Under the pieces are notes generated by a model. The model worked only from the letters and a program-made list of their open reading frames with translations. It had not been told where the DNA came from and made no database searches. A stretch of 64,000 nt of DNA from Haloterrigena turkmenica DSM 5511 (GTDB lineage Archaea; Halobacteriota; Halobacteria; Halobacteriales; Natrialbaceae), in assembly GCF_000025325.1 (NCBI RefSeq), contig NC_013743.1, forward strand, positions 1,550,001 through 1,614,000, read 5' to 3'. Positions within the stretch are counted from its first letter, which is position 1. Each line of letters begins with the position of its first letter. This document shows, piece after piece, positions 1-64,000 of the stretch. Position numbers and translations under genes: made by a program.

Positions 1-298
1 GGACGAACTGGTCGGCGACAACGGCGCAGGCGAAGATTCCTCGGCGGCCGCCGATTCCGAATCGGTAGCCACGAACGGCGGGGAACCCGAAGCCACGAAC
101 GGTGGCGAATCCGTAGCAACGGCCGACGGCGACACCGCCGAAACCGACGCCACCAAACCCGACGCCGTCGACTCCGACGCCACCGAATCCGCTCCCGCAG
201 CGGAGGACTCGAGCGAAGAGCCAACGGACGACTCGAGCGAGGAACCGACGGACGACCCGGCCGACGCCGACACCGCTTCGCTGGGTGATTTCGCGTGA
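1..298 (+). CDS. mre11: Mre11 nuclease, C-terminal fragment
   Basis: Open from the window edge in the frame ending with TGA at 296-298, which overlaps the GTG start of rad50 by two bases (GTGA). About 98 residues are visible. They are low-complexity, rich in Asp, Glu, Ser and Thr, with imperfect repeats (NGGEPEATNGGES, then DSSEEPTDD twice) and end in SLGDFA. No catalytic domain lies inside the window. The call rests on the tail position and the translational overlap with rad50, the usual mre11-rad50 order in archaea. The acidic tail is probably disordered, as is common in halophile proteins. Mre11 would supply the nuclease of the Mre11-Rad50 double-strand-break complex. Confidence 0.8.
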   Translation, partial: DELVGDNGAGEDSSAAADSESVATNGGEPEATNGGESVATADGDTAETDATKPDAVDSDATESAPAAEDSSEEPTDDSSEEPTDDPADADTASLGDFA

Positions 299-2982
299 GG
301 GTCGACCGCGTCCGCCTGCTGAACTTCAAGTGCTACGGCGAGGCCGACCTCGGCTTGGAGCGGGGCGTCACCGTCGTCCACGGCGTCAACGGCAGCGGGA
401 AGTCGACGCTGCTCGAGGCGGTTTTCTTCGCGCTCTACGGCTCGAAGGCCTTAGACGACCGCACGCTCGACGACGTGATCATGACCGGCGAGGAGGAGGC
501 CGAGGTCGAACTCTGGTTCACCCACGACGGCCGCGAGTACCACGTCGAGCGACGGCTCAAGCTCCGCGGCGATCGAGCCACCACGACGAAGTGCGTCCTC
601 GAGACGCCGACGGAGACGTTCGAGGGCGCCCGCGACGTCCGCCGCGAGGTGACCGAACTCTTGCGGATGGACGCCGAGGCGTTCGTCAACTGCGCGTACG
701 TCCGACAGGGCGAGGTCAACAAGCTCATCCACGCCTCACCGAGCGATCGCCAGGACATGATCGACGACCTCCTCCAGTTGGGAGCGCTCGAGGAGTACCG
801 CGAGCGGGCCAGCGACGCCCGCCTCGGCGTCAAGACCGTCCTCGACGGCCAACGAGAGGTCCTCGAGGACCTCCACAAGCAGGTCGAACAGAAGGAGGAG
901 AAGGATCTCCACGAGCGCCTCAACGGGCTCGAGTCCCGCCGGGCCGACGTTCGTGAGAAGATCGACCGCTTCGAGGAGCAACGCGAACAGGCCCGACAGA
1001 CCCTCGAGACGGCCGAAGACGTCCTCGAGCGCCACGAGGAGACCCGCGAGGAGATCGACCGGCTCGACGAGGAGATCGAGGAGCTACGGTCGAAGATTAC
1101 TGAGACCGAACGCAAGCGCGAGAACGCGAAAGACGAAATCCGAGATCTCGAGTCCCGACGGGAGACCCTCGCCGACGAACGCGAGGAGTTGCTGGCCGAG
1201 GTGGATCTCGAGGATACGGACGGAGCCAGCGACAAGGCCGTCGAAGACCGAATCGAGGACCTCGAGGCCCGCGACGAGGAGCTTCGGGACGAACTCGAGG
1301 AGGTCCGGGTCGCGATCACCGAGACCAACGGCGAGATCGAACGCCTCCGCGAGGAGGCCGACGACCTCGAGGGACAGGCTGCGGACGCCCGCGAGGAGGC
1401 CGCCGATCTCGAGTCGAAACTCGAGGCCGACGAGGAGGCCATCGCGGACCGCGAAGGGAAACTCGAGGAGCTCGACGAACAGATCGAGGCGGCGCGCGAA
1501 CGGTTCGCGGACGCGCCGGTCGACTTCGGCGACGCAGCCGACCACCTCGAGTCCCTCGAGAGCGAACGCGACGAGCTAACCGGCGAGATCGGCGACGTCA
1601 CCGCCGACATTCGGACCGTCGAGAACGCCATCGAGGAGGGCGAACGCCTCCTCGAGGAGGGGAAGTGTCCGGAGTGTGGCCAGCCCGTCGAGGACTCGCC
1701 CCACGTCGACGTCTTAGAGGAGAAACGCGAGGAACGCGACGAACTCGAGGAGCGACGCGACAAACTGGAAGACGAGCGCGACGACGTAGACGAGCGGATC
1801 GAACGCGCCGAGGACCTCCGCGAGGCCGAGCGCCGCGTCGACCGCCTCGCGGAGAACCGCGAGAACATCGAGCAGTTGCTCGCAGAGAAACGCGAGACCC
1901 TCGAAGAGCGCCGAGAGCAGCGCGACCGACTCCGCGAGGAGGCTTCGGAGTATGAGGACGAGGCCGCAGAGAAACGCGCGCAAGCGGACGATCTCGAGGA
2001 GGAGATAGCCGACCACCGCGGCGAGCTCGGCGCGATCAACACCGAGCGCGGCGAGATCAAGGAGTCGCTCGAGTCGCTGCGCCGTATCGCCGAGATCGAC
2101 GACGAGCGGACGGAGCTCGCAGCCGAGGTCGAGAATCGACGGGAGCGCCGTGACGACTGGCAAACGATGAACGACGAGCGCCGCGAGACGCTCTCGAGCA
2201 AACGCGAGCGCAAGCGCGACCTCGAGTCGGAGTTCGACGAGGAGCGTATCGAGACGGCCCGCGGGGACAAGGAAAACGCCGAACAGTACATCGCGAAGGT
2301 CGACGACAAACTCGAGGAACTCGAGGAGAAACGCACCGAGATCCAGAACGCCATCGGCGCCGCCGAACGGGAACTCGAGGAGCTCGAGGAGCTCCGGGAC
2401 CGGCTGGATACCGTCGAAAATCGGTGTGACCGCCTCGAGTCGCTGTACGACGAGGCCGAGACGCTGCAGGCGACCTACGCGGACCTGCGGGCGGAACTGC
2501 GCCAGCGCAACGTCGAGACCTTAGAGCGGCTGCTCAACGAGACGTTCGATCTGGTCTATCAGAACGACTCCTACGCGGGGATCGACCTCGACGGCGAGTA
2601 CCGGCTGACGGTCTACCAGAAGGACGGCGAGGCCTTAGAGCCCGAACAGCTCTCCGGCGGCGAACGAGCGCTCTTTAATCTCAGCCTGCGGTGTGCCATC
2701 TACCGGCTGCTCGCGGAGGGCGTCGAGGGATCAGCACCGATGCCGCCGCTGATCTTGGACGAGCCGACGGTCTTCCTCGACTCGGGCCACGTCACGCAAC
2801 TCGTCTCGCTGGTCGAGTCGATGCGCGATCTGGGCGTCGAACAGATCGTCGTCGTCAGCCACGACGAGGAACTCGTCGGCGCGGCCGACTCGCTGGTCCG
2901 CGTCGAGAAAGACGCCACGTCGAACCGCTCGCGACTCGAGCGCGGCGAACCGCCGGAAGTCGAACTGCTCGCGTCGGACTGA
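295..2982 (+). CDS. rad50: Rad50 DNA double-strand break repair ATPase
   Basis: SMC-like ATPase of 895 residues, the usual archaeal Rad50 length. Walker A GVNGSGKST is at residues 30-38. Two long, very acidic coiled-coil arms flank a zinc hook CPEC (residues 458-461), where two Rad50 subunits join through zinc. The ABC signature LSGGER is at 786-791, and Walker B LILDEP with the catalytic Glu follows near residue 822. With Mre11 it tethers and processes broken DNA ends. The start is GTG at 295, overlapping the mre11 stop, so the two are translationally coupled. No motif is missing. Confidence 0.97.
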   Translation: MRVDRVRLLNFKCYGEADLGLERGVTVVHGVNGSGKSTLLEAVFFALYGSKALDDRTLDDVIMTGEEEAEVELWFTHDGREYHVERRLKLRGDRATTTKCVLETPTETFEGARDVRREVTELLRMDAEAFVNCAYVRQGEVNKLIHASPSDRQDMIDDLLQLGALEEYRERASDARLGVKTVLDGQREVLEDLHKQVEQKEEKDLHERLNGLESRRADVREKIDRFEEQREQARQTLETAEDVLERHEETREEIDRLDEEIEELRSKITETERKRENAKDEIRDLESRRETLADEREELLAEVDLEDTDGASDKAVEDRIEDLEARDEELRDELEEVRVAITETNGEIERLREEADDLEGQAADAREEAADLESKLEADEEAIADREGKLEELDEQIEAARERFADAPVDFGDAADHLESLESERDELTGEIGDVTADIRTVENAIEEGERLLEEGKCPECGQPVEDSPHVDVLEEKREERDELEERRDKLEDERDDVDERIERAEDLREAERRVDRLAENRENIEQLLAEKRETLEERREQRDRLREEASEYEDEAAEKRAQADDLEEEIADHRGELGAINTERGEIKESLESLRRIAEIDDERTELAAEVENRRERRDDWQTMNDERRETLSSKRERKRDLESEFDEERIETARGDKENAEQYIAKVDDKLEELEEKRTEIQNAIGAAERELEELEELRDRLDTVENRCDRLESLYDEAETLQATYADLRAELRQRNVETLERLLNETFDLVYQNDSYAGIDLDGEYRLTVYQKDGEALEPEQLSGGERALFNLSLRCAIYRLLAEGVEGSAPMPPLILDEPTVFLDSGHVTQLVSLVESMRDLGVEQIVVVSHDEELVGAADSLVRVEKDATSNRSRLERGEPPEVELLASD

Positions 2983-3109
2983 GGAGCGTCGGTCGAGTCA
3001 CGGTCGCGACGACCGGGATCGAACTCGAGGCCAGCGACGATGGACTCGAGTCCGAGCCGCGCCGCTCGAGGCGGACGACGTATTGACCAAAACGAGCTGT
3101 GCTCCTTCC

Positions 3110-3598
3110 CTAGGAGGCGCTATCGGGTGCCTCGCTCGAGGCGGGACTCGAGGGCTCGACCGCGTCCTCGGACGCGTCGATCGCGCCGATTTCCTCGAGC
3201 GCGCGCCGGCACTCGTCGGTGATTCGATAGCCACGCTCGCCGGCGACCTCGGTCTCAGCGAGCAGTCCCGCGGACGTCAGGACCGTCAGTCGGCCGTGGA
3301 GGTCGCTCTCGCAGAAGGCATCGACATCGAGGATCGTTCTGACCCCCAGTGGCCCACGCTCGGCGAGTTCGACCAGGAGTCCGAGGGTCGCCTCGTCGTG
3401 GACGGTCGTCAGCAGCGTCCGCACCGGCCCGGAAACGGTCCGGGCGGCCGTCTCGAGGGGCGACTCGTCGACGTCCTCGAGGCGGTCGTTCTGGACGTAA
3501 CACTCGTTGCCGTTCCGTGGATCGCGCACCAGGCTCGCGTGTTCGGATCGCTTGAGAAGCAGGTATCGTTTGCCGGTGTCGTCTTGGACGGATTTCAT
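3110..3598 (-). CDS. Winged-helix-like haloarchaeal protein beside rad50 (DUF7346-type)
   Basis: Protein of 162 residues, starting MKSVQDDTGKRYLLLKRS. The N-terminal part (1-60) looks like a small beta domain. Residues 65-145 resemble a winged helix: LLVELAERGPLGVRTILD, then DLHGRLTVLTSAGLLAETEV, then GYRITDECRRALEEI. The C-terminus is an Ala/Ser/Glu-rich tail. I remember this family as a haloarchaeal DUF (DUF7346) found next to mre11-rad50, but did not check it. It is convergent with rad50. A DNA-binding or regulatory role is inferred from the fold impression and no function is established. Confidence 0.85.
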   Translation of the reverse strand: MKSVQDDTGKRYLLLKRSEHASLVRDPRNGNECYVQNDRLEDVDESPLETAARTVSGPVRTLLTTVHDEATLGLLVELAERGPLGVRTILDVDAFCESDLHGRLTVLTSAGLLAETEVAGERGYRITDECRRALEEIGAIDASEDAVEPSSPASSEAPDSAS

Positions 3599-3682
3599 GA
3601 TCGATCGATATCGCCCGGTGGCTGGTGTTGGGAGAGCCCGACTGAAGTAGTTTCGGCTATGTTCACGAATGACAATAGAGCG

Positions 3683-4153
3683 TTATGTATCGTCGTTCGT
3701 CTCGGGAGCCGCCGCGTCTCCGGCGTCGCTCGAGGCGTCGGACTCCGATTCGTCGTCGTTGGCGTCGACGTACCGCTGGTAGTGTCGATACCGGCGCGCG
3801 GTGAAGACGGTACAGGCGAGTCCGATCGCGAAGAGCATGCCGGCGGTTCTCGTCGCGCCCTCGAAGACGAGAAACAGCGCGGCGAGCGCGTACGTGAGCA
3901 CCGCCCCGTTGACGAAGAGAACCATCGCCCAGAAGGTTTCGCGTAGCTCCGTCGGGACGTCGGTCTCGTCGGTCGAAATATCCGGTTCGGCGGGCTCCTC
4001 GGACTCGAAATCCTCGCGAATATCCGACCAGATCCCGCCGCCCGCGTCCTCGGTCGACACGCGGGGAATCGTGAGGGAATCGCTCTCGGGGTCGCGAAAC
4101 TCCTCCTCCGGATCGTACTCGTCGTGTTCGTCGTCGGGCCGGTCGGATCCCAC
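3683..4153 (-). CDS. Small two-TM membrane protein with acidic N-terminus (DUF7322-type)
   Basis: Protein of 156 residues with a GTG start at 4153. The first 80 residues are hydrophilic and acidic (DDEHDEYDPEEEF). Two hydrophobic helices follow at about 90-135 (FWAMVLFVNGAVLTYALA and AGMLFAIGLACTVFTA), then a polar, Ser/Asp-rich tail. I recall the family as DUF7322 of haloarchaea, unverified. A T-rich element (CCCTTTTTTGC read on the minus strand) about 30 bases upstream could be its promoter. An ATG two bases earlier is in another frame and would not give this protein. Function unknown. Confidence 0.8.
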   Translation of the reverse strand: MGSDRPDDEHDEYDPEEEFRDPESDSLTIPRVSTEDAGGGIWSDIREDFESEEPAEPDISTDETDVPTELRETFWAMVLFVNGAVLTYALAALFLVFEGATRTAGMLFAIGLACTVFTARRYRHYQRYVDANDDESESDASSDAGDAAAPETNDDT

Positions 4154-4234
4154 ATGTCGACGGTGGAGCAGCCAGCAAAAAAGGGTTCGCGTTCGGAGCG
4201 ATCGGCCGGGCGGCGCGGCCGGGAACGGGGACCG

Positions 4235-4387
4235 TCAGGCCAGTTCCGACAGCGTGAGGGTTCGAGAGGTCTCCACCCACGCGAGCGGGTTCTCGGCGTC
4301 GTAGAAGACGACACCGTCCTCGATCTCGTAGGACTCGATCGTCGCGGTGCCCTCGGGCTGGCTACGCGGCTCGCTTCGATCCGTCAT
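4235..4387 (-). CDS. Small haloarchaeal protein (DUF7331-type)
   Basis: Fifty-residue protein read from the ATG at 4387 (MTDRSEPRSQPEG). A longer reading from 4417 adds ten residues, but the internal Met fits the usual polar start better. The body is ESYEIEDGVVFYDAENPLAW followed by VETSRTLTLSEL, which looks like a short beta-rich domain. It resembles what I remember as DUF7331, unverified. It lies between the DUF7322-like gene and the divergent polB, and its role is unknown. Confidence 0.7.
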   Translation of the reverse strand: MTDRSEPRSQPEGTATIESYEIEDGVVFYDAENPLAWVETSRTLTLSELA

Positions 4388-4547
4388 GTCGTCTGCGTTG
4401 GTGGACACTTCGATCACCTGACCTCATGGTATGTGTTACCACATTATATGTCTTGTTGCTCTTGCAAAACTCAGAGACGCGCTCGGGAAGCGCGGCGGTC
4501 GGCCGAAGTGTGGGGGTTTTTATTCGGCGACTGCCAACCCCGATACC

Positions 4548-7286
4548 ATGACTGAGGCGGGCCAATCCGGACTCACGGACTTCGGCGGCGAGTCCGACGA
4601 CGCGGACGAGCGGCCGGAGGAAGAGGCGGTTGCCGTCGCCGGCAACGGCGGCTCGAGCGCCGCCGAAGTAATCGACGTAATCGAGGAGACCCTGCCCGAA
4701 TCGCAGGGGGAACTCGAACTCGCGGTGATGCAGGTCGATTACACCATCGCGGGCTACGGCGACGAGGAGCGGCCGATCATGCACGTCTTCGGGCGCACGC
4801 CCGACGAGACGCTCGAGCACGTACAGATCGTCGGCTTCCAGCCGTACTTTTACGCGCCGACGGACAGCCTCGAGCAAGCGCCCGAGGAGCAGTACGACCG
4901 GCTGACGGGCAGCCGAGAGGTCGGCGAGGACGGCGAGCCCTACGAGAGCATCCGGGGAGAGGAACTCACCAAAATATTCGGCCAGACGCCCCGGGACGTC
5001 GGACAGATCCGCGATGATTTCGAGCACTACGAGGCCGACATCCTCTTTCCCAACCGGTTCCTGATCGACAAGGACATCCGCAGCGGGATGCGGGTGCCCG
5101 AACGCCGCGCCGACGACGACTCGCTCGTGGTTCCCCACGATGAGGTCGAGGCCGTCGACGTCGACGCCGAGCCCCGCGTCAACACGTTCGACATCGAGGT
5201 CGACGACCGCTCGGGCTTCCCCGAGGACGGCGAGGAGCCGATCGTCTGTCTCACCAGCCACGACTCCTACCGCGACGAGTACATCATGTGGCTCTACGAG
5301 GCCCCGATCGGCGACGGCCCGATCCCCGAGGAAATCGAGGAGTACGACCCGATCGAGGGCGAGATCGATCACGAGGTCCGCGCCTTCGAAGACGAAGAGG
5401 CGATGCTCGAGGCCTTCATCGAGTACGTCGAGGAGACCGATCCCGACGTCCTCACGGGCTGGAACTTCGAGGACTTCGACGCGCCGTACTTCCTCGACCG
5501 CCTCGAGGAACTCGAGGGGCCCCACCACGACTACGACCTCTCGATCGACCGCCTCTCGCGGGTCGACGAGGTCTGGCGCAGCAACTGGGGCGGTCCGGAC
5601 ATCAAGGGCCGAGTGGTCTTCGACCTGCTGTACGGCTACCAGCGGATGGTCTTCTCGGAACTCGACTCCTACCGGCTCGACGCCGTCGGCGAGGAGGAGT
5701 TGGGCGTGGGCAAGGAACGCTACGCCGGCGACATCGGCGACCTCTGGGAGGACGACCCCACGAAACTGCTCGAGTACAACCTCCGGGACGTCGAACTCTG
5801 CGTCGAACTCGACCGCCAACAGGAGATCATCCCGTTCTGGGACGAGGTGCGATCGTTCGTCGGCTGTAAACTCGAGGACGCCCCGACGCCCGGCGATGCG
5901 GTCGACATGTACGTCCTCCACGAGGCGTACGGCCGCTTCGCCCTCCCCTCGAAGGGCCAGCAGGAGGCCGGCGAGGAGTACGAGGGCGGCGCCGTCTTCG
6001 AGCCGATCACGGGCGTCAAGGAGAACGTCACCGTGCTCGACCTGAAGTCGCTGTACCCGATGTGCATGACGACGATCAACGCCTCGCCCGAGACGAAGGT
6101 CGACCCCGACGAGTACGACGGGGAGACCTACGTCGCGCCGATCGGCGACGACGAGATTCACTTCCGGAAGGAACCGGACGGCGTCATGCGCGAGATGATC
6201 ACCGAGTTGCTCGCCGAGCGCGAGGAGAAGAAGGAGCTGCGAAACGAGCACGAGCCCGGGAGCCTCGAGTACGAGCAGTACGACCGCCAGCAGGGCGCGG
6301 TGAAAGTCATCATGAACTCGCTGTACGGCGTCTCCGGCTGGGAACAGTTCCGGCTGTACGACAAGGAGGCCGCTTCGGCGATCACCGCGACCGGGCGCGA
6401 AGTCATCGAGTTCACGGAGACCGCCGCGAACGAACTCGACTATCAGGTCACCTACGGCGACACCGACAGCGTGATGCTCGAGCTGGGCCCCGAGATTTCG
6501 AAGGACGAGGCCATCGAGCAGTCGTTCGAGATCGAGGAGCACATCAACGGCCGCTACGACGACTTCGCGCGAGAGGATCTGAACGCAGAAGCCCACCGCT
6601 TCCAGATCGAGTTCGAGAAGCTCTATCGGCGGTTCTTCCAAGCGGGCAAGAAGAAACGTTACGCCGGCCACATCGTCTGGAAGGAAGGCAAGGACGTCAA
6701 CGACATCGACATCGTCGGCTTCGAGTACCAGCGCTCTGACATTGCGCCAATCACCAAGGAGGTCCAACACCGGGTCATCGAGATGATCGTCCGCGAGGGC
6801 GACGTCGAGGGCGCCAAGGAGTACGTCAACGGGATCATCGAGGACGTCCGCACGGGCGACATTTCCCTCGAGGAGATCGCCATTCCGGGCGGGATCGGCA
6901 AGCGCCTCGATAACTACGACACCGACACGGCACAGGTTCGCGGCGCGAAGTACGCGAACCTGCTGTTGGGGACCAACTTCCAGCGCGGGAGCAAGCCCAA
7001 GCGCCTCTACCTCGACCGCGTCGATCCGTCGTTCTTCGCGCGACTCGAGGACGAAGGGAAATTCGACGCTCGAACCGATCCCCTCTACGGCGCGTTCAAG
7101 CGTGACCCTGACGTGATCTGCTTCGAGTACGAGGATCAGATTCCGCCGGAGTTCGAAGTCGACTACGACAAGATGCTCGAGAAGACCCTGAAGGGACCGA
7201 TTTCGCGGATCCTCGAGGCGCTGGACGTCTCGTGGGACGAAGTGAAAAGCGGCCAGGAGCAGAAAGGCTTAGACAGCTTCATGTAG
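4548..7286 (+). CDS. polB: Family B replicative DNA polymerase, intein-free
   Basis: DNA-directed DNA polymerase of 912 residues. The 3'-5' exonuclease carries Exo I FDIEVD (Asp215, Glu217) and Exo II GWNFEDFDAPYF. Polymerase motifs are A DLKSLYP (from Asp498), B KVIMNSLYG (from Lys586) and C YGDTDS (636-641). The C-terminus QKGLDSFM is a PIP box (Q905, L908, F911) for the PCNA clamp. The open frame runs to 4431, but the ATG at 4548 (MTEAGQSGLTDFGGE) is the likely start, because the upstream 39 residues are not halophile-like. Inteins that often interrupt haloarchaeal polB at motifs A and C are absent. Confidence 0.96.
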   Translation: MTEAGQSGLTDFGGESDDADERPEEEAVAVAGNGGSSAAEVIDVIEETLPESQGELELAVMQVDYTIAGYGDEERPIMHVFGRTPDETLEHVQIVGFQPYFYAPTDSLEQAPEEQYDRLTGSREVGEDGEPYESIRGEELTKIFGQTPRDVGQIRDDFEHYEADILFPNRFLIDKDIRSGMRVPERRADDDSLVVPHDEVEAVDVDAEPRVNTFDIEVDDRSGFPEDGEEPIVCLTSHDSYRDEYIMWLYEAPIGDGPIPEEIEEYDPIEGEIDHEVRAFEDEEAMLEAFIEYVEETDPDVLTGWNFEDFDAPYFLDRLEELEGPHHDYDLSIDRLSRVDEVWRSNWGGPDIKGRVVFDLLYGYQRMVFSELDSYRLDAVGEEELGVGKERYAGDIGDLWEDDPTKLLEYNLRDVELCVELDRQQEIIPFWDEVRSFVGCKLEDAPTPGDAVDMYVLHEAYGRFALPSKGQQEAGEEYEGGAVFEPITGVKENVTVLDLKSLYPMCMTTINASPETKVDPDEYDGETYVAPIGDDEIHFRKEPDGVMREMITELLAEREEKKELRNEHEPGSLEYEQYDRQQGAVKVIMNSLYGVSGWEQFRLYDKEAASAITATGREVIEFTETAANELDYQVTYGDTDSVMLELGPEISKDEAIEQSFEIEEHINGRYDDFAREDLNAEAHRFQIEFEKLYRRFFQAGKKKRYAGHIVWKEGKDVNDIDIVGFEYQRSDIAPITKEVQHRVIEMIVREGDVEGAKEYVNGIIEDVRTGDISLEEIAIPGGIGKRLDNYDTDTAQVRGAKYANLLLGTNFQRGSKPKRLYLDRVDPSFFARLEDEGKFDARTDPLYGAFKRDPDVICFEYEDQIPPEFEVDYDKMLEKTLKGPISRILEALDVSWDEVKSGQEQKGLDSFM

Positions 7287-7292
7287 GCGATT

Positions 7293-7320
7293 ACGCCCCC
7301 TCAGGGCGTTAGTGTGTTTG
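7293..7320 (+). terminator. Hairpin terminator after polB
   Basis: The inverted repeat ACGCCC (7293-7298) and GGGCGT (7304-7309), with a five-base loop, starts seven bases after the polB stop. It is followed by the T-rich stretch TTAGTGTGTTTG. A stem plus weak U-run fits transcription termination in this GC-rich genome. Confidence 0.5.
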
Positions 7321-7419
7321 AATAGCTGGTATTCGACCGGCTGGAACTCGAGATCGAGAGACCCGCTCGACCACAACGTGAGTTTCCCTTTCAGAAAATT
7401 ATTTTGCTAATGTGGAACA

Positions 7420-7435
7420 GTATCCAAATGGATAC
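7420..7435. promoter_or_regulatory. Palindrome in the sufC promoter region (possible operator)
   Basis: GTATCC-AAAT-GGATAC is a perfect 6+6 inverted repeat with a four-base spacer. It lies in the A/T-rich patch 48-63 bases before the sufC ATG and just upstream of the likely TATA region (CGTTATCAG, about 7441-7449). Its place fits an operator or activator site for the SUF operon. Which factor binds is not visible; SirR, encoded 5.6 kb downstream, is one candidate. Confidence 0.4.
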
Positions 7436-7482
7436 GAAACCGTTATCAGTCATACGACCCACTCTTCGGACGAGCGAATACT

Positions 7483-8391
7483 ATGGCACGTCTCGAACTA
7501 TCCAACCTGCACGCGGAAGTGGCGGAGGGCGACGAGAAAATTCTCGAGGGCGTCGATCTCGAGGTCGAGTCCGGCGAGATCCACGCCCTAATGGGCCCCA
7601 ACGGCTCCGGGAAGTCGACGACCGCGAAGGTCATCGCCGGTCACCCGGCCTACGAGGTCACCGAGGGCGAGGTCCTGCTCCACCTCGAGGACGAGGAGTT
7701 CGGCGAGGACATCGAGATCGACGAGGACCAGCGAACCTGGGACCTGCTCGACCTCGAGCCCAACGAGCGCGCCGCGCTCGGTATCTTCCTCGGCTTCCAG
7801 TATCCCGCCGAGATCGAGGGCGTCACGATGACGAACTTCCTCCGCACGGCGCTGAACGCCAAGATCGAGGAGCGCGAGGAACTCTTCGAGGAAGAGGAAG
7901 GCGAAGAAGCGGAGGAGGAGGACGAAGGCTTCGAGTCCTCGCCGATGGAAGGCCCCGCGGACGAGGGCGAGGTCGGCGTCGCCGAGTTCCAGCAGATCCT
8001 CCAGGAGAAGATGGAGCAACTGGACATGGACGAGAAGTTCGCCCAGCGCTACCTCAACGCCGGCTTCTCCGGCGGCGAGAAGAAGCAGAACGAAGTGCTG
8101 CAGGCCGCCATCCTCGAGCCCTCGATCGCCGTGCTCGACGAGATCGACTCCGGGCTCGACATCGACCGACTGCAGGACGTCTCGGAGGGCATCAACGCCC
8201 TGCGCGACGAGCAGGGCACCGGCATCCTTCAGATCACCCACTACCAGCGCATCCTCGACTACGTCGAGCCCGATCACGTCCACGTGATGCTCGACGGCCA
8301 GATCGCAAAGAGCGGCGGTCCCGAGCTCGCCGAGAAGCTCGAGGACAAGGGGTACGACTGGGTCCGCGAAGACGTCTACGGCACCGCGTAA
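7483..8391 (+). CDS. sufC: SUF system Fe-S cluster assembly ATPase SufC
   Basis: ABC-type ATPase of 302 residues that powers the SufBCD scaffold in iron-sulfur cluster assembly. Walker A GPNGSGKST is at residues 38-46, the signature FSGGEKK near 190, and Walker B AVLDEIDSGLD follows. No membrane segments, so it is cytosolic. A Glu-rich insertion (about residues 130-163, EEEEGEEAEEEDEGFE) makes it longer than bacterial SufC of about 250 residues; such insertions are common in halophiles. It is first in the sufC-sufB-sufD operon, 61 bases before sufB. The ATG at 7483 follows the A/T-rich promoter. Confidence 0.96.
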   Translation: MARLELSNLHAEVAEGDEKILEGVDLEVESGEIHALMGPNGSGKSTTAKVIAGHPAYEVTEGEVLLHLEDEEFGEDIEIDEDQRTWDLLDLEPNERAALGIFLGFQYPAEIEGVTMTNFLRTALNAKIEEREELFEEEEGEEAEEEDEGFESSPMEGPADEGEVGVAEFQQILQEKMEQLDMDEKFAQRYLNAGFSGGEKKQNEVLQAAILEPSIAVLDEIDSGLDIDRLQDVSEGINALRDEQGTGILQITHYQRILDYVEPDHVHVMLDGQIAKSGGPELAEKLEDKGYDWVREDVYGTA

Positions 8392-8452
8392 CCGGATTCG
8401 ACTAGAACAACCGTAATAACGCTACAGCCGTAACCATAAACCACATCAACCA

Positions 8453-9883
8453 ATGAGTTCCGATCAAGACCACCTAAAAGAGACAGACACTGAGGCCCGG
8501 TTCGAGTTCAAGAAAGAGGAGAACTCCGCGGTCAGATCCGGCAAAGGCCTGACTGAAGAGGTCATCCGCATGATCTCCGAGGACAAGGACGAGCCCGACT
8601 GGATGCTCGAGCGACGCCTCCGCGCGCTCGAGCAGTACCAGAACATGCCGATGCCGTCCGGCTGGCCCGGCATGCCCGACCTCTCCGAACTGGACGTCGA
8701 GGAGATCATCCCCTACATCCGCCCGGACGTCGACAAGCGCGAAGGCGTCGACGACTGGACGGAGCTGCCCGACGAGATCAAGGATACCTTCGACAAGCTG
8801 GGCATTCCCGAGGCCGAGAAGAACGCGCTCTCCGGCGTCGGCGCCCAGTACGAGTCCGAGGTCGTCTACCAGAACATGCAAGAGCAGTGGGAGGAGAAGG
8901 GGGTCATCTTCTGTAACATGGACAAGGCCGTCCAGGACCACCCTGAGCTCGTCAAAGAGCACTTCATGACGACCTGCGTGCCGCCGAGCGACAACAAGTT
9001 CGCCGCGCTGCACGGCGCCGTCTGGTCGGGCGGCTCGTTCGTCTACGTCCCCGAGGACGTCACCGTCGAGATGCCCGTCCAGGCCTACTTCCGCATGAAC
9101 TCGGAAGGGATGGGCCAGTTCGAGCACACGCTCATCATCGCCGAAGAAGGGTCCGAGGTCCACTACATCGAGGGCTGTTCGGCCCCGAAGTACGGGACCC
9201 ACAACCTCCACTCGGGCGGCGTCGAGGTCTTCGTGGGCGAAGACGCCCACGTCCAGTACTCGACCGTCCAGAACTGGTCGAAGAACACGTTCAACCTGAA
9301 CACCAAGCGCGCCATCTGCGAGGAGAACGGCACGATGGAGTGGGTCTCGGGCAGTATGGGATCGAAAGTGACCATGCTCTACCCGTGTACGATCCTCAAG
9401 GGTCGCGGCTCGACGGACACCCACATTACCATCGCTCTGGCGGGCGAGGGTCAGGACATCGACACCGGTGCGAAGGTCTACCACAACGCGCCCGAGACGA
9501 GTTCGACAATCGAGTCCAAGTCGATCGCCAAGGACGGCGGCCGTACCAACTACCGCGGTCTCGTCCACATCGCCGATGGCGCCGAGAACTCGAGCACCGC
9601 CGTCGAGTGTGACGCCCTGATGTTCGACAACGAGTCGACCTCGGACACCATGCCGTACATGGAGATCGAGGAGTCGAAGGTCGACGTCGCTCACGAGGCG
9701 ACCGTCGGCAAGATCGGCGACGAGGACATCTTCTACCTCCAGTCGCGCGGACTGGACGACGACGACGCCAAGAAGATGATCGTCGCCGGCTTCATCGAGC
9801 CGATCACGGAGGAACTGCCGATCGAGTACGCGGTCGAACTCAACCGTCTCATCGAACTCGAGATGGAGGGGAGCCTCGGATAA
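8453..9883 (+). CDS. sufB: SUF system Fe-S cluster scaffold SufB
   Basis: Scaffold of 476 residues, the usual SufB length. The N-terminal helical part (to about 110) includes MISEDKDEPDWMLERRLRAL. The beta-helical core contains the family stretches FVYVPEDVTVEMPVQAYFRM, VHYIEGCSAPKYGTHNLHSG, TNYRGLVHIADGAENS and SDTMPYMEIEESKVDVAHEA. The C-terminal part has EDIFYLQSRGLDDDDAKKM. It works with SufC and SufD to build and transfer clusters in the cytosol. The stop at 9881-9883 is one base from the sufD ATG, indicating coupled translation. Confidence 0.97.
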   Translation: MSSDQDHLKETDTEARFEFKKEENSAVRSGKGLTEEVIRMISEDKDEPDWMLERRLRALEQYQNMPMPSGWPGMPDLSELDVEEIIPYIRPDVDKREGVDDWTELPDEIKDTFDKLGIPEAEKNALSGVGAQYESEVVYQNMQEQWEEKGVIFCNMDKAVQDHPELVKEHFMTTCVPPSDNKFAALHGAVWSGGSFVYVPEDVTVEMPVQAYFRMNSEGMGQFEHTLIIAEEGSEVHYIEGCSAPKYGTHNLHSGGVEVFVGEDAHVQYSTVQNWSKNTFNLNTKRAICEENGTMEWVSGSMGSKVTMLYPCTILKGRGSTDTHITIALAGEGQDIDTGAKVYHNAPETSSTIESKSIAKDGGRTNYRGLVHIADGAENSSTAVECDALMFDNESTSDTMPYMEIEESKVDVAHEATVGKIGDEDIFYLQSRGLDDDDAKKMIVAGFIEPITEELPIEYAVELNRLIELEMEGSLG

Positions 9884-9884
9884 T

Positions 9885-11105
9885 ATGAGCGCAGGAACAC
9901 AGGTACACGCCAATCTGACCGAAGAACAGGTACGCGAAATCAGCGGCGATCTCGACGAGCCCGAGTGGCTCTTAGAGACCCGTCTCGAGGCCCTCGAGGC
10001 TCTCGACTCCCTCGACATGCCCGACGTCATCAAGACGCCGGGACGGGAGTGGACGAACCTCCACGAGCTGGACTTCGAGTCGCTGGTGGACCCGCTGAAC
10101 GCGGCCGAGAATAAGGACCAGGTCGGTCCCGACGAGGCGGACGTCCTCTCGTGGGCCGACGCGGTCCAGGAACACGAGGAGCTCCTCAAGGAGCACTTCG
10201 GCAGCATCGTCGATCCCCAGGAAAACTACCTGACGGCGCTCTCGACGGCGCTCTTTAGCACCGGGACGGTCATCTACGTCCCCGAAGGCGTCGACGCCGA
10301 GGACGTCGCTATCCGAACCGAGCAGAACTCCCGCTCGCTGTTCAACTACACGCTCGTCGTCACCGAGGAGTCGTCCTCGGTCACAATCCTCGAGCGACAG
10401 TCGACCGGCGAGGAAGCCGAGGAGCAGTACTACAGCGGCGTCGTCGAAGTCGCCGCCGGCGAGAACAGCTACGTCCAGTACGGCAGCCTCCAGAACCTCT
10501 CGGAGGAGGCCTACAACTTCACCGTCAAGCGCGGCGTCACCGACACCTACGCCACGATCGACTGGATCGAGGGCAATCTCGGCACGCAGCTGACCAAGAC
10601 CGAGGTCTCGACGGAGCTTCGCGGCGACTCCTCGGAGACGCAGATCGTCGGGGCCTTCTACGGCCACAACGATCAGCACTTCGACCTCGATGCGAAGGTC
10701 TGGCATCGTGCGGAGCACACGACTGCAGACCTAATCACCCGCGGCGTCATCGACGACATCTCCCGATCGGTCTACGAGGGCGTCCAGGACGTCGGTGCCG
10801 ACGCCTGGGACACGAGCTCGTACCAGCGCGAGAACACGCTGATGCTCTCCGACGAGAGCGAGGCCGACGCCTCCCCCCAGCTGATCATCAACAACCACGA
10901 CACCGAGGCCAGCCACTCCGCGACGGTCGGCCAGATCGACGCGGAGGACCTGTTCTACATGACCTCCCGCGGTGTCGACCCCCGCTCGGCTCGCAACATG
11001 CTCGTCGAGGGCTTCTTCGTGCCCGTCCTCGAGGAGATCGACGTCGACGAACTCCGCGACGATCTCGAGGAACTGATCGGCGCGCGTCTTCGCCAGCGCG
11101 ACTAA
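9885..11105 (+). CDS. sufD: SUF system Fe-S cluster assembly protein SufD
   Basis: Protein of 406 residues, paralogous to SufB. The N-terminus LDEPEWLLETRLEALEAL mirrors the SufB N-terminus. The core holds VIYVPEGVDAEDVAIRTEQN, and the C-terminal domain holds PQLIINNHDTEASHSATVGQ and EDLFYMTSRGVDPRSARNML. It completes the SufB-SufC-SufD complex and is the last gene of the SUF operon, with a T-rich terminator directly after its stop. Confidence 0.96.
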   Translation: MSAGTQVHANLTEEQVREISGDLDEPEWLLETRLEALEALDSLDMPDVIKTPGREWTNLHELDFESLVDPLNAAENKDQVGPDEADVLSWADAVQEHEELLKEHFGSIVDPQENYLTALSTALFSTGTVIYVPEGVDAEDVAIRTEQNSRSLFNYTLVVTEESSSVTILERQSTGEEAEEQYYSGVVEVAAGENSYVQYGSLQNLSEEAYNFTVKRGVTDTYATIDWIEGNLGTQLTKTEVSTELRGDSSETQIVGAFYGHNDQHFDLDAKVWHRAEHTTADLITRGVIDDISRSVYEGVQDVGADAWDTSSYQRENTLMLSDESEADASPQLIINNHDTEASHSATVGQIDAEDLFYMTSRGVDPRSARNMLVEGFFVPVLEEIDVDELRDDLEELIGARLRQRD

Positions 11106-11152
11106 CCGCCGGGCGATAGCGCGGTTTTTGCGTTCTTTTGTTGTTCTTTCGA
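11106..11152 (+). terminator. T-rich terminator of the suf operon
   Basis: Just after the sufD stop, CCGCCGGGCGATAGCGCGG can fold into a short GC stem. It is followed by T runs (GGTTTTTGCG, then TTCTTTTGTTG). Repeated T-runs behind a stop are the typical haloarchaeal termination signal. Confidence 0.6.
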
Positions 11153-11227
11153 CTCTCGAGCCGCGGCTGCGTTCCGTCGATAGCGTCTGACGACTACTTT
11201 TATAGGATGATCGGCTATCCGGAGACG

Positions 11228-12280
11228 ATGCAGGCCCTCTCCATCGAACTCGAGGACGAGACCGTCGACGCGCTCGAGGCCGAGCGGGAACTGTTCGGCT
11301 TCGAGAGTCGACAGGCGTACGTCCGGTGGATCGTCGAACACCGCGGCTCGATCGAAGCCGGACAGGGGAAGCGGCCTGACCGCGGTCGGAAACGGGAGCG
11401 CGATCGCCTGCTGGCCGACCACCGCGAGCGTATCGCTCGCCTCGAGGAGCAGGTAGCGACGCTCTCGCAGGCGGTCGAGAGCGACGGCGCGGACGGCGAG
11501 CCTCGAGCGGCCGACGACTCGGCGACTGCGACCGACGACGAGGGCGCCGAACGGGCAGCTGATGGGAACGAGACCGAGGGCGACGAGCGAGACCGACGGA
11601 CTGAGGGGACGCCGGTGAACCGCGAGCCGGTGCTCGAGGTCCATGGATCGCCCCGAACGGTTCGGCGGGGGCCCGACTCGGCCCCTCGAGAGGAACCGAC
11701 GGAGGCCGACGCGACGGCTCGAGCGCAACGAGACGACGGCGGAGACTCGAGTCCGACCGCGGACGAGACGCACGATTCCGAGTCGGACGATGGGAAACCC
11801 GCCGGCCTGTCTCCCGAACGCGTCGCGCGCATTCGGGAGGACCCGGTCCACGAGGACGCCGGCGTGCTCGGCTCCGTCGAGACCGAACGACTCGACGAAC
11901 TCTCCCGGCGCGCGGTTGCGACCACGCGAAAGCGCCTGAACCGGGACGTCCAGACCGGCCTCGAGTACACGTCCTCGACCGGACTGGCCGGCGCCGGCGT
12001 CCGGCCCGGGGAGGACATCACCGATCTCGACGATCTGTCGATTCCGGGTCGATCGGCCGAAACGATCGAGAAGCGCCGCCGCGCTATCGGGCGGGCGCTG
12101 GCCTACCTGCGAGACGAGGACGAGGCGCGTCGTTCCGATTTCGTCGACACGCTTTACGGGGAGTGTCCGGCCGGCTACGACACGAGCGACGGTTGGTGGC
12201 GCTGTGTCAAGGAGGGGCTCAAACAGGTCGATGCGGTCGAGGGCGGTGAGGGAACGCGCGTCTGGCGGTACCGGGGTTGA
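11228..12280 (+). CDS. Unknown protein: ribbon-helix-helix-like N-terminus, disordered middle, conserved C-terminal domain
   Basis: Protein of 350 residues from the ATG at 11228. A TATA-like CTTTTATAGG (11197-11206) lies about 25 bases upstream and favours this leaderless start over ATG 11207 or 11138. Residues 1-35 (MQALSIELEDETVDALEAER) resemble a ribbon-helix-helix or short helical DNA-binding unit. A coiled coil (60-85) and an acidic, low-complexity linker to about 195 follow. The last 150 residues look folded: DELSRRAVATTRKRLNRDV, DDLSIPGRSAETIEKRRRAI and DTSDGWWRCVKEGLKQVDAV. I do not recognise the family. It sits between the SUF operon and the ferritin-like/sirR pair. Confidence 0.8.
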   Translation: MQALSIELEDETVDALEAERELFGFESRQAYVRWIVEHRGSIEAGQGKRPDRGRKRERDRLLADHRERIARLEEQVATLSQAVESDGADGEPRAADDSATATDDEGAERAADGNETEGDERDRRTEGTPVNREPVLEVHGSPRTVRRGPDSAPREEPTEADATARAQRDDGGDSSPTADETHDSESDDGKPAGLSPERVARIREDPVHEDAGVLGSVETERLDELSRRAVATTRKRLNRDVQTGLEYTSSTGLAGAGVRPGEDITDLDDLSIPGRSAETIEKRRRAIGRALAYLRDEDEARRSDFVDTLYGECPAGYDTSDGWWRCVKEGLKQVDAVEGGEGTRVWRYRG

Positions 12281-12402
12281 ACGGGTCGTTCAGCGGAATC
12301 ACTCGCTGTTGAGTCGTTGGTCGTCGCCCGTCCACCGGCGGACGCCGATATCGAACCGCTCGAGTAGGGAGGGTTAAGTATCAGCGGCCCTGACGACGTG
12401 AT

Positions 12403-12897
12403 ATGAGTCTGGGACAGCGCGTCTCGAGCGACCACCAGCTAACCCGATTGCTCCAGATCGGGGTCGTGCTGGAGGAGGTCGTCGAGTCACGCGCCGCCCA
12501 CCACCTCGATTCGCTGCCCCCCGAAGAGCGTGCGGCAATCGACGAGGAGGTGCGGGAGTTGCTCGAGGAGGCCGCCGACGAGTCGGCCGACCACCGCGAG
12601 CGGCTCGAGGCGCTGATCGACGATCTCGAGGCCGACACCGTCGCGTACGAGGAAATTAATGCGTTAGTCGACGCCCAGTACGGGCCGCCGGAGGACACCG
12701 ACGGCGTCCTCTACGATCAACTGGCCAACGAGGAAACGGCCTACAAGTTCTACGACGACCTGATCGATGCGATCGAAGCCTCCGACGGCGAGTTCGCCAT
12801 CGAGCGCGAGCGCCTCCTCGAGACCCTCTACGAGATCCGCGAGGAGGAAAAAGAAGGCGTCGAAGAAGTGACCGAGATCATGGAGCACAGAGCATGA
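12403..12897 (+). CDS. Ferritin-like (rubrerythrin-type) protein with incomplete metal ligands
   Basis: All-helical protein of 164 residues. Helices read as a four-helix ferritin-like bundle: VLEEVVESRAAHHL, LLEEAADESADHRERL, ANEETAYKFYDDLIDAI and TLYEIREEEKEGVEEV. The third helix, with the ENEETAYxFY pattern, is rubrerythrin-like. In the fourth helix the position where rubrerythrins carry His reads Gly (EEKEGVEE), so a normal di-iron site is doubtful. A promoter-like GGTTAAGTATC lies about 30 bases before the ATG. It precedes sirR by 121 bases, suggesting an iron or redox role. Confidence 0.8.
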   Translation: MSLGQRVSSDHQLTRLLQIGVVLEEVVESRAAHHLDSLPPEERAAIDEEVRELLEEAADESADHRERLEALIDDLEADTVAYEEINALVDAQYGPPEDTDGVLYDQLANEETAYKFYDDLIDAIEASDGEFAIERERLLETLYEIREEEKEGVEEVTEIMEHRA

Positions 12898-13018
12898 TCA
12901 GGACGGCGGCAGTGCGGTCCCCCGCAGGTCCGACGCCGTCTCCACGCATCGAATCCCGGACACGGGAACGCCGGCGAGGGAGCGACGCGGCACCGAGCGG
13001 TACTGACGGAGGGATGCA

Positions 13019-13450
13019 ATGAACACTGCAGACCAATATCTCAAGGCGATCTATCTGGCTCAACGCATCGAGGACGGCCCCGCATCGACCGGCACGCTCG
13101 CGGACTTGCTCGAGGTCAGTCCGGCCAGCGTCAATGAGATGATCGGCAAACTCGAGGACCGGGGACTCGTCGACCACGAGAAGTACAAGGGCGCGAGTCT
13201 GACCGACGAGGGACTCGGGCGCGCCCACGACGCCCTCCAGACCTACTGTATCATCGAACGCTTTCTCGCGAACGTCCTCGAAGTCGAGGAGTATCAGGAC
13301 GAAGCTCGCGCCTTAGAGAGCGTCATCGACGACACCGTCGCGGAGCGCCTCGACACGATCATCGACCGACCCGGCGAGTGTCCCGACTGTTTCGACGCCG
13401 ACCGGGACGCCTGTGAGCGACTCGAGGTCGGCGACGGCTGTGCGGACTAA
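13019..13450 (+). CDS. sirR: SirR, metal-dependent DtxR/MntR-family repressor
   Basis: Protein of 143 residues. The N-terminal winged helix is typical of DtxR/MntR (YLKAIYLAQRIEDGP, TGTLADLLEVSPASVNEMIG, KLEDRGLVDHEKYKGASLTD). The dimerization part FLANVLEVEEYQDEARALES follows, then a Cys-rich tail (GECPDCFDADRDACERL and GDGC) with four cysteines. Members sense Fe or Mn and repress uptake genes, and in Halobacterium SirR controls manganese uptake. It is downstream of the SUF and ferritin-like genes, a fitting context for metal control. Confidence 0.92.
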   Translation: MNTADQYLKAIYLAQRIEDGPASTGTLADLLEVSPASVNEMIGKLEDRGLVDHEKYKGASLTDEGLGRAHDALQTYCIIERFLANVLEVEEYQDEARALESVIDDTVAERLDTIIDRPGECPDCFDADRDACERLEVGDGCAD

Positions 13451-13585
13451 CGTGGAGCGACTGGTTTTCGCCGATAGGCAGTATTGATATGGACCGATAC
13501 CGGGTGGGTGTAACTTTCCGAGCTACCGGCGCGAGCGGACTGCTCACCGCAGTCTAGTTTCGATAGCGACTGCGCGACACGCCCC

Positions 13586-15454
13586 TCAATGTGGATCGCC
13601 GAACCGAACGTACCGACGCCCGACCAGCGCCGCGAGGGCGAGCGCGGCGATAACGGCGAGCGCGACACCCACGGTAAGCCTCGACCGACCGTTGTCTCCT
13701 TGCCAGTCGGCCTCGAACACGTCCGCGTAGTAGCCCGCGATCTCCTCGCCGTGTAGCGCCAGCACGACCTCGCGATTGTTCCGAAACGAGTTGTCGTTCC
13801 AGTTGGCGCTGCCGACGACCGCGACCTCGCGGTCGATCACGACGCCCTTGGCGTGAATCTTCTCGAAGGTGTCTGTCTCCTCGACCAGTTCGACCTCGAG
13901 CGGAATGGACTCGTCGTCGGCGAGTCGCTCTAAGTCTCGCGCCAGTGCCGCGTTCTCGTCGGCGTTGTACTCTGCCGATCCGAGCAGGATACGGACGTCA
14001 ACGCCGCGACGGGCGGCCTCGAGGGTCGCCTCGAGCAACGACACGTCGTCGGCGATCGACGGCTGCAGGACGAGGATCTCGTCGTCGGCGCTCTCGAGCA
14101 ACGAGCCGAGACGACGTTCGGCGTTGTCCGGTGCGAGCAGGAGTTCGGCTGACTCGACGGGGACCGTCGACGGCCCGTGAGTCGTCGGGAACTCGGGGTC
14201 GGGCGCGGAAAAGACCGGGCCGTCGTCTGCGAACGTGGTGTTTCTGCGATAGGCCGCCCCTGAAGTCGTATCGTGTCCCTCGAAGTCCGCGTCGAAGACG
14301 GTCGCGAGATCGGCCGCGAGGGACTCGGACTCGAGGCGCACACCCCAGCCGCGGCTGCTCTCGCCGCCGACGCCCGACGGCTTCCAGTTCTCGGTCGTGA
14401 CCAGCACGCGGTCGTCGGCCACCGCGTACTTGGGGTGGTGATAGCGGTACCGCGAGTCGGCGCCGCCGATAACGCGAACGTCGACGCCGCCGTCGGTGAG
14501 CGTCTCGAGGACGTCTTCGGTCGCCGCGGGCGTGCCGCCGACGGGGCTCGCCTCGAGGAGGACCGCGACGTCGACCCCGCGGTCGGCGGCGGCGACGAGT
14601 TCGTCGGCGACCGCCTCGGACGTAAACGTGTAGCCGGCCAGCAGCAGGCGGTCGTCGGCGTCACGGAGCGTCTCGAGGGGGACCGCGGGCGAGTCGGGGA
14701 GGACGAACGCGGTCGCGTTCGTGACGGTCGCGGTCGAGACCGGAAGGCAGGTCGCGCCGCGGGGGTGCCAGTCACCGGCTGCGGGGTTGCCGGGGGTCGA
14801 ATCGGTAGTCTCGCCGTCGCTGCGGTACCACCGTTCGGCCGTCGGCGCTCGATCGTACGCGACCGCGTCGACGGTCGTCGTCTCGTTCCGGAGTTCGAGC
14901 GTGTCCCCGTCGACGGCGAGTCGAAGCGTCCCCTCGAGTTCGACCACCGGATACTCGGTCAGTCCGTCGGTGACGTTCGGCGCTGTGCTCGCAGCGACGC
15001 GGCCGGAGACGGTCTCGTTCGGCAGTCCGGCGGTCGTGTGTCCGTCAGTGAGCGTCCAGTTCTCGAGTCGGGTCTCCGGTGAGACCTCGAGGACGAGATA
15101 CTCGCCGACGTTGTCGCGAATCGTCGGATTCGGGTAGAGTTCGACGATCCGCGGCGCGGTACCGGTCGCGTTCGCCGGTCGGTTATCGGCGTCGGCGTTC
15201 GGGACCCTCCCGTTGCTGTCGGTTAGGCCGTCCGACGAGGGCGGTGATTCCATCGCACCGATCGGACACGCGGGGCTGGTCCCGTCGCCGTTAGCGTCGG
15301 CTCGAGAGAGCGCTGCGTCACCTCGAGACGTCACGTCCCCGGGATGACCGTCGCTCGTCGCGGTATCGACGGCAACGATTCCGAACCCTAGCAGGGCGCC
15401 GGCGGTGAGGCCGACGCTCACGAGCGCGACGAGGACCGCACGCCGATGCTCCAT
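13586..15454 (-). CDS. Exported lamin-tail / phospholipase D superfamily protein, membrane-anchored
   Basis: Protein of 622 residues. The N-terminal hydrophobic segment (5-28) is a signal peptide or anchor. Residues 103-200 form a lamin-tail-like domain (RIVELYPNPTIRDNVGEYLV and ENWTLTDG). Two phospholipase D HKD motifs follow: H340-K342-D347 (HHPKYAVADD) and H534-K536-D541 (HAKGVVID, then GSANWNDNSF). A C-terminal transmembrane helix (about 593-612) precedes a short basic tail. Both HKD motifs are intact, so it is probably an active phosphodiesterase or nuclease outside the cell. TATA CTTTATATCC (minus strand) sits about 30 bases before the ATG. Confidence 0.9.
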   Translation of the reverse strand: MEHRRAVLVALVSVGLTAGALLGFGIVAVDTATSDGHPGDVTSRGDAALSRADANGDGTSPACPIGAMESPPSSDGLTDSNGRVPNADADNRPANATGTAPRIVELYPNPTIRDNVGEYLVLEVSPETRLENWTLTDGHTTAGLPNETVSGRVAASTAPNVTDGLTEYPVVELEGTLRLAVDGDTLELRNETTTVDAVAYDRAPTAERWYRSDGETTDSTPGNPAAGDWHPRGATCLPVSTATVTNATAFVLPDSPAVPLETLRDADDRLLLAGYTFTSEAVADELVAAADRGVDVAVLLEASPVGGTPAATEDVLETLTDGGVDVRVIGGADSRYRYHHPKYAVADDRVLVTTENWKPSGVGGESSRGWGVRLESESLAADLATVFDADFEGHDTTSGAAYRRNTTFADDGPVFSAPDPEFPTTHGPSTVPVESAELLLAPDNAERRLGSLLESADDEILVLQPSIADDVSLLEATLEAARRGVDVRILLGSAEYNADENAALARDLERLADDESIPLEVELVEETDTFEKIHAKGVVIDREVAVVGSANWNDNSFRNNREVVLALHGEEIAGYYADVFEADWQGDNGRSRLTVGVALAVIAALALAALVGRRYVRFGDPH

Positions 15455-15562
15455 CGGGCGCTCTGGCCGCGCATTCGGATATAAAGGTCAGGTTGAAAAC
15501 GGAACGGAGGATTCAGAAGCGGGGCGGAAATCGGTCCGTCGTACGTTCGCTTCGCGTCGCGT

Positions 15563-16900
15563 TCAGGCCGCGGGCTCGGTTGCGGCCTTCTCGGCCTCGG
15601 CCTGGACGAGATACGCGCGGTCGTCGCCGTAGTCGGCGACGATCTCGAGGGCCTCGGCGGTGCCGATCTGGTTGAGTGCCCAGGCGGCACTGGCGCGGAC
15701 GCGGTCCTCCTCGTCGTCGGCCAGCACATCCGCGAGCGGCTCGATGGCGCGGGTGTCGCCGATCAGGCCGAGCGCGCGGGCGGCCCAGCTGCGGACGTCC
15801 GGTTCGTCGGCGACCAGCTGCTGGGCGAGCGGCTCGACGGCGTCCTCGGCGCCGACCTCGCCGAGCGCGCGGAACGCGGGCCGCTGGAGGTTGGGGTTCG
15901 AGTCGACGTAATCGATCAGCGCCTCGACGACCTCGTCGTCGGCGATGCCGATCTTGCCCAGGATGCGCATCGCAGCCTGGTCGCGGCGACCCGCCTTCTG
16001 GATCATGGGTTCCATGGCCTCCTCGGGGCCCATGCGTTCCAATGCCTCGAGGCAGTGCTCCTCCATGTAGTCGGAGTCGAAGGTCTCGTAGGCCAGCAGG
16101 ATCTGATCGACGTTACCGCGTTTCTCGTGGACCTTCAGCGCGTGCCACTCCGGCGGGAAGTCCTTGACGTGGTCGAGCACGTCGTAGAACCCCTCGCGGC
16201 GCAGTTGCTCGCGGATCTCGAGGTCGGTCCACTCGGTCGCATCGTCGATATCGGACTCGAGGTCGTCCGTGGCCTCGAGCAGGCCGGCGATCGTCTCGGC
16301 GTCGTCGTCGGCGTCGAGTTCGGCGTCCTCGACGGCCTCGGCCGCGCGGTCGAGAGTCGCATCAAGCTGGTCGGGGACCGCCTCGCCCTCGTTGCTCAGC
16401 GTGACCGAGGTGCCGAGCAGTTCGTTCAGGTCGTCGAGGAAGTCGTCGACGGCTTCGATCAGTTCGGCGTTACCCTCTTCGGTCCAGCGGGTGCCCGTGA
16501 TCGTCCCGCTGGCGCTGTTGATCTCGCTGACGACGTCCTCGCCGTAGGGACCGCGCTGGTCTTCCAGATCGGACTCGAGGTCCGAGACGTCGCTTTCGAT
16601 CTCGTCGTAGCGCTCCTGGAGTTCCTCCTCGGGCGTTATTTCGTCTTCCTCGTCCTCGTCGTCTTCGTCCTCGGTCTCCGGCGGGTCGGGGATCTCGATC
16701 TCCTCGAACTCCTCGCGGAACGACTCGATGTCGGCCTCGACGACGTCGAGGTCATCCTCGGTTTCGGCGGCCTCGAGGTCGCTCTCGAGGGCTTCGACGT
16801 CGTCCTCGAAGGCCGCGAGGGCCTCGCGGATGGCCTCGAGGTCGACCGGCTCTCGCTGATCGTCGTCCGCTCCGTCCTCGGCTGCCTCGTCATCGCTCAT
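15563..16900 (-). CDS. HEAT-repeat domain protein with acidic coiled-coil N-terminus
   Basis: Protein of 445 residues. The first 150 are highly acidic and helical (AIREALAAFEDDVEALESDL and EDEDDEDEEDEITPEEELQE), probably coiled coil. Residues 270-440 are tandem PBS-lyase-type HEAT repeats, for example AFRALGEVGAEDAVEPLAQQ, AARALGLIGDTRAIEPLADV and AAWALNQIGTAEALEIVADY. There is no catalytic motif or membrane segment. HEAT repeats usually mediate protein binding, and the partner is unknown. It may be cotranscribed with the minus-strand gene pair around it. Confidence 0.88.
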   Translation of the reverse strand: MSDDEAAEDGADDDQREPVDLEAIREALAAFEDDVEALESDLEAAETEDDLDVVEADIESFREEFEEIEIPDPPETEDEDDEDEEDEITPEEELQERYDEIESDVSDLESDLEDQRGPYGEDVVSEINSASGTITGTRWTEEGNAELIEAVDDFLDDLNELLGTSVTLSNEGEAVPDQLDATLDRAAEAVEDAELDADDDAETIAGLLEATDDLESDIDDATEWTDLEIREQLRREGFYDVLDHVKDFPPEWHALKVHEKRGNVDQILLAYETFDSDYMEEHCLEALERMGPEEAMEPMIQKAGRRDQAAMRILGKIGIADDEVVEALIDYVDSNPNLQRPAFRALGEVGAEDAVEPLAQQLVADEPDVRSWAARALGLIGDTRAIEPLADVLADDEEDRVRASAAWALNQIGTAEALEIVADYGDDRAYLVQAEAEKAATEPAA

Positions 16901-16984
16901 GGTACCACCCGGTCCTGGCGCTGGACCCGGAGATGACGCCGACGCGTGGCAGTGTACATACCCTACGGTCGTCCCAGCAGCGCC

Positions 16985-17710
16985 CTAAGCGTTTCCATGC
17001 GCGTCGGGCGCCGTCGTCTGGCGCTCCTCGCGCCAGTAGAACCAGGGGCTCAACGTCATGTACGCGACACCGAGCGTCAACAGCGCGTAGGGGAACGTAC
17101 GACCGGCGAATTCGGGGATCAGGACCGCCAAAACGTGGACGACGCCCATGATGGCCGCGTCGCGAGCGAGCAGGTCGGGGTACTCGATGCGCGAGACCAT
17201 CAGGTAACAGAACGCGCCCGTCACCGCGAGGACGAGCTTCGGGTGAGTCTCCCCGGCCAGAATCGCCGCGCCGAGGATCGTCGCCGCCAGCGTCGTCTGG
17301 ATGCCTTCGGTGTAGTTACCGCTGACATCGAAGGCCGTGTACATGCCGAGCCGGGTGACGGCCATCGCGACGAACAGCGCACAGATCCCGGTCACGAGGA
17401 GGAGTTCGCCCGTCACCGCGTCGAATCCGAGCGCGAGGCCGTCGGTGATGACGACGAAGGCGACGACCGCGGGGGCGACCGCGAAGGAGGCGACGTCGGC
17501 CAGCGAGTCGAGGTAGGGACCGGCGTCGGTGCCGCCGTAGCGGCGGGCGAGGATCCCGTCCAGCCCGTCCGCGACCGCCGCCAGTAGAATGAGCCGCGCG
17601 GCGAGCGCGATGTCGACGAAGGCGACGACCACGGCGATAAACCCCAGAGCCGCGTTGGAGACGGTCACCGCGTCGGCGACGCCCAGTCGCCCGACGAACC
17701 GGGGGAGCAT
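16985..17710 (-). CDS. pssA: Archaetidylserine synthase (CDP-alcohol phosphatidyltransferase), PssA-type
   Basis: Integral membrane enzyme of 241 residues that would transfer serine to CDP-archaeol. The family motif reads D-x2-DG-x2-AR-x7-G-x3-D-x3-D (DGLDGILAR, then GPYLDSLAD), one residue shorter in the middle than the textbook 8-9. Six to eight hydrophobic helices follow. ATG 17710 gives MLPRFVGRLGVADAVTVSNA, the start expected for haloarchaeal PssA, and a GTAAGG element lies 25-30 bases upstream; ATG 17758 would add 16 residues. In Haloferax, PssA is linked to archaeosortase-dependent anchoring. No archaeosortase is nearby. Confidence 0.88.
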   Translation of the reverse strand: MLPRFVGRLGVADAVTVSNAALGFIAVVVAFVDIALAARLILLAAVADGLDGILARRYGGTDAGPYLDSLADVASFAVAPAVVAFVVITDGLALGFDAVTGELLLVTGICALFVAMAVTRLGMYTAFDVSGNYTEGIQTTLAATILGAAILAGETHPKLVLAVTGAFCYLMVSRIEYPDLLARDAAIMGVVHVLAVLIPEFAGRTFPYALLTLGVAYMTLSPWFYWREERQTTAPDAHGNA

Positions 17711-17832
17711 ACTCCCGGATTCGGCGTGGAGGTCCCTTACGTGTTTTCGTTTCGCCACCGAACCGGGGCGCTACTCGAGGTTTCGACGATCGAACCGGGG
17801 CGGTTATATTCGGATGCTCCCAAGTCGCTGGT

Positions 17833-18273
17833 ATGAATCGGCGCGTCTATCTCGCCGCCGTCGGCTCCGCCGTTTCGGCCGGACTGGCGGGCTGTTCGGC
17901 CGTCACCAGCCCTTTCGAGAACGACGATCCCTGTGACGGCCAGGGATGTACCATCGGGATGAACCGGAACGCGTTCCTCCCCGACGAGTACGAGGCCAGC
18001 GTCGGCGAGACCGTCGTCTGGAAGAACACCAGCGAAGCCATCCACACGGTGACGGCCCGCGAGGCGAGCCTCCCCGAGGGCGCCGACTACTTCGCGACCG
18101 GCGGCTTCGAGGACGAACAGACGGCGATCGACGCCTGGCACGAGTCCCAGGGCGGGAAACTCGAGACCCGCGAGACGTTCGAGCACACGTTCGAGGTGCC
18201 GGGAACCTACACCTACATCTGCGAACCCCACGTCAACGCCGGGATGACCGGCCAGATCATCGTCTCCGAGTGA
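17833..18273 (+). CDS. Halocyanin-type blue copper lipoprotein
   Basis: Protein of 146 residues. The N-terminus MNRRVYLAAVGSAVSAGLAG ends in a lipobox with Cys21, so it is a lipid-anchored electron carrier outside the membrane. The cupredoxin copper ligands are His71 (SEAIHTV), Cys130, His133 and Met138 (YICEPHVNAGM). An extra Cys pair (Cys34, Cys39; CDGQGC) sits near the N-terminus. TATA GGTTATATTC lies about 30 bases before the ATG. It is divergent from pssA. Confidence 0.9.
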   Translation: MNRRVYLAAVGSAVSAGLAGCSAVTSPFENDDPCDGQGCTIGMNRNAFLPDEYEASVGETVVWKNTSEAIHTVTAREASLPEGADYFATGGFEDEQTAIDAWHESQGGKLETRETFEHTFEVPGTYTYICEPHVNAGMTGQIIVSE

Positions 18274-18626
18274 GACGGTCGACGGACGCGCGTTCTGCCA
18301 TCGTTCTGGGCCGCCCTCGAGCGCACGTCTCTCGAGAACCGATCTGTGGCCCATCGATCCGGATGTAGCCCGTCGACGCTGGTCGATACGGCCCTGTGAG
18401 AGGGATCGGTATCGAACCGATTGCTCTCGCGTAGAAATTATTTCGGTTTCGAGTATCTTCCCCATTTGTATCTGGTTTCGTATATTTTGCGGGAAGTCGA
18501 CGAATCACCTACACACCGCCACTGCGGCCCGAAATCGGTGCTCTTCCACAGTGATTGGTGAAGACGTGACACACAGCGAGAAGAATCCTTCATGTTTATA
18601 CATTGCGGCGATGATGAGTTACGTAT
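18274..18626. other. Intergenic region with A/T-rich pckA upstream sequence
   Basis: This 353-base gap between the halocyanin gene and pckA holds no convincing gene. It contains A/T-rich patches (18430-18492, for example GAAATTATTTCGG and TTTCGTATATTTTGCG). A clear TATA TGTTTATACATT lies about 27 bases before the pckA ATG, supporting leaderless transcription. The extra A/T-rich patch 140-190 bases upstream could hold regulator sites for this gluconeogenic gene; none could be identified. Confidence 0.5.
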
Positions 18627-20138
18627 ATGTCCGAAACCGGGGCGGAGACCCGTCCGCTGGTCCGAGAGCTTCCTGACCCGACGACAGCGTCGAACGTGCG
18701 GTACGACCCGTCGTTCGAGGAACTCCGCGACCTCGCGGCCGACGACGAGACGACGACCGAGTTCGGATCGCCGTCGTACGTCAGTGAAACGCGATCCCGC
18801 AGCGCCGATCTGACGAAAAACGCCGTCGACGCCGCGTTCGACGAGCGCGACCACGCATTCGTCGACGACGCGATCGCCCGCGCGGGCGACCGCGAGATGG
18901 TCTGCGTCGATCGGCTGATGGGACGCCATCCCGATGCGACCTTCTGTTGCCGACTGTTCATCCCCGTCGAGCACGCTCACATCGCACTGGGCTGGCGGGA
19001 CCTGTTCGAACCGTCGGACGGTCGAGAGCCCGACCTCTATACGGTCATGGACCCCGACTACGACGAGACCGCCGTCCGCGTCCTTCCCGACGAGGGCTTT
19101 ACGGCCGTGCTGGGGACCGATTACATCGGCGAGGCCAAGAAGTCGTTCCTCCGGCTGTACATGTACCGGATCAAGGAACAGGGCGGCCTCGGCCTCCACG
19201 CGGGCAGCAAGCGCGTTCGCGTTCGTAACGAGGAGGGGGACCTCCAGACCGTCGGTCAGGTGTTCATGGGCCTGTCGGCGACCGGCAAGTCGACGCTCAC
19301 CTCCCACGGCTGCTGGCTCGAGGACCCCGAAGACGCCACGATGCTCCAGGACGACGTCTGTGGCCTCCTGCCCGACGGCACCGTCGCCGGCAGCGAGGGC
19401 GAGGGGCTGTTCATCAAGACCATCGGCCTCGACGACGAGGAACAGCCCGAACTCTACGAGGCCGCGACCCACGAGTCGGCCGTCTTCGAGAACGTCGCCG
19501 TCGACGACGACGGGACGGTCCACTTCGACGAGGATCGCTACACCTCGAACTCCCGAGCGGTCGTCCAGCGCGACCGACTCGAGAGCGCCGACGAGAAGAT
19601 CGACCTCAAGCGGATGGACCAGGCCTTCTTCATCACCCGAAATCCGCTGATGCCGCCGGTCGCGAAGCTCACGGACGATCAGGCGGCCGTCGCCTTCATG
19701 CTCGGCGAATCGATCGAGACCAGCGCCGGCGATCCGTCCCGCGCGGGCGAGTCGATCCGCGTGGTCGGAACCAACCCATTCATCATCGGCCCCGAGGGCG
19801 AGGAGGGCAACATCTTCCGAGACCTCATCGAGGCGCTGGACATCGAGTGTTACGTCATCAACACGGGCTATCTCGGCGAGAAATCCAAAGACATCGGCGT
19901 CGAGGAGTCCGTGACCGTCCTCACCGAAACCGCCCGCGGAACGATCGAGTGGACCGACGACGACCGCACCGGACTGACGATCCCCGAGAGCGTGCCCGGG
20001 TTCGACATCGGCGAGTACTACGTCCCCGACCACGTCGAGGACTACGACGAGGCCGTCGCAGAGCTGCGAGCCGAGCGTCGCGACTACCTCGAGCAGTTCG
20101 ATGAACTCCGCGAGGAGATCGCGGACGCCGTCTACTGA
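18627..20138 (+). CDS. pckA: Phosphoenolpyruvate carboxykinase (ATP)
   Basis: Enzyme of 503 residues converting oxaloacetate plus ATP to phosphoenolpyruvate, the entry step of gluconeogenesis. The kinase-1a P-loop GLSATGKST (about 214-222) and kinase-2 MLQDDVCG are present, and the substrate stretch EAKKSFLRLYMYRIKEQGG is conserved. The P-loop Ala replaces the more usual Gly of GLSGTGKT. Start ATG 18627 is preceded by TATA TTTATAC at about -27. Transcription is monocistronic. Confidence 0.93.
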   Translation: MSETGAETRPLVRELPDPTTASNVRYDPSFEELRDLAADDETTTEFGSPSYVSETRSRSADLTKNAVDAAFDERDHAFVDDAIARAGDREMVCVDRLMGRHPDATFCCRLFIPVEHAHIALGWRDLFEPSDGREPDLYTVMDPDYDETAVRVLPDEGFTAVLGTDYIGEAKKSFLRLYMYRIKEQGGLGLHAGSKRVRVRNEEGDLQTVGQVFMGLSATGKSTLTSHGCWLEDPEDATMLQDDVCGLLPDGTVAGSEGEGLFIKTIGLDDEEQPELYEAATHESAVFENVAVDDDGTVHFDEDRYTSNSRAVVQRDRLESADEKIDLKRMDQAFFITRNPLMPPVAKLTDDQAAVAFMLGESIETSAGDPSRAGESIRVVGTNPFIIGPEGEEGNIFRDLIEALDIECYVINTGYLGEKSKDIGVEESVTVLTETARGTIEWTDDDRTGLTIPESVPGFDIGEYYVPDHVEDYDEAVAELRAERRDYLEQFDELREEIADAVY

Positions 20139-20359
20139 TCGGGACCGCCGACAGAGCGAGTCTCGCGTCGGTTTCAGTGGTACCGGTTTCAGTTCGGACT
20201 CTCGTTTTCGGTTTTCCGGTGTCGCAGTTCCCAGCGTGCGATCGCCTGCCCGCTACCGACAGGCGCGTGACCGCTGGGACCATCTCTCACCGTCGGTCAG
20301 AAACTCTCGAATCAAAACTCGCTCGAGACGGAGTCAGCCGACCGATCCTAACCGGAAAG

Positions 20360-20388
20360 CTATTTACTCAGAACTGAGTATTCATTGT
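20360..20388 (+). promoter_or_regulatory. Promoter with perfect palindromic operator
   Basis: The TATA-like CTATTTACT begins at 20360. TACTCAG-AA-CTGAGTA (20365-20380) is a perfect 7+7 inverted repeat ending eight bases before the ATG at 20389. A repressor on this site would cover the TATA-proximal and start region. The binding protein is unknown. Confidence 0.6.
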
Positions 20389-20721
20389 ATGTCCTGGCAA
20401 GATCTCGTCTTTCTCGGCGGCAGTGTACTCACTGTCGTCGCATTGCTCCCGACGTTACGCGATCTCGACGCGCGAATTCCGCTGGCGACCAGCGTTCCCA
20501 AGTTCGCGCTCGCGGTGATCTATACCGGGACGTTCTACTCGCTGGGGATGACGTTCTCGGCGATCGGATTGCTCGGGACCGCAGTGATGTGGGCGCTCGT
20601 CGTCCGATACCGCTCCCCAACGGGGCGATACTCCTCGATCGGTCGGTCGGAGACACCGATCGACGGCGCGACGGTCGCAGAGCCGAGCCAGCGTCTCGGT
20701 GCCGATGGCGATCGGCTCTAA
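20389..20721 (+). CDS. Small membrane protein, unknown
   Basis: Protein of 110 residues from ATG 20389 (MSWQDLVFLGGSVLTVVALL), chosen over the longer open frame because of the promoter and the hydrophobic start. Three hydrophobic helices are visible (7-23, 36-52 and 55-72: VLTVVALLPTL, FALAVIYTGTFYSLGM, AIGLLGTAVMWALVV), followed by a polar tail of about 35 residues. The family is not recognised. Control by the palindrome directly before it is likely. Confidence 0.75.
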   Translation: MSWQDLVFLGGSVLTVVALLPTLRDLDARIPLATSVPKFALAVIYTGTFYSLGMTFSAIGLLGTAVMWALVVRYRSPTGRYSSIGRSETPIDGATVAEPSQRLGADGDRL

Positions 20722-20874
20722 ATCCCGCTCGAACATTTCGCACGGTCCACGACGAACGCTCGAGCGCTGTTATCGGGCCTCGAATTTTAAATTCTGTAAT
20801 GATCGTGAACGAATCTGGGGCAGAAGTTGCCGCACACGGATAGTGTTATATGCGTTCAGTTCCCACGGTCGATA

Positions 20875-21072
20875 ATGAGCGCGCAAGTACAACCGCCGAC
20901 TGCCCGCGTCTGCGAACGGTGCGGTCGAACCGAGCGATGGGATGACAACCTCGAGGCCTGGCAGATCGCTCGCGAGGATGGCGAAAAGCAGGTCGGAAAT
21001 CCACACTGCATTCACGAGTGGGACATCAACGGAACGTTCAATCCCGTCACCGGTAACGTAAACGCGGACTGA
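20875..21072 (+). CDS. HEWD-motif haloarchaeal microprotein
   Basis: Protein of 65 residues starting MSAQVQPPTARVCERCGR. The CERCGR pair of cysteines and a later HCIHEWDINGTFNP, with Cys and His, suggest a small zinc-binding fold. The HEWD string names a haloarchaeal family of unknown function. ATG 20875 is preceded by TATA GTTATATGCG about 28 bases upstream. Confidence 0.85.
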   Translation: MSAQVQPPTARVCERCGRTERWDDNLEAWQIAREDGEKQVGNPHCIHEWDINGTFNPVTGNVNAD

Positions 21073-21186
21073 GGAGGGCGCGGCCGTCCGGACCGATGCG
21101 GATCTCCGGTGCTAGAGCTTTGCGGTCATCTCGTGACGACGGCGTCACGGGACTTTTCTCCGTCTCGAGCGTAGCCGACGACACCC

Positions 21187-21489
21187 ATGCCGACGGTCTA
21201 CATTACGACACCACCGGCCGAAGCCGACCGGATCGCTGAGACGCTCGTCGAAGACCGACTCGCGGCCTGCGTTAATCGGCTGTCGACGACCTCGACTTAC
21301 CGCTGGAAGGGCGAGGTTCACCGCGACGACGAAGCCGTCCTGCTCGCGAAGACGACCGCCGACGCCTACGACGATCTGGTCGACTGCGTCGAAGAGCTCC
21401 ATCCCTACGACGTCCCCTGTATCGAACGCTTCGACGAAGCGCACGTCCTCGAGTCGTTCGCCGAGTGGCGGACCGAAACCGTCGAGTGA
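21187..21489 (+). CDS. cutA: CutA divalent-cation tolerance protein
   Basis: Protein of 100 residues, standard CutA length. Family stretches are MPTVYITTPPAEADRIAETL, LAACVNRLSTTSTYRWKGEV, DEAVLLAKTT and HPYDVPCI. CutA forms a stable trimer with a ferredoxin-like fold and has been linked to copper tolerance. Its true biochemical role is unsettled. A separate transcript is likely, and rpl11 follows 90 bases downstream with its own TATA. Confidence 0.93.
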   Translation: MPTVYITTPPAEADRIAETLVEDRLAACVNRLSTTSTYRWKGEVHRDDEAVLLAKTTADAYDDLVDCVEELHPYDVPCIERFDEAHVLESFAEWRTETVE

Positions 21490-21579
21490 CGGCCGAGCCG
21501 CGAGGCGCACGACACCGTATCACAGACTTCACTGCCCGAATTAGCAACCCTTAAAACTCGCGCACGGGTTGTGACGGGT

Positions 21580-22068
21580 ATGGCTGGAACCATCGAAGTG
21601 CTCGTTCCGGGTGGCCAGGCCAACCCTGGCCCACCGCTCGGTCCCGAGCTCGGACCGACCCCTGTCGACGTGCAGGCGGTCGTACAGGAAATCAACGACC
21701 AGACGGAAGCGTTCGACGGGACCGAGGTCCCCGTCACCGTCGACTACGAGGACGACGGATCGTTCTCGATTGACGTCGGTGTCCCACCGACGGCCGAACT
21801 GATCAAGGACGAGGCCGGATTCGACACCGGCAGCGGCGAACCCCAGAAGGACTTCGTCGCCGACCTCTCGATCGAGCAGGTCAAACAGATCGCCGAGCAG
21901 AAACTCCCCGATCTGCTCGCCTACGATCCGAAAAACGCGGCGAAGGAAGTCGTCGGCACCTGCGCCTCGATGGGCGTCACTATCGAGGGCGACGACGCTC
22001 GCGAGTTCAAGGAGAAGGTCGACGCCGGCGAGTACGACGACGTACTCCTCGAGGAAGCCGCAGCGTAG
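21580..22068 (+). CDS. rpl11: Ribosomal protein L11
   Basis: Protein of 162 residues of the large-subunit stalk base. It starts MAGTIEVLVPGGQANPGPPL, the conserved L11 start, and contains LGPELGPTPVDVQAVVQEIN. The C-terminal rRNA-binding domain follows (KNAAKEVVGTCASMGVTIEG). An in-frame GTG nine bases earlier is not needed, because TATA CTTAAAAC (21550-21557) gives a leaderless start at the ATG. It is monocistronic and stands apart from rpl1. Confidence 0.96.
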   Translation: MAGTIEVLVPGGQANPGPPLGPELGPTPVDVQAVVQEINDQTEAFDGTEVPVTVDYEDDGSFSIDVGVPPTAELIKDEAGFDTGSGEPQKDFVADLSIEQVKQIAEQKLPDLLAYDPKNAAKEVVGTCASMGVTIEGDDAREFKEKVDAGEYDDVLLEEAAA

Positions 22069-22444
22069 TCGGCGAGCGCTTTATCGTTCTTGCAGTCGAC
22101 GCCACCGTGTAGTTGCGAGTGCTCGGACCACGAGCAGAACGAGTGTGTCGGAGTGTTTCGGTGACGGATCGACGGTGTACCCGACGATCCCTCGAACCGC
22201 GAACGCACCGAGTATTCTTCGTTCGTATCGCCGACCGATAGCGTACCCCCCGGCAGTCGAACATGGGCCGTTTACTCGGCGATTACGGCTATTTTGCCGG
22301 TCCCTATCCGTATCTGTACGCCGATCTCCGGGACGCCGACGGTGGACGACCGGGACCGTAGCCGTGACCTATCCCGCGTTCGGGTGGGCGTACCGGTTCA
22401 TATTGTGGTAATAACAAATGATTCGTGGCTGTTGGAGGTTCGGT
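22069..22444. other. Intergenic region between rpl11 and the MBL hydrolase gene
   Basis: This 376-base gap lacks a convincing gene. A 33-codon frame (22263-22361) shows no promoter or ribosome site I can support. Near the 3' end, TTCATATTGTGGTAATAAC (22397-22415) is an A/T-rich promoter candidate, and GGAGGT (22434-22439) is a ribosome-binding site for the next gene. That gene therefore has a leader, unlike most here. Confidence 0.5.
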
Positions 22445-23854
22445 ATGCGAGTGACCTATCTCGAGTCGGCAGCGATCCTCGTCGAAGACGAGCGGACATC
22501 GATTCTCTGTGATCCCTGGCTGGTGGACGGCGCGTACTACGGCTCGTGGGCGCACTATCCCGAACCGGAGTTCGACCCCGAGGACTTCAACGACGTCGAC
22601 TACATCTACATCTCGCACATCCATCCGGATCACTTCGATCCCGACACGCTCGAGCGCATGGACACGGACATTCCGGTGCTCATCCACGACTACCGGTGGG
22701 ACTACCTCCACGACGCCATCGCCGCACTGGGCTTCGACGTGATCGAACTGTCCCACGGCGAGCGCACGCCGCTCGAGGGCGACATGCACATCAACGTGCT
22801 CGCGGCCGACGGCTGCGATCCGGAGCGCTGCGGGAACTACTTCGGCTGTACGTGGTACGATGACGAGGCGGAGGACCCGGGCTCGACGCAGGTCGACTCG
22901 ATGGCAGTCATGGATAACGGGGAGCAGACGGTCGTCAACACCAACGACGTGCCGTTTTCGATCGCCGAGTCGGTCTGCCGGACGGTCGCCGACGAGTACG
23001 GGACGGTCGACCTCCTCTGTCACCAGTACAGCGCGGCGCAGTTCTACCCCCAGGCCGTCACCGACTACAGCCACGAGGAGAAGATCCGCGAGCGCGACCG
23101 CGTTATCCGCGAGAAACACGAGCGCGCGCTCGAGTTCATCGACATCTTCGAACCCCGCTACTACATGCCCTTCGCTGGCGAGTACGTGCTGACGGGCGAT
23201 CTCGCCCATCTCAACGAGTACACGGCAAACCCGCCCCGCGAGGAGGCGCTCGAGTTCTTCACCGAGGCCGTCGATCCCGACGACCACGAGTGCGTGTTCT
23301 TGAACTCCGGCGAACACATCGACCTCGAGACCGGCGAGCGATCCGCGCCGTTCGAGCCAGCGGATCCGGAGGCGAAGCGCCGCTACATCGAGGAAGAGTT
23401 GGCGCCGCGATCGTTCGAGTACGAGAGCGATCCGATGCCGACGCTGTCGGAGCTCCAGGCGTACGTTCCCTACGCCTACGAGAGTCTCGAGGAGAAGCGC
23501 GAGCGGATCGGGTACAGCACCGAGACGACGGTCCTGATATCGCTAGTCGACGACGTCTACCTCGAGCTCTCGATGAACGGCGGCGGCTACCGGTACGTGT
23601 CAGATCCGCGCCCCGTGGAGTACGACGGCTACGTCACACTCGAGGTCGACGCTCGACTCCTGAAACGACTGTTCGAGGGCCCCCATAGCGCCTACTGGGC
23701 GGACGCGAAAATCGGCTCGCACCTCGGGGTCCAGAAGGAGCCGGACATCTACGAGCGTGGGTTGTACCTCTGTCTCGGATCGTTCCACACACACGGCCAC
23801 GACGTGCCAGTCGAGGCGGACGCGACAGCGAGTGCGAAAGCGACACAGGAGTAG
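22445..23854 (+). CDS. Metallo-beta-lactamase-fold hydrolase of the UlaG/CMAH-like type
   Basis: Protein of 469 residues from ATG 22445 (MRVTYLESAAILVEDE), five bases after a GGAGGT site. The metal motif HIHPDH is at H58, H60, D62 and H63. The family looks like UlaG or the MBL part of CMP-Neu5Ac-hydroxylase/NamH proteins (WAHYPEPEFDPEDFNDVDYI, LCHQYSAAQFYPQAV). No Rieske CxH motif is present, so a hydroxylase cannot be claimed. The C-terminal 120 residues may form a separate domain (LLKRLFEGPHSAYWADAKIG). Substrate unknown. It lies between rpl11 and rpl1. Confidence 0.8.
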   Translation: MRVTYLESAAILVEDERTSILCDPWLVDGAYYGSWAHYPEPEFDPEDFNDVDYIYISHIHPDHFDPDTLERMDTDIPVLIHDYRWDYLHDAIAALGFDVIELSHGERTPLEGDMHINVLAADGCDPERCGNYFGCTWYDDEAEDPGSTQVDSMAVMDNGEQTVVNTNDVPFSIAESVCRTVADEYGTVDLLCHQYSAAQFYPQAVTDYSHEEKIRERDRVIREKHERALEFIDIFEPRYYMPFAGEYVLTGDLAHLNEYTANPPREEALEFFTEAVDPDDHECVFLNSGEHIDLETGERSAPFEPADPEAKRRYIEEELAPRSFEYESDPMPTLSELQAYVPYAYESLEEKRERIGYSTETTVLISLVDDVYLELSMNGGGYRYVSDPRPVEYDGYVTLEVDARLLKRLFEGPHSAYWADAKIGSHLGVQKEPDIYERGLYLCLGSFHTHGHDVPVEADATASAKATQE

Positions 23855-23913
23855 TCACGGCGTCTGCGGCGACGGTCGGGTGTGACGTCTCGGCCGTCGA
23901 TCGACTGCTGCGG

Positions 23914-24522
23914 TCAGATCTTGTTCGCGGGAGGGACGGTGCGGTCGTCGGGCTGAGACGTGCCGCCGGTGGCCATGACCACGCGCACGCCCGCGCCGAT
24001 CCCGAGGGCGCCGGCGAGACCGGCCACGACGACGGTCAGCGCCAGCGAGAGACCGGCGACGCCGGCGAGCACACTGCCGAGGAGGATACCGACCGAGAGC
24101 CGGTCGCAGCCGAGCCGCGCCGCGAGCGATCGTCCGAGCGCGACGAAACCGAGGTCCGTGAACGCGGGCACGATCGTCCCCCCGAAGACGATCATCGGAA
24201 TCCCGAAGAACGGCCCCAGATCCGTATCGAGTATCAGGTATCCCGTGCTGCCGAGCCCGACGACGACGAGCAGGCTCGGCAGGCCGACGCAGATCGAAAT
24301 GACCGGACTCCGGCGGGCCTTCGTCACCGTTCGCGGGGCGTACCCCTGGAGCAATCCGAGCACCACGGCCGCGAACACGAACGTCCCGGCGAACAGGAAC
24401 CCCGCTCGCTCGAGCGAGCCGACCGTTTCCAGCGCCTCAAGGCTGATTCCGCCGACCGTTAGCGGCGTGATCGTCCCGGTTCCCGTCGCCCAACTAACAC
24501 TATATAAATCTAATGGCCACAT
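23914..24522 (-). CDS. Multi-pass membrane protein, unknown
   Basis: Protein of 202 residues with five hydrophobic helices (FLFAGTFVFAAVVLGLL, ICVGLPSLLVVVGLG, FFGIPMIVFGGTIVPAFT, LLGSVLAGVAGLSLAL and VVAGLAGALGIGAGVRVVMA). ATG 24522 is chosen because the strong A/T-rich promoter (CGAAAATATTATAATTTG on the minus strand) sits 26-40 bases upstream; the ATG at 24543 would overlap it. The family is not recognised. It is convergent with the MBL gene and divergent from rpl1. Confidence 0.75.
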   Translation of the reverse strand: MWPLDLYSVSWATGTGTITPLTVGGISLEALETVGSLERAGFLFAGTFVFAAVVLGLLQGYAPRTVTKARRSPVISICVGLPSLLVVVGLGSTGYLILDTDLGPFFGIPMIVFGGTIVPAFTDLGFVALGRSLAARLGCDRLSVGILLGSVLAGVAGLSLALTVVVAGLAGALGIGAGVRVVMATGGTSQPDDRTVPPANKI

Positions 24523-24641
24523 ATACGAAATGTACACAATCACAAATTATAATATTTTCGCTCGTCGGCTAGATTTCTGCGCCTCTCGTCGAGACGAGCG
24601 TCGCGTTTCTCGAGCGAACCGGAGAGCGCGGGGTTCGTCAG

Positions 24642-24727
24642 CTATAGTAGCCGCTGAAAGTCAATGCACACCTGATCGCACGACGGTGTTGCGATCAGTG
24701 TGTGAATAGTTTCAGTGGCTACTATAG
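24642..24727. repeat. 86-bp MITE-like imperfect inverted repeat
   Basis: The left arm (24642-24680) begins CTATAGTAGCCGCTGAAAG and the right arm (24690-24727) ends TTTCAGTGGCTACTATAG. They are reverse complements apart from about five mismatches and one single-base gap, around a nine-base centre. It codes for nothing. No clear target duplication flanks it. The form fits a miniature inverted-repeat element or other mobile palindromic repeat. I recall similar palindromes in haloarchaeal genomes but did not check this. Confidence 0.65.
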
Positions 24728-24785
24728 TGGCATGAGCGGTCCGGACACTCACGGACAGCGAGGGGGCCAGCGCTGGCAGTTCGAC

Positions 24786-24881
24786 GGGTTTAAGTTCGCC
24801 ATGGCACTCCGTTCAAAGGAGACAGGCCTCGCCTGTTTCACTGACCCGTAGGAGCACTCCTGCGTACTACGGAGGTGAACG
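24786..24881 (+). promoter_or_regulatory. rpl1 promoter and structured mRNA leader (L1 autoregulation type)
   Basis: TATA GTTTAAGTT (24788-24796) is followed by a leader of about 65 bases. Hairpin 1 is GAGACAGGC-CTC-GCCTGTTTC (24819-24839, nine pairs). A second weaker stem (GTAGGA / TCCTGC) is at 24848-24863. A perfect Shine-Dalgarno GGAGGTGA (24871-24878) precedes ATG 24882. In haloarchaea and Methanococcus, L1 represses its own mRNA by binding a leader that mimics its 23S site. Placement and structure fit this, and binding is inferred. Confidence 0.7.
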
Positions 24882-25514
24882 ATGGCAGATTCGGATATTG
24901 AAACAGCAGTCGCTCGCGCACTCGAGGACGCCCCCGATCGGAACTTTACCGAGACGGTCGACCTCGCGATCAATCTGCGCGACCTTGACCTAAACGAACC
25001 GTCGAACCGAGTTGACGAGTCTATCGTCCTGCCGTCCGGAACCGGCCAGGATACGCGAATCGTCGTCATTGCCGAGGGAGAAACCGCCGTCCGCGCCGAA
25101 GAGGCCGCGGACGAGGTGCTCTCGGTGGACGACGTGGCCGATCTGGACGATGACGACGCCAAGGACATGGCCGACGAGACGGACTTCTTCATCGCCGAAG
25201 AGGCGATGATGCAAGACATCGCCCGGCACCTGGGTACCATCCTCGGTCCCCGAGGGAAGATGCCGGACCCGCTCGCGCCCGACGACGACGTCGTCGAGAC
25301 CGTCAACAGACTCAAAAACACCGTGCAGCTTCGCTCCGGCGACCGACGAACGTTCCACACGCTCGTCGGCTCCGAGGAGATGGACGCCGAGGACGTTGCC
25401 GACAACATCGACGTCATCCTGCGTCGCCTGCACGCCGACCTCGAGAAGGGGCCCCAGAACATCGACGCCGTCTACGTGAAGACGACGATGGGGCCGTCCG
25501 TGGAGGTGGCCTAA
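24882..25514 (+). CDS. rpl1: Ribosomal protein L1
   Basis: Protein of 210 residues. Family stretches are [35 protein letters not shown] and [20 protein letters not shown]. It binds 23S rRNA at the L1 stalk and probably represses this operon through the leader. Start ATG 24882 follows a strong ribosome site. Its stop overlaps the region giving the rpl10 ribosome site (GGAGGTGGCC). Confidence 0.96.
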
Positions 25515-25515
25515 C

Positions 25516-26562
25516 ATGAGCGCACAGGCCGAACGCAAGACCGAGAACCTTCCCCAGTGGAAGAAAGAGGAAGTCGACGAGCTCCAGGAGATCATCGAGA
25601 GCTACGACAGTGTCGGCATCGTCGGCATCACCGGCATTCCGAGCAAGCAGCTCCAGGATATGCGCCGGGATCTGCACGGGACCGCCGAGCTCCGCGTCAG
25701 CCGCAACACTCTGCAGGTCCGCGCGCTGGAGCAGTCCGGACTCGAGGACCTCGTCGAACACGTCGAGGGCCAGGTCGGAATCGTCGGCACGAACGACAAC
25801 CCGTTCACGCTCTACAAGGAGCTCGAGGCGTCGAAGACGCCCGCCCCGATCAACGAGGGCGAGGTCGCCCCGAACGACATCGTCATCCCCGAGGGTGACA
25901 CCGGGGTCGACCCGGGGCCGTTCGTCGGCGAACTCCAGAGCATCGGTGCCAACGCACGGATCGAAGAGGGTTCGATTCAGGTCATGGAGGACTCGACGGT
26001 CCTCGAGGCCGGCGGCGAAGTCTCTGCTGATCTGTCGAACGTCCTCAACGAGCTCGGGATCGAGCCCAAGGAGGTCGGACTCGACCTTCGCGCCGTCGTC
26101 GCCGACGGCGTGCTCTTCGACCCCGAGGACCTCGACATCGACGTCGAGGCCTACGAGAGCGACGTGTCGACCGCCGCGGCTCGCGCACGGAACCTCGCGA
26201 TCAACGCGAGCTTCCCGACCGCGTCGACGGCGCCGGCGCTCATCGCCAAGGCCACGGGCGAGGCCAAGAGCCTCGGCCTGCAGGCCGCGATCGAGGACGA
26301 AGAGCTGATGCCCGACCTCGTCAGCAAGGCCGACGCACAGCTGCGTGCGCTCGCGGCTCAGATCGACGACGAGGAGGCCCTGCCCGAGGAACTGCAGGGC
26401 GTCGACGCGGCCGCTGAGCCGGCCGCCGACGAGGGCGACGAGGAATCGGCTGACGAACAGGACGACACCGAACCGGACGCCGACGAGGCCGACGCCGACA
26501 CCGACGATGACGACGACGACGGCGGTGACGGCGGGGCCGGTCTCGGCGAGATGTTCGGATAA
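25516..26562 (+). CDS. rpl10: Ribosomal protein L10 (acidic stalk protein P0)
   Basis: Protein of 348 residues, archaeal P0 type. It contains the rRNA-binding core ([32 protein letters not shown]), the archaeal insertion, helices that hold L12 dimers (about 270-300), and a very acidic tail ending [10 protein letters not shown]. The tail matches the L12 tail type that recruits translation factors. The ATG is one base after the rpl1 stop. Confidence 0.95.
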
Positions 26563-26583
26563 TCACTACTGGAGGACACTACA

Positions 26584-26934
26584 ATGGAATACGTATACGC
26601 TGCACTCATCCTGAACGAATCGGGCGAAGAGATCAACGAAGACAACCTGACCGACGTGCTCGACGCTGCCGGCGTCGACGTCGAGGAGTCCCGAGTCAAG
26701 GCGCTCGTCGCCGCGCTCGAGGACGTCGACATCGACGAGGCAGTCTCCGAGGCCGCCGCGGTCCCCGCTGGCGGAGCCGCCGCAGGCGGCGCCGCAGCCG
26801 GTGACGCCGGTGGCGACGAAGGTGGCGACGAGGAAGAAGCCGAAGAGACCAGCGACGTCCCGGACACGACGGACGAGGACGACGACGAAGACGACGACGC
26901 CGGCGGCGAGGGCCTCGGCGAACTCTTCGGCTAA
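26584..26934 (+). CDS. rpl12: Ribosomal protein L12 (P1 type)
   Basis: Stalk protein of 116 residues. The N-terminal dimerization helices are [20 protein letters not shown] and [20 protein letters not shown]. An Ala/Gly hinge ([15 protein letters not shown]) and an acidic tail ending [10 protein letters not shown] follow. GGAGG lies nine bases before the ATG, so it is translated from the shared rpl1-rpl10-rpl12 message. Confidence 0.95.
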
Positions 26935-26957
26935 GTCGCGACGCGACGATTTCAGCA

Positions 26958-26978
26958 ATCCCGTTTTTCTTTCGACGC
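26958..26978 (+). terminator. T-rich terminator of the rpl1-rpl10-rpl12 operon
   Basis: CAATCCCGTTTTTCTTTCG about 25 bases after the rpl12 stop carries two T runs. This is the usual haloarchaeal terminator form without a strong hairpin. Confidence 0.6.
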
Positions 26979-27103
26979 CATCACCGACAGCGACGGCTGT
27001 CCACATCCCGTCCGAGCGGCACTCGAGTCATGTCTGACAGCGATCCCCGGCGTACCAATCACCACCCTCGAGTTTATCCGACGGGACGCGGCCAGAGGGA
27101 GCG

Positions 27104-28351
27104 ATGGCCGCTGTCCCCGCGTCGGTCGAGTTCCTCGCCGAGCCGTCGCTGACGCTGGGACTGCTCGCGTGGATCCTGGCCGGCGCGGCGCTCGGCTGCT
27201 GTAGCGGGCTCGTTCCGGGGCTCCACGCGAACAACTTCGCCCTCCTGCTCGCCGGCTTCGCGCCGTCGATCCCCGGCCGGCCGCTGTTCGTCGGCTGTGC
27301 GATGCTCGCGGCGGGGGTCGTCCACACGTTCGTCAACGCCGTCCCCGCGATGGCGCTCGGAGTGCCCGACGCCGAGATGGCGATCACCGCGCTGCCGGGT
27401 CACCGGCTTGTCCTCGAGGGCCGGGGCTACGAGGCGATCCGGCTCTCGGCGCTGGGCAGTCTGCTCGCGGTCCTCGCGGCGGTCCCGCTCGCCGTCCCGG
27501 TCACGCGGGGCGTGACGGCCGCATATCCGACGATCCGGACCCACCTCTCCGTCGTGCTGGCGATGGTCGTCGTCGCGCTGATCGCGTCGGAACGGACGTG
27601 GCGGACCCGCCTCGGCGGCCTGGTTTCGTTCGCGCTCGCCGCGACGCTCGGGGTCCTGACGCTCGATCTCGCGACGGACGCGCCCCTCGAGGCCGGCGGG
27701 ATGCTCGCGCCGCTGTTCGCGGGCCTGTTCGGCGCGCCGGTGTTGATCGACGCGATCCGCGGCGGCGGGGTGCCGCCACAGCGCGACGAGTCGATCGCGA
27801 TGTCGCGCCCGCTCGTCGGCGCGACGGCGATCGCCGGAGCGCTGGCGGGCGCCGTGGTCGGCTACATCCCGGGCATCTCGGCGGCGATCGCCGCCGTCGC
27901 GGTCCTGGTGGTCGTCCCGGGCCGATCCGGCGACCGCGGCTACATCGTCGCAACGAGCGGCGTCGACACGGCGAATACGATTTTCGCGCTGTTCGCCCTG
28001 GCCGCCATCGGTCAGCCCCGGACCGGCGTGATGGTCGCCTTCGACACGGTGAACGCTCCCCTCGAGTTGCCGGTGCTGGTCGCCGGAATCGTCCTGGCCG
28101 GCTGCGTCGGTTTCGTCCTCGTGATCGTCGTCGGCGACGTCTATCTCGACTTCGTCGGTCGGACGGCCTACTGGAAGATCTCGGTCGCCGTCCTCGCCCT
28201 TCTGTGCTGTCTCTCGTATCTCTTCACGGGATTCGTCGGGATCGGCGTCTTCGCCGTCGCGACCGCGATCGGGCTGGTCCCGATTCGCGTCCGCGCTCGA
28301 CGCGTCCACCTGATGGGCGTGCTGATCGGTCCCTTGCTGATCGGGAGCTAA
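27104..28351 (+). CDS. TctA/DUF112-family transporter permease, orphan
   Basis: Membrane protein of 415 residues with about ten hydrophobic helices. The two inverted halves carry the TctA-type signature loops SGLVPGLHANN (about 36-46) and GYIPGISAAIAA. In bacteria TctA works with TctB and a periplasmic binding protein TctC in tricarboxylate uptake. Neither partner is encoded nearby, so the substrate and mode are open. It is convergent with the BtpA-family gene, with a four-base overlap of the 3' ends (stop codons share 28348-28351). Confidence 0.85.
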   Translation: MAAVPASVEFLAEPSLTLGLLAWILAGAALGCCSGLVPGLHANNFALLLAGFAPSIPGRPLFVGCAMLAAGVVHTFVNAVPAMALGVPDAEMAITALPGHRLVLEGRGYEAIRLSALGSLLAVLAAVPLAVPVTRGVTAAYPTIRTHLSVVLAMVVVALIASERTWRTRLGGLVSFALAATLGVLTLDLATDAPLEAGGMLAPLFAGLFGAPVLIDAIRGGGVPPQRDESIAMSRPLVGATAIAGALAGAVVGYIPGISAAIAAVAVLVVVPGRSGDRGYIVATSGVDTANTIFALFALAAIGQPRTGVMVAFDTVNAPLELPVLVAGIVLAGCVGFVLVIVVGDVYLDFVGRTAYWKISVAVLALLCCLSYLFTGFVGIGVFAVATAIGLVPIRVRARRVHLMGVLIGPLLIGS

Positions 28352-29184
28352 TCGGCCATCGAGTCCCGGCTCGAGACCAGCGCTTTGACGCGCTCGCGCG
28401 AGACGGGATTCGTCGTCTCGCCGCCCTCCTTCAGCGCCGTGCCGACGATGACGCCGTCGGCGCCGGCCGCGAGACAGTCGCCGACGGTCTCGCTCGTGAC
28501 GCCGCTGCCGACGAACACGGATGTGCGCCCGGCGGTTCCGGCTCCGTCCAGCGCAGCCGCGACCCGTTCGACGTCCTCGAGTGCGGTCTCGTCGCCGGTT
28601 CCGGGGCCCGAGACGATGACGCCGTCCGCGCGGCCGCGCTCGACCGCCTCGAGGGCCGCTCGGTCGATCGAGCGGTCGCCGATCGGCGTCGCGTGCTTGA
28701 CGTGGACGTCCGCGAGGATGGCTACGTCGGCGTCGATTCGGTCGCGGAGTCGGAGCGTCTCGTGGGCTCGGCCCTCGAGGACGCCCTGATCGGTCGCCGC
28801 GGTGCCGACGTGGACGTTCACGCGGACGAATTCGGCGTCGACGGCCGCGGCGATCGAGAGGGCGGCATCGGCGTCGTTCCGAAGGACGTTGATCCCGAGA
28901 GGGACATCGACGGCGTCGGTCACTGCCGTCGCGACGGCGGTCATCTCCGCTACGACGTGCTTGGGGACGTCGTCAGGATAGAACGGCGCGTCGCCGAAGT
29001 TCTCGAGCACGATCCCGTCGACGCCGCCGGCCTCGAGGCGACGGGCGTCCTCGAGGGCGCGGTCGCGGACGGCGTCGCGGTCGCCTTCGTATCCCGGTGC
29101 ACCCGGAACGGGCGGGAGGTGGACCATTCCGACGACGGGCCGATCGGCGTCGAACCGCGTACGGAGCGGCGTAATCGCGGGCAT
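28348..29184 (-). CDS. BtpA/SgcQ-family TIM-barrel protein
   Basis: Protein of 278 residues from ATG 29184 (MPAITPLRTRFDADRPVVGM). Family stretches are GMVHLPPVPGAPGYEG, GGVDGIVLENFGDAPFY, VNVHVGTAATDQG, LADVHVKHATPIGDRSI and GADGVIVGTALKEGG. The family is named for a photosystem I biogenesis factor, but archaeal and SgcQ members are thought to be sugar or nucleoside metabolic enzymes. TATA CTTATCT (minus strand) is about 27 bases upstream, so the start is leaderless and the 62-residue upstream extension is rejected. Confidence 0.88.
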   Translation of the reverse strand: MPAITPLRTRFDADRPVVGMVHLPPVPGAPGYEGDRDAVRDRALEDARRLEAGGVDGIVLENFGDAPFYPDDVPKHVVAEMTAVATAVTDAVDVPLGINVLRNDADAALSIAAAVDAEFVRVNVHVGTAATDQGVLEGRAHETLRLRDRIDADVAILADVHVKHATPIGDRSIDRAALEAVERGRADGVIVSGPGTGDETALEDVERVAAALDGAGTAGRTSVFVGSGVTSETVGDCLAAGADGVIVGTALKEGGETTNPVSRERVKALVSSRDSMAD

Positions 29185-29326
29185 AGCGGTCTTGACACCG
29201 CCAGCGAGATAAGTGGTCGTAGATAGCCTCGGCGCAGCGTCGGACCCCGACGCGAGTCGGTCCGTGCTCTCCGCCGCCGAACCGGGTGACGGAGGGCTTA
29301 ACTGGGGGACCGGGCTCTCTTCGAGC

Positions 29327-30070
29327 ATGCAGATCGAGGGAACCGCACTCGTCACCGGCGGCTCTGGCACGGTGGGGCGGGCGATCGCGACGGAACTGGC
29401 TCGAGCGGGCGCGGACGTCGCGGTCGGCTACCACACCGACGAGGCCGGTGCGGAGCGGACCGCCGACGTCGTCGAGTCCAGCGGGCGAACGGCGACGGTC
29501 GTCGGCGGAGACGTCGCCGATATCGACGACGCAAGGGCGCTGGTCGACGGCGCCGCCGAACTGGGTCCGCTGTCGACGGTCGTCAACGCCGCCGGCATCG
29601 TCGCCCCGGGTCCGGCCGAGTCCGCGCCGTCGCGAGTCGGCGACGTCCTCTCGACCAATCTCGAGGGGGCGATCAACGTCGCGGCGGCCGCGGTCGATCC
29701 GCTTCGCGAGACCGAGGGGGCGATCATCAACGTCGGCAGCGTCGCGGCCGAACTCGGAACGGTCGACGTCACGTACGCGGCCTCGAAAGGAGGCCTCGTG
29801 GGAGCCACGCGAGCGCTGGCTCGCGAACTCGGTCCCGACGGGATCCGCGTGTCGGCAGTTGCACCCGGCCCCGTCGACACGCCGATGAACGACGAGATCA
29901 CCGAATCGCTCGAGGAACGGCGCTTCCGGGGCCATCACACCGTCGACACGCTCCTCGATCGCTACGAGGCGACGCCGGCGGAGGTCGCGACGGCGGTCCG
30001 GTTCCTCGCGACCCACGAGTTCGTGACGGGAGAGGTGCTCCGCGTCGACGGCGGCATGTCGATCGACTGA
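29327..30070 (+). CDS. Short-chain dehydrogenase/reductase (FabG-like)
   Basis: Protein of 247 residues from ATG 29327. The NAD(P)-binding motif TGGSGTVG is at residues 10-17, NAAG near 87-90, the catalytic Ser at 138 and YxxxK at Y150-K154. PG after the active site and a C-terminal LRVDGG-type end are present. The form is that of 3-oxoacyl-(ACP) reductases and related alcohol dehydrogenases. The substrate is not shown by sequence. Its 3' end faces the LuxC-like gene, so it could in principle act on the aldehyde made there, but that is only context. Confidence 0.88.
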   Translation: MQIEGTALVTGGSGTVGRAIATELARAGADVAVGYHTDEAGAERTADVVESSGRTATVVGGDVADIDDARALVDGAAELGPLSTVVNAAGIVAPGPAESAPSRVGDVLSTNLEGAINVAAAAVDPLRETEGAIINVGSVAAELGTVDVTYAASKGGLVGATRALARELGPDGIRVSAVAPGPVDTPMNDEITESLEERRFRGHHTVDTLLDRYEATPAEVATAVRFLATHEFVTGEVLRVDGGMSID

Positions 30071-30085
30071 GCGGTACCGGCGGCG

Positions 30086-31462
30086 CTACGCCGGATCGTA
30101 GGTGGTCGTCTCGTAGAGGAACGACGCGAGGTACGTCTCGTGGGTCTCCCGGAGGTCGACGCTCGCGGGATAGCCGCCGCCGTAGACCTTTCTGAACGCG
30201 GGCGAACGAACCAGCCGCCGTTCGAGGTCGTCGTCGCCGATCGCGACCGCGAGGTAGGCGCCCTCGAGGCAGTCCGGCAGCGCCGACCGCTCGCGTTCGG
30301 TCACGCCGACGAACGGGAACGGGAACTCGGGCACGAGTTCGTCGGTTCGGAGGACGGTGGGTAGCAGTCGGGCGGCGCCGGCCCGCTCGACGAGGCGCGT
30401 CTCGCGGTCGGCCGCGGTGACGTCCGTTCCGTCGATGGCCGTGATCGCGTCGTCGATTCGGACGGCCGCCTCGCGATCGACGAACCCGGGAACGTCGGTG
30501 CGCTCGTCGTGAAGCGGGCCCGCGTCGGCCTCGGCCAGCCGATCCGCCACTCCCTCGGCGAGGGCGTCGGGATCGCAGTCCCCGGTCGCGACGATACGGG
30601 TGAGATTGAAGCAGGCCCGTCCACCGGCGCGGCGGACGCCGCGGGCCAGCGTGTCCAGTTCCCGGTCCGTCGGATCGCGGCCGAGGATCGCGATACTCTC
30701 TCCGGGCCCGTACGTCTCGACGGTCGGATCGTCTCGAAACGGCGCGACCGCCTCGGCGCCGCCGAACGCGAGGGCGTGGTCGGCCTCCCGACAGATCGTC
30801 TCACCAACGGCCCGATCGCCCGGCAGGACGTGGACCGCCGTCGGCGGGATCCCGGCGGCGAGCAGCGCTCGAGCCAGCCGGATCGCGGTGAACGGCTCCC
30901 GATCCGAGGGACGGAGGACGATCGGAATCCGCATCCCGAGCGCCAGCGCCGGCCACGCGTAGACGGTGGGATCGTTCGCCGGCATCGACGCGCCGAGGGC
31001 CCGGACGCGTGGGGTGAACGCGAGTCCCACGGTCGTCTCCCGCGTGTAGGTCGGATCGCCGTAGACGTCGAGTTCGCCGGTCGGCGACTGCGCCCGGAGC
31101 GACTCGGCGGCGTGTCGGAGCCCGACGGCGAGCCAGTGGGCGCTCGTTCGGACCCAGCCGGCCGGCAGCCCCGTCGTCTCGGTGACGCGTCGGCGGTACG
31201 TCTCGAACGGCTCGAGCGAATCGGTGCTGGCTGACGGAGCGCCCTCGCCGAGGAACAGCGCGCCCGCGGTCGCGAGGCGGTCGAGCAGTTCCGCGATCGG
31301 AACGTCTGCGAGGGCGTCGAACCCCGCCTCTCGAGCGATCGAGAGCGCGTCGTGGACGCGGACGGTCGGCGCCCGCGCCGCCTCGGCGACGGGACCGTCG
31401 GTCCCCTCGACCGTCGTCGACCGGACCGTCTCCCGCTCGCCGTCGGAGACGACCGGGAGCAC
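30086..31462 (-). CDS. LuxC-like acyl-CoA reductase / aldehyde dehydrogenase superfamily protein
   Basis: Protein of 458 residues, close to LuxC length. ALDH-superfamily fold marks are MPANDPTVYAW (about 160-170), IVLRPSDREPFTAIRLARAL where the usual ALDH Lys reads Arg184, and the nucleophile Cys284 in GGRACFNLTRIVATG. It would reduce an activated acyl group (CoA or enzyme thioester) to an aldehyde with NAD(P)H. GTG start 31462 lies one base after the TGA of the LuxE-like gene, so the two are coupled. An ordinary ALDH role cannot be ruled out. Confidence 0.75.
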   Translation of the reverse strand: MLPVVSDGERETVRSTTVEGTDGPVAEAARAPTVRVHDALSIAREAGFDALADVPIAELLDRLATAGALFLGEGAPSASTDSLEPFETYRRRVTETTGLPAGWVRTSAHWLAVGLRHAAESLRAQSPTGELDVYGDPTYTRETTVGLAFTPRVRALGASMPANDPTVYAWPALALGMRIPIVLRPSDREPFTAIRLARALLAAGIPPTAVHVLPGDRAVGETICREADHALAFGGAEAVAPFRDDPTVETYGPGESIAILGRDPTDRELDTLARGVRRAGGRACFNLTRIVATGDCDPDALAEGVADRLAEADAGPLHDERTDVPGFVDREAAVRIDDAITAIDGTDVTAADRETRLVERAGAARLLPTVLRTDELVPEFPFPFVGVTERERSALPDCLEGAYLAVAIGDDDLERRLVRSPAFRKVYGGGYPASVDLRETHETYLASFLYETTTYDPA

Positions 31463-31463
31463 G

Positions 31464-32549
31464 TCAGTACACCCCTTCGACGGCGTCCTCGCTCGCTCGG
31501 TCGCTCGTACCCGGCGTGCGGACCCAGTCCCACGGCAGGTCGCCCGCCCCTTCGATCCGGATCGCCGCGTCGCGCTCCGGCAACAGTGGGAGGAAGAACT
31601 CCTCCGTCAGGACGGTGAGTCGCACCGTTCCCCGCTCGCCGTAGGGGACGACGTCGCCGTCGTCGTCGACGATCTCCGGGACGAAGTACGGGTAGCAGGG
31701 GACGTAGTCGAGGTGGTACGCTCGCTCGGACGGCGCTCGGAGCGACGGCGGCGCCTCCGGGGCGACGCCCATCAGCGTGTTGCCGTACTCGCCGGCGAGG
31801 GCGACGTCCGCGTACCACTCCTCGCGGAAGACGCGGTGGGTGTCCCGATCGAGCGCGGTGCCGCCGTGGACGATCCCCTCGATCGAGGAGTCGGCGACGA
31901 GGTCCCGAACGCGCGGCCGCTCGAGCAGACGCGCCGTCGTGAACAGCACCGCGATCGGCTGACTCTCGAGGACGCGCTCGGCCTGCTCGAGGAGGTGGTC
32001 GACGTAGTCGTCGAACTCGCGGTCGTCGGGTCGCTCGGAGAGGCGCTTGGCCCATCGGGGGTCCATCGTCACGTGGTACGGCAGCGCGTCCCATTCGTGG
32101 GCGAGGTGCTGGACGAACGTGCCGGCGTTGTTCGCGCCGCCCGGCGGGGCCAGTCCGAGGACGTTCCCGGTCGGGAACTCCCACTCCGCCAGCAGACGGG
32201 CCGTCCAGCGGGCCTGCTCGCGCCAGTAGTCTCGCATGACGACCCGCTTCGGCGCGCCGGTCGTCCCGCCGGTCTCGTAGACGCGCCGATCGCCGTCGAG
32301 CGACTGCGGCGCGAACTCCGCGGCGGAGAGCGTTCGGAGGACGTCCTGGTCGAACGGGTCGAAGACGTCCCGGAGGTCCGCGAACGAGTCGACGCGTTCG
32401 CGAACGTCGATTCCGCGGTCGTCCTGCCACTCGAGCCAGTAGGGGGTGCCGCCGTCGGGATCGAAGTGGGTCGCGACCACGGTTTCGACCCACTCGTCGA
32501 GCGTGGCGTCGGTCGGTGCGTGCGGGTTCGTGTACGTCGTCTCCATCAT
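31464..32549 (-). CDS. LuxE-like / phenylacetate-CoA-ligase-type adenylate-forming enzyme
   Basis: Protein of 361 residues, shorter than PaaK (about 430) and near LuxE (about 370). The ATP/phosphate loop TGGTTGAPK is at residues 93-101. Further family stretches are GLAPPGGANNAGTFVQHLAH, GIVHGGTALDRDTHR, GEYGNTLMG and YGERGTVRLTVLTEEFFLP. It would activate a carboxylic acid as acyl-AMP and pass it on as a thioester. Two ATGs stand side by side at 32549 and 32546. Position in the operon is directly before the LuxC-like reductase and 40 bases after the symporter. Confidence 0.78.
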   Translation of the reverse strand: MMETTYTNPHAPTDATLDEWVETVVATHFDPDGGTPYWLEWQDDRGIDVRERVDSFADLRDVFDPFDQDVLRTLSAAEFAPQSLDGDRRVYETGGTTGAPKRVVMRDYWREQARWTARLLAEWEFPTGNVLGLAPPGGANNAGTFVQHLAHEWDALPYHVTMDPRWAKRLSERPDDREFDDYVDHLLEQAERVLESQPIAVLFTTARLLERPRVRDLVADSSIEGIVHGGTALDRDTHRVFREEWYADVALAGEYGNTLMGVAPEAPPSLRAPSERAYHLDYVPCYPYFVPEIVDDDGDVVPYGERGTVRLTVLTEEFFLPLLPERDAAIRIEGAGDLPWDWVRTPGTSDRASEDAVEGVY

Positions 32550-32589
32550 GATGGTGAGTGTGATCGTCTGTTCGTGACGTGAGGTGGAG

Positions 32590-34029
32590 TCAGGACCTGT
32601 TCGTCGCTACGAGCGCGGTCGTCTTCGACTGCGCTGAAAGCAGCGATCCGGCGACGAGGGCGCCACAGGCGACGAGCAGCGCGGGGACGAACGGGAGGAA
32701 CGCGAACGACGGCGCGGGACCGAACTCCGCCGCGACGAAGTACGCCTGGCCGCAACACACCGACGCCAGCGCGCCCCACGCGGAGGCCCGCCGCCAGTAC
32801 AGCGCGCCGAGGAACGCCGGAAGCAACAGCGCGTTCCCCTGGATGAAGTAGACCGCGAGGTCGATGATAGTCCCCTGCTGGACGAGCGCGATCGCCAGCC
32901 CGAAGCCCAACAGGACGACCGCGGTCAGCCGGCCGACCCACGTCTCCCTGCCACTGCTCGCGTCCGGGTTCAGGTGGGCGCGATACAGGTCTCGGGAGAC
33001 GATCGACGACAGCGTGAGCACGAGGCTGTCGGCCGTGCTCATCATCGCCGCGAGGGCGCCGCCCATGACGACGCCGAAGATCCACGGCGGCGCGTGCGCC
33101 GAGAGCAGCGCCGGCAGGATCGCGTCCGGGTCCTCGAGGCCGGGAATCGCCGCGGCGCCCCACACGCCGAGGAGGACGGGGACGAGCGCCGCGACGACGA
33201 CCATCACGGGCCACCAGACGAGCAGCGACCGAAACGCGCGCTCGTCCTCCGCGGCGAGGAACCGCTGGAACATCTGCGGGTAGGCGATCATCGCCATCGC
33301 GTTCATCAACAGGAACGAGACCCACACGCCGGGGGTGAAGAGGCCGAGTTCGCCCGCCGGCGTCAGCAGCTCGGTCTCGCCGGCCAGCTCCGCCGTCACC
33401 GCGGCGGGCTCGAGCGCGGGGAGCAGGTAGCCGATCGCACCCCCGAGGAGGACGACGACCGCGACGCCCTGCAGGACGTCGGACCAGGCGACGCTCCGAA
33501 GCCCGCCGAGCGTGAGATAGATTCCGGTGACGACGGTGAGCAGGACCGCGCCCTGCGTGAACGTGATCACACCGTCGGTGATGGACTCGAACAGCAGGCC
33601 GCCGCCCATCGCCTGGATCGCGAGGTACGGAATCGCCCAGACGAACTGCGCGACGAGGACCGCCAGCTTCACCGCGTCGCTGTCGTAGGCCGTACCGATC
33701 AGTTCCGTCGGCGTGAGAAAGCCCCGATCGCGGCCGACCCGCCACACGCGGAGGCCGATCAGCGCGAGCGGGATCCCGGCGACCGCCTCGACGCCGAGGA
33801 GCGCGAACCACCCCATTCCGTGCTGGTATCCCCAGCCGGCGCTCCCGAGGAAGATGAAGGCGCTCATCAGCGTCGCGAACATCGTCAGCGGGAAGACGAC
33901 CCGTCCGAGGGTTCCCCCCGCGAGGAAGTACTCGGCCGGCGTCGTCCCCGTCCGGACGTATCCGTACCAGCCGATCGCCAGCGTCGCGACCAGATAGAGG
34001 CCGACGATGGCGAGGACTGTTCCGTTCAT
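32590..34029 (-). CDS. Sodium:solute symporter (SSS family)
   Basis: Membrane protein of 479 residues with about 13 helices. SSS stretches include EYFLAGGTLGRVVFPLTMFA near the N-terminus, LGGLRSVAWSDVLQGVAVVV in the core and GALAAMMSTADSLVLTLSSI with the Na-site Ser residues, then SRDLYRAHLNPDASSGRETW. The subclass with a DUF3311-like partner often transports monocarboxylates. Its ATG overlaps the end of the small upstream gene (ATGA), and the ligase gene follows after 40 bases. This suggests it imports the acid that the ligase activates. Confidence 0.9.
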   Translation of the reverse strand: MNGTVLAIVGLYLVATLAIGWYGYVRTGTTPAEYFLAGGTLGRVVFPLTMFATLMSAFIFLGSAGWGYQHGMGWFALLGVEAVAGIPLALIGLRVWRVGRDRGFLTPTELIGTAYDSDAVKLAVLVAQFVWAIPYLAIQAMGGGLLFESITDGVITFTQGAVLLTVVTGIYLTLGGLRSVAWSDVLQGVAVVVLLGGAIGYLLPALEPAAVTAELAGETELLTPAGELGLFTPGVWVSFLLMNAMAMIAYPQMFQRFLAAEDERAFRSLLVWWPVMVVVAALVPVLLGVWGAAAIPGLEDPDAILPALLSAHAPPWIFGVVMGGALAAMMSTADSLVLTLSSIVSRDLYRAHLNPDASSGRETWVGRLTAVVLLGFGLAIALVQQGTIIDLAVYFIQGNALLLPAFLGALYWRRASAWGALASVCCGQAYFVAAEFGPAPSFAFLPFVPALLVACGALVAGSLLSAQSKTTALVATNRS

Positions 34030-34241
34030 CGTCCCTCACCCGGCCAGCCGTAGCCGATTCCCGCGATCGCGGCGACGACGACGGTCGCGAGCATTGCGAG
34101 CAACGCCACCATCGACCAGAGCGGAAACACGCCGACGATCGGTTCGACGGGCGCGTACACCGACGCGGCCATCACCGCAAACAGTCCACCGAAGACGATC
34201 CAGAGACCGCGCTCGAGGCGGCCGTCAGTCGAAGTCTTCAT
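34026..34241 (-). CDS. Small membrane subunit beside SSS symporter (DUF3311-like)
   Basis: Protein of 71 residues with two hydrophobic helices (WIVFGGLFAVMAASVYAP and LWSMVALLAMLATVVVAAIA) and the short motif EPIVGVFPLW. Size, fold and 4-base overlap with the symporter fit the DUF3311 partners of SSS monocarboxylate carriers. TATA GGTTATACAAC (minus strand) lies about 25 bases before the ATG, making this the promoter of the four-gene operon. Confidence 0.8.
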   Translation of the reverse strand: MKTSTDGRLERGLWIVFGGLFAVMAASVYAPVEPIVGVFPLWSMVALLAMLATVVVAAIAGIGYGWPGEGR

Positions 34242-34492
34242 AATTGAGTTGTATAACCGCGTTTGGACGATTTGAATCTGTTGACCGGCGCGTCGCTCGA
34301 TCGCTCCCGCGGAACGGACGTGCGGTGGTCACGGCCGCGAGACCGACGAGTACGCGCTGCGCACGGACCGCGTCACGCCGATATCCAGGCGGTACAAACC
34401 GGCTCGCGCCGCCGCGCCGCTGCGCCTTCGAAACGGGCAATCCCCGCTCCCTCCACGGTCGTTTTCCCGCCGCCGTGAGTACTACCGCGCCG

Positions 34493-35599
34493 ATGTCAGA
34501 GTTGTTCTCTCCGCTTTCGCTGCGCGACCTCGAGATACCCAACCGACTCGCCGTCTCGCCGATGTGCCAGTACTCCTGCGACCCCGACGGCCTCCCGACC
34601 GAGTGGCACCGCGTCCACCTCGGGAGCCGAGCCGTCGGCGGGGCCGGGATCGTGATGACCGAAGCGACCGCCGTCGAGCCCCGCGGACGGATCACGCCCC
34701 ACGACCTCGGCATCTGGAGCGACGAGCACGCCGAGGCGCTCGAGCCGACCACCCAGTTCATCCGCGAGCAGGGTGGGGTCCCCGGCATTCAGCTCGCCCA
34801 CGCGGGCCACAAGGCCAGCAAGCGGCGCCCGTGGGACGGCAACGTCCCGATCGCGCCGGACGAGACCGACCCCGACGGCGCGGACGGCTGGGAGGTTCTC
34901 TCGCCGTCGCCCGAAGCCTACCCGCCGTTCGACGGCGATCGGCCGGCGATTCGGAAGGCCGATTATGACGACATTCAGACCGTGATCGACGCCTACCGCG
35001 AGGCGGCCGAGCGCTCGCTCGCGGCCGGCTTCGAGATCGCCGAGGTCCACGCGGCCCACGGCTACCTGCTCCACGAGTTCCTCTCGCCGGCGACGAACCG
35101 CCGCGAGGACGAGTACGGCGGCAGCTTCGAGAACCGCACCCGACTCGTCCGCGAAGTCGTCGAGGCGGTCCGCGAGGTCTGGCCAGACGACAAGCCCGTG
35201 TTCGTCCGCATTTCGGGCACCGACTGGCTCGATGACCGCGAGTCCTGGGACATCGACCAGTCGGTCCGGCTGGCCCGGGAGTTCGCCGACCTCGGCGTCG
35301 ATCTGGTCGACGTCAGTTCCGGCGGGCTCCACCCCGACCAGCGGGTTCCCGGCGGGCCGAACTTTCAGGTCCCGCTGGCGGAAGCGGTCCGCGAGGGCAG
35401 CGACGTCGCCGTCGGCGCCGTCGGCGGCGTCACCGAACCCGCACAGGCCGACGCCATCGTGCGCAACGGCCGTGCGGATCTCGTCCTCGTCGGCCGGCAG
35501 TTCCTCCGGGACCCGTACTTCGGACTGCGCGCGGCCGGCGAACTCGAGGACGACGCCGCCCCGCACTGGCCCGTCCAGTACCGGCGCGCCGTCCGGTAG
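34493..35599 (+). CDS. Old-yellow-enzyme family NADPH:flavin oxidoreductase (YqjM-like)
   Basis: FMN-dependent TIM-barrel enzyme of 368 residues that reduces activated C=C bonds. YqjM-type marks are SPMCQYS with Cys25, the His pair in QLAHAGHKAS, HGYLLHEFLSPATNRREDEY, and a C-terminal FMN-phosphate stretch (VGAVGGVTEP and DLVLVGRQFLRDPYF). The ATG at 34493 is chosen because the 83-residue upstream extension is Arg-rich and not halophile-like. It is divergent from the symporter operon. The physiological substrate is unknown. Confidence 0.92.
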   Translation: MSELFSPLSLRDLEIPNRLAVSPMCQYSCDPDGLPTEWHRVHLGSRAVGGAGIVMTEATAVEPRGRITPHDLGIWSDEHAEALEPTTQFIREQGGVPGIQLAHAGHKASKRRPWDGNVPIAPDETDPDGADGWEVLSPSPEAYPPFDGDRPAIRKADYDDIQTVIDAYREAAERSLAAGFEIAEVHAAHGYLLHEFLSPATNRREDEYGGSFENRTRLVREVVEAVREVWPDDKPVFVRISGTDWLDDRESWDIDQSVRLAREFADLGVDLVDVSSGGLHPDQRVPGGPNFQVPLAEAVREGSDVAVGAVGGVTEPAQADAIVRNGRADLVLVGRQFLRDPYFGLRAAGELEDDAAPHWPVQYRRAVR

Positions 35600-35732
35600 T
35601 CGACCGAGGTTCGAAACCGGTCGCGTCCGGCCCCGTCGTCTCGACCCCGAACATGGTCGAACGTACTCCCACCCTCCGGGAATATACGTCCCGCTCAATG
35701 TCTCCTAGTCGGTACTGTTCGGTGAAGCTACC

Positions 35733-36191
35733 ATGACCGAACACACTCGACGGACCGTGCTGAAGGCCGCCGGCGCATCGACGCTCGCCGTCGCCGTCGC
35801 CGGCTGTACGGGCGGTGACGACGACAGTGACGACGAGAACGGTGACGAGAGCGGCGACGACACCTACGAGATCGACGCCGGCGAGACGATCATGCTCGAG
35901 GCACAGATAAGCGGTTGGAAGGGGCTCCAGCCTGCAGCGATCGAGAACGTCGAGAACCCGACGCTCGTCCTCGAGGCCGACGCCGAGTACGAGATCAGCT
36001 GGGAGCCGGGCGACAGCGCGGAGCACAACATCGAGCTCTGGGACGAAAACGAGGAACTCGTCGACGAAGCGTACAAACTCGAGCTGACCAGCGACCCCGA
36101 CGAGACCCTCTCGTTTACGGCCAGCGAGGATATCGCGTACTATCGCTGTAACCCCCACAGCAACATGCAGGGGGAGATTCAGGTCGAGTGA
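35733..36191 (+). CDS. Halocyanin-like blue copper lipoprotein (Tat substrate)
   Basis: Protein of 152 residues. The twin-arginine signal RRTVLKAAG and lipobox AVAGC with Cys25 show Tat export and lipid anchoring. A short acidic linker follows (DDDSDDENGDESGDD). The cupredoxin ligands are His98 (AEHNIELW), Cys139, His142 and Met145 (YYRCNPHSNM). It is probably an electron carrier on the outer face of the membrane. It differs from the first halocyanin here by its Tat motif and its linker. Confidence 0.88.
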   Translation: MTEHTRRTVLKAAGASTLAVAVAGCTGGDDDSDDENGDESGDDTYEIDAGETIMLEAQISGWKGLQPAAIENVENPTLVLEADAEYEISWEPGDSAEHNIELWDENEELVDEAYKLELTSDPDETLSFTASEDIAYYRCNPHSNMQGEIQVE

Positions 36192-36257
36192 CGATCTCGA
36201 CCGCGACGCGTCTGCCTGCCGTCCGCTGGGTTTCGCCGTGATCTGTCGTCGGTCGAA

Positions 36258-36330
36258 TCCCGTTTTCCGACCGTCCATCGCATCCGTTCTCCGACCGACC
36301 GTCGTCCCCGTTCTCCGACCGTCGGCCCGC
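36258..36330. repeat. Short tandem repeat, three units of about 25 bases
   Basis: The core GTTYTCCGACCG occurs three times (CCCGTTTTCCGACCG, CCGTTCTCCGACCG, CCGTTCTCCGACCG) with spacing of about 25 bases. It lies between the converging halocyanin and MscS genes. It is not inside a supported gene. Confidence 0.6.
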
Positions 36331-36344
36331 TCGAGCCCGCCGGT

Positions 36345-37502
36345 TCAGTCCTCGAGCGGCGAGACCGCGCTCCCGCGATCGATGCCGCCGTCGACGGGGA
36401 AGCTCTCCTCGCGCGGCGCGTGGACGCGATGCGGGTAGGGGATGTCGATCCCCTCGCGCTCGAACGCCGTCGTGATCGCCTCGATAACGTCCGTCCGCGC
36501 CTGGTGCCTGCGCCGCATCGTCGGATCGGCGATCCAGACGCGACACTCGAGCAGGATTGCCGACTCGCCGAACTCCGTCGCGATCACCTGCGGGTTCGGG
36601 GCGTTCTTGACCGGCTCGAGGTCCTCGGTCGCGTCGACGACGACCGATCGGGCGCGGTCGATATCGGTGTCGTAGTCGATGCCGACCTCGACGTCGACGC
36701 GGAGCTGGTCGTTCTGTGAGTAGTTGATCAGCTGGCTGTCGGTCACCTCGTCGTTCGGAACGAGGACGTGTTTGTCGTCGAACGTCTGGATCTTGGTGGT
36801 GAAGATGGTGACGTCGGTGACGATCCCGGTGGTCTCGTTGACCTCGATCCAGTCGCCGACGTAGAACGGCCGCGAGAACAGCAGGATGAAGCCGGCGAGC
36901 ATCGCCGTCAGCGTCTCGCGGGCCGTCAGCGCGACGACGGCCGTGATCGCCCCCGCGCCGATGAAGATGTTCGTTAAGTCGATCCCCCACAGGGTCAGGA
37001 TCACCGTGGCGGCGAAGGCGACGATCGCGACGTCGGAGACGTGGTAGGCCACCTCGCTCTGGTGTTTCGTGAGCGCCCGCGTCTGCGCGAGCTTGTCGAT
37101 CGAGCGGTTGACGAACCGCATCGCGAGGTAGGCAGAGAGGGCGATCGCCAGTGTGACCAGTTGCTGGGCGGCCAGCCACCGGTCGATCATCATCGCTGAA
37201 AGGGTGTACTCGAGGACGTACGTGACCCGCCAGATGACGCTGAAGCCGTAGACGCCGCCTGTGACGAGGCCGCCGAGGACGAACACGTAACTCGCCTCGG
37301 CGATCTGTCGGCCACGCCGTCGGCGGGCGAGGTCTCGCACCCGGGAGGCGACGCCGATCCCGGCGATGAGGAGCGCGACGAGGAGTACAGTCGCGAGGAG
37401 TTGGACTCCCGGCAAGTCGAGGTACGTTCGCTGCAATTCCGGGATCGGCGACGGTCGAAGGGAAAACCCGACCACGAGAAGGACTGAAGCGAACCAGGCC
37501 AT
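36345..37502 (-). CDS. MscS-family small-conductance mechanosensitive channel
   Basis: Protein of 385 residues from ATG 37502. GGAGG lies six bases upstream, so this ATG is preferred over the TTG at 37526. N-terminal helices lead into the MscS pore helix and beta domain (LFSRPFYVGDWIEVNETTGI, VPNDEVTDSQLINYSQNDQL), then a C-terminal alpha/beta part (FEREGIDIPYPHRV). It releases solutes on osmotic downshock from the cell membrane. It is leadered, unlike most genes here. Confidence 0.92.
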   Translation of the reverse strand: MAWFASVLLVVGFSLRPSPIPELQRTYLDLPGVQLLATVLLVALLIAGIGVASRVRDLARRRRGRQIAEASYVFVLGGLVTGGVYGFSVIWRVTYVLEYTLSAMMIDRWLAAQQLVTLAIALSAYLAMRFVNRSIDKLAQTRALTKHQSEVAYHVSDVAIVAFAATVILTLWGIDLTNIFIGAGAITAVVALTARETLTAMLAGFILLFSRPFYVGDWIEVNETTGIVTDVTIFTTKIQTFDDKHVLVPNDEVTDSQLINYSQNDQLRVDVEVGIDYDTDIDRARSVVVDATEDLEPVKNAPNPQVIATEFGESAILLECRVWIADPTMRRRHQARTDVIEAITTAFEREGIDIPYPHRVHAPREESFPVDGGIDRGSAVSPLED

Positions 37503-37704
37503 TCGTCCTCCGTGATAGGAATGCAAGCGCCCTTAACGAACGCCCGGCAATCGCAACCCGTCGTCGCGACCGCGTTCACAACTGCCTAAAGCGGTCGTCA
37601 GTTCCGATCGGCGATCGGTCGGCCGCTCGAGGCGGTTAGCCGTCAATCGTGCGAGGAAATCGGTCGTCGGTCGATCGGTTTGAGTAGTCAGTCCGCCGAG
37701 ACAG

Positions 37705-38274
37705 TCAGTCGTCGGTCCACTTGATCGAACAGCCCTGCGACGGTTGCCACTCGAGGTCGACGGACTCGTCAGCCAACACCGCGTCGATGGCTTCCCGGAT
37801 CTGGAACCGCGTCGGTTCGTCGTCGGGGTTCAGCGCGTCGTCGAGGCGGCCCTGATAGACCAGCTGGAACTCCTCGTCGGCGTCGGACCACGCAAAGAGG
37901 AACGGGTCCGGCGTACAGACCGCGCCGTACGCTCGAGCGACGGCCTGGCTCTCGTCGCGCAGATAGGCGTCGTACCGGATCGTTCCGTCCTCGACGTACT
38001 CTCGCATCTTCGCTATGGAGTCGTCGGGGTACTCGTCGGCGTCGTTGGGGTTGATGCCGACGACGGCGACGTCGTCGTACTCGTCGGCCAGCTCGTTCAG
38101 CAGGTCGAACTTCGCCTTCGCGTAGGGACAGTGGTTACAGGTGAAGACGACCAGCAGCGCCTCGTTGTCGGCGAACTCCTCGAGTGCGTGCATCTCGCCG
38201 TCAGCGCCCTCGAGTTCGAAGTCGGGGGCCGGATCGCCGGCGTCGAGTTCGGTGTCGGACTCTTTCAGTACCAT
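37705..38274 (-). CDS. Thioredoxin-fold peroxiredoxin/ResA-like protein
   Basis: Protein of 189 residues from ATG 38274 (MVLKESDTELDAGDPAPDFE). Redoxin fold: AGDPAPDFELEGADG, then active site TCNHCPYAKAKFDLL with CxxC, the later PNDADEYPDDS, and YGAVCTPDPFLF with a further Cys before Pro. No signal peptide, so it is cytosolic. It is close to the thioredoxin-family proteins annotated as AhpC/TSA-like. TATA CGTTAAGGG (minus strand) lies about 28 bases upstream. Substrate unknown. Confidence 0.88.
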   Translation of the reverse strand: MVLKESDTELDAGDPAPDFELEGADGEMHALEEFADNEALLVVFTCNHCPYAKAKFDLLNELADEYDDVAVVGINPNDADEYPDDSIAKMREYVEDGTIRYDAYLRDESQAVARAYGAVCTPDPFLFAWSDADEEFQLVYQGRLDDALNPDDEPTRFQIREAIDAVLADESVDLEWQPSQGCSIKWTDD

Positions 38275-38458
38275 ATCTGATAGTTCGGTTTCCCGGCCCT
38301 TAACGGTCCCGTTCGTCGCAATCCGCGGGACCAGCAGCCCGATGTCGGACGACACCCGGAGATCGTCCCCGGGTCGGCGGCCCCTCCGCCCGGCGTGCTC
38401 GAGCCGCGCTCCGACGTGACGACTTACCTATTAGTACCCCCGGCCGCATCGACTGCAT

Positions 38459-39124
38459 ATGCAAACGCTCGAGGTCACTGACGAACAGTACGCGGTCATC
38501 CAGCAGCTTCGCGAGGAGATCTCCGAACAGGTCGTCGGCAAGTACGGCTTCGTCCGCGAACGCGACGCGGTCCAGTTTCTGATCGACAACCTCGAGGGCA
38601 ACCCTGACCTCGACGTCGATATCGACACGGATCTGGACTCCTCGGCAACCGATGACGTTGCCGCCTCGGTCGGCGCCGCCATCGACGGCGAGTCGGCTTC
38701 AGACGACCTCGAGGAGGTCACCTACATCGAAGACGACTCCGTCGACGCCGACGGGACGGCGGCCGACGCCGAGGCGGATGCGAATGTAGATGTCGTCGAT
38801 CCCGACTCCGAGCCGGAACCGGAGTCCGACGCCGAGGGCGGAGACGAAACGGCCGACTCGAGCGACGAGGACGCCTCGAGCGAGAACGACGACGGTGAAC
38901 CGACGGGCGCCGACGACGACGGGGACGACGACTCGAGCGACGGCTCGGCCGACGACGACGATATGCTGGACGAGATGATGAGCCTGCTCGAGACCCACGA
39001 CGACAAGTGGTCGGAATCGAACTCCGCGGACTACCGCTACGAGGTCGAACTGCCGGACGGCACGACGGAGCAGGTCCAGACGAAAGACGACGTGCGGGCG
39101 CTCCTGTTCAAGAACTACCGGTAG
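38459..39124 (+). CDS. Acidic haloarchaeal protein with RHH-like N-terminus
   Basis: Protein of 221 residues. The N-terminal 45 residues (QTLEVTDEQYAVIQQLREEI and YGFVRERDAVQFLIDNL) look like a small ribbon-helix-helix or helical unit. Residues 50-165 are an extreme Asp/Glu/Ser linker (DDDGDDDSSDGSADDDD). The last 50 residues are ordered (MLDEMMSLLETHDDKW, YRYEVELPDGTTEQVQTKDD). Homologues are unknown to me. The two ends may bind DNA and another protein, but this is inference. Confidence 0.8.
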   Translation: MQTLEVTDEQYAVIQQLREEISEQVVGKYGFVRERDAVQFLIDNLEGNPDLDVDIDTDLDSSATDDVAASVGAAIDGESASDDLEEVTYIEDDSVDADGTAADAEADANVDVVDPDSEPEPESDAEGGDETADSSDEDASSENDDGEPTGADDDGDDDSSDGSADDDDMLDEMMSLLETHDDKWSESNSADYRYEVELPDGTTEQVQTKDDVRALLFKNYR

Positions 39125-39239
39125 CCCCATTCCCGTCTCTTCTCTCTCGAGACGCCGATACCCGTCCGAGAGCCGTCGGTCCCTCGAACCCGGCCGTCGA
39201 CCGACTGGTCGCCGCTTGATACTGTTTGATATACCGTAA

Positions 39240-39253
39240 TATGATTTATCATA
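39240..39253. promoter_or_regulatory. Perfect palindrome over the promoter of the zinc microprotein
   Basis: TATGAT-TT-ATCATA is a perfect 6+6 inverted repeat 24 to 37 bases before the ATG at 39278, that is on top of the expected TATA position. It may be the TATA element itself or an operator. Confidence 0.4.
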
Positions 39254-39277
39254 GGGGCCGTGGTACCACCGACGACG

Positions 39278-39391
39278 ATGAGTCGAGCATACCGATTTCA
39301 GTTGGAAGAGGACATCACCTGCCCCGATTGCCAGTCTCGAGTCCCCGTACAGGCACAGATCTGCCCGCGCTGCGAAGTAGCACTCCATTAG
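39278..39391 (+). CDS. Zinc-ribbon microprotein, 37 residues
   Basis: Short open frame reading MSRAYRFQLEEDITCPDC, then CPRCEVALH at the end. Two CxxC knuckles (Cys15/18 and Cys32/35 region) form a four-Cys zinc ribbon. Codon use is halophile-like, and an A/T-rich promoter with a palindrome lies about 30 bases upstream. Such double-CxxC microproteins are common in haloarchaea and often regulatory. The Lrp gene follows within 80 bases on the same strand. Confidence 0.75.
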   Translation: MSRAYRFQLEEDITCPDCQSRVPVQAQICPRCEVALH

Positions 39392-39469
39392 TCTGCCGTG
39401 CGGGTCAACGGCTTGATCCGCCGAGCGAACAACGTTAGAACTTTACTCGCGGTCGCGCTTCGCGTTGGT

Positions 39470-39955
39470 ATGAGCGAACGCGAGGTGCTCGAGTTGCTTC
39501 GTGAGAACGCGCGGTACTCGACGGCCGATATCGCGCGAATGACCGACCTCGAGGAGGACGAGGTCGAAGCAGCCATCGAGGAACTCGAGGCAACGGGCGT
39601 CGTCCGCGGCTATCAGGCGGTCGTCGACTGGGACAAGCTCGAGGACGAGCGCGTCCGCGCCGAAGTCGAGTTGAACGTGCGCCTCGACCGCGAGACTGGC
39701 TACGACGACATCTCCCAGCGCCTCGCACGATTCCCGCAGGTCAAAGCGCTGCGCTTGGTCAGCGGCGACTACGACTTCGATATGGAGGTCGAGGGCGACT
39801 CCATCCGCGAGGTCTCGCAATTCATCAGCGAGAAGGTCGCGCCCGTCCCCGAGATCACTCAGACGGTCACCCACTACGTGATGACCTCCTACAAGGAGAA
39901 CGGGATCGAGTTCGGCGACGGCGAAGACGACGAACGGCTCTCGTTCTCACCCTGA
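39470..39955 (+). CDS. Lrp/AsnC-family transcription regulator
   Basis: Protein of 161 residues from ATG 39470. The N-terminal HTH is EREVLELLRENARYSTADIA, RMTDLEEDEVEAAIEELEAT and GVVRGYQAVVDWDKL. The C-terminal RAM ligand-binding domain reads RAEVELNVRLDRETGYDDIS and VKALRLVSGDYDFDMEVEG. TATA CTTTACTCG lies about 27 bases upstream. The ATG of the aminotransferase follows two bases after the stop, so the regulator probably senses an amino acid handled by that enzyme. Confidence 0.93.
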   Translation: MSEREVLELLRENARYSTADIARMTDLEEDEVEAAIEELEATGVVRGYQAVVDWDKLEDERVRAEVELNVRLDRETGYDDISQRLARFPQVKALRLVSGDYDFDMEVEGDSIREVSQFISEKVAPVPEITQTVTHYVMTSYKENGIEFGDGEDDERLSFSP

Positions 39956-39957
39956 CC

Positions 39958-41115
39958 ATGACGTTCGAACTGTCCGATCGCGTCCAGACGGTGCCGCCCT
40001 CGGGGATTCGGCGGTTCTTCGAGATCGCCGAGGAGCGCGACGACGTCATCTCGCTGGGCGTCGGAGAACCCGACTTCGCGACGCCGTGGGCGGCCCGCGA
40101 CGCCGCGATCACGTCCCTAGAACAGGGGAAGACCTCCTACACGGCCAACCGTGGCCGACGCGACCTCCGGGAGGCGATCGCCGACTACGTCGCCGACCGG
40201 TTCGACCTGGGCTACGACCCCGACGAGGAGATCATCGTCACCGCTGGGGCCAGCGAGGCCGTCGACCTGGCCTTCCGGTCGTTCGTCGACCCCGGCGACA
40301 CCGTCGCCATCGCCCAGCCGTCGTACATCTCCTACGAACCCGGCGTGATCTTCGCTGGCGGCGAGGTGCTTCCCGTGCCGACCTACGAGGAAGACGACTT
40401 CCGGCTTACCGTCGAGGGTCTCGAGGAAGCGGGCGCCGACGAGGCCGACATGCTGGTCCTCTGTTACCCGAACAACCCGACGGGGGCGATCATGTCCGCC
40501 GAGGACCTCGAGCCGATCGCCGAGTTCGTCCGCGAACACGATCTGATGGTCCTCTCGGACGAGATCTACGCCGAACTCACCTACGACGGCGAGCACACCT
40601 CGATCGCGACTTTCGAGGGGATGCGCGAGCGCACCATCGTCTTCAACGGCTTCTCGAAGGCCCACGCGATGACCGGCCTCCGACTCGGCTACGCGCTCGG
40701 GCCGGCCGAGGCCATCGGCGCGATGAACAAGATCCACCAGTACACGATGCTCTCGGCGCCGACGACGGCCCAGTACGCCGCCCTCGAGGCCCTAGACTCC
40801 TGTGAGAGCGACGTCCGAGAGATGGTGGCCCAGTACGATCGGCGCCGCCAGTTCGTCCTCTCGCGGTTCCGCGAGATAGGGATGGACGTCTTCGAGGCCA
40901 AGGGCGCCTTCTACTGCTTCCCCGAGGTGCCCGAGGGCTTCACCGCCGAGGAGTTCGCCGAAGAGGTTCTCCGCGAACAGGGCGTCGCCGTCGTCCCCGG
41001 CGACGTCTTCGGCGCCGGCGGCGACGGCCACCTCCGGATCTCGTACGCGACGGGCCTCGAGGACCTCCGTGAGGCGCTGGCTCGCATCGAGGCGTTCGTC
41101 GACGGACACGCCTGA
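39958..41115 (+). CDS. Class I/II PLP-dependent aminotransferase
   Basis: Enzyme of 385 residues. The PLP Lys234 sits in FNGFSKAHAMTGLRLGY. Asn173 (PNNPTG), Asp201 and Tyr204 (SDEIYAELTYD) complete the cofactor site, and an arginine in the C-terminal part (HLRISYATG) binds the substrate carboxylate. It resembles the archaeal aspartate/aromatic aminotransferase group. The exact amino acid is not shown. It is translationally linked to the Lrp regulator. Confidence 0.93.
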   Translation: MTFELSDRVQTVPPSGIRRFFEIAEERDDVISLGVGEPDFATPWAARDAAITSLEQGKTSYTANRGRRDLREAIADYVADRFDLGYDPDEEIIVTAGASEAVDLAFRSFVDPGDTVAIAQPSYISYEPGVIFAGGEVLPVPTYEEDDFRLTVEGLEEAGADEADMLVLCYPNNPTGAIMSAEDLEPIAEFVREHDLMVLSDEIYAELTYDGEHTSIATFEGMRERTIVFNGFSKAHAMTGLRLGYALGPAEAIGAMNKIHQYTMLSAPTTAQYAALEALDSCESDVREMVAQYDRRRQFVLSRFREIGMDVFEAKGAFYCFPEVPEGFTAEEFAEEVLREQGVAVVPGDVFGAGGDGHLRISYATGLEDLREALARIEAFVDGHA

Positions 41116-41236
41116 GACGGGCGTCGTCCGTTCGATCGCCCGCTATCAGTCCCGCTCGGGGCCTGCGAGGTATCCGACCACGCTGTAGGCTTCCCATTCG
41201 GTAGCTTCTTGCTCCGCGACTAGTTACTATACCATC

Positions 41237-41518
41237 ATGAGTCCGTTGCCACGCCGCGAAGTGTACCTGTACTACGTTTCGATGGCCGTCTGCGGTGGCT
41301 CTCTCGGCTTCATCGGGCTCTCCGGACTGCTCTCGGGCGGCCTCGGCGTCGTCCCCGTCCTGCTGACGATCGGCGGCCTCGGAATGGTCGCCGGGTCGGT
41401 TTTCGAGGCGCTCTCGGGGGCGCCGAAGAAATCGGTTCCGGATCGGCGACTGCTCTGGCTCACCGTCGCTGGCGCGGTCCTCGCGATCGTCGGGGGTGTA
41501 CTGATCGTGCTTGACTGA
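41237..41518 (+). CDS. Small three-TM membrane protein, unknown
   Basis: Protein of 93 residues with three hydrophobic stretches (YVSMAVCGGSLGFIGLSG, VVPVLLTIGGLGMVAGSV and LLWLTVAGAVLAIVGGVLIV). A TATA-like ACTATACC lies only five bases before this ATG, so the real transcription start may be further down or the start could be ATG 41282. The family is not recognised. Confidence 0.65.
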   Translation: MSPLPRREVYLYYVSMAVCGGSLGFIGLSGLLSGGLGVVPVLLTIGGLGMVAGSVFEALSGAPKKSVPDRRLLWLTVAGAVLAIVGGVLIVLD

Positions 41519-41603
41519 CGGACGGCCCGCTGAACGCGCCTCGAGTCGCTACGCGTCGATGCGATCACGAAGGGTTTTCCCGGTCGCCCTCGCTCACGTT
41601 CGC

Positions 41604-42845
41604 ATGGTCGACTACCGTCCCATCACGGACGAACGGGACGTCTTCCACGAGTACCGTAGCTACGCGTTCCAGCCCGAAGACGGGGTCCCGGCGTACGATC
41701 CCGACGAGCACGAGATGCCGCGGGCGACGCTGGGCTCCCGGCGCGGCCTCTACGCGAGCGAGGCGGCCGACGACGCGGACCCTCGCTGTGTCTGTCGGCA
41801 CTACTGGCTCGAGTCGCACGTCCGCGGCGACGTCCATCGGACCGCCGGGCTGGCGTCGGTCGCGACGCCCCCCGAGTATCGACGCCGAGGCCACGTCCGG
41901 CAGTTGCTCGCCCGCTCGCTGGCGGAGTACCGCGACCACGACGTCCGCTTCTCGGTGCTGTGGCCGTTCCGCTACCGCTTTTATCGGCAGTACGGCTGGG
42001 ACACCGCCAACCGGGTCCACGCTCACGAGTTCGAGCCGTCACTGCTGTCGGTCGCGGCGGACGCGACCGGTGTAACGAACGCCGAGGACGCCTCCTTCCG
42101 TCGACTCGAGGCCGACGAGTACGACCGACTCGAGGCGGCCTACGCGACCCACGCGGACCGCTACGGGCTGGCCCTCGAGCGCGACGCGGACTGGTGGCGC
42201 TACCGCATCTTCGGCGGCAGCGACCGGGATCCGTTCGTCTACGCGTACGAGCGCGACGGCGACATCGCGGGATATCTCGTCTACACGATGGACGGCGAGC
42301 AGGGCGACCGGCGGATGGACGTCTCCGAACTCGTCTTCGTCGATCACGACGCCCTGCTATCGCTGCTGGCGTTTTGCTACCGACACGAGTCACAGGTCCA
42401 GCGCGTTCGCTTCGACCTCCCCGCTGACGTCCCGCTGCGCGACCTCGTTCGCGATCCCGATGAGATCGAGACGTCGGTCTCGGACGGTCCGATGGTCCGC
42501 ATCGTCGACGTTGCAGCGACGCTGTCCGCGCTCTCCTATCCCGGCCGCGACGCTAGCCTGACGATCGCCGTCGAGGACCCGCTGGCCGACTGGAACGACG
42601 GACCGTTCGCCCTCGAGATCGCGGACGGGACCGCTACCTGCGAGCGCACCGACGACGGAACCGACGCGGCCGACGTCCGCCTCGAGATCGGCGCGCTCTC
42701 CCAACTCGTCGTCGGCACCCGATCGGTACGGGATCTCGAAGGAACGGGCCGACTCGAGGTCGGTGATTCGGCGGCGCCCGAAGCGTTCGAAACGCTCGGG
42801 ACGCTGTTTCCCGAGACCGACGTCTACCTCGGCGAATTCTTCTGA
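41604..42845 (+). CDS. Eis-type GNAT N-acetyltransferase
   Basis: Protein of 413 residues from ATG 41604 (MVDYRPITDERDVFHEYRSY). The N-terminal GNAT domain carries the acetyl-CoA motif TPPEYRRRGHVRQLLARSLA. The middle GNAT-like half and the C-terminal SCP2/sterol-carrier-like domain (FALEIADGTATC, ADVRLEIGALSQLVVGTRSV) follow the Eis architecture. The enzyme is likely cytosolic and the acceptor is unknown. Its extension upstream to 41511 overlaps the preceding gene and is rejected. Confidence 0.9.
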   Translation: MVDYRPITDERDVFHEYRSYAFQPEDGVPAYDPDEHEMPRATLGSRRGLYASEAADDADPRCVCRHYWLESHVRGDVHRTAGLASVATPPEYRRRGHVRQLLARSLAEYRDHDVRFSVLWPFRYRFYRQYGWDTANRVHAHEFEPSLLSVAADATGVTNAEDASFRRLEADEYDRLEAAYATHADRYGLALERDADWWRYRIFGGSDRDPFVYAYERDGDIAGYLVYTMDGEQGDRRMDVSELVFVDHDALLSLLAFCYRHESQVQRVRFDLPADVPLRDLVRDPDEIETSVSDGPMVRIVDVAATLSALSYPGRDASLTIAVEDPLADWNDGPFALEIADGTATCERTDDGTDAADVRLEIGALSQLVVGTRSVRDLEGTGRLEVGDSAAPEAFETLGTLFPETDVYLGEFF

Positions 42846-42981
42846 AGGCGGGTCGCCGCCGACTCGTCGGTCCCATGCGGTCGTCGGCTGATCGTGCGGT
42901 CGGACGGCCGAAGGGTCGCCGTCGGCCGGCATCGGCCGCCGTCGCGTCCACACTGAAGTACTCGAGCGCCGATGCTCGACT

Positions 42982-43983
42982 ATGGTTCGCGTGCTGTCGG
43001 ACGGCGACGTCGCGTCGGTCCTCGACCTCGAGGAACTGCTGCCGGTCGTGGCCGACGCCTTCGAGAAGCAACGCGCGGGCGAAGTCGAGCGGCCCGAGCG
43101 GCCCCACTACCCGATCGGAACGGGGCTCGACCCGGACGCCCCGGACGACCCCGCCGGAACCGGACTCTGCATGCCGGCGTACGTCCACGGCGCCGACTAC
43201 GCCGCGACGAAGCTCGCGACCGTCGTCGAGGACAACCCCGAGCGCGGACTGCCGACGGTCACGGCGCAGATCGAGGTGATCGACGCCGAGACCGGCCGGT
43301 CGGTCGGCTATCTCGCCGGAAATCGAGTCACCAGCGCCCGGACGGGCTGCATCGGCGGGCTGGCCGCCCGCGAACTCGCCGTCGACGGCCCGCTCGAGGT
43401 GGCCGTCATCGGCGCCGGTACGCAGGCCCGCTGGCAGATCCGAGCCATCGCCGCCGCGGCCGGCGTCGACCGCTTCGAGTCGATCCGCGTCTTCTCGCCG
43501 AGCGACTCCCGGATCGACTGTGCCCGGGACCTCGAGTCAGAACTGGGCGTCGCGGCGACGCCGGTCGAGAGCCCGCGGGAGGCCGTGACGGACGCCGACG
43601 TCGTCGTCACGGCGACGACGAGCACCGAGCCGGTCTTCCCGGGCGAGGCCCTCGCCGACGGAGCGCTCGTGGTCGCGGTGGGCGCGTACACGCCCGAGAT
43701 GCGCGAACTGGACGACGAGACGATCGCCCGCGCGGCTCGCGTCTTCGCCGACGTCCCCGACGAAGCCCGCGAAACCGGTGACCTGCGCGGGCACGAGGAC
43801 CTCGAGGTCCGACCGTTCGGGGACGTGGTGGCCGGCGCCGACGGCCGCGAGTCGCCGGCGGAGATCGTCGTCCTCGAGAGCGTCGGGACGGCGGTTCTCG
43901 ACGCCGCTACCGCCGAGTTCGTCTTCGACCGGGCCGTCGAGCGCGGCCTCGGAACGACGGTTTCGCTGTACGAGCGGGTGTGA
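42982..43983 (+). CDS. Ornithine cyclodeaminase / alanine dehydrogenase family protein
   Basis: NAD(P)-dependent enzyme of 333 residues. The substrate Lys77 lies in YAATKLATVVEDNPERGLP. The Rossmann loop IGAGTQAR is at residues 143-150, followed by VFSPSDSRIDCARDLESELG and DVVVTATTSTEPVF. Family members include ornithine cyclodeaminase, archaeal alanine dehydrogenase and related imine reductases, and the sequence alone does not separate them. Its stop TGA overlaps the GTG of an upstream-extended reading of the next gene. Confidence 0.9.
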   Translation: MVRVLSDGDVASVLDLEELLPVVADAFEKQRAGEVERPERPHYPIGTGLDPDAPDDPAGTGLCMPAYVHGADYAATKLATVVEDNPERGLPTVTAQIEVIDAETGRSVGYLAGNRVTSARTGCIGGLAARELAVDGPLEVAVIGAGTQARWQIRAIAAAAGVDRFESIRVFSPSDSRIDCARDLESELGVAATPVESPREAVTDADVVVTATTSTEPVFPGEALADGALVVAVGAYTPEMRELDDETIARAARVFADVPDEARETGDLRGHEDLEVRPFGDVVAGADGRESPAEIVVLESVGTAVLDAATAEFVFDRAVERGLGTTVSLYERV

Positions 43984-44135
43984 CGTGCCAATGCTCGGCC
44001 ACGACACTGAAATACGCGGTCCGCGAAGGAAGGGAACAACTGGCTGTCGATGATCGCAACGAGGGTGCGAGCCGATCGGCTCGCAGAGGGAGGTATCGTC
44101 GCGCCGTCACCGACCGGAAACGGGGGTGGACAGTC

Positions 44136-46046
44136 GTGACGCTGCGATCCGTACCGATCGTCGACCGAGTGACCGACGCCTTCTTCGCGCTCGATACGGA
44201 CTTTCGGTTCACGTACGTAAACGAGCGCGCCGAGACGCTGCTGAAACGCTCCCGCGAGGAGCTGATCGGCCGGGTCATGTGGGACGAGTTCCCCCAGACC
44301 GTCGAGACGCAGTTCCCCGACGGCTTCCACCGGGCGATGGACGAACAGGTCCCCGTCTCCTTCGAGATCTACCACGCGCAACTGGAGACCTGGTTCGAGG
44401 CGCGGGCCTACCCCTCCGAGAGCGGCCTCTCGGTCTACATGCGCGACGTCACCGACCGGAAGGTCCAGGAGACGACCCTGGCCCAACACGCCGCCGTCGT
44501 CGAGGCCGTCAACGACGCCGTCGTCACCCTCGATCGGTCCCGAGAGATCGTCACTGTCAATGACGCCACCGAGACGGCCCTCGGCATCGACCGCGCGGAG
44601 CTGGTCGGCGAACACGTCGAACGGCTCATCGACTGCGCGGGGATCGCCGCCGAGGACGCCGTCGAGATCGGCCGCGCGATCACCGATATCGACATCGGCA
44701 GCGCGGTCGAGCGAACGCTCGAGGTCCCGTTTACCGACGCCGACGGTATCGATCGGATCGGCGAGTTCCGCTTCGTTCCGATCGAGGACGACGTCGCGAC
44801 CGTCGCCGCCGTGATCCGCGACGTCACCGACCGCCGCGAGTACGAGCGCGTCGTCACGTCGCTCCACGAGGTGACTCGCTGGCTGCTCGAGTCCGACGAC
44901 CCCGAGGAGATCTGTGCGATCGCGGTTCACTCCGGGAGCGACCTGCTCGAGCTGCCGATCAGCGGCGTCTGGCTGTTAGAGGAGGAACACGGCTATCTCG
45001 ACCCCGTCGCCGGGACCGCAGGGGCCCACGACGAGTTCGGCGGCCTCCCCCGATTCAACCCGGGCGAGGGGCTCGTCTGGGACGTCTTCGAGTCCGGCGA
45101 CGTCGAGCGGTTCGACGACCTCCGGGAGGTCGAAGACATTTACAACCCCGACACGCCGATCCGGTCGGAGATCATCGCACCGATCGGCACCCACGGCGTC
45201 CTCATGACCGGCTCGCTCGAGCCCCACCGGTTCGACGAGACCGACGTCGACCTCATCTCGACGCTTGTCGAGAACACCCGCGCGGCCCTCGACCGGGCCG
45301 ACCGGGAGCAGGTCCTCCGGGAGCGGACCGCCGAACTCGAGCGCCAGACCGAACGCCTCGAGTCGGTCGCGAACGTCCTCTCGAGCGATCTCAAAGCCCA
45401 GCTGTCGACCGTCGCCGACGCCCTCGAGAGCGACGGCTCCCGCACCGGCACCGACGGTGAAACCCACGAGGAGTGGGAGTTCCCGCTCGCCGAGGACTCC
45501 GTCGAAGCGACGCTCGACCGGGCCGAAGGGCTCGTCGACGACATCCGCGAGTTCGCCCGCAACGCCTCGACCGTCGGCACCCGCAGCCGGATCACCCTCG
45601 AGTCAGCGATCGACGAGGCGCTGGAGCGCTCCCGGCTCGATTACGACTCGGTCGTCGTCGAGGAGCCGGCGACGCTGCGGGCCGACCCCGACCGGTTCGT
45701 CCACCTCCTCGAGACGGCGTTCGACGACGCCGCGGCCCGTGCCGACAGCGAGGTGACGATCCAGGTGGGGCTCGTCGGCTTCGAGAACGACGATCGCTCC
45801 CGCGGCTTCTTCCTGCACGACGACGCCGCCGAGATCCCGCCGGCCGCTCACGAGCGGGTCCTCGATCCGACGACCGGTCCCGACGGCGTCGAGACCGGCG
45901 ACGCGGTCGCGACCGACGGGCTGGGGCTGGCCCTCGTTCGAGCGATCGCCGAAGCCCACGACTGGGAGCTGTCGATCGACAACGGCGAAAACGGCGGCAC
46001 GCGACTCGAGGTTCGGGACGTGACGACCCTCGAGCGCGACTCCTGA
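44136..46046 (+). CDS. PAS-PAS-GAF sensor with degenerate histidine-kinase core
   Basis: Protein of 636 residues from GTG 44136, placed just before the first PAS. PAS1 is at about 10-108, PAS2 at 115-235, GAF at 240-390, a HisKA-like helix pair at 400-480 and a HATPase-like domain at 515-628. The usual SHDL phospho-accepting site reads SSDL (416-419), so His is missing. The N-box has Glu and Asp instead of Asn (HLLETAFDDAAA), and G1 reads HDDAAEIPP. Only the G2-like GLGLALVRAIAEAHDWEL is intact. It is probably a non-catalytic or unusual sensor. A longer start at GTG 43980 is possible. Confidence 0.85.
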   Translation: MTLRSVPIVDRVTDAFFALDTDFRFTYVNERAETLLKRSREELIGRVMWDEFPQTVETQFPDGFHRAMDEQVPVSFEIYHAQLETWFEARAYPSESGLSVYMRDVTDRKVQETTLAQHAAVVEAVNDAVVTLDRSREIVTVNDATETALGIDRAELVGEHVERLIDCAGIAAEDAVEIGRAITDIDIGSAVERTLEVPFTDADGIDRIGEFRFVPIEDDVATVAAVIRDVTDRREYERVVTSLHEVTRWLLESDDPEEICAIAVHSGSDLLELPISGVWLLEEEHGYLDPVAGTAGAHDEFGGLPRFNPGEGLVWDVFESGDVERFDDLREVEDIYNPDTPIRSEIIAPIGTHGVLMTGSLEPHRFDETDVDLISTLVENTRAALDRADREQVLRERTAELERQTERLESVANVLSSDLKAQLSTVADALESDGSRTGTDGETHEEWEFPLAEDSVEATLDRAEGLVDDIREFARNASTVGTRSRITLESAIDEALERSRLDYDSVVVEEPATLRADPDRFVHLLETAFDDAAARADSEVTIQVGLVGFENDDRSRGFFLHDDAAEIPPAAHERVLDPTTGPDGVETGDAVATDGLGLALVRAIAEAHDWELSIDNGENGGTRLEVRDVTTLERDS

Positions 46047-46072
46047 TCAGTCCGAGTCCTGAAGACGCCTGA

Positions 46073-46666
46073 TCAGTTCGACTCTTGGAGGATCGAATCC
46101 CGCGCGATGTCCTGACAGAGCTGTCGGTAGCCGTCCTGCTCGAGCAGTTCCTCCATCGTGTCGTTGACCTGGACGCGAAGCACCGCGAGCCGGTCCCGAA
46201 GCTGCGCGTACTCCTGACTGGACTTGAGCTCGGCGTCGGTCTTCTGGGCGTCCAGCAGCGCCTTCTTCGAGGCCAGCGCGAAGAACTCCTGGAGCTGTGC
46301 GTCGTAACTCGAGCGCAGGGTGAGCTGGTCGACGATCCGCCGCAGCTCCGCCTTCGAGACGGGTTTGACCAGGTAATCGTCGAACCCCATCTCGATGATG
46401 TCGAAGTCCGGTTCGACGGCCGTGACCATCGCGACCCGGCAGTCGAGCTCGCGGTCGCGGATCGTCTCGAGGATCGTATCGCCGGACAGCCCCGGCATCC
46501 GCCGGTCGAGGAGGACGATGTCGACCGTCTCGTCGATGGCGTCGAGCGCGGTCTCGCCGTCGTAGGCCGTCTCGAGGTCGCAGGTGTCGCCGAGCCAGGC
46601 GGCGTAGAGGTTCGCGAGATCGGGCTCGTCTTCGACGATCAGGACGGACGGGGTATCAGTGGCCAT
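46073..46666 (-). CDS. Response regulator with HalX domain
   Basis: Protein of 197 residues from ATG 46666. The receiver domain has the acidic pair Glu12/Asp13, phospho-acceptor Asp54 (LLDRRMPG) and Lys102 (YLVKPV). The C-terminal HalX domain FFALASKKALLDAQKTDAEL is a haloarchaeal output of unknown function. GGAGG lies ten bases before the ATG, with a TATA further upstream, so a leader exists. It is convergent with the PAS-GAF sensor, 26 bases apart. The pair may work together although the kinase lacks its His. Confidence 0.92.
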   Translation of the reverse strand: MATDTPSVLIVEDEPDLANLYAAWLGDTCDLETAYDGETALDAIDETVDIVLLDRRMPGLSGDTILETIRDRELDCRVAMVTAVEPDFDIIEMGFDDYLVKPVSKAELRRIVDQLTLRSSYDAQLQEFFALASKKALLDAQKTDAELKSSQEYAQLRDRLAVLRVQVNDTMEELLEQDGYRQLCQDIARDSILQESN

Positions 46667-46817
46667 TGACGGTGTCCTCCGGTGTAGCGATTCGTGGAAG
46701 CAATTGTACCGGGAGTATATCAAGATATCGGCAGACCGCAAGAGGAAGCGACTCCCCGACCGGACCTGACGGCGTCGAGATCGGTCGGCCGCGACGGACG
46801 CGACCTCGTCCGTCGGC

Positions 46818-48971
46818 TCACTCGAGTTCGCGCTCGATCGTCTCGCGTCGCTCGCGGATGGCGGCCGCGTCAGTTTCGATCGTTCGGTCGCCGACCGTCA
46901 CCTCGAGTCGACCGTCGTCGGTCGCCGACCCGAGTTCGACGACGGGTGCGACACCGTCGAACGCCTCGCGGACCGCATCGGGCGAGTCGGTCTGGATCAG
47001 GGCGCGACCGGGCTGTTCGTGGAATAGCGCCGCGGCGGCGGCCGTCTCGTCGGCCGATTCGGGGACGGGAATCGAGACCTCGAGGCCCGCGTCGTCGGTG
47101 ACCATCTCCGCCAGCGCGACCGCGAGGCCGCCGTGGCTGACGTCGTGGACCGCGCGGGTGGCGTCGTCGTCGGCCACGTCGGCGAGGGTTTCGACGACGC
47201 TAGCGGGGTCCTCGGGGAGTTCGGGGAAGGCGTCGCTGCCGTCGAACCGGGCGAGGTACTCGGAGCCGCCCAGTCGGGCGTCGCCCTCGAGGCCGAGATC
47301 GCCGACCAGCAGGAGGTCGCTGTCGTCCTCGGCGTCAACGGCCAGCGGCGGCGCGTCGTAGCCCGCTTTCGTTCCGACCATCGCGAGCGTCGGCGTCGGC
47401 GGAATCGGTCCCGCCACGGAGTCGTTGTACAGCGAGACGTTCCCGCCGACGACCGGCGCCGACAGGCGCTCGCACATCTCGGCGAGGCCGTCGACGATGC
47501 CCGTGAAGCCGCCGTAGACGTCGGGCTTCTCCGGGTTCCCGCCGTTCAGGCAGTCGACGGCCGCCAGCGGCGTCGCACCCTTGGCCGCGATGTTCGTCGC
47601 GTTCTCGAGGGCTACCGCGCGGGCGCCCTCGTAGGGTGCGGTGTCGGTCCAGTTCGGTGCGGCGCCGGAGGAAATCGCGAGCCCCTGCCCGGCTTCCCGC
47701 ACTGCGACGATCGCCGCGTCGTCGCCCGGCCCGACGCTCGTGCGGACGCCGACCTCGTGGTCGTACTGGCGGTAGATCCACCGCTTCGAGGCGGTGTTCG
47801 GACTCGAGACGACGGCGTCGAAGGCCTCCTCGAGGTCGACCTCGGGGAGGTCGGTCTCGGGCTGTTCGGGCTCCTCGCTGGGGAGGTCGTTCATCGGCGC
47901 ACCCTCGCCGAGGAAGTAGGCGTCGACGTCGACGACGGTCTCGCCCTCGAAGGTGCAGGTGTAGTTGCCCTCGGTGACCTCGCCGATGACCGAACAGCCG
48001 AGGTCGAACCGCTCGGCGATCTCCGCTACGCGATCGACGTTCTCGGGCTCGACCTCGTAGCACATCCGCTCCTGGGACTCGGCGAGCAGGATTTCGAGCG
48101 CGTTCATGTTCGGTTCGCGCTGGTGGACCCGCTCGAGTTCGATCTCCGCGCCGAGGCCGCCCTTGGCGACGAGCTCGCTCGAGGCACCGCCGAGACCGGC
48201 GGCGCCGAGGTCGCGGGCCGACTCGATCAGGCCTTCGTCGACGAGTTGCTCGTTGGCCTCGATGAGCAGTTTCTCGGTGTAGGGGTCGCCGACCTGCACG
48301 GCGGGTCGGTCCTCGGTCTCGGCGTCCTCCGCGAGGTCCTCGCTGGCGAAGGAGGCGCCGCCGAGGCCGTCGCGACCGGTGCCGTTCCCGACGAGGACGA
48401 GTTTGTTGCCCGGTTCCTGCGCTTCGGCGGTGACGAGTCGCTCCTCGTTCGTCAGGCCGACGCAGGCGACGTTCACGAGCGGGTTCCCCTCGTAGTCGGG
48501 GTGGAAGTCGACGCTGCCAGCAACTGTGGGAACGCCGATGCAGTTCCCGTAGTGGCTGATCCCCTCGACGACGCCCTCGAGGAGGTACCGGGAGTGATCG
48601 GCGTCGAACTCGCCGAAGTACAGCGAGTCGGCCAGCGCGATCGGGTAGGCGCCCATCGAGAGCGTGTCCCGGACGATCCCGCCGACGCCCGTCGCGGCGC
48701 CGTCGAACGGGTCGACGTAGGAGGGGTGGTTGTGGCTCTCGATTCCCATCGTGATGTACGTCTCGTCATCGAGCGCGACGACCGCCGCGTCGTCGCCCGG
48801 CCCGACGACGACCTGCTCGCCCTCGCTGTCGAACGCGGAGAGAAGGGGTCGCGAGGAGCGGTACGCGCAGTGTTCGCTCCAGAGGTTCTCGAACAGCGCC
48901 GCCTCGGCCGGGGTGGGCTCCCGGTCCAGTTCCTCGACGACGAGTTCGCGGTCCGAATCGGCAAGACTCAT
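46818..48971 (-). CDS. purL: Phosphoribosylformylglycinamidine synthase subunit PurL
   Basis: Protein of 717 residues, the small-type PurL length. It carries AIR-synthase-like repeats. The N-terminal [19 protein letters not shown], the loop [20 protein letters not shown] and the motif LAESQERM are present, as is the second half with [11 protein letters not shown]. It performs the FGAR to FGAM step of purine synthesis together with PurQ and PurS, neither of which is in this window. ATG 48971 starts the family N-terminus ([20 protein letters not shown]). Confidence 0.96.
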
Positions 48972-49153
48972 TCACGTCAGTGGTGGAAGTCGGGGAGTAA
49001 AGGGGTTTCCATATACACGTTCGTGTATCGACTTCGGCACCCGATCGAACCGCCGCGGCGGTTCGCGATTCGGTTTTGGGGCGAGAACCCGCCGCTCGGC
49101 CGCGGGCGTTCCCGGCGGCACCGTCGCGATGGTCGCCGCGTCCGTCCCGGTTC

Positions 49154-49768
49154 TCAGGAGTTCTTCATTCGGGTGATCGTGACGTCCCAGTCGGGATACG
49201 AACGGTCGGTGTAGCAGCAAAACGACCGCTCGAGGTCGACGTCGTGGTCGTGCGCGACCTCGAGTATCGGCCGCAGCGCGTCCGCCACTGTCTCCGCGTC
49301 GAGGCCCGTCTCACCCGCCGCTTCGGCGTCGACCTCTTCGAGTCTCGCCTGCTCGAGCCACGCTCGCTTCGGGAGGTCGTTCCAGAACCGGATCGTTCCG
49401 GTCCGGGGATCGAAATCGACGATTCCGTGGGCTTCCAGTTTGGGGAGGTGCTGGTGGCGGAGCGTCCGCTCGACGTCCGTCAGGTAGTCGTCCGTCGGTT
49501 CCGTTTCGGGCGGCGTCTGCCAGTCACCGACCGTCGATACGAGTTCGTCGAGCGCCACGACGTCGGTGGCGGATCCCTGCAGATAGTACACCACGTATCG
49601 CCGTCGTTCGTGGGACAGTACGTCCATCAGTTTCCCGAGTTCGAGTCCACCGTCCGACACGAGCGGCCGCGTACCGGCGTCTTCCCGCTCGGAATCGCGG
49701 CCCTCACCGTCCGGTCCGGTGGCCGGCGGTTCCGGGTCCTCCTCGGGCGATCTTCGGTCGTCGGTCAT
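49154..49768 (-). CDS. Winged-helix regulator with DUF7344-type HTH
   Basis: Protein of 204 residues from ATG 49768. After an acidic N-terminus, residues 45-130 carry the haloarchaeal winged helix (LMDVLSHERRRYVVYYLQGS, ALDELVSTVGDW, TLRHQHLPKLEAHGIVDFDP). The C-terminal part (RPILEVAHDHDVDLERSFCC, then WDVTITRM) is a small sensor-like domain with two adjacent cysteines. The 57-residue upstream extension is Arg-rich and is not used. Likely DNA-binding, with unknown targets. Confidence 0.85.
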   Translation of the reverse strand: MTDDRRSPEEDPEPPATGPDGEGRDSEREDAGTRPLVSDGGLELGKLMDVLSHERRRYVVYYLQGSATDVVALDELVSTVGDWQTPPETEPTDDYLTDVERTLRHQHLPKLEAHGIVDFDPRTGTIRFWNDLPKRAWLEQARLEEVDAEAAGETGLDAETVADALRPILEVAHDHDVDLERSFCCYTDRSYPDWDVTITRMKNS

Positions 49769-50216
49769 CGTACGTGGGGTACCGGGCCGGATAGTAAAGT
49801 CGCCGGGCCTAAAGAGAACGATACTCCGGCTCGCCGTCACGAACTCTCCGACCCTCGACCGGAACGCTCTCACGGGGGCCGTGGCGGCCGATTTGCGATT
49901 GAACGAACCGTAACGGCGATTATGATTTCCGTATTGCACTCGGCCGGCGATGGACGATCCCGGGACGGACGGCGCCGACCTATACGAATTGGCCGCCCGG
50001 CGGAATCGGGGTTCACGTGCCTGCCACCGGTCTGACCCGGCGACGAGCGTCAGAATCGTCGGTAACGGGATTTGATCGGCCGCGAGGTGACTCCCGGCAC
50101 CCGATATACTTTGGTCTCCCGTCGTTCTCCGGTCCCGATCTGCGCTCCCGAAGCGGTCGGCCGAACCGTTTGAATTCGTCGCCCGCTCGATCGGTGCGGT
50201 CCGCGCGGCCCGACCG
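49769..50216. other. Intergenic region between the DUF7344-type regulator and the Bat-type gene
   Basis: This 448-base stretch has no gene I can support. It holds a TATA-like GATAGTAAAGTC (49789-49800) for the minus-strand regulator. Two A/T-rich patches (CGATTATGATTTCCG and CCCGATATACTTTGG) are not linked to a visible start. No repeat or RNA fold was recognised. Confidence 0.4.
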
Positions 50217-53200
50217 TCACGCGGCCGCGGCGCCTTCGATCAGCGTTTCGACCAGCTTCTGAACCCCCTCGCGAATGTGCTGGTGGAACGTCGCCGGTGC
50301 GACGTCGAGCGAATCGGCCACGTTCTCGCCGGAGCTGTCCCGCGGCCACTCGAAGTAGCCCGCGTAGTACGCCGTCTCGAGTACCGTCCGCTGGCGTTCC
50401 GTGAGCAACTCCTCGAGTGCGGTCCGGAACTCCCGACCGGTGTGGACCGATCGCTCGCGTTCCCGCTTGCCGACGAGTTCCGTCCGAGCGAACGTCGACC
50501 GGGCGGCCTCGACGACCTCCCTGACGTCGGCCGTCTGAGAGAACGCCGAGACGCAGGTCCCACGTCCCTCCGCGAACCGTGCGGACCGGACAGTGCCCCC
50601 GTATTCGGCGAGCGCGGTCGCCAGCGACGAGTCACCGACGATGAACTCGACGAGCGCCCCGTTCTCGTCCTCGTCTTCGGCGACGATGCGAGCGCGCTCG
50701 ATGCCGGGCTCGTCGCCGGCGCGTTCGAGCACGCGGTCGGGCTTGCACCCAGTGACGGTGAAATACTGGAGATACGTCCCGTCGGACTGCGACGTGATGC
50801 CCTCCATTTCGAATTCGACCCCGAGCTCGTCCGACGCGCTCACGAAGAACACGTCCGGATCGCGGATCTCGAACTCGAGTTCGACGACCGCGTCGGTGAG
50901 CAGCGCCGCCTTCCGTTCGACGGCGTTGATCGCGAGTCCGATCGTCTTGCCGAGTTCGAACAGCACGGCCTGCTCCCTGACGCTGAACGCGTTCGCGCGC
51001 GACGAGTACGCGACGAGCACGTCGTAGACCGTCTCCTTGTAGATCAGCGGAATCACCGCTGCGGACGAGTGCTCGCTCTCGAAGGCACCGTTGGGACTGG
51101 CGTCGGTCACGGGAAGTTCCTCGGGGAGCGCCGCGACGTTCCGGATGAGCTGGATATCGCCCGATTCGACCGCCATCGAGATCGCGTCGACCGCGTCGAT
51201 GTCGAACGACCGATCGATCGACGCCGTCTCGAGCCCGTCGTCCGTCTTCGGGGTGACCTCGCGGGTCCCGGTATCGACTTCGCCGGTCCACGCCGCGTGA
51301 TACAGTTTCGAGTCGGTGAGCGTCTCGCAGACCTCTCGTTCGATCGCCGCTCGGTCGGCCGCCTGCACTACCCCCTGGTTGATGCGTCGGATGACCGTAT
51401 TGATCTGGTTGAGCGTCTCCAGTTCGTCGCGCTGACGGCCGAGTTCCAGCTGCTGTTCTTTCACCTCGGTGATGTCGTCGATGACGCCGACGAACCGGTA
51501 CACGTCGCCGTCGTCGTTCTGCAGCGGGAACGCGAAGCTGGTGACCCACCGGATGCTGCTGTCGGGCTGGACGATGCGGTACTTCTCCTGAAACCGGATC
51601 GCGGTGCCGTCGTTCCGGGGCGTTTGCGTCACTTCCTGCATCGCCGTTTCGACGCGGTGTCGGTCCTGCGGGTGGACGTCGTCGAGGTGGTTCATCAGGT
51701 TGTCGTACACGGAGTCCCGCGAGCGGCCGGTGATGTTCTCGTAGGCGGGATTGATGTACAGGATCTCGCTCAGGTCCGCGTCCGCCATCCAGATGGCGCT
51801 GTTGATGTTCTCGGCGATCTGACGGAGTCGCGCCTCGCTCTCTCGCAACCGCTTCTCGCGCTCCTTGCGGTCGGAGATGTCCGTCGCGATGACGACCGCT
51901 TTCTCGACGTCGCCGCCCTGGTTCTCGATGGGCGCGATGCTGAGCGCCGTCCAGACGCGCTCCCCGTCGGGACGCTCCAGTCTGAACTCGGAGTTGAGAA
52001 CGTGTTCGCGGTCCTCGAACACCCGGCTCAGCAGGTCCTCGGGCTGTACCTGCTGGCCGCTCGCGCCGTAGAACCTGCGCTGAGTGACGTCGAGCGTCTG
52101 ATTCGTGATCTCCCCGATCGTCAGCCCCAACAGCTCCTCGGCCCGGTCGTTGACGCGGGAGATGTCGCCGTCGGCCGTGATCACGCCGATACCGACGGGG
52201 CTCGTCTCGAGGATGTGCTCGATGACGTCGCGTTCCTCCCGGAGCGTCTCCTCGCGCTCCTTCCGATCCGTGATGTCCGTCGCGATGATCGCCGCCTTCT
52301 CGACGTCGCCGGCGGCGTCCGTCATCGGTGCGATGCTGATGGAGGCCCAGACCTGGTCGCCGTCGGGTCGCTCGAGGGCGAATTCGGTGTCGATAACCTC
52401 TTCGTGGTCGTCGAACACCCGGCTCAGCAGGTCTTCCGGCGAGATCCGATGGCCCTCCGAATCGTACAGCTTCCGCTGGGAGACGTCGAACGTCTGGTCG
52501 GAGAGTTCCTCCATGGTCAACCCCAGTAGCGCCTCGGCCCGGTCGTTGACGCGGGAGATATCGCCGTCGGGCGTGATCACGCCGATGCCGACGGGACTCG
52601 TCTCGAGGACGTGTTCGTTCAACCCCCGTTCTTGCCTGAGTTCCTCGGCGCGTTCCTTCCGATCGGAGACGTCGCGGACGATGCCGACCGTGCCGCAGTC
52701 CGTCCCTTCGGGCTCGATCGCGGTCACGCGAGCCTCGCAGGGGATCGCGTCACCGTCGGCGGTGTGCGCGGCGAACTCGACGGTGACCGTCCGCGGTTCC
52801 CCGTCAGTGAGCAGTCCCTCGACGGCGCTCCGACACTCCGGGAGGTCGTCCTCGTCGACGACTGCCGACGCGTGCTCGCCGAGCAGTTCGTCTCGAGAGT
52901 AGCCGAGCGCGTCGACGATCGTGTCGTTGACCATCTCGAAGCGCCCGTCGCGATCCAAGTGATAGACGCCGTACTCCGGGATCCCGGTGATGGCGTCGTA
53001 GCGGTCGATCGTTCGCTCCTCCGGCTCGCGCGCCGACGAATCGCGAATCACCGCGGTATAGTACCGTTCGCCGTCGAACTCGAACCCGCGAACGTCGATG
53101 CGGGCGCGGACCGTCTCGCCGTCCGCGCAACGCAGGCGCCCGTCCAGTCGGTCGCGGGTATCGTCAGCGGGCGCGATAGCCGACCCGTCCGCGTCGACGA

Positions 53201-53432
53201 CGAAGTCCGCGAACGGTTCGTCCGCGAGCTCGTCCGGCGAGTAGCCGAGCACGTCCGCGACCGATTCGGTGGCGAACACGACGGTCCCCTCGCCGTCGAC
53301 GACGATCGCATCGATCGGCGCGGCGTCGATCGCGGTCCGGACGAATCGTTCGCCGTCGCCCAGTTCGGTGCGGATACCGAGGCCGGCGCGCTCGTTGGCC
53401 CCTCCGCTATCGGTCGATGGAGTCTCGGTCAT
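50217..53432 (-). CDS. Bat-type (bacterio-opsin activator-like) regulator with five PAS, GAF and HTH_10
   Basis: Protein of 1071 residues. PAS domains lie at about 28-135, 145-258, 266-395, 398-525 and 530-660, a GAF at 680-845, the BAT/HTH-associated domain at 848-1000 and the C-terminal HTH_10 at 1010-1062 (LTERQRTVLETAYYAGYFEW). PAS3 and PAS4 are near-duplicates 132 residues apart (LETSPVGIGVIT in both). It senses redox or light-type signals and activates transcription directly. Bat of Halobacterium is the model, and the targets here are unknown. Confidence 0.92.
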   Translation of the reverse strand: MTETPSTDSGGANERAGLGIRTELGDGERFVRTAIDAAPIDAIVVDGEGTVVFATESVADVLGYSPDELADEPFADFVVDADGSAIAPADDTRDRLDGRLRCADGETVRARIDVRGFEFDGERYYTAVIRDSSAREPEERTIDRYDAITGIPEYGVYHLDRDGRFEMVNDTIVDALGYSRDELLGEHASAVVDEDDLPECRSAVEGLLTDGEPRTVTVEFAAHTADGDAIPCEARVTAIEPEGTDCGTVGIVRDVSDRKERAEELRQERGLNEHVLETSPVGIGVITPDGDISRVNDRAEALLGLTMEELSDQTFDVSQRKLYDSEGHRISPEDLLSRVFDDHEEVIDTEFALERPDGDQVWASISIAPMTDAAGDVEKAAIIATDITDRKEREETLREERDVIEHILETSPVGIGVITADGDISRVNDRAEELLGLTIGEITNQTLDVTQRRFYGASGQQVQPEDLLSRVFEDREHVLNSEFRLERPDGERVWTALSIAPIENQGGDVEKAVVIATDISDRKEREKRLRESEARLRQIAENINSAIWMADADLSEILYINPAYENITGRSRDSVYDNLMNHLDDVHPQDRHRVETAMQEVTQTPRNDGTAIRFQEKYRIVQPDSSIRWVTSFAFPLQNDDGDVYRFVGVIDDITEVKEQQLELGRQRDELETLNQINTVIRRINQGVVQAADRAAIEREVCETLTDSKLYHAAWTGEVDTGTREVTPKTDDGLETASIDRSFDIDAVDAISMAVESGDIQLIRNVAALPEELPVTDASPNGAFESEHSSAAVIPLIYKETVYDVLVAYSSRANAFSVREQAVLFELGKTIGLAINAVERKAALLTDAVVELEFEIRDPDVFFVSASDELGVEFEMEGITSQSDGTYLQYFTVTGCKPDRVLERAGDEPGIERARIVAEDEDENGALVEFIVGDSSLATALAEYGGTVRSARFAEGRGTCVSAFSQTADVREVVEAARSTFARTELVGKRERERSVHTGREFRTALEELLTERQRTVLETAYYAGYFEWPRDSSGENVADSLDVAPATFHQHIREGVQKLVETLIEGAAAA

Positions 53433-53639
53433 TACCGTGCGTCGTGACGCGACGAGGCCGTAAAGAGATATATTGCCGGTACCGTGAAAGTCGCCGACCC
53501 TTGAACGACGCCGCTCGACCGACGGAGACGTGACGGGATCTCGCTCCGATCGCGGACTGCGTCGATCGGCCGATCTACCGCAAGCGCGAGCGACGGCGTC
53601 GGGCCCGCTCGAGCCGTCGACCTCGACGCCCAGCGTCGC

Positions 53640-54008
53640 TCAGTTCTGGCAGCTCTCGAGCCACGAGCCGGCCCAGCACTCGATCTCGTCGAAGACGGGC
53701 TCGAGGGACTCGCCCTTGTCGGTCAGGCTGTAGTAGGTCGCGATCGGGGCGTCCTCCTCGAGGCGGCGTTCGACGAATCCCATCTCGCCCAAGTCGTCGA
53801 GTACGCGCGAGAGGGTGCGGGCGTTCGCGCCGGTCGAGCGCTTGAGTTCGTTAAAGCGCTGTTCGCCGGAGAGCAGTTCGTGGAGGACCGCCAGCCGCCA
53901 CTGGGAGCCGATCTGCTCGAGCGATTCGATGACGGGGCAGGCGTTGGGGCCGTCGTTCTCGGGCGTCTCGACCGTCTCGTCGCTGGGTTCGGTCTGCGGG
54001 GATGACAT
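53640..54008 (-). CDS. HxlR-family winged-helix regulator
   Basis: Protein of 122 residues. Family marks are ACPVIESLEQIGSQWRLAVL with the conserved Cys, LLSGEQRFNELKRSTGANAR, TLSRVLDDLGEMGFVERR and YYSLTDKGESLEPV. A CGCTTTAGCAG element (minus strand TGCTAAAGCG) lies 22-33 bases before the ATG as TATA. HxlR proteins often sense oxidants through the N-terminal Cys. Targets unknown. Confidence 0.92.
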   Translation of the reverse strand: MSSPQTEPSDETVETPENDGPNACPVIESLEQIGSQWRLAVLHELLSGEQRFNELKRSTGANARTLSRVLDDLGEMGFVERRLEEDAPIATYYSLTDKGESLEPVFDEIECWAGSWLESCQN

Positions 54009-54448
54009 TCGATTCGGCCTACGACGGGAACCGCTTTAGCAGTTCGGATTCGAACCAGCTAACACGAGGTCAGTAGCTTCGACGCGTACAGTAGGCCGTC
54101 TCGAGCGTCGTCGCCCTCTCACAGGTCGTCGACCCCGAAATCACTTCGATCGTCCCCGGCGATACCTGACGGGACGGGAGACGTGAACGAGACGACGGAG
54201 AGACGGCTGGCGGTGAGTCGCTACGCGCGGACCGAAGCCCGGTTCGGACCCGAACGGCCACGTAGCGGGCAGTGACGATAGCAGTTCGAAAAGCCCCCAG
54301 CGGTTCCGCTGGGTGACTCCAGCCAGAGGCGGTACTGAGGGTGAAGCGTCCCTGCGAAGCTAACGCTGGCACCGCGATCGGCTATCGGAGACGGTGACGG
54401 AACCGTGTCGAATAGACCGTGCGTCTCTCGCCCCACCGTTCCATTGGA
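54009..54448. other. Intergenic region with a palindromic hairpin
   Basis: This 440-base gap holds the HxlR promoter at its start. It also holds a perfect 8+8 palindrome CCCAGCGG-TT-CCGCTGGG (54296-54313), read as a six-pair stem with a six-base loop, which might be a terminator-like or RNA structure. GGCGGTACTGAGGGT (54335-54349) weakly resembles the sequence just before the small membrane gene (GGCGGTGCTGAAGGT at 54621). No gene is supported. Confidence 0.5.
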
Positions 54449-54619
54449 TTAGTTGGCGATAATCCGGGCGAGTAAGACGATCGGGATCACCGGAATGGCT
54501 AACCCGGTGACCAGAAGTACGATAGCGATCACGACTTTCTCCGCGCGGCTCGAGTCGTGCCATATCGACTGCCACATCTCATCGATTGCCTGTGCTGTTC
54601 GCTGGAGTAATCCGGCCAT
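54449..54619 (-). CDS. Small single-TM protein, unknown
   Basis: Protein of 56 residues from ATG 54619 (MAGLLQRTAQAIDEMWQSIW). An amphipathic N-terminal half is followed by one hydrophobic helix (VVIAIVLLVTGLAIPVIPIV). The longer open frame reading upstream is Arg/Ser-rich and not used. A TATA-like CATCTATCTACC (minus strand) lies about 25 bases upstream. The family is not recognised. Confidence 0.65.
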   Translation of the reverse strand: MAGLLQRTAQAIDEMWQSIWHDSSRAEKVVIAIVLLVTGLAIPVIPIVLLARIIAN

Positions 54620-54794
54620 AGGCGGTGCTGAAGGTAGATAGATGGAAAACCCCACGGCCTGCCATCGATGCCACCTGAAGAGATTATCCCGCTCGACCAC
54701 CGAGGGCCGGTATGCAGTGGTGCGACCAGCCAACGAGATCGTCCGGGAGCGAGAGTGTGAGGGTCTGGAACCGAAGCCCGAAGGGTAACCTGGC

Positions 54795-55448
54795 ATGACC
54801 GACGACCCTCTCCCGGCCGAACACCGCTCGCCGCTCGCCGCGCTCGTCGACGAGGTACTCGCGGGGTTCGGCTACGAGGTGGCGGCCGCCACCGACGCCA
54901 TCGACGACGCCGTCCCCGGGTACGGCGGTCTCTTTGACCCCGAGACCTCCCCAGACGAGTTACGTGCCGCGCTCGAAAGCGTACTGGACTCGGGACTCTC
55001 CCGGCCACCCGTCCCCGAGCCGACGAGCGACGCGTTCGTCCTCTACGTCGACGGCAGTTCACGCGGGAACCCCGGCCCCGCAGGGGCGGGCGCCGTCATC
55101 ATGGACGCCACGGAGGACCAACTCGCACGTCTCGCTCGCCCCGTCGGCTCCCGGACGGGGAACAACACCGCCGAATACGTCGCACTCCAGCTCGGGCTCT
55201 CTGAACTGTTGGCTCGCTACGAGCCGCGCAGGCTGGACGTGCGCATCGATTCGATGACGGTCATCCGAGACGTCTGGGGCGGCGACGACCCGACGGAACC
55301 GGGCGTCGAGACGTACAGCGAGGGCGTCGCGGCGGCGCTCTCGAGCGTCCCGGACCACCGGTACACGCATCTGGCCGACAGCGACCCGAACCCCGCCGAC
55401 GCGCTGGCGACGGTGGGCGCCGATATTGCGGCCTTCGGACCGGGATAG
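54795..55448 (+). CDS. rnhA: Type 1 RNase H with N-terminal extension
   Basis: Protein of 217 residues. The RNase HI catalytic set is Asp86 (YVDGSSRGNPGPAGAG), Glu127 (NNTAEYVALQLG), Asp152 (RIDSMTVI) and Asp202 (DPNPADALA). The last motif and spacing are of the short archaeal kind. The first 75 residues are an extra helical domain (LAALVDEVLAGFGYEVAAAT) not found in bacterial RNase HI. It cuts RNA in RNA-DNA hybrids, probably clearing primers and R-loops. Confidence 0.92.
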   Translation: MTDDPLPAEHRSPLAALVDEVLAGFGYEVAAATDAIDDAVPGYGGLFDPETSPDELRAALESVLDSGLSRPPVPEPTSDAFVLYVDGSSRGNPGPAGAGAVIMDATEDQLARLARPVGSRTGNNTAEYVALQLGLSELLARYEPRRLDVRIDSMTVIRDVWGGDDPTEPGVETYSEGVAAALSSVPDHRYTHLADSDPNPADALATVGADIAAFGPG

Positions 55449-55512
55449 GAGCGGTACGTCGCGTCTCATTCGAAATTCCGTCACCGTCGAAATCCACAGC
55501 AGCGACTAGAAT

Positions 55513-55935
55513 TCACTCGATCCCTTCTTGCTCGAGCACCTCCTCGAGTCGCTCGAGTGCGCGCAGACAGACGGGCGCGTAGCCGGTCGCGGTCGGGGGC
55601 AGTTCGAAGGCGATCCGACAGCGGTTCGCGCCGAGGTCGTCGACGCGGTGGCCGGCACCCGGCAGTCCGAGCACGCGCCAGCTCCAGCGCCGTTCCGCGG
55701 GGACGTACGCCGTGATGCGAAACGGGACCCACGCGCCGGGGATCCGAACGCGACCGCTCGTGTCCAACTGGATCCGCCGCTCGGTCGCCTCGACGCCGGT
55801 CACGAGGGGCGACCACTCCGGCCAGCGGGTGGTGTCCACGAGCAGGTCCCACGCGTCGGCCGCCGGGGCTTTGACCACGTGGGAGGCCTCGAGTCGCCGG
55901 CCGTCGGGCGTTCGCGTCCGCCGGAGACGAGTCAT
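55513..55935 (-). CDS. SRPBCC/START-fold protein
   Basis: Protein of 140 residues. The polyketide-cyclase/START-like pattern reads EASHVVKAPAADAWDLLVDT, RWPEWSPLVTGVEATERR, then VPFRITAYVPAERRWSW and LERLEEVLEQEGIE at the end. Members bind hydrophobic ligands in a deep pocket, and the ligand is unknown here. It is divergent from the ABC cassette, about 100 bases apart. Confidence 0.88.
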   Translation of the reverse strand: MTRLRRTRTPDGRRLEASHVVKAPAADAWDLLVDTTRWPEWSPLVTGVEATERRIQLDTSGRVRIPGAWVPFRITAYVPAERRWSWRVLGLPGAGHRVDDLGANRCRIAFELPPTATGYAPVCLRALERLEEVLEQEGIE

Positions 55936-56032
55936 CGTAGGCGTCGCTACGGCGGCCTCGACAATGGGGTTTTCCCGGGACGTTCAGGGGCCACTAGACT
56001 TTACTGGGGTGGCTCCCTCCCTCGGGTAACGA

Positions 56033-57058
56033 ATGGCGATACTCGAAGTCGACTCCCTCCGCAAAGAGTACGGCGGCTTCACGGCCGTCGAAGGCAGTTC
56101 TTTTGCAGTCGAACGCGGTGAGGTCTTCGGCGTCGTCGGTCCCAACGGCGCGGGAAAGACGACGACGCTGAAGATGCTCGCCGGGCTCATCGAACCGACC
56201 GCCGGCGCCGCCGTCGTCGCCGGCCACACTCCCGGCGAACCCGCGATGCAGCGTCGACTCGGCTTTCTCCCCGAGGAGTCCCCGCTCTACGAGGAGATGA
56301 CCGCGAACGGCTACCTCGAGTTCTTCGCGGACCTCTACGACGTCCCCGCCGAGGCCGCCCGCGAGCGGATCGATCGCACGCTCGAGCGCCTCGATCTGGA
56401 ACACCGGGATCGACGGCTGGGCAACATGTCGAAGGGGATGAAACGGAAGGTCGCAATCGCGCGGGCGCTGGTCAACGATCCCGACGTGCTCATCTTCGAC
56501 GAACCCGCGTCGGGCCTCGATCCGCTCACGACGAACTACATCATCGAGTTCACGCGCGAACTGAGCGACGAGGAGAAGACGATCCTCTTCAGCGCGCACA
56601 ACCTCTTTCACGTCGAGAGCGTCTGCGACCGGATCGTCATCATGAACGACGGGCGAATCGTCGCCCGCGGGACCGTCGACGAGATCCGCGACGCCCACGG
56701 TGGCACGGAGTACTACGTCTACGCGACCGTCGACGCCGACGGCGACCCCGTCGCGGGCGAACCGATCGACGACGACCGCCGCGACGGCGACGCGGCGACT
56801 GAGTACTGCCACGTCGTCGGCGATATGGCCGCCGTCGAGGCCGTCCGCGAGACCGTCGAAGGGGCAGGCGGACGCGTGACCGACATCCAGACGGAGACGC
56901 CCAGCTTAGAGGAGATCTTCCTCGAGGTCGCCAGCGAACCGGCCGGGAACGGCGACGGGAGCGCGAGCGACGGTCCAGCCGGACGAACCGGAACGGACGC
57001 CGCGGAGCGGACGGACGACGAGGCGGTGACCGAGGACGCGGCGGAGGCGGAGACGTGA
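56033..57058 (+). CDS. ABC exporter ATP-binding protein
   Basis: Protein of 341 residues. The ABC core carries Walker A GPNGAGKTT (about 38-46), Q-loop region GFLPEESPLYEEM, signature NMSKGMKRKVAIARAL and Walker B VLIFDEPASGLDP. An extra C-terminal part holds an acidic, Gly/Thr-rich tail. ABC-2 subclass, export or membrane-remodelling type. It is followed with a 4-base overlap by the fused permease-protease gene. Confidence 0.93.
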   Translation: MAILEVDSLRKEYGGFTAVEGSSFAVERGEVFGVVGPNGAGKTTTLKMLAGLIEPTAGAAVVAGHTPGEPAMQRRLGFLPEESPLYEEMTANGYLEFFADLYDVPAEAARERIDRTLERLDLEHRDRRLGNMSKGMKRKVAIARALVNDPDVLIFDEPASGLDPLTTNYIIEFTRELSDEEKTILFSAHNLFHVESVCDRIVIMNDGRIVARGTVDEIRDAHGGTEYYVYATVDADGDPVAGEPIDDDRRDGDAATEYCHVVGDMAAVEAVRETVEGAGGRVTDIQTETPSLEEIFLEVASEPAGNGDGSASDGPAGRTGTDAAERTDDEAVTEDAAEAET

Positions 57059-58986
57059 GCGACGAGGCGGACCCCGATTCGGACCGTCGGTCGCGGCGTC
57101 GTCGACTCCGCGGTGCGCTGGCGCGGACGGCTCGGATCGCCCGCTGGGAGGTCTCTCGGAGCGCCGGCACCGTCGATCGGAAGACGGTGCTCGTGCTGGC
57201 GGCGCTGGCGCTCGTCGTCGGCGTCGTCGGCTTTTCGGCCGCCGGCGAGGGGCTCGGCCTCGAGGACGAGATCTACGTCGTCGCGGTCGACGAGGACAGC
57301 CGGTACCACGACGTCGCCGTCGAGAGCGAGGCGTTCAGACCGATGCCCCTCGACGAGCTCGTGATCGAGAACGGGGACGACGCCAACGCCGACGTGGTAC
57401 TGACGCGAAACGGCGAACTCGCCCACTACGGCCCCCACGGGGAGGCCGCCCACGACGCGTTCATCGATGCGATCGACTCGTACAACGAGCAGCGGTTGCG
57501 CCAAGAGGCCAATCAGACGGCGGCCTATCCGGTCCACGTCGAACTCGACTACCAGAAGCGCGATTTCGACGGATCGGCGGAGCCGGACGAAAGCGACGGG
57601 GCGTCGAGCGACGGCTCGGACGACGGGACGGACGCCGGCTCCGGAACCGGGACCGAGACGACCGACGGGTCCGGCGGCGAGGACTCGAGCGACGGCGGCT
57701 CCGGCGACGATACCACCAGTGGAGGCGCTACCGGTGGGGACGCCGACGGTAGCGGTCAGAGCGACGGGACCGACGATAGCGGTGACGGTCGACTGCAGGT
57801 GCCGAACGTCGGCGCCAGCGGCGCAGTCGACGGGACGTCCGGACCGCCGGGATCGATCTCGCCGCCGTTTCCCTTCCAGTCGCTCCTGTTGGCGTTCCTC
57901 TTCGTCGTCCCGATGAACTTCGTCATTCAGGCCTACGGGAGCACGATCATGGACGAGCGGGTCAAGCGCCGCGGCGAACTGCTGCTCGTCTCGCCGGCCT
58001 CGAGACGCGAAATCGTTGCCGGGAAGACGCTGCCCTACCTGCTGGGGCTGATCGCCGTCGCGGTCGGGATCACCGTCGCGGTTCAGGGTGGCCTCCTCTC
58101 GATCGCCGCGGCGATTCCCATCGCGCTGCTGTTCCTCGCGGCGACGTTCGCCGGCGCGATGCTCGCCCGCTCGTACAAGGAACTGACGTTCGTGACGGTC
58201 ACGATCAGCGTCTTCCTCACGACATACACGTTCATCCCGGCGGTGTTCGCCGACGTGAACCCGATCGCGCTGATCTCGCCGCTGACGCTGATCGTGACGA
58301 ATCTGCAGGGCGAGTCGGTCTCCCTCGGGGAGTACGTCTTCTCGACCGCGCCGTTCTACTGCAGTGCCGCGGTCTGTTTCCTGCTCGGAATCGGCGTCTA
58401 CCGCGAGGAGGACATGTTCGCCCAGAAGGCGCTCCCGGCGAAGGTGCTCGACGCGATCGCGAGCCGCCTCCATAGCTATCGGAGCGTCGCCGTCCTGACG
58501 ATGCTGTTCATCCCCTTCGTTTTCGCCGGCCAGTTGCTCGCCGTCGCTGTGCTGTTCGCCGTCCCCGAGCAACTCGCCGTGCCGATCGTCATCGTCCTCG
58601 CGGCGGCCATCGAGGAGGTCGCCAAGAGCGTCCACGTCTACGCCGGCTTCGTCCGCTCGCGGTTCGACGCCTCGCTTCGCGTCGCCGCCGTCCTCGGCGT
58701 CTGCTCCGGCGCCGGCTTCTTCCTCGGCGAGAAGGTCACCCACGTCGTCCAGTTCGTCGGCCTCCCCGAGCTGACCGTCGGCGCCGCCGCGTTCGGTCCC
58801 GACCCCTCTGGGGGACCGCTCGTGCTCGTCGCGGTCTTCCTCGCGCCGCTGGTCTTGCACGTCGTGACGGCCGTGATATCGGCGATCGGCGCGAGTCGCG
58901 GGCCGAACGCGTACTCCGTCGGATTCCTGATCGCGACGCTCGTTCACGCGGGCTACAACCTGGGGGTGATCGCCCTTGTCGCGTGA
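57055..58986 (+). CDS. ABC-2 permease fused to a PrsW-like intramembrane protease domain
   Basis: Protein of 643 residues. TM1 is at 43-62. A large outer domain holds an acidic Ser/Gly/Asp linker (172-262). Permease helices run from 275 to about 450 (MDERVKRRGELLLVSPASRR is the ABC-2 coupling loop). Residues 475-640 form a second helical block with Glu520-Glu521-x-x-Lys524 (EEVAK), FFLGE (Glu559), His602 and His631-Asn635 (HAGYN), as in PrsW/CPBP-type proteases. The ATG overlaps the ATPase stop. Function of the fusion is unknown. Confidence 0.85.
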   Translation: MSDEADPDSDRRSRRRRLRGALARTARIARWEVSRSAGTVDRKTVLVLAALALVVGVVGFSAAGEGLGLEDEIYVVAVDEDSRYHDVAVESEAFRPMPLDELVIENGDDANADVVLTRNGELAHYGPHGEAAHDAFIDAIDSYNEQRLRQEANQTAAYPVHVELDYQKRDFDGSAEPDESDGASSDGSDDGTDAGSGTGTETTDGSGGEDSSDGGSGDDTTSGGATGGDADGSGQSDGTDDSGDGRLQVPNVGASGAVDGTSGPPGSISPPFPFQSLLLAFLFVVPMNFVIQAYGSTIMDERVKRRGELLLVSPASRREIVAGKTLPYLLGLIAVAVGITVAVQGGLLSIAAAIPIALLFLAATFAGAMLARSYKELTFVTVTISVFLTTYTFIPAVFADVNPIALISPLTLIVTNLQGESVSLGEYVFSTAPFYCSAAVCFLLGIGVYREEDMFAQKALPAKVLDAIASRLHSYRSVAVLTMLFIPFVFAGQLLAVAVLFAVPEQLAVPIVIVLAAAIEEVAKSVHVYAGFVRSRFDASLRVAAVLGVCSGAGFFLGEKVTHVVQFVGLPELTVGAAAFGPDPSGGPLVLVAVFLAPLVLHVVTAVISAIGASRGPNAYSVGFLIATLVHAGYNLGVIALVA

Positions 58987-60157
58987 TCGCGATCGAAGCG
59001 ACGGCCCCGCTCGCTCGAGCGACGAGTCGACGCCGATCCGACGCGGGCCGAATCCGCCGACGCCGACCGACGACGGCGACTCCCGCTTCGGTCTGCCGTT
59101 CGGTCCGCGCTGGGCCGTCGCCCGCCGCGAACTCGGCTCGCTGCGCTCCGAGAAGACCATCGTACTCGCGCTGGCGATCCAGCTGGTCATCGCGGCCTTC
59201 TCCTCGTTCCTGGTCGTCGGGCTCGTCTCGCTGTACGATCCGGGCTCCGTCGACGGCTACGGCAACCGGGTCGCCATCACCGGTGTGAACGAGGCGGATG
59301 TCGAGCGACTCAGCGGTCTCGCCAGCGAACAGGAGGGGCTCGAGCCGACGGTCGCCCAGTCCAGGGCCGACGCGTTCGCGGCCTTCGACGAGGGACAGGT
59401 CGCGGCCGTCCTCGAGGTGAGCAGAACCGCGGACGGGCGGCTGGTCGTCGACGCGACCGTCCCCGACGGGGGACTGGAGACAACGCTGCTGATCAGCCAG
59501 CTCCAGGAGCTGCTCGAGACCCTCGAGCACGAGGAGCGACTCGCCAACGCCGACGCGCTCGAGGCGCCGCCGCTCGACGTTCCCGACGAGGTCGGAGCGA
59601 GCCCGTACCTCGAGTTCACCTACACGATCCTCGTTCCGCTGTTGCTGTTCCTGCCGGTGTTCATCAGTGGCTCGATCGTCGTCGACTCGCTGATCGAGGA
59701 GCGCTCCCGCGGGACCCTCGAGTTGCTCCGAGTCAGTCCGCTCTCGCTCGTGGACGTGGCCGACGCGAAGCTCCTGACGATCGCCGCGCTGGCGCCGCTA
59801 CAGGCGGTCGCCTGGCTCGCCCTGCTCGCGTTCAACGGGACCGTGATCGCCGCGCCGGCGGTGCTGATCGTCCTGGTCGCGGCGCTAGCGCTCACCGTCA
59901 CCGCGGCGGCGGCCGGCGTCGCGCTCGTCGCCCCCGACAGGCGTCAGGCCCAACTCGCCTACTCCGGCGGGATCGTCGGCGCGCTGGTCCTGTCCACGTT
60001 GCTCCCCGAGCACCCGGCCAACACCGTCGCCAAGTTCGCCATCGGTAGCGCCACGGCGACGACGTGGCTGTCGCTCGCGACCTACTGTCTCGTCGCGGTC
60101 GGCGGCTACCTCGCGGTCAGGGCCGGTATCGAGCGGCTCAACAGCGACTCCCTGTAG
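58976..60157 (+). CDS. ABC-2 permease, second subunit
   Basis: Protein of 393 residues starting with TTG at 58976, which overlaps the fused gene by 11 bases; no better ATG keeps the N-terminus. TM1 is at about 55-75 (ALAIQLVIAAFSSFLVVGLV), followed by an outer domain, then five helices (YTILVPLLLFLPVFISGSIV and others). The coupling loop LIEERSRGTLELLRVSPLSL is ABC-2 type. It pairs with the fused permease in the exporter. Confidence 0.9.
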   Translation: MSRDRDRSDGPARSSDESTPIRRGPNPPTPTDDGDSRFGLPFGPRWAVARRELGSLRSEKTIVLALAIQLVIAAFSSFLVVGLVSLYDPGSVDGYGNRVAITGVNEADVERLSGLASEQEGLEPTVAQSRADAFAAFDEGQVAAVLEVSRTADGRLVVDATVPDGGLETTLLISQLQELLETLEHEERLANADALEAPPLDVPDEVGASPYLEFTYTILVPLLLFLPVFISGSIVVDSLIEERSRGTLELLRVSPLSLVDVADAKLLTIAALAPLQAVAWLALLAFNGTVIAAPAVLIVLVAALALTVTAAAAGVALVAPDRRQAQLAYSGGIVGALVLSTLLPEHPANTVAKFAIGSATATTWLSLATYCLVAVGGYLAVRAGIERLNSDSL

Positions 60158-60734
60158 CGTATTCGCCGTCGCTCACGGGATCGGCCGCGTATCTGATTTC
60201 GGAGCGCGGAACGAGATTCGAATTCGGATGTCGGCGGTGAACCGAGGTACGGCGGCGCGGTGGCGCGCGCCGGGCCGCGGTGAACAACCAGTGAACCGCG
60301 GCGTGAAACCGTGCGAGGGATGAGCGAGGGAGTGAACCGACCGAGCGAATCGGGTGGGGAGGATGTGGAAATCCCCGTTGCCACGGGTGCAGCGTGATCG
60401 AACCGTCTCGCAGCGTCGACAGCAGATCCCGTCCAGTCACACGGAACTCGGTCGAAGTCGTCCGCTGAAGTGTTCGAAGGGTCGTTCGGTGTTCTGCTAT
60501 CGTGGCAACGGGGATGGCCGTGCCCTCCCCAACCGACTGCGGTCCTCGCTCCCACTGGTCGCTGCGGTCCTCGACCCTCGCGCGTCTCCGTGCCGCCGTA
60601 CGTCGATTCCACGGTTCGGAGAACACCGTCTCGAGACCGTACTGCGCACAGTTCGAGCCGCTCGAGCCTACTCGTGATCACTGACACGGGAAAAACGATG
60701 AAAAACGGCTGAAACGGCGATAATGGCGGCCGGT
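60158..60734. other. Repeat-rich intergenic region
   Basis: This 577-base gap lacks a supported gene before the microprotein at its right end. It contains two diverged copies of one sequence in inverted orientation (60243-60385 and 60501-60604), with short GTGAAC repeats in the left copy. It looks like eroded mobile or repeat DNA. Confidence 0.6.
60243..60604. repeat. Inverted pair of diverged repeat copies
   Basis: Inner ends are an exact 15-base inverted match (ATCCCCGTTGCCACG at 60371-60385 and its complement at 60501-60515). Outer ends match as GTACGGCGGC (60247-60256) and GCCGCCGTAC (60592-60601). In between, TGGGGAGG and ACCAGTG are shared in register. A spacer of 115 bases separates the copies. 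Confidence 0.6.
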
Positions 60735-60827
60735 TCAGTCGTTGCGACTGAACACGCTCTTGATTCGCGAGACGATCCCACTGTCGTCGTTGCGGTTCGC
60801 GTCTCGGTCGGTATGTTCGTCCGCCAT
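60735..60827 (-). CDS. Possible 30-residue microprotein
   Basis: Short frame starting MADEHTDRDANRNDDSGIVS and ending IKSVFSRND. The composition is halophile-like and the C-terminal half could be an amphipathic helix. TTATTTTTTAG (minus strand, about 60855-60866) may be its promoter. No homologue is recognised, so this stays tentative. Confidence 0.45.
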   Translation of the reverse strand: MADEHTDRDANRNDDSGIVSRIKSVFSRND

Positions 60828-60960
60828 AGGCGGGCGGCAGTACGATACGATCGAACTAAAAAATAACGGGGATCCGACCTGTCGCGTTCGCTGTCGGTCG
60901 TCTCGAGGTGGCAGTTGCCCCAGCACGTACTGTTTTTTCGACGGCGGCCGTCCACCCGGT

Positions 60961-61935
60961 ATGGAGTACACCACGCTCGGTTCGACCGGCATGGAAGTCA
61001 GTCGCCTCTGTCTGGGTTGTATGAGCTTCGGCTCGAGCGACTGGCGCGAGTGGGTCCTCGAAGACGAGGAGAGTAAAGCGATCATCGAGCGGGCGATCGA
61101 TCTCGGGATCAACTTCTTCGATACCGCGAACATGTACTCGCGGGGCGAGTCCGAGCGGATTCTGGGCGAGGCCCTCGAGGGCCACCGCGAGGAGTCGGTC
61201 GTCGCGACGAAGGGCTACTTCCAGATGCGCGAGGACGATCCGAACTCGGGCGGACTCTCCCGGAAGGCGATCGAGCAGGAACTCGCGGCCAGTCGCGAGC
61301 GTCTCGGGATGGACAGTATCGACCTCTACCAGATCCACCGCTGGGACGACGACACGCCGATCGAGACGACCATGCGGGCGCTCGACGACGCCGTTCGCCG
61401 GGGTCACGTCCGCTATCTCGGCGCCTCCTCGATGTGGGCACACCAGTTCGCCGAGTCGCTGCACACGAGCGACCGGCTGGGGCTCGAGCGGTTCGTCACG
61501 ATGCAGAACCACTACAACCTCGTCTACCGCGAGGAGGAGCGAGAGATGTTGCCCCTCTGCGAGAAGGAGGACATCGGCGTCGTCCCGTGGTCGCCGCTGG
61601 CGCGGGGCTACCTCACGCGCCCGCACGAGGAGATCGACGCGACGACCCGCGGCGAGACGGAAGAGCACCTGTACGACCACCCCTACCGCGAGGGCGGCGG
61701 CCGGGAGATCAACGAGCGCGTCGCCGAGATCGCCGCCGACAAGGGCGCGACGATGGCCCAGATCGCGCTGGCGTGGCTGCTCCACAAGGACTGGGTCGAT
61801 GCCCCGATCGTCGGGACGACCAGCGTCGAACACCTAGAGCAGGCCGTCGAGGCGCTCGAGATATCGCTGTCGGCGTCGGACATGGCCTACCTCGAGGAGC
61901 CCTACGAGCCGGTGTCGGTGTCGGGCCACAGCTGA
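60961..61935 (+). CDS. Aldo/keto reductase
   Basis: NADPH-dependent TIM-barrel oxidoreductase of 324 residues. The tetrad is Asp54 (NFFDTANMYS), Tyr59, Lys84 (VATKGYF) and His in YQIHRWDDDTP. The C-terminal cofactor stretch is IVGTTSVEHLEQAVEAL. It reduces aldehydes or ketones, and the substrate is not shown. ATG 60961 gives the family start MEYTTLGSTGMEVSRLCLGC, so the longer open frame is rejected. Confidence 0.92.
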   Translation: MEYTTLGSTGMEVSRLCLGCMSFGSSDWREWVLEDEESKAIIERAIDLGINFFDTANMYSRGESERILGEALEGHREESVVATKGYFQMREDDPNSGGLSRKAIEQELAASRERLGMDSIDLYQIHRWDDDTPIETTMRALDDAVRRGHVRYLGASSMWAHQFAESLHTSDRLGLERFVTMQNHYNLVYREEEREMLPLCEKEDIGVVPWSPLARGYLTRPHEEIDATTRGETEEHLYDHPYREGGGREINERVAEIAADKGATMAQIALAWLLHKDWVDAPIVGTTSVEHLEQAVEALEISLSASDMAYLEEPYEPVSVSGHS

Positions 61936-61968
61936 GGCTGCGGCTGAGAGGGCGACGCCGGCTCGGGC

Positions 61969-62517
61969 TTACGGAATCTCCGTGAGGACCTCGCGTAGCT
62001 CGTCCTCGGTCCGCCACTCGTAGAGCCGCCCCTCGGACTCGAGCAAGTCGAAGACGCCGTCCTCCATCCAGCCGTAGGGATGGCGCTCCTCGGGGTACTC
62101 GCGCTTGAGCACGTGAGTTTTCTCGAAGTACTCCTCGGTGCCCGCGAGCAGCCCCTGTTCGACGAGGAAGCCGCTGGGTTCCCTCTCGGCGACGCCGACC
62201 ACGTGGCTCACGAGGTCCGCGATCAGGCAGAACTTCTGGATGCCGTTGTCCCAGCCACCGTTCACGTCGTTCATCCGGAAGGCGTAGGCGTCCCGACGGC
62301 GGTTGAGCCGGTCGACGACGAGGTCGAGACGGCCCATCGGCTCGGGGTCGTAGTTCCCGAGGACGAAGTACGAGCGGTCGGTCTCGTAGATTGGCGTCAG
62401 CTCGCTCAGGGCCCGGAGGATCTCCTCGTTGTCCGCGATCGAGAGCTCCTCGGCCTCGAGTCGCTCCGTCGCGCTCGTGAGCACTGCCTCGGGAACTGGC
62501 GGCGACTCGTCGGTCAT
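61969..62517 (-). CDS. Haloarchaeal protein of unknown function
   Basis: Protein of 182 residues from ATG 62517. It is predicted alpha/beta: EEILRALSELTPIYETDRSY, FVLGNYDPEPMGRLDLVVDR, DVNGGWDNGIQKFCLIADLV and HPYGWMEDGVFDLLESEGRL. No motif for catalysis or membrane segment was recognised. It is divergent from the winged-helix regulator, 154 bases apart. Confidence 0.75.
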   Translation of the reverse strand: MTDESPPVPEAVLTSATERLEAEELSIADNEEILRALSELTPIYETDRSYFVLGNYDPEPMGRLDLVVDRLNRRRDAYAFRMNDVNGGWDNGIQKFCLIADLVSHVVGVAEREPSGFLVEQGLLAGTEEYFEKTHVLKREYPEERHPYGWMEDGVFDLLESEGRLYEWRTEDELREVLTEIP

Positions 62518-62671
62518 ATCGCTCGATTTAGCGGAGACGACAATAGGGTTTTCTCCACCGTTTCCGTTTCCGAAACACGACCCCGTTTCGGAATCCACAC
62601 GGCCAGTAGTTCACTCGGAGGTAATTTAGTCCAGGGTAAACTACTTGGTCGCGGGATCCGTACGCACTCGC

Positions 62672-63085
62672 ATGAGCACCGACGTGGGTACGGCCAGCGG
62701 GACGGAGACGCGGGAACTCCTCCACTTCGTCACCCAGGAGACCCGGTTCGCGCTCGTCGCCAACATCCTGCAACACCCCGAGGGGCTGCCCTCGATGTAC
62801 GAACTCGAGGAGCTAAACCCGAGCGTCAGCGAGGCCACCGTCTACAAACACGTCCAGAAGCTGATCGACGTCGGCATCGTCGAGGAGGTCGCGCTGCCCG
62901 ACGACGAGCGCCGCCAGGGCTACCCCTGGAAGTTCTACGGCCTAACCGACGAGGGCCGGGCGTTCCTCGAGCGACACAACCTGCTGCAGGCCGAGGCAAC
63001 GCTTAAACGTATCTACGGGACGATTTCCGATAAATCCGAAAAGATGGAGAAGTACGAGAACGCGCCCCGGCCCGAGCGCGACTGA
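62672..63085 (+). CDS. Winged-helix transcription regulator (ArsR/PadR-like)
   Basis: Protein of 137 residues from ATG 62672. The HTH is LHFVTQETRFALVANILQHP, MYELEELNPSVSEATVYKHV and QKLIDVGIVEEVALPDDERR, then the wing FYGLTDEGRAFLERHN and a helical tail. TATA GGTAAACTAC sits about 30 bases upstream. Target unknown. Confidence 0.9.
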   Translation: MSTDVGTASGTETRELLHFVTQETRFALVANILQHPEGLPSMYELEELNPSVSEATVYKHVQKLIDVGIVEEVALPDDERRQGYPWKFYGLTDEGRAFLERHNLLQAEATLKRIYGTISDKSEKMEKYENAPRPERD

Positions 63086-63133
63086 GCCCGAGACGATTAC
63101 CGACGCGTCTTCGACCGTTCGAGAGCCGGCCGC

Positions 63134-63934
63134 TCAGCTCATGAACAGCCGCCGGCCCGCGCGCTCGTGGCGCATCCCCATGATTTCGGCCAGCGGTGCG
63201 AACGAAACCATCGCTTCCGGCGCGTCGTCGACGTGGCGCTCGCAGACCGCGGTGATCACCGACTCGAGGTCCGCGAGCACCGACTGGATCTCCGTGTGGC
63301 CGAACCGGCCGAGCCGCTGGGCCGCGCCCAGCAACCCCGTCACGAACGAGTGGGCGTGGGCCAGGCAGGCCTCGCGCCGCGAGAGGCCCCGCGCCTGCGC
63401 GACGACGCCGAAGGCGATCGGGTAGTGGCCCGGCGTCTCGCCGGCCGCGACGGCGTCGGCGAAGGCCGTCTCGAGGCCGGGTCCGTCGACATCTGTCCCG
63501 TCGGAACCCTCGGCGTCGACATCGTCGCCGTCGGTCTCGGCCAGCAGCTCGCAGAGCTTCGCCCCGGCTTTCGTCGAACTCTCGCGGAACTCGCGGGGCA
63601 TCGTCACCGCGTGGAGGCGCCCGTCGACCGCCAGCAGCGCCTCGAGATCTCCCGCCGCGCTCGCCGCGTGGGCGTTGGCCAGCGCCACGGTCTCGCAGGG
63701 GCCGACCACGCGCCGGAGGTAGGCCGCGATCAGCTCTCGGAGGTCGTCGCCGTCCGCGATCCGATCCTCGTTGATGTACTGCTCGAGGCCGTAGGAGGCC
63801 GTGTATCCGCCGACCGGCAGGAACGAGTCCGAGAGCCGAAGAGCCGAGAGGAACGCGCTCGCGTCTGCACTCGAGTCCGGTGTTCGGTCCGAGTCCGCGT
63901 TCGGATTCGCATCCGCGTCCCGGTCAGTGGTCAT
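63134..63934 (-). CDS. ureF: Urease accessory protein UreF
   Basis: Protein of 266 residues. After a polar Asp/Asn-rich N-terminus, the UreF core reads LRLSDSFLPVGGYTASYGLE, LRRVVGPCETVALANAH, YPIAFGVVAQARGLSR and VSFAPLAEIMGMRHERAGRR. UreF helps UreG and UreH/UreD to load nickel into urease. The start ATG 63934 overlaps the end of ureE by 11 bases. Confidence 0.94.
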   Translation of the reverse strand: MTTDRDADANPNADSDRTPDSSADASAFLSALRLSDSFLPVGGYTASYGLEQYINEDRIADGDDLRELIAAYLRRVVGPCETVALANAHAASAAGDLEALLAVDGRLHAVTMPREFRESSTKAGAKLCELLAETDGDDVDAEGSDGTDVDGPGLETAFADAVAAGETPGHYPIAFGVVAQARGLSRREACLAHAHSFVTGLLGAAQRLGRFGHTEIQSVLADLESVITAVCERHVDDAPEAMVSFAPLAEIMGMRHERAGRRLFMS

Positions 63935-64000
63935 GGTCGTGTTCGCGGGAGTGGTCGTGGCCGTGACTGTGCTCGGCGCGCTCGTGGCCGCGTCCGTCGT
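63924..64000 (-). CDS. ureE: Urease accessory protein UreE, C-terminal fragment
   Basis: The last 24 residues and stop are visible, entering from the window edge. They are His-rich (GHERAEHSHGHDHSREHDHD), the nickel-binding tail of UreE. The stop TGA (63924-63926) overlaps the start of ureF, so both are coupled on the minus strand. The rest lies outside the window. Confidence 0.85.
   Translation of the reverse strand, partial: DGRGHERAEHSHGHDHSREHDHDH

Follow-up and report, generated by a model that had tools for sequence, protein, structure and literature searches.

In Streptomyces griseus, GriC/GriD is the 3-amino-4-hydroxybenzoate reductase of the grixazone pathway, and in Pantoea agglomerans, EhpF/EhpG belong to the D-alanylgriseoluteic acid pathway, with phenazine-1,6-dicarboxylate as the substrate. 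In the LuxC/LuxE system, the acyl group is activated as an AMP ester and then reduced with NADPH in a Cys-dependent manner, LuxE relaying the acyl group on its C-terminal Cys; the carboxylic acid reductase (CAR) of Nocardia and Mycobacterium combines adenylation, carrier, and SDR-type reductase domains in a single large polypeptide. GriC/GriD is a two-component carboxylic acid reductase that makes the aldehyde via acyl-AMP (PMC10179220), and 6-formylphenazine-1-carboxylate is a recognized phenazine intermediate (PMC11477647). No relevant publication on a haloarchaeal carboxylic acid reductase came up in a literature search. The initial annotation of the present locus, which stated that no pathway of this kind had been described in haloarchaea, agrees with that search but overlooked the described EhpF/EhpG and GriC/GriD pairs, which match the present enzymes in size and carry out this chemistry. 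Because these pairs are already known, only the transporter- and SDR-coupled version of haloarchaea (and of PVC bacteria) appears to be undescribed so far.

Gene layout of the Haloterrigena turkmenica locus

In the 64,000-nucleotide stretch of Haloterrigena turkmenica DNA analyzed here (the window), four minus-strand ORFs were confirmed at 30086–34241, and a fifth gene converges on them:

34242–34275, minus strand: putative archaeal promoter, AT-rich box GGTTATACAA, read from the sequence, upstream of the ATG of the small gene
34026–34241, minus strand: small membrane protein, DUF3311-like partner of the symporter (71 aa)
32590–34029, minus strand: sodium:solute symporter, SSS (479 aa; 4-base overlap with the small gene)
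31464–32549, minus strand: truncated ANL adenylating enzyme of the EhpF/GriC type, the ligase (361 aa; 40-base gap to the symporter gene)
30086–31462, minus strand: putative acyl-adenylate reductase of the EhpG/GriD type, ALDH superfamily (458 aa; GTG start; 1-base gap to the ligase gene)
29327–30070, plus strand: convergent SDR oxidoreductase, proposed aldehyde reductase/alcohol dehydrogenase (247 aa; 15 bases from the stop of the reductase gene)

The coordinates, strands, and spacings first given for a four-gene, one-direction operon with overlaps or gaps of 1–40 bases were all correct, and its combination of SSS symporter, adenylate-forming enzyme, and Cys-containing reductase was borne out. 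The four are not chance ORFs, because other genomes encode conserved counterparts of the proteins. Of the neighboring genes, those for BtpA, TctA, OYE, and cupredoxin were weighed as candidate members of the cassette and rejected, since they are found in common only inside the genus. The TATA-like box lies ~15–20 bases upstream of the ATG of the small gene, the first of the operon, and similar AT-rich boxes, again from reading the sequence, precede the other haloarchaeal copies of the cassette. The claim of one clear promoter is thus only partly supported, by these boxes but not by a promoter and terminator scan of the locus, which found no promoter; the model of that scan is bacterial and uninformative for archaea.

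Families of the ligase and the reductase

Judged by sequence and fold, the ligase falls in the EhpF family of truncated adenylating enzymes, with EhpF as its nearest solved relative by sequence (phmmer E 6e-38, residues 18–342), a match to the EhpF-family profile at E=1.9e-120, and the top five matches of a Foldseek fold search all being EhpF (E 2.7e-27). The P-loop ETGGTTGAPK (residues 92–101) and the ANL motifs YGNT (255–258) and ERD (325–327) are nearly invariant across the 32-member family alignment. All 32 members end with Gly-(Val/Leu)-Tyr directly after the N-domain, the window ligase closing with the conserved EGVY, and the C-terminal ANL domain is absent. This domain is required for CoA transfer and thioesterification, so that no CoA thioester is expected from the ligase, and a PaaK-type acyl-CoA ligase was ruled out (paak_haloarch, 12.9 vs 700 bits). 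The ligase would rather activate a carboxylate to acyl-AMP, as its motifs and relatives suggest. Homologous ligases of Streptomyces are annotated as arylcarboxylate reductase, and that of Halalkalicoccus as ‘hypothetical protein’. LuxE, the relative proposed initially, was ruled out as well: its model matched none of the 32 members, and a C-terminal Cys of the LuxE kind was sought in the ligase without success, the only Cys (C285) not being C-terminal and its conservation being limited to the members from haloarchaeal cassettes.

The reductase, likewise first described as LuxC-like, is on sequence and fold evidence an EhpG-type relative of aldehyde dehydrogenases instead. It matches Aldedh in Pfam (E 1.6e-12), as do all 34 members of its family, and a fold comparison gave the ALDH fold. 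LuxC (PF05893) scores 14.7 bits against the window protein, below the gathering score of 21, which rules out this identity, and matches at E<0.01 in only 5 of the 34 members. The ALDH-type nucleophile Cys284 is kept throughout the family (34/34) and the oxyanion residue Asn163 in 33/34, both aligning with the corresponding Cys and Asn of the hydrolytic ALDH KauB. Hydrolytic ALDHs also need a general-base Glu (ELGGK-type motif), which was found in none of the 34 members; the position is occupied by Tyr251 in the window reductase and by His in most bacteria. Because the Glu for hydrolysis of the acyl-enzyme is missing, the enzyme should run reductively, and a hydrolytic aldehyde dehydrogenase was ruled out. 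The Arg noted earlier at the usual ALDH Lys is indeed present (Arg184); it is no oddity, since Arg (15/34) and Lys (19/34) are both common at this position in the family.

Conservation of the cassette, its transporter, and the probable final step

The neighborhood proved to be conserved across haloarchaea: all five genes were found together in each of the nine haloarchaeal cassette loci examined, from several genera, with the small protein–SSS–ligase–reductase order unchanged and the flanks differing outside the genus. It is rare in Halobacteria (~2% of genomes) and is plasmid-borne in two species. A second haloarchaeal pair (L020) has AMP-ligase-like, asparagine-synthetase-like, and ABC transporter genes as neighbors. 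The SSS–ligase–reductase order is also that of operons in Verrucomicrobiota, Planctomycetota, and Armatimonadota, where a gene for an iron alcohol dehydrogenase (Fe-ADH) usually comes next. Besides the window, where 1 base separates them, and the other copies of the cassette, ligase and reductase genes are adjacent in 57 of the 70 bacterial loci with enough sequence, and also in ehpFG of Pantoea and Proteus and in a phenazine-type cluster of Burkholderia. The SSS–ligase order was found in 29 bacterial loci, and no SSS gene, by the clustering used, in 35/67. Further along many bacterial loci lie radical SAM, chorismate-lyase-like, FAD, glycosyltransferase, and thioesterase genes; the chorismate-lyase-like call is tentative, being drawn from sequence motifs and a weak PDB match.

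The symporter belongs to the SSS family by Pfam (PF00474, E 6.5e-40, profile positions 1–406 of 406) and is 63–97% identical to the SSS proteins of the other haloarchaeal cassettes; in one protein search, it was the best match of the genome to the SSS of an Armatimonadota operon. The closest named subfamily is PanF (TIGR02119, 185 bits), below the cut-off of 328. SSS proteins transport a wide range of solutes, and for both reasons the transported solute may differ from the substrate of the ligase. A small membrane protein gene precedes the SSS gene in 9/9 haloarchaeal copies. Its description as DUF3311-like draws support from the bacterial proteins in the same position, which match PF11755 (E 1.8e-5 and 2.7e-7, one barely above the cut-off), and not from the window protein, which had no Pfam match. 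A DUF3311 gene adjoins the pyruvate symporter gene mctP and shares its regulation (PMC9100948).

The SDR matches adh_short_C2 in Pfam (E 3e-46), with the cofactor motif TGGSG and the Ser/Tyr/Lys residues conserved across the cassette copies. Its gene lies on the strand opposite to the operon, which counts against a shared function, and SDRs are functionally diverse. We nevertheless regard it as part of the unit because of the recurrence of all five genes in the nine loci, where it converges with the reductase gene in every copy, 11–46 bases apart in eight. In bacteria, a Pfam-defined Fe-ADH gene follows the reductase gene in 36 of the 50 loci reaching far enough, which suggests aldehyde-to-alcohol conversion as the final step. 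Occupying the same place, the archaeal SDR and the bacterial Fe-ADH are independent pointers to an alcohol-forming reaction, and the early suggestion that the SDR takes the aldehyde further is upheld as probable.

Proposed pathway and comparison with known systems

The cassette may thus import a carboxylic acid and reduce it stepwise to the aldehyde and then the alcohol, a reading from sequence and analogy to which we assign a probability of roughly 0.6. Uptake of the carboxylate with Na+ would fall to the SSS symporter and its small DUF3311-like partner; the ligase would convert the acid and ATP into acyl-AMP without a CoA thioester; the reductase would receive the acyl group on Cys284 and use NAD(P)H to reduce it to the aldehyde; and the SDR, given its conserved linkage and its bacterial Fe-ADH counterpart, would form the alcohol. 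Uptake, adenylation, and reduction to aldehyde, as proposed at the outset, remain the best reading. The conversion of acid to aldehyde via acyl-AMP is well supported by analogy, because EhpF/EhpG and GriC/GriD are two-component carboxylic acid reductases. An aromatic or heteroaromatic acid is our best guess for the substrate, by analogy, since the characterized pairs act on 3-amino-4-hydroxybenzoate and phenazine-1,6-dicarboxylate; in the tree, a long branch leads to a separate clade of haloarchaeal ligases, so that the substrate may also differ from those. More tentatively, and at slightly less than even odds, haloarchaea and several bacterial phyla may have in common a pathway of Na+-symporter uptake and ATP- and NAD(P)H-dependent reduction to alcohol, in which unrelated alcohol dehydrogenases, an SDR on the archaeal side and an Fe-ADH on the bacterial side, take the last step.

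The same genes could be read in the oxidative direction, the SDR or Fe-ADH oxidizing an alcohol, the ALDH making the acid, and the ligase making acyl-CoA for degradation. Alcohol dehydrogenase, ALDH, and acyl ligase are a common catabolic set, SSS symporters often supply catabolism, and haloarchaea are heterotrophs; however, the lack of the thioester-forming domain in every ligase member and of the general base in every reductase, the reductive operation of the characterized relatives (GriC/GriD), and the lack of obvious degradation genes linked across genera make it unlikely. Equally improbable, in our estimation, is a biosynthetic module in which the aldehyde is an intermediate for a secondary metabolite or cofactor, modified by enzymes encoded elsewhere, as with griseoluteic acid and grixazone. 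The antibiotic and pigment pathways of the known pairs, the genes downstream in many bacterial loci, and the surroundings of L020 favor such a role, but the haloarchaeal cassette consists of uptake and reduction genes only, with no biosynthetic neighbors conserved across genera. A chance grouping of the transporter with the two enzymes, or their use for different substrates, is very improbable: SSS genes are common and many bacterial EhpF/EhpG-type pairs have none adjoining, yet the order is fixed in the nine haloarchaeal loci despite changing flanks and the SSS–ligase order recurs in bacteria. A fatty acid reductase of the LuxC/LuxE type with long-chain aldehyde as its product, a reading that the general chemistry and similar protein sizes would suit, is the least credible, given the model scores, the missing C-terminal Cys, and the absence of luxD, luxA, and luxB from the scanned neighbors.

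If import and reduction are the function of the cassette, an unannotated ligase gene becomes a candidate component of an archaeal carboxylic acid reductase, open to testing. EhpF/EhpG chemistry, hitherto a feature of antibiotic and pigment pathways, would be tied to a transporter-coupled operon in archaea, and the same type of operon reaches bacteria that are widespread but poorly understood. Biocatalysis, too, could profit from salt-tolerant two-component carboxylate reductases.

Among the known systems, EhpF (PDB entries 3hgu, 3hgv, and, with substrate, 3l2k), the best PDB match, has the same truncated ANL fold and length as the ligase at ~30% identity, although the haloarchaeal enzymes form a clade separate from it, and EhpG is an ALDH-type reductase encoded beside EhpF and of the same size as the haloarchaeal reductase. 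The Ehp genes of Pantoea are part of a phenazine cluster that includes an MFS transporter, whereas the haloarchaeal pair is accompanied by SSS, DUF3311-like, and SDR genes and adjoins no phenazine genes. GriC/GriD likewise acts as two components via acyl-AMP; the homology of the haloarchaeal pair to it is indirect, through relatives, and its context is biosynthetic and without uptake genes, unlike the cassette. LuxC/LuxE has the same chemistry with different sequence families, and CAR likewise converts acid to aldehyde with ATP and NADPH, whereas the haloarchaeal cassette divides the task between two proteins, with a reductase of the ALDH type. The uncharacterized operons of Verrucomicrobiota, Planctomycetota, and Armatimonadota have homologous ligases and reductases in the same gene order, in some with a DUF3311 gene before the SSS gene, and differ in having Fe-ADH instead of SDR, often other genes around, and SSS proteins of 24–31% identity.

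Layout and distribution of the cassette

The four minus-strand genes that the initial annotation described are borne out, with a 4-base overlap between the small gene and the SSS gene, and gaps of 40 bases between the SSS and ligase genes and of 1 base between the ligase and reductase genes.

34026-34241, minus strand, small membrane gene (possibly DUF3311-like)
32590-34029, minus strand, SSS symporter
31464-32549, minus strand, ligase
30086-31462, minus strand, reductase
29327-30070, plus strand, SDR, converging on the reductase gene with 15 bases between

The order small gene–SSS–ligase–reductase with a convergent SDR is kept in all nine haloarchaeal cassette loci read (the window, L012, L022, L023, L006, L015, L014, L007, and L021), with a reductase–SDR spacing of 11–46 bases in eight and ~600 in one. 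The SDR, previously regarded as a possible extra, is so well conserved here that we count it as part of the cassette. One draw of 390 Halobacteria genomes contained eight with the ligase (seven as the cassette, one as a distant relative); the ligase also occurs in four of six genomes of the window's genus and on a Halomarina plasmid. The H. turkmenica 4k genome comprises 5,440,782 bases, including six plasmids (PMC3035258), and the cassette stretch, with a GC content of 69–73%, shows no contrast with its surroundings in base composition. Because the gene order is kept, the BtpA, TctA, OYE, cupredoxin, and MscS neighbors are common to cassette loci only within the genus, and the Halalkalicoccus jeotgali cassette lies on plasmid 2 near a transposase gene, the cassette is a compact unit, probably transferred between genera.

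In the window, the cassette adjoins a BtpA/SgcQ-family gene (28348-29370, minus strand; 281 bits to TIGR00259), beside which lies a TctA-type transporter gene (27104-28351, plus strand). In the sister species locus L023, the BtpA-family gene is separated from the SDR by a gene for BluB, 5,6-dimethylbenzimidazole synthase (6146-6841, minus strand; TIGR02476, 277 bits), and the sister loci L012 and L022 have a BtpA–SDR gap of equal size; BluB is absent from the matching interval of the window (~29208-29327), and a search of the H. turkmenica genome found none. Another haloarchaeon (G301) carries a distant second ligase–reductase pair (L020:9282-11789; 26% and 34% identical) with no SSS or SDR beside it. 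Its neighbors, judged by eye, are AMP-ligase-like, asparagine-synthetase-like, and ABC transporter genes, and this archaeal locus may be one for a natural product.

Ligase and reductase families

EhpF structures were the only strong solved relatives of the ligase by sequence (phmmer E 6e-38). A profile of the 32 aligned ligases matched EhpF with E 1.9e-120, the next family being PaaK (E 2.6e-8), and the AlphaFold model (mean pLDDT, 81; pTM, 0.82) gave the same order in Foldseek (EhpF, E 2.7e-27; PaaK, E 2e-15). The window ligase falls under the Pfam AMP-binding cut-off; 29 of 32 members match at E<0.01. Because the ATP loop ETGGTTGAPK and the YGNT and ERD motifs are near-invariant, and every member terminates with a conserved Gly-(Val/Leu)-Tyr directly past the N-terminal domain, acyl-AMP can be expected as the product of the ligase, which lacks a domain for CoA-ester formation. 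A LuxE-type acyl-Cys relay is disfavored by the sole Cys, C285, which is not C-terminal and is conserved only in haloarchaeal cassette members.

Pfam Aldedh matches all 34 aligned reductases and LuxC five of them, the window enzyme being under the LuxC cut-off, and the predicted structure (pLDDT, 87) has the ALDH fold. Cys284 (34/34) and Asn163 (33/34) align with the ALDH nucleophile and oxyanion Asn, respectively. The position of the general-base Glu is occupied by Tyr in haloarchaea and mostly by His in bacteria, never by Glu; its loss is expected in acyl-transferring or acyl-reducing ALDH members and speaks against aldehyde-to-acid oxidation. Of the 34 members, 15 have Arg and 19 have Lys at the position of the Arg184 pointed out initially.

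The bacterial operon and a predicted pathway

A genome-contig scan for bacterial relatives gave at least 80 loci, which represent a sample, mostly from Verrucomicrobiota and also from Planctomycetota, Acidobacteriota, Armatimonadota, and Actinomycetota. Among the matches listed, 57 of the 70 loci long enough to judge have the reductase directly after the ligase, 29 of 67 have an SSS gene immediately upstream of the ligase, and 36 of 50 have an Fe-containing alcohol dehydrogenase (Fe-ADH) after the reductase; in some loci, a DUF3311 gene precedes SSS. The haloarchaeal ligases group in a single, fully supported clade, and so do the haloarchaeal reductases. The reductase tree places the cassette reductases and the second haloarchaeal type with PVC-side bacteria rather than EhpG; long branches weaken the deep order of the ligase tree. 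A search with the SSS of an Armatimonadota operon ranked the window SSS first in the H. turkmenica genome (169 bits, against 142 for the runner-up), which mildly suggests that the transporter is specifically related too.

The simplest account of the cassette and the bacterial operon that we infer from gene order, families, the missing domain, residues, and conservation is that a carboxylate would be imported by SSS/DUF3311, adenylated by the ligase, reduced to the aldehyde by the reductase, and converted to the alcohol by the SDR, if it acts in this direction, in archaea and by Fe-ADH in bacteria. A DUF3311 gene adjoins mctP, which encodes a pyruvate symporter, and the two are co-regulated (PMC9100948); this fits carboxylate transport in general. 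An aromatic acid as the substrate would be a guess from the characterized relatives.

A recurrent gene set accompanies ligase–reductase–Fe-ADH in Verrucomicrobiota loci and a Planctomycetota locus (L037, L038, L040, L046, L047, L049, L053–L055, L057, L061, L062, L067, L087, L095, and L101), consisting of HemN-like radical SAM, chorismate-lyase-like, CmlS-like FAD enzyme, GT4 glycosyltransferase, and 4HBT thioesterase genes, possibly an undescribed aromatic biosynthetic cluster. Upstream of the operon in many Verrucomicrobiota (L090, L072, L048, L027, L031, and L088) are genes for two or three proteins that belong to a single protein cluster and look, by eye, like PQQ-like beta-propellers, conceivably a periplasmic redox partner. 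On a Streptomyces plasmid (L008:7938-9023), an EhpF-type ligase ('arylcarboxylate reductase') directly precedes a type I polyketide synthase with no ALDH-type reductase after it, and EhpF-type ligases may therefore also load starter units.

Comparison with known ligase–reductase pairs

In a limited literature search, no description was found of the transporter- and SDR-coupled cassette or of the SSS–ligase–reductase–Fe-ADH operon of PVC-type bacteria. The EhpF and EhpG genes adjoin in Pantoea, and Burkholderia ubonensis has a pair of this type within a phenazine-type cluster. The EhpF structure paper reportedly proposed 6-formylphenazine-1-carboxylate as the EhpF/EhpG product. This compound is a recognized intermediate (PMC11477647). 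GriC forms the acyl-AMP of 3-amino-4-hydroxybenzoate, which GriD reduces to the aldehyde (PMC10179220). Proteus ehpF and ehpG also adjoin, with 1062 and 1371 bases encoding 353 and 456 residues (PMC11278526). The size match to LuxE and LuxC that the initial annotation put forward holds at least equally for the known EhpF/EhpG-type pairs. The ligase and reductase count as new members of an already known family.
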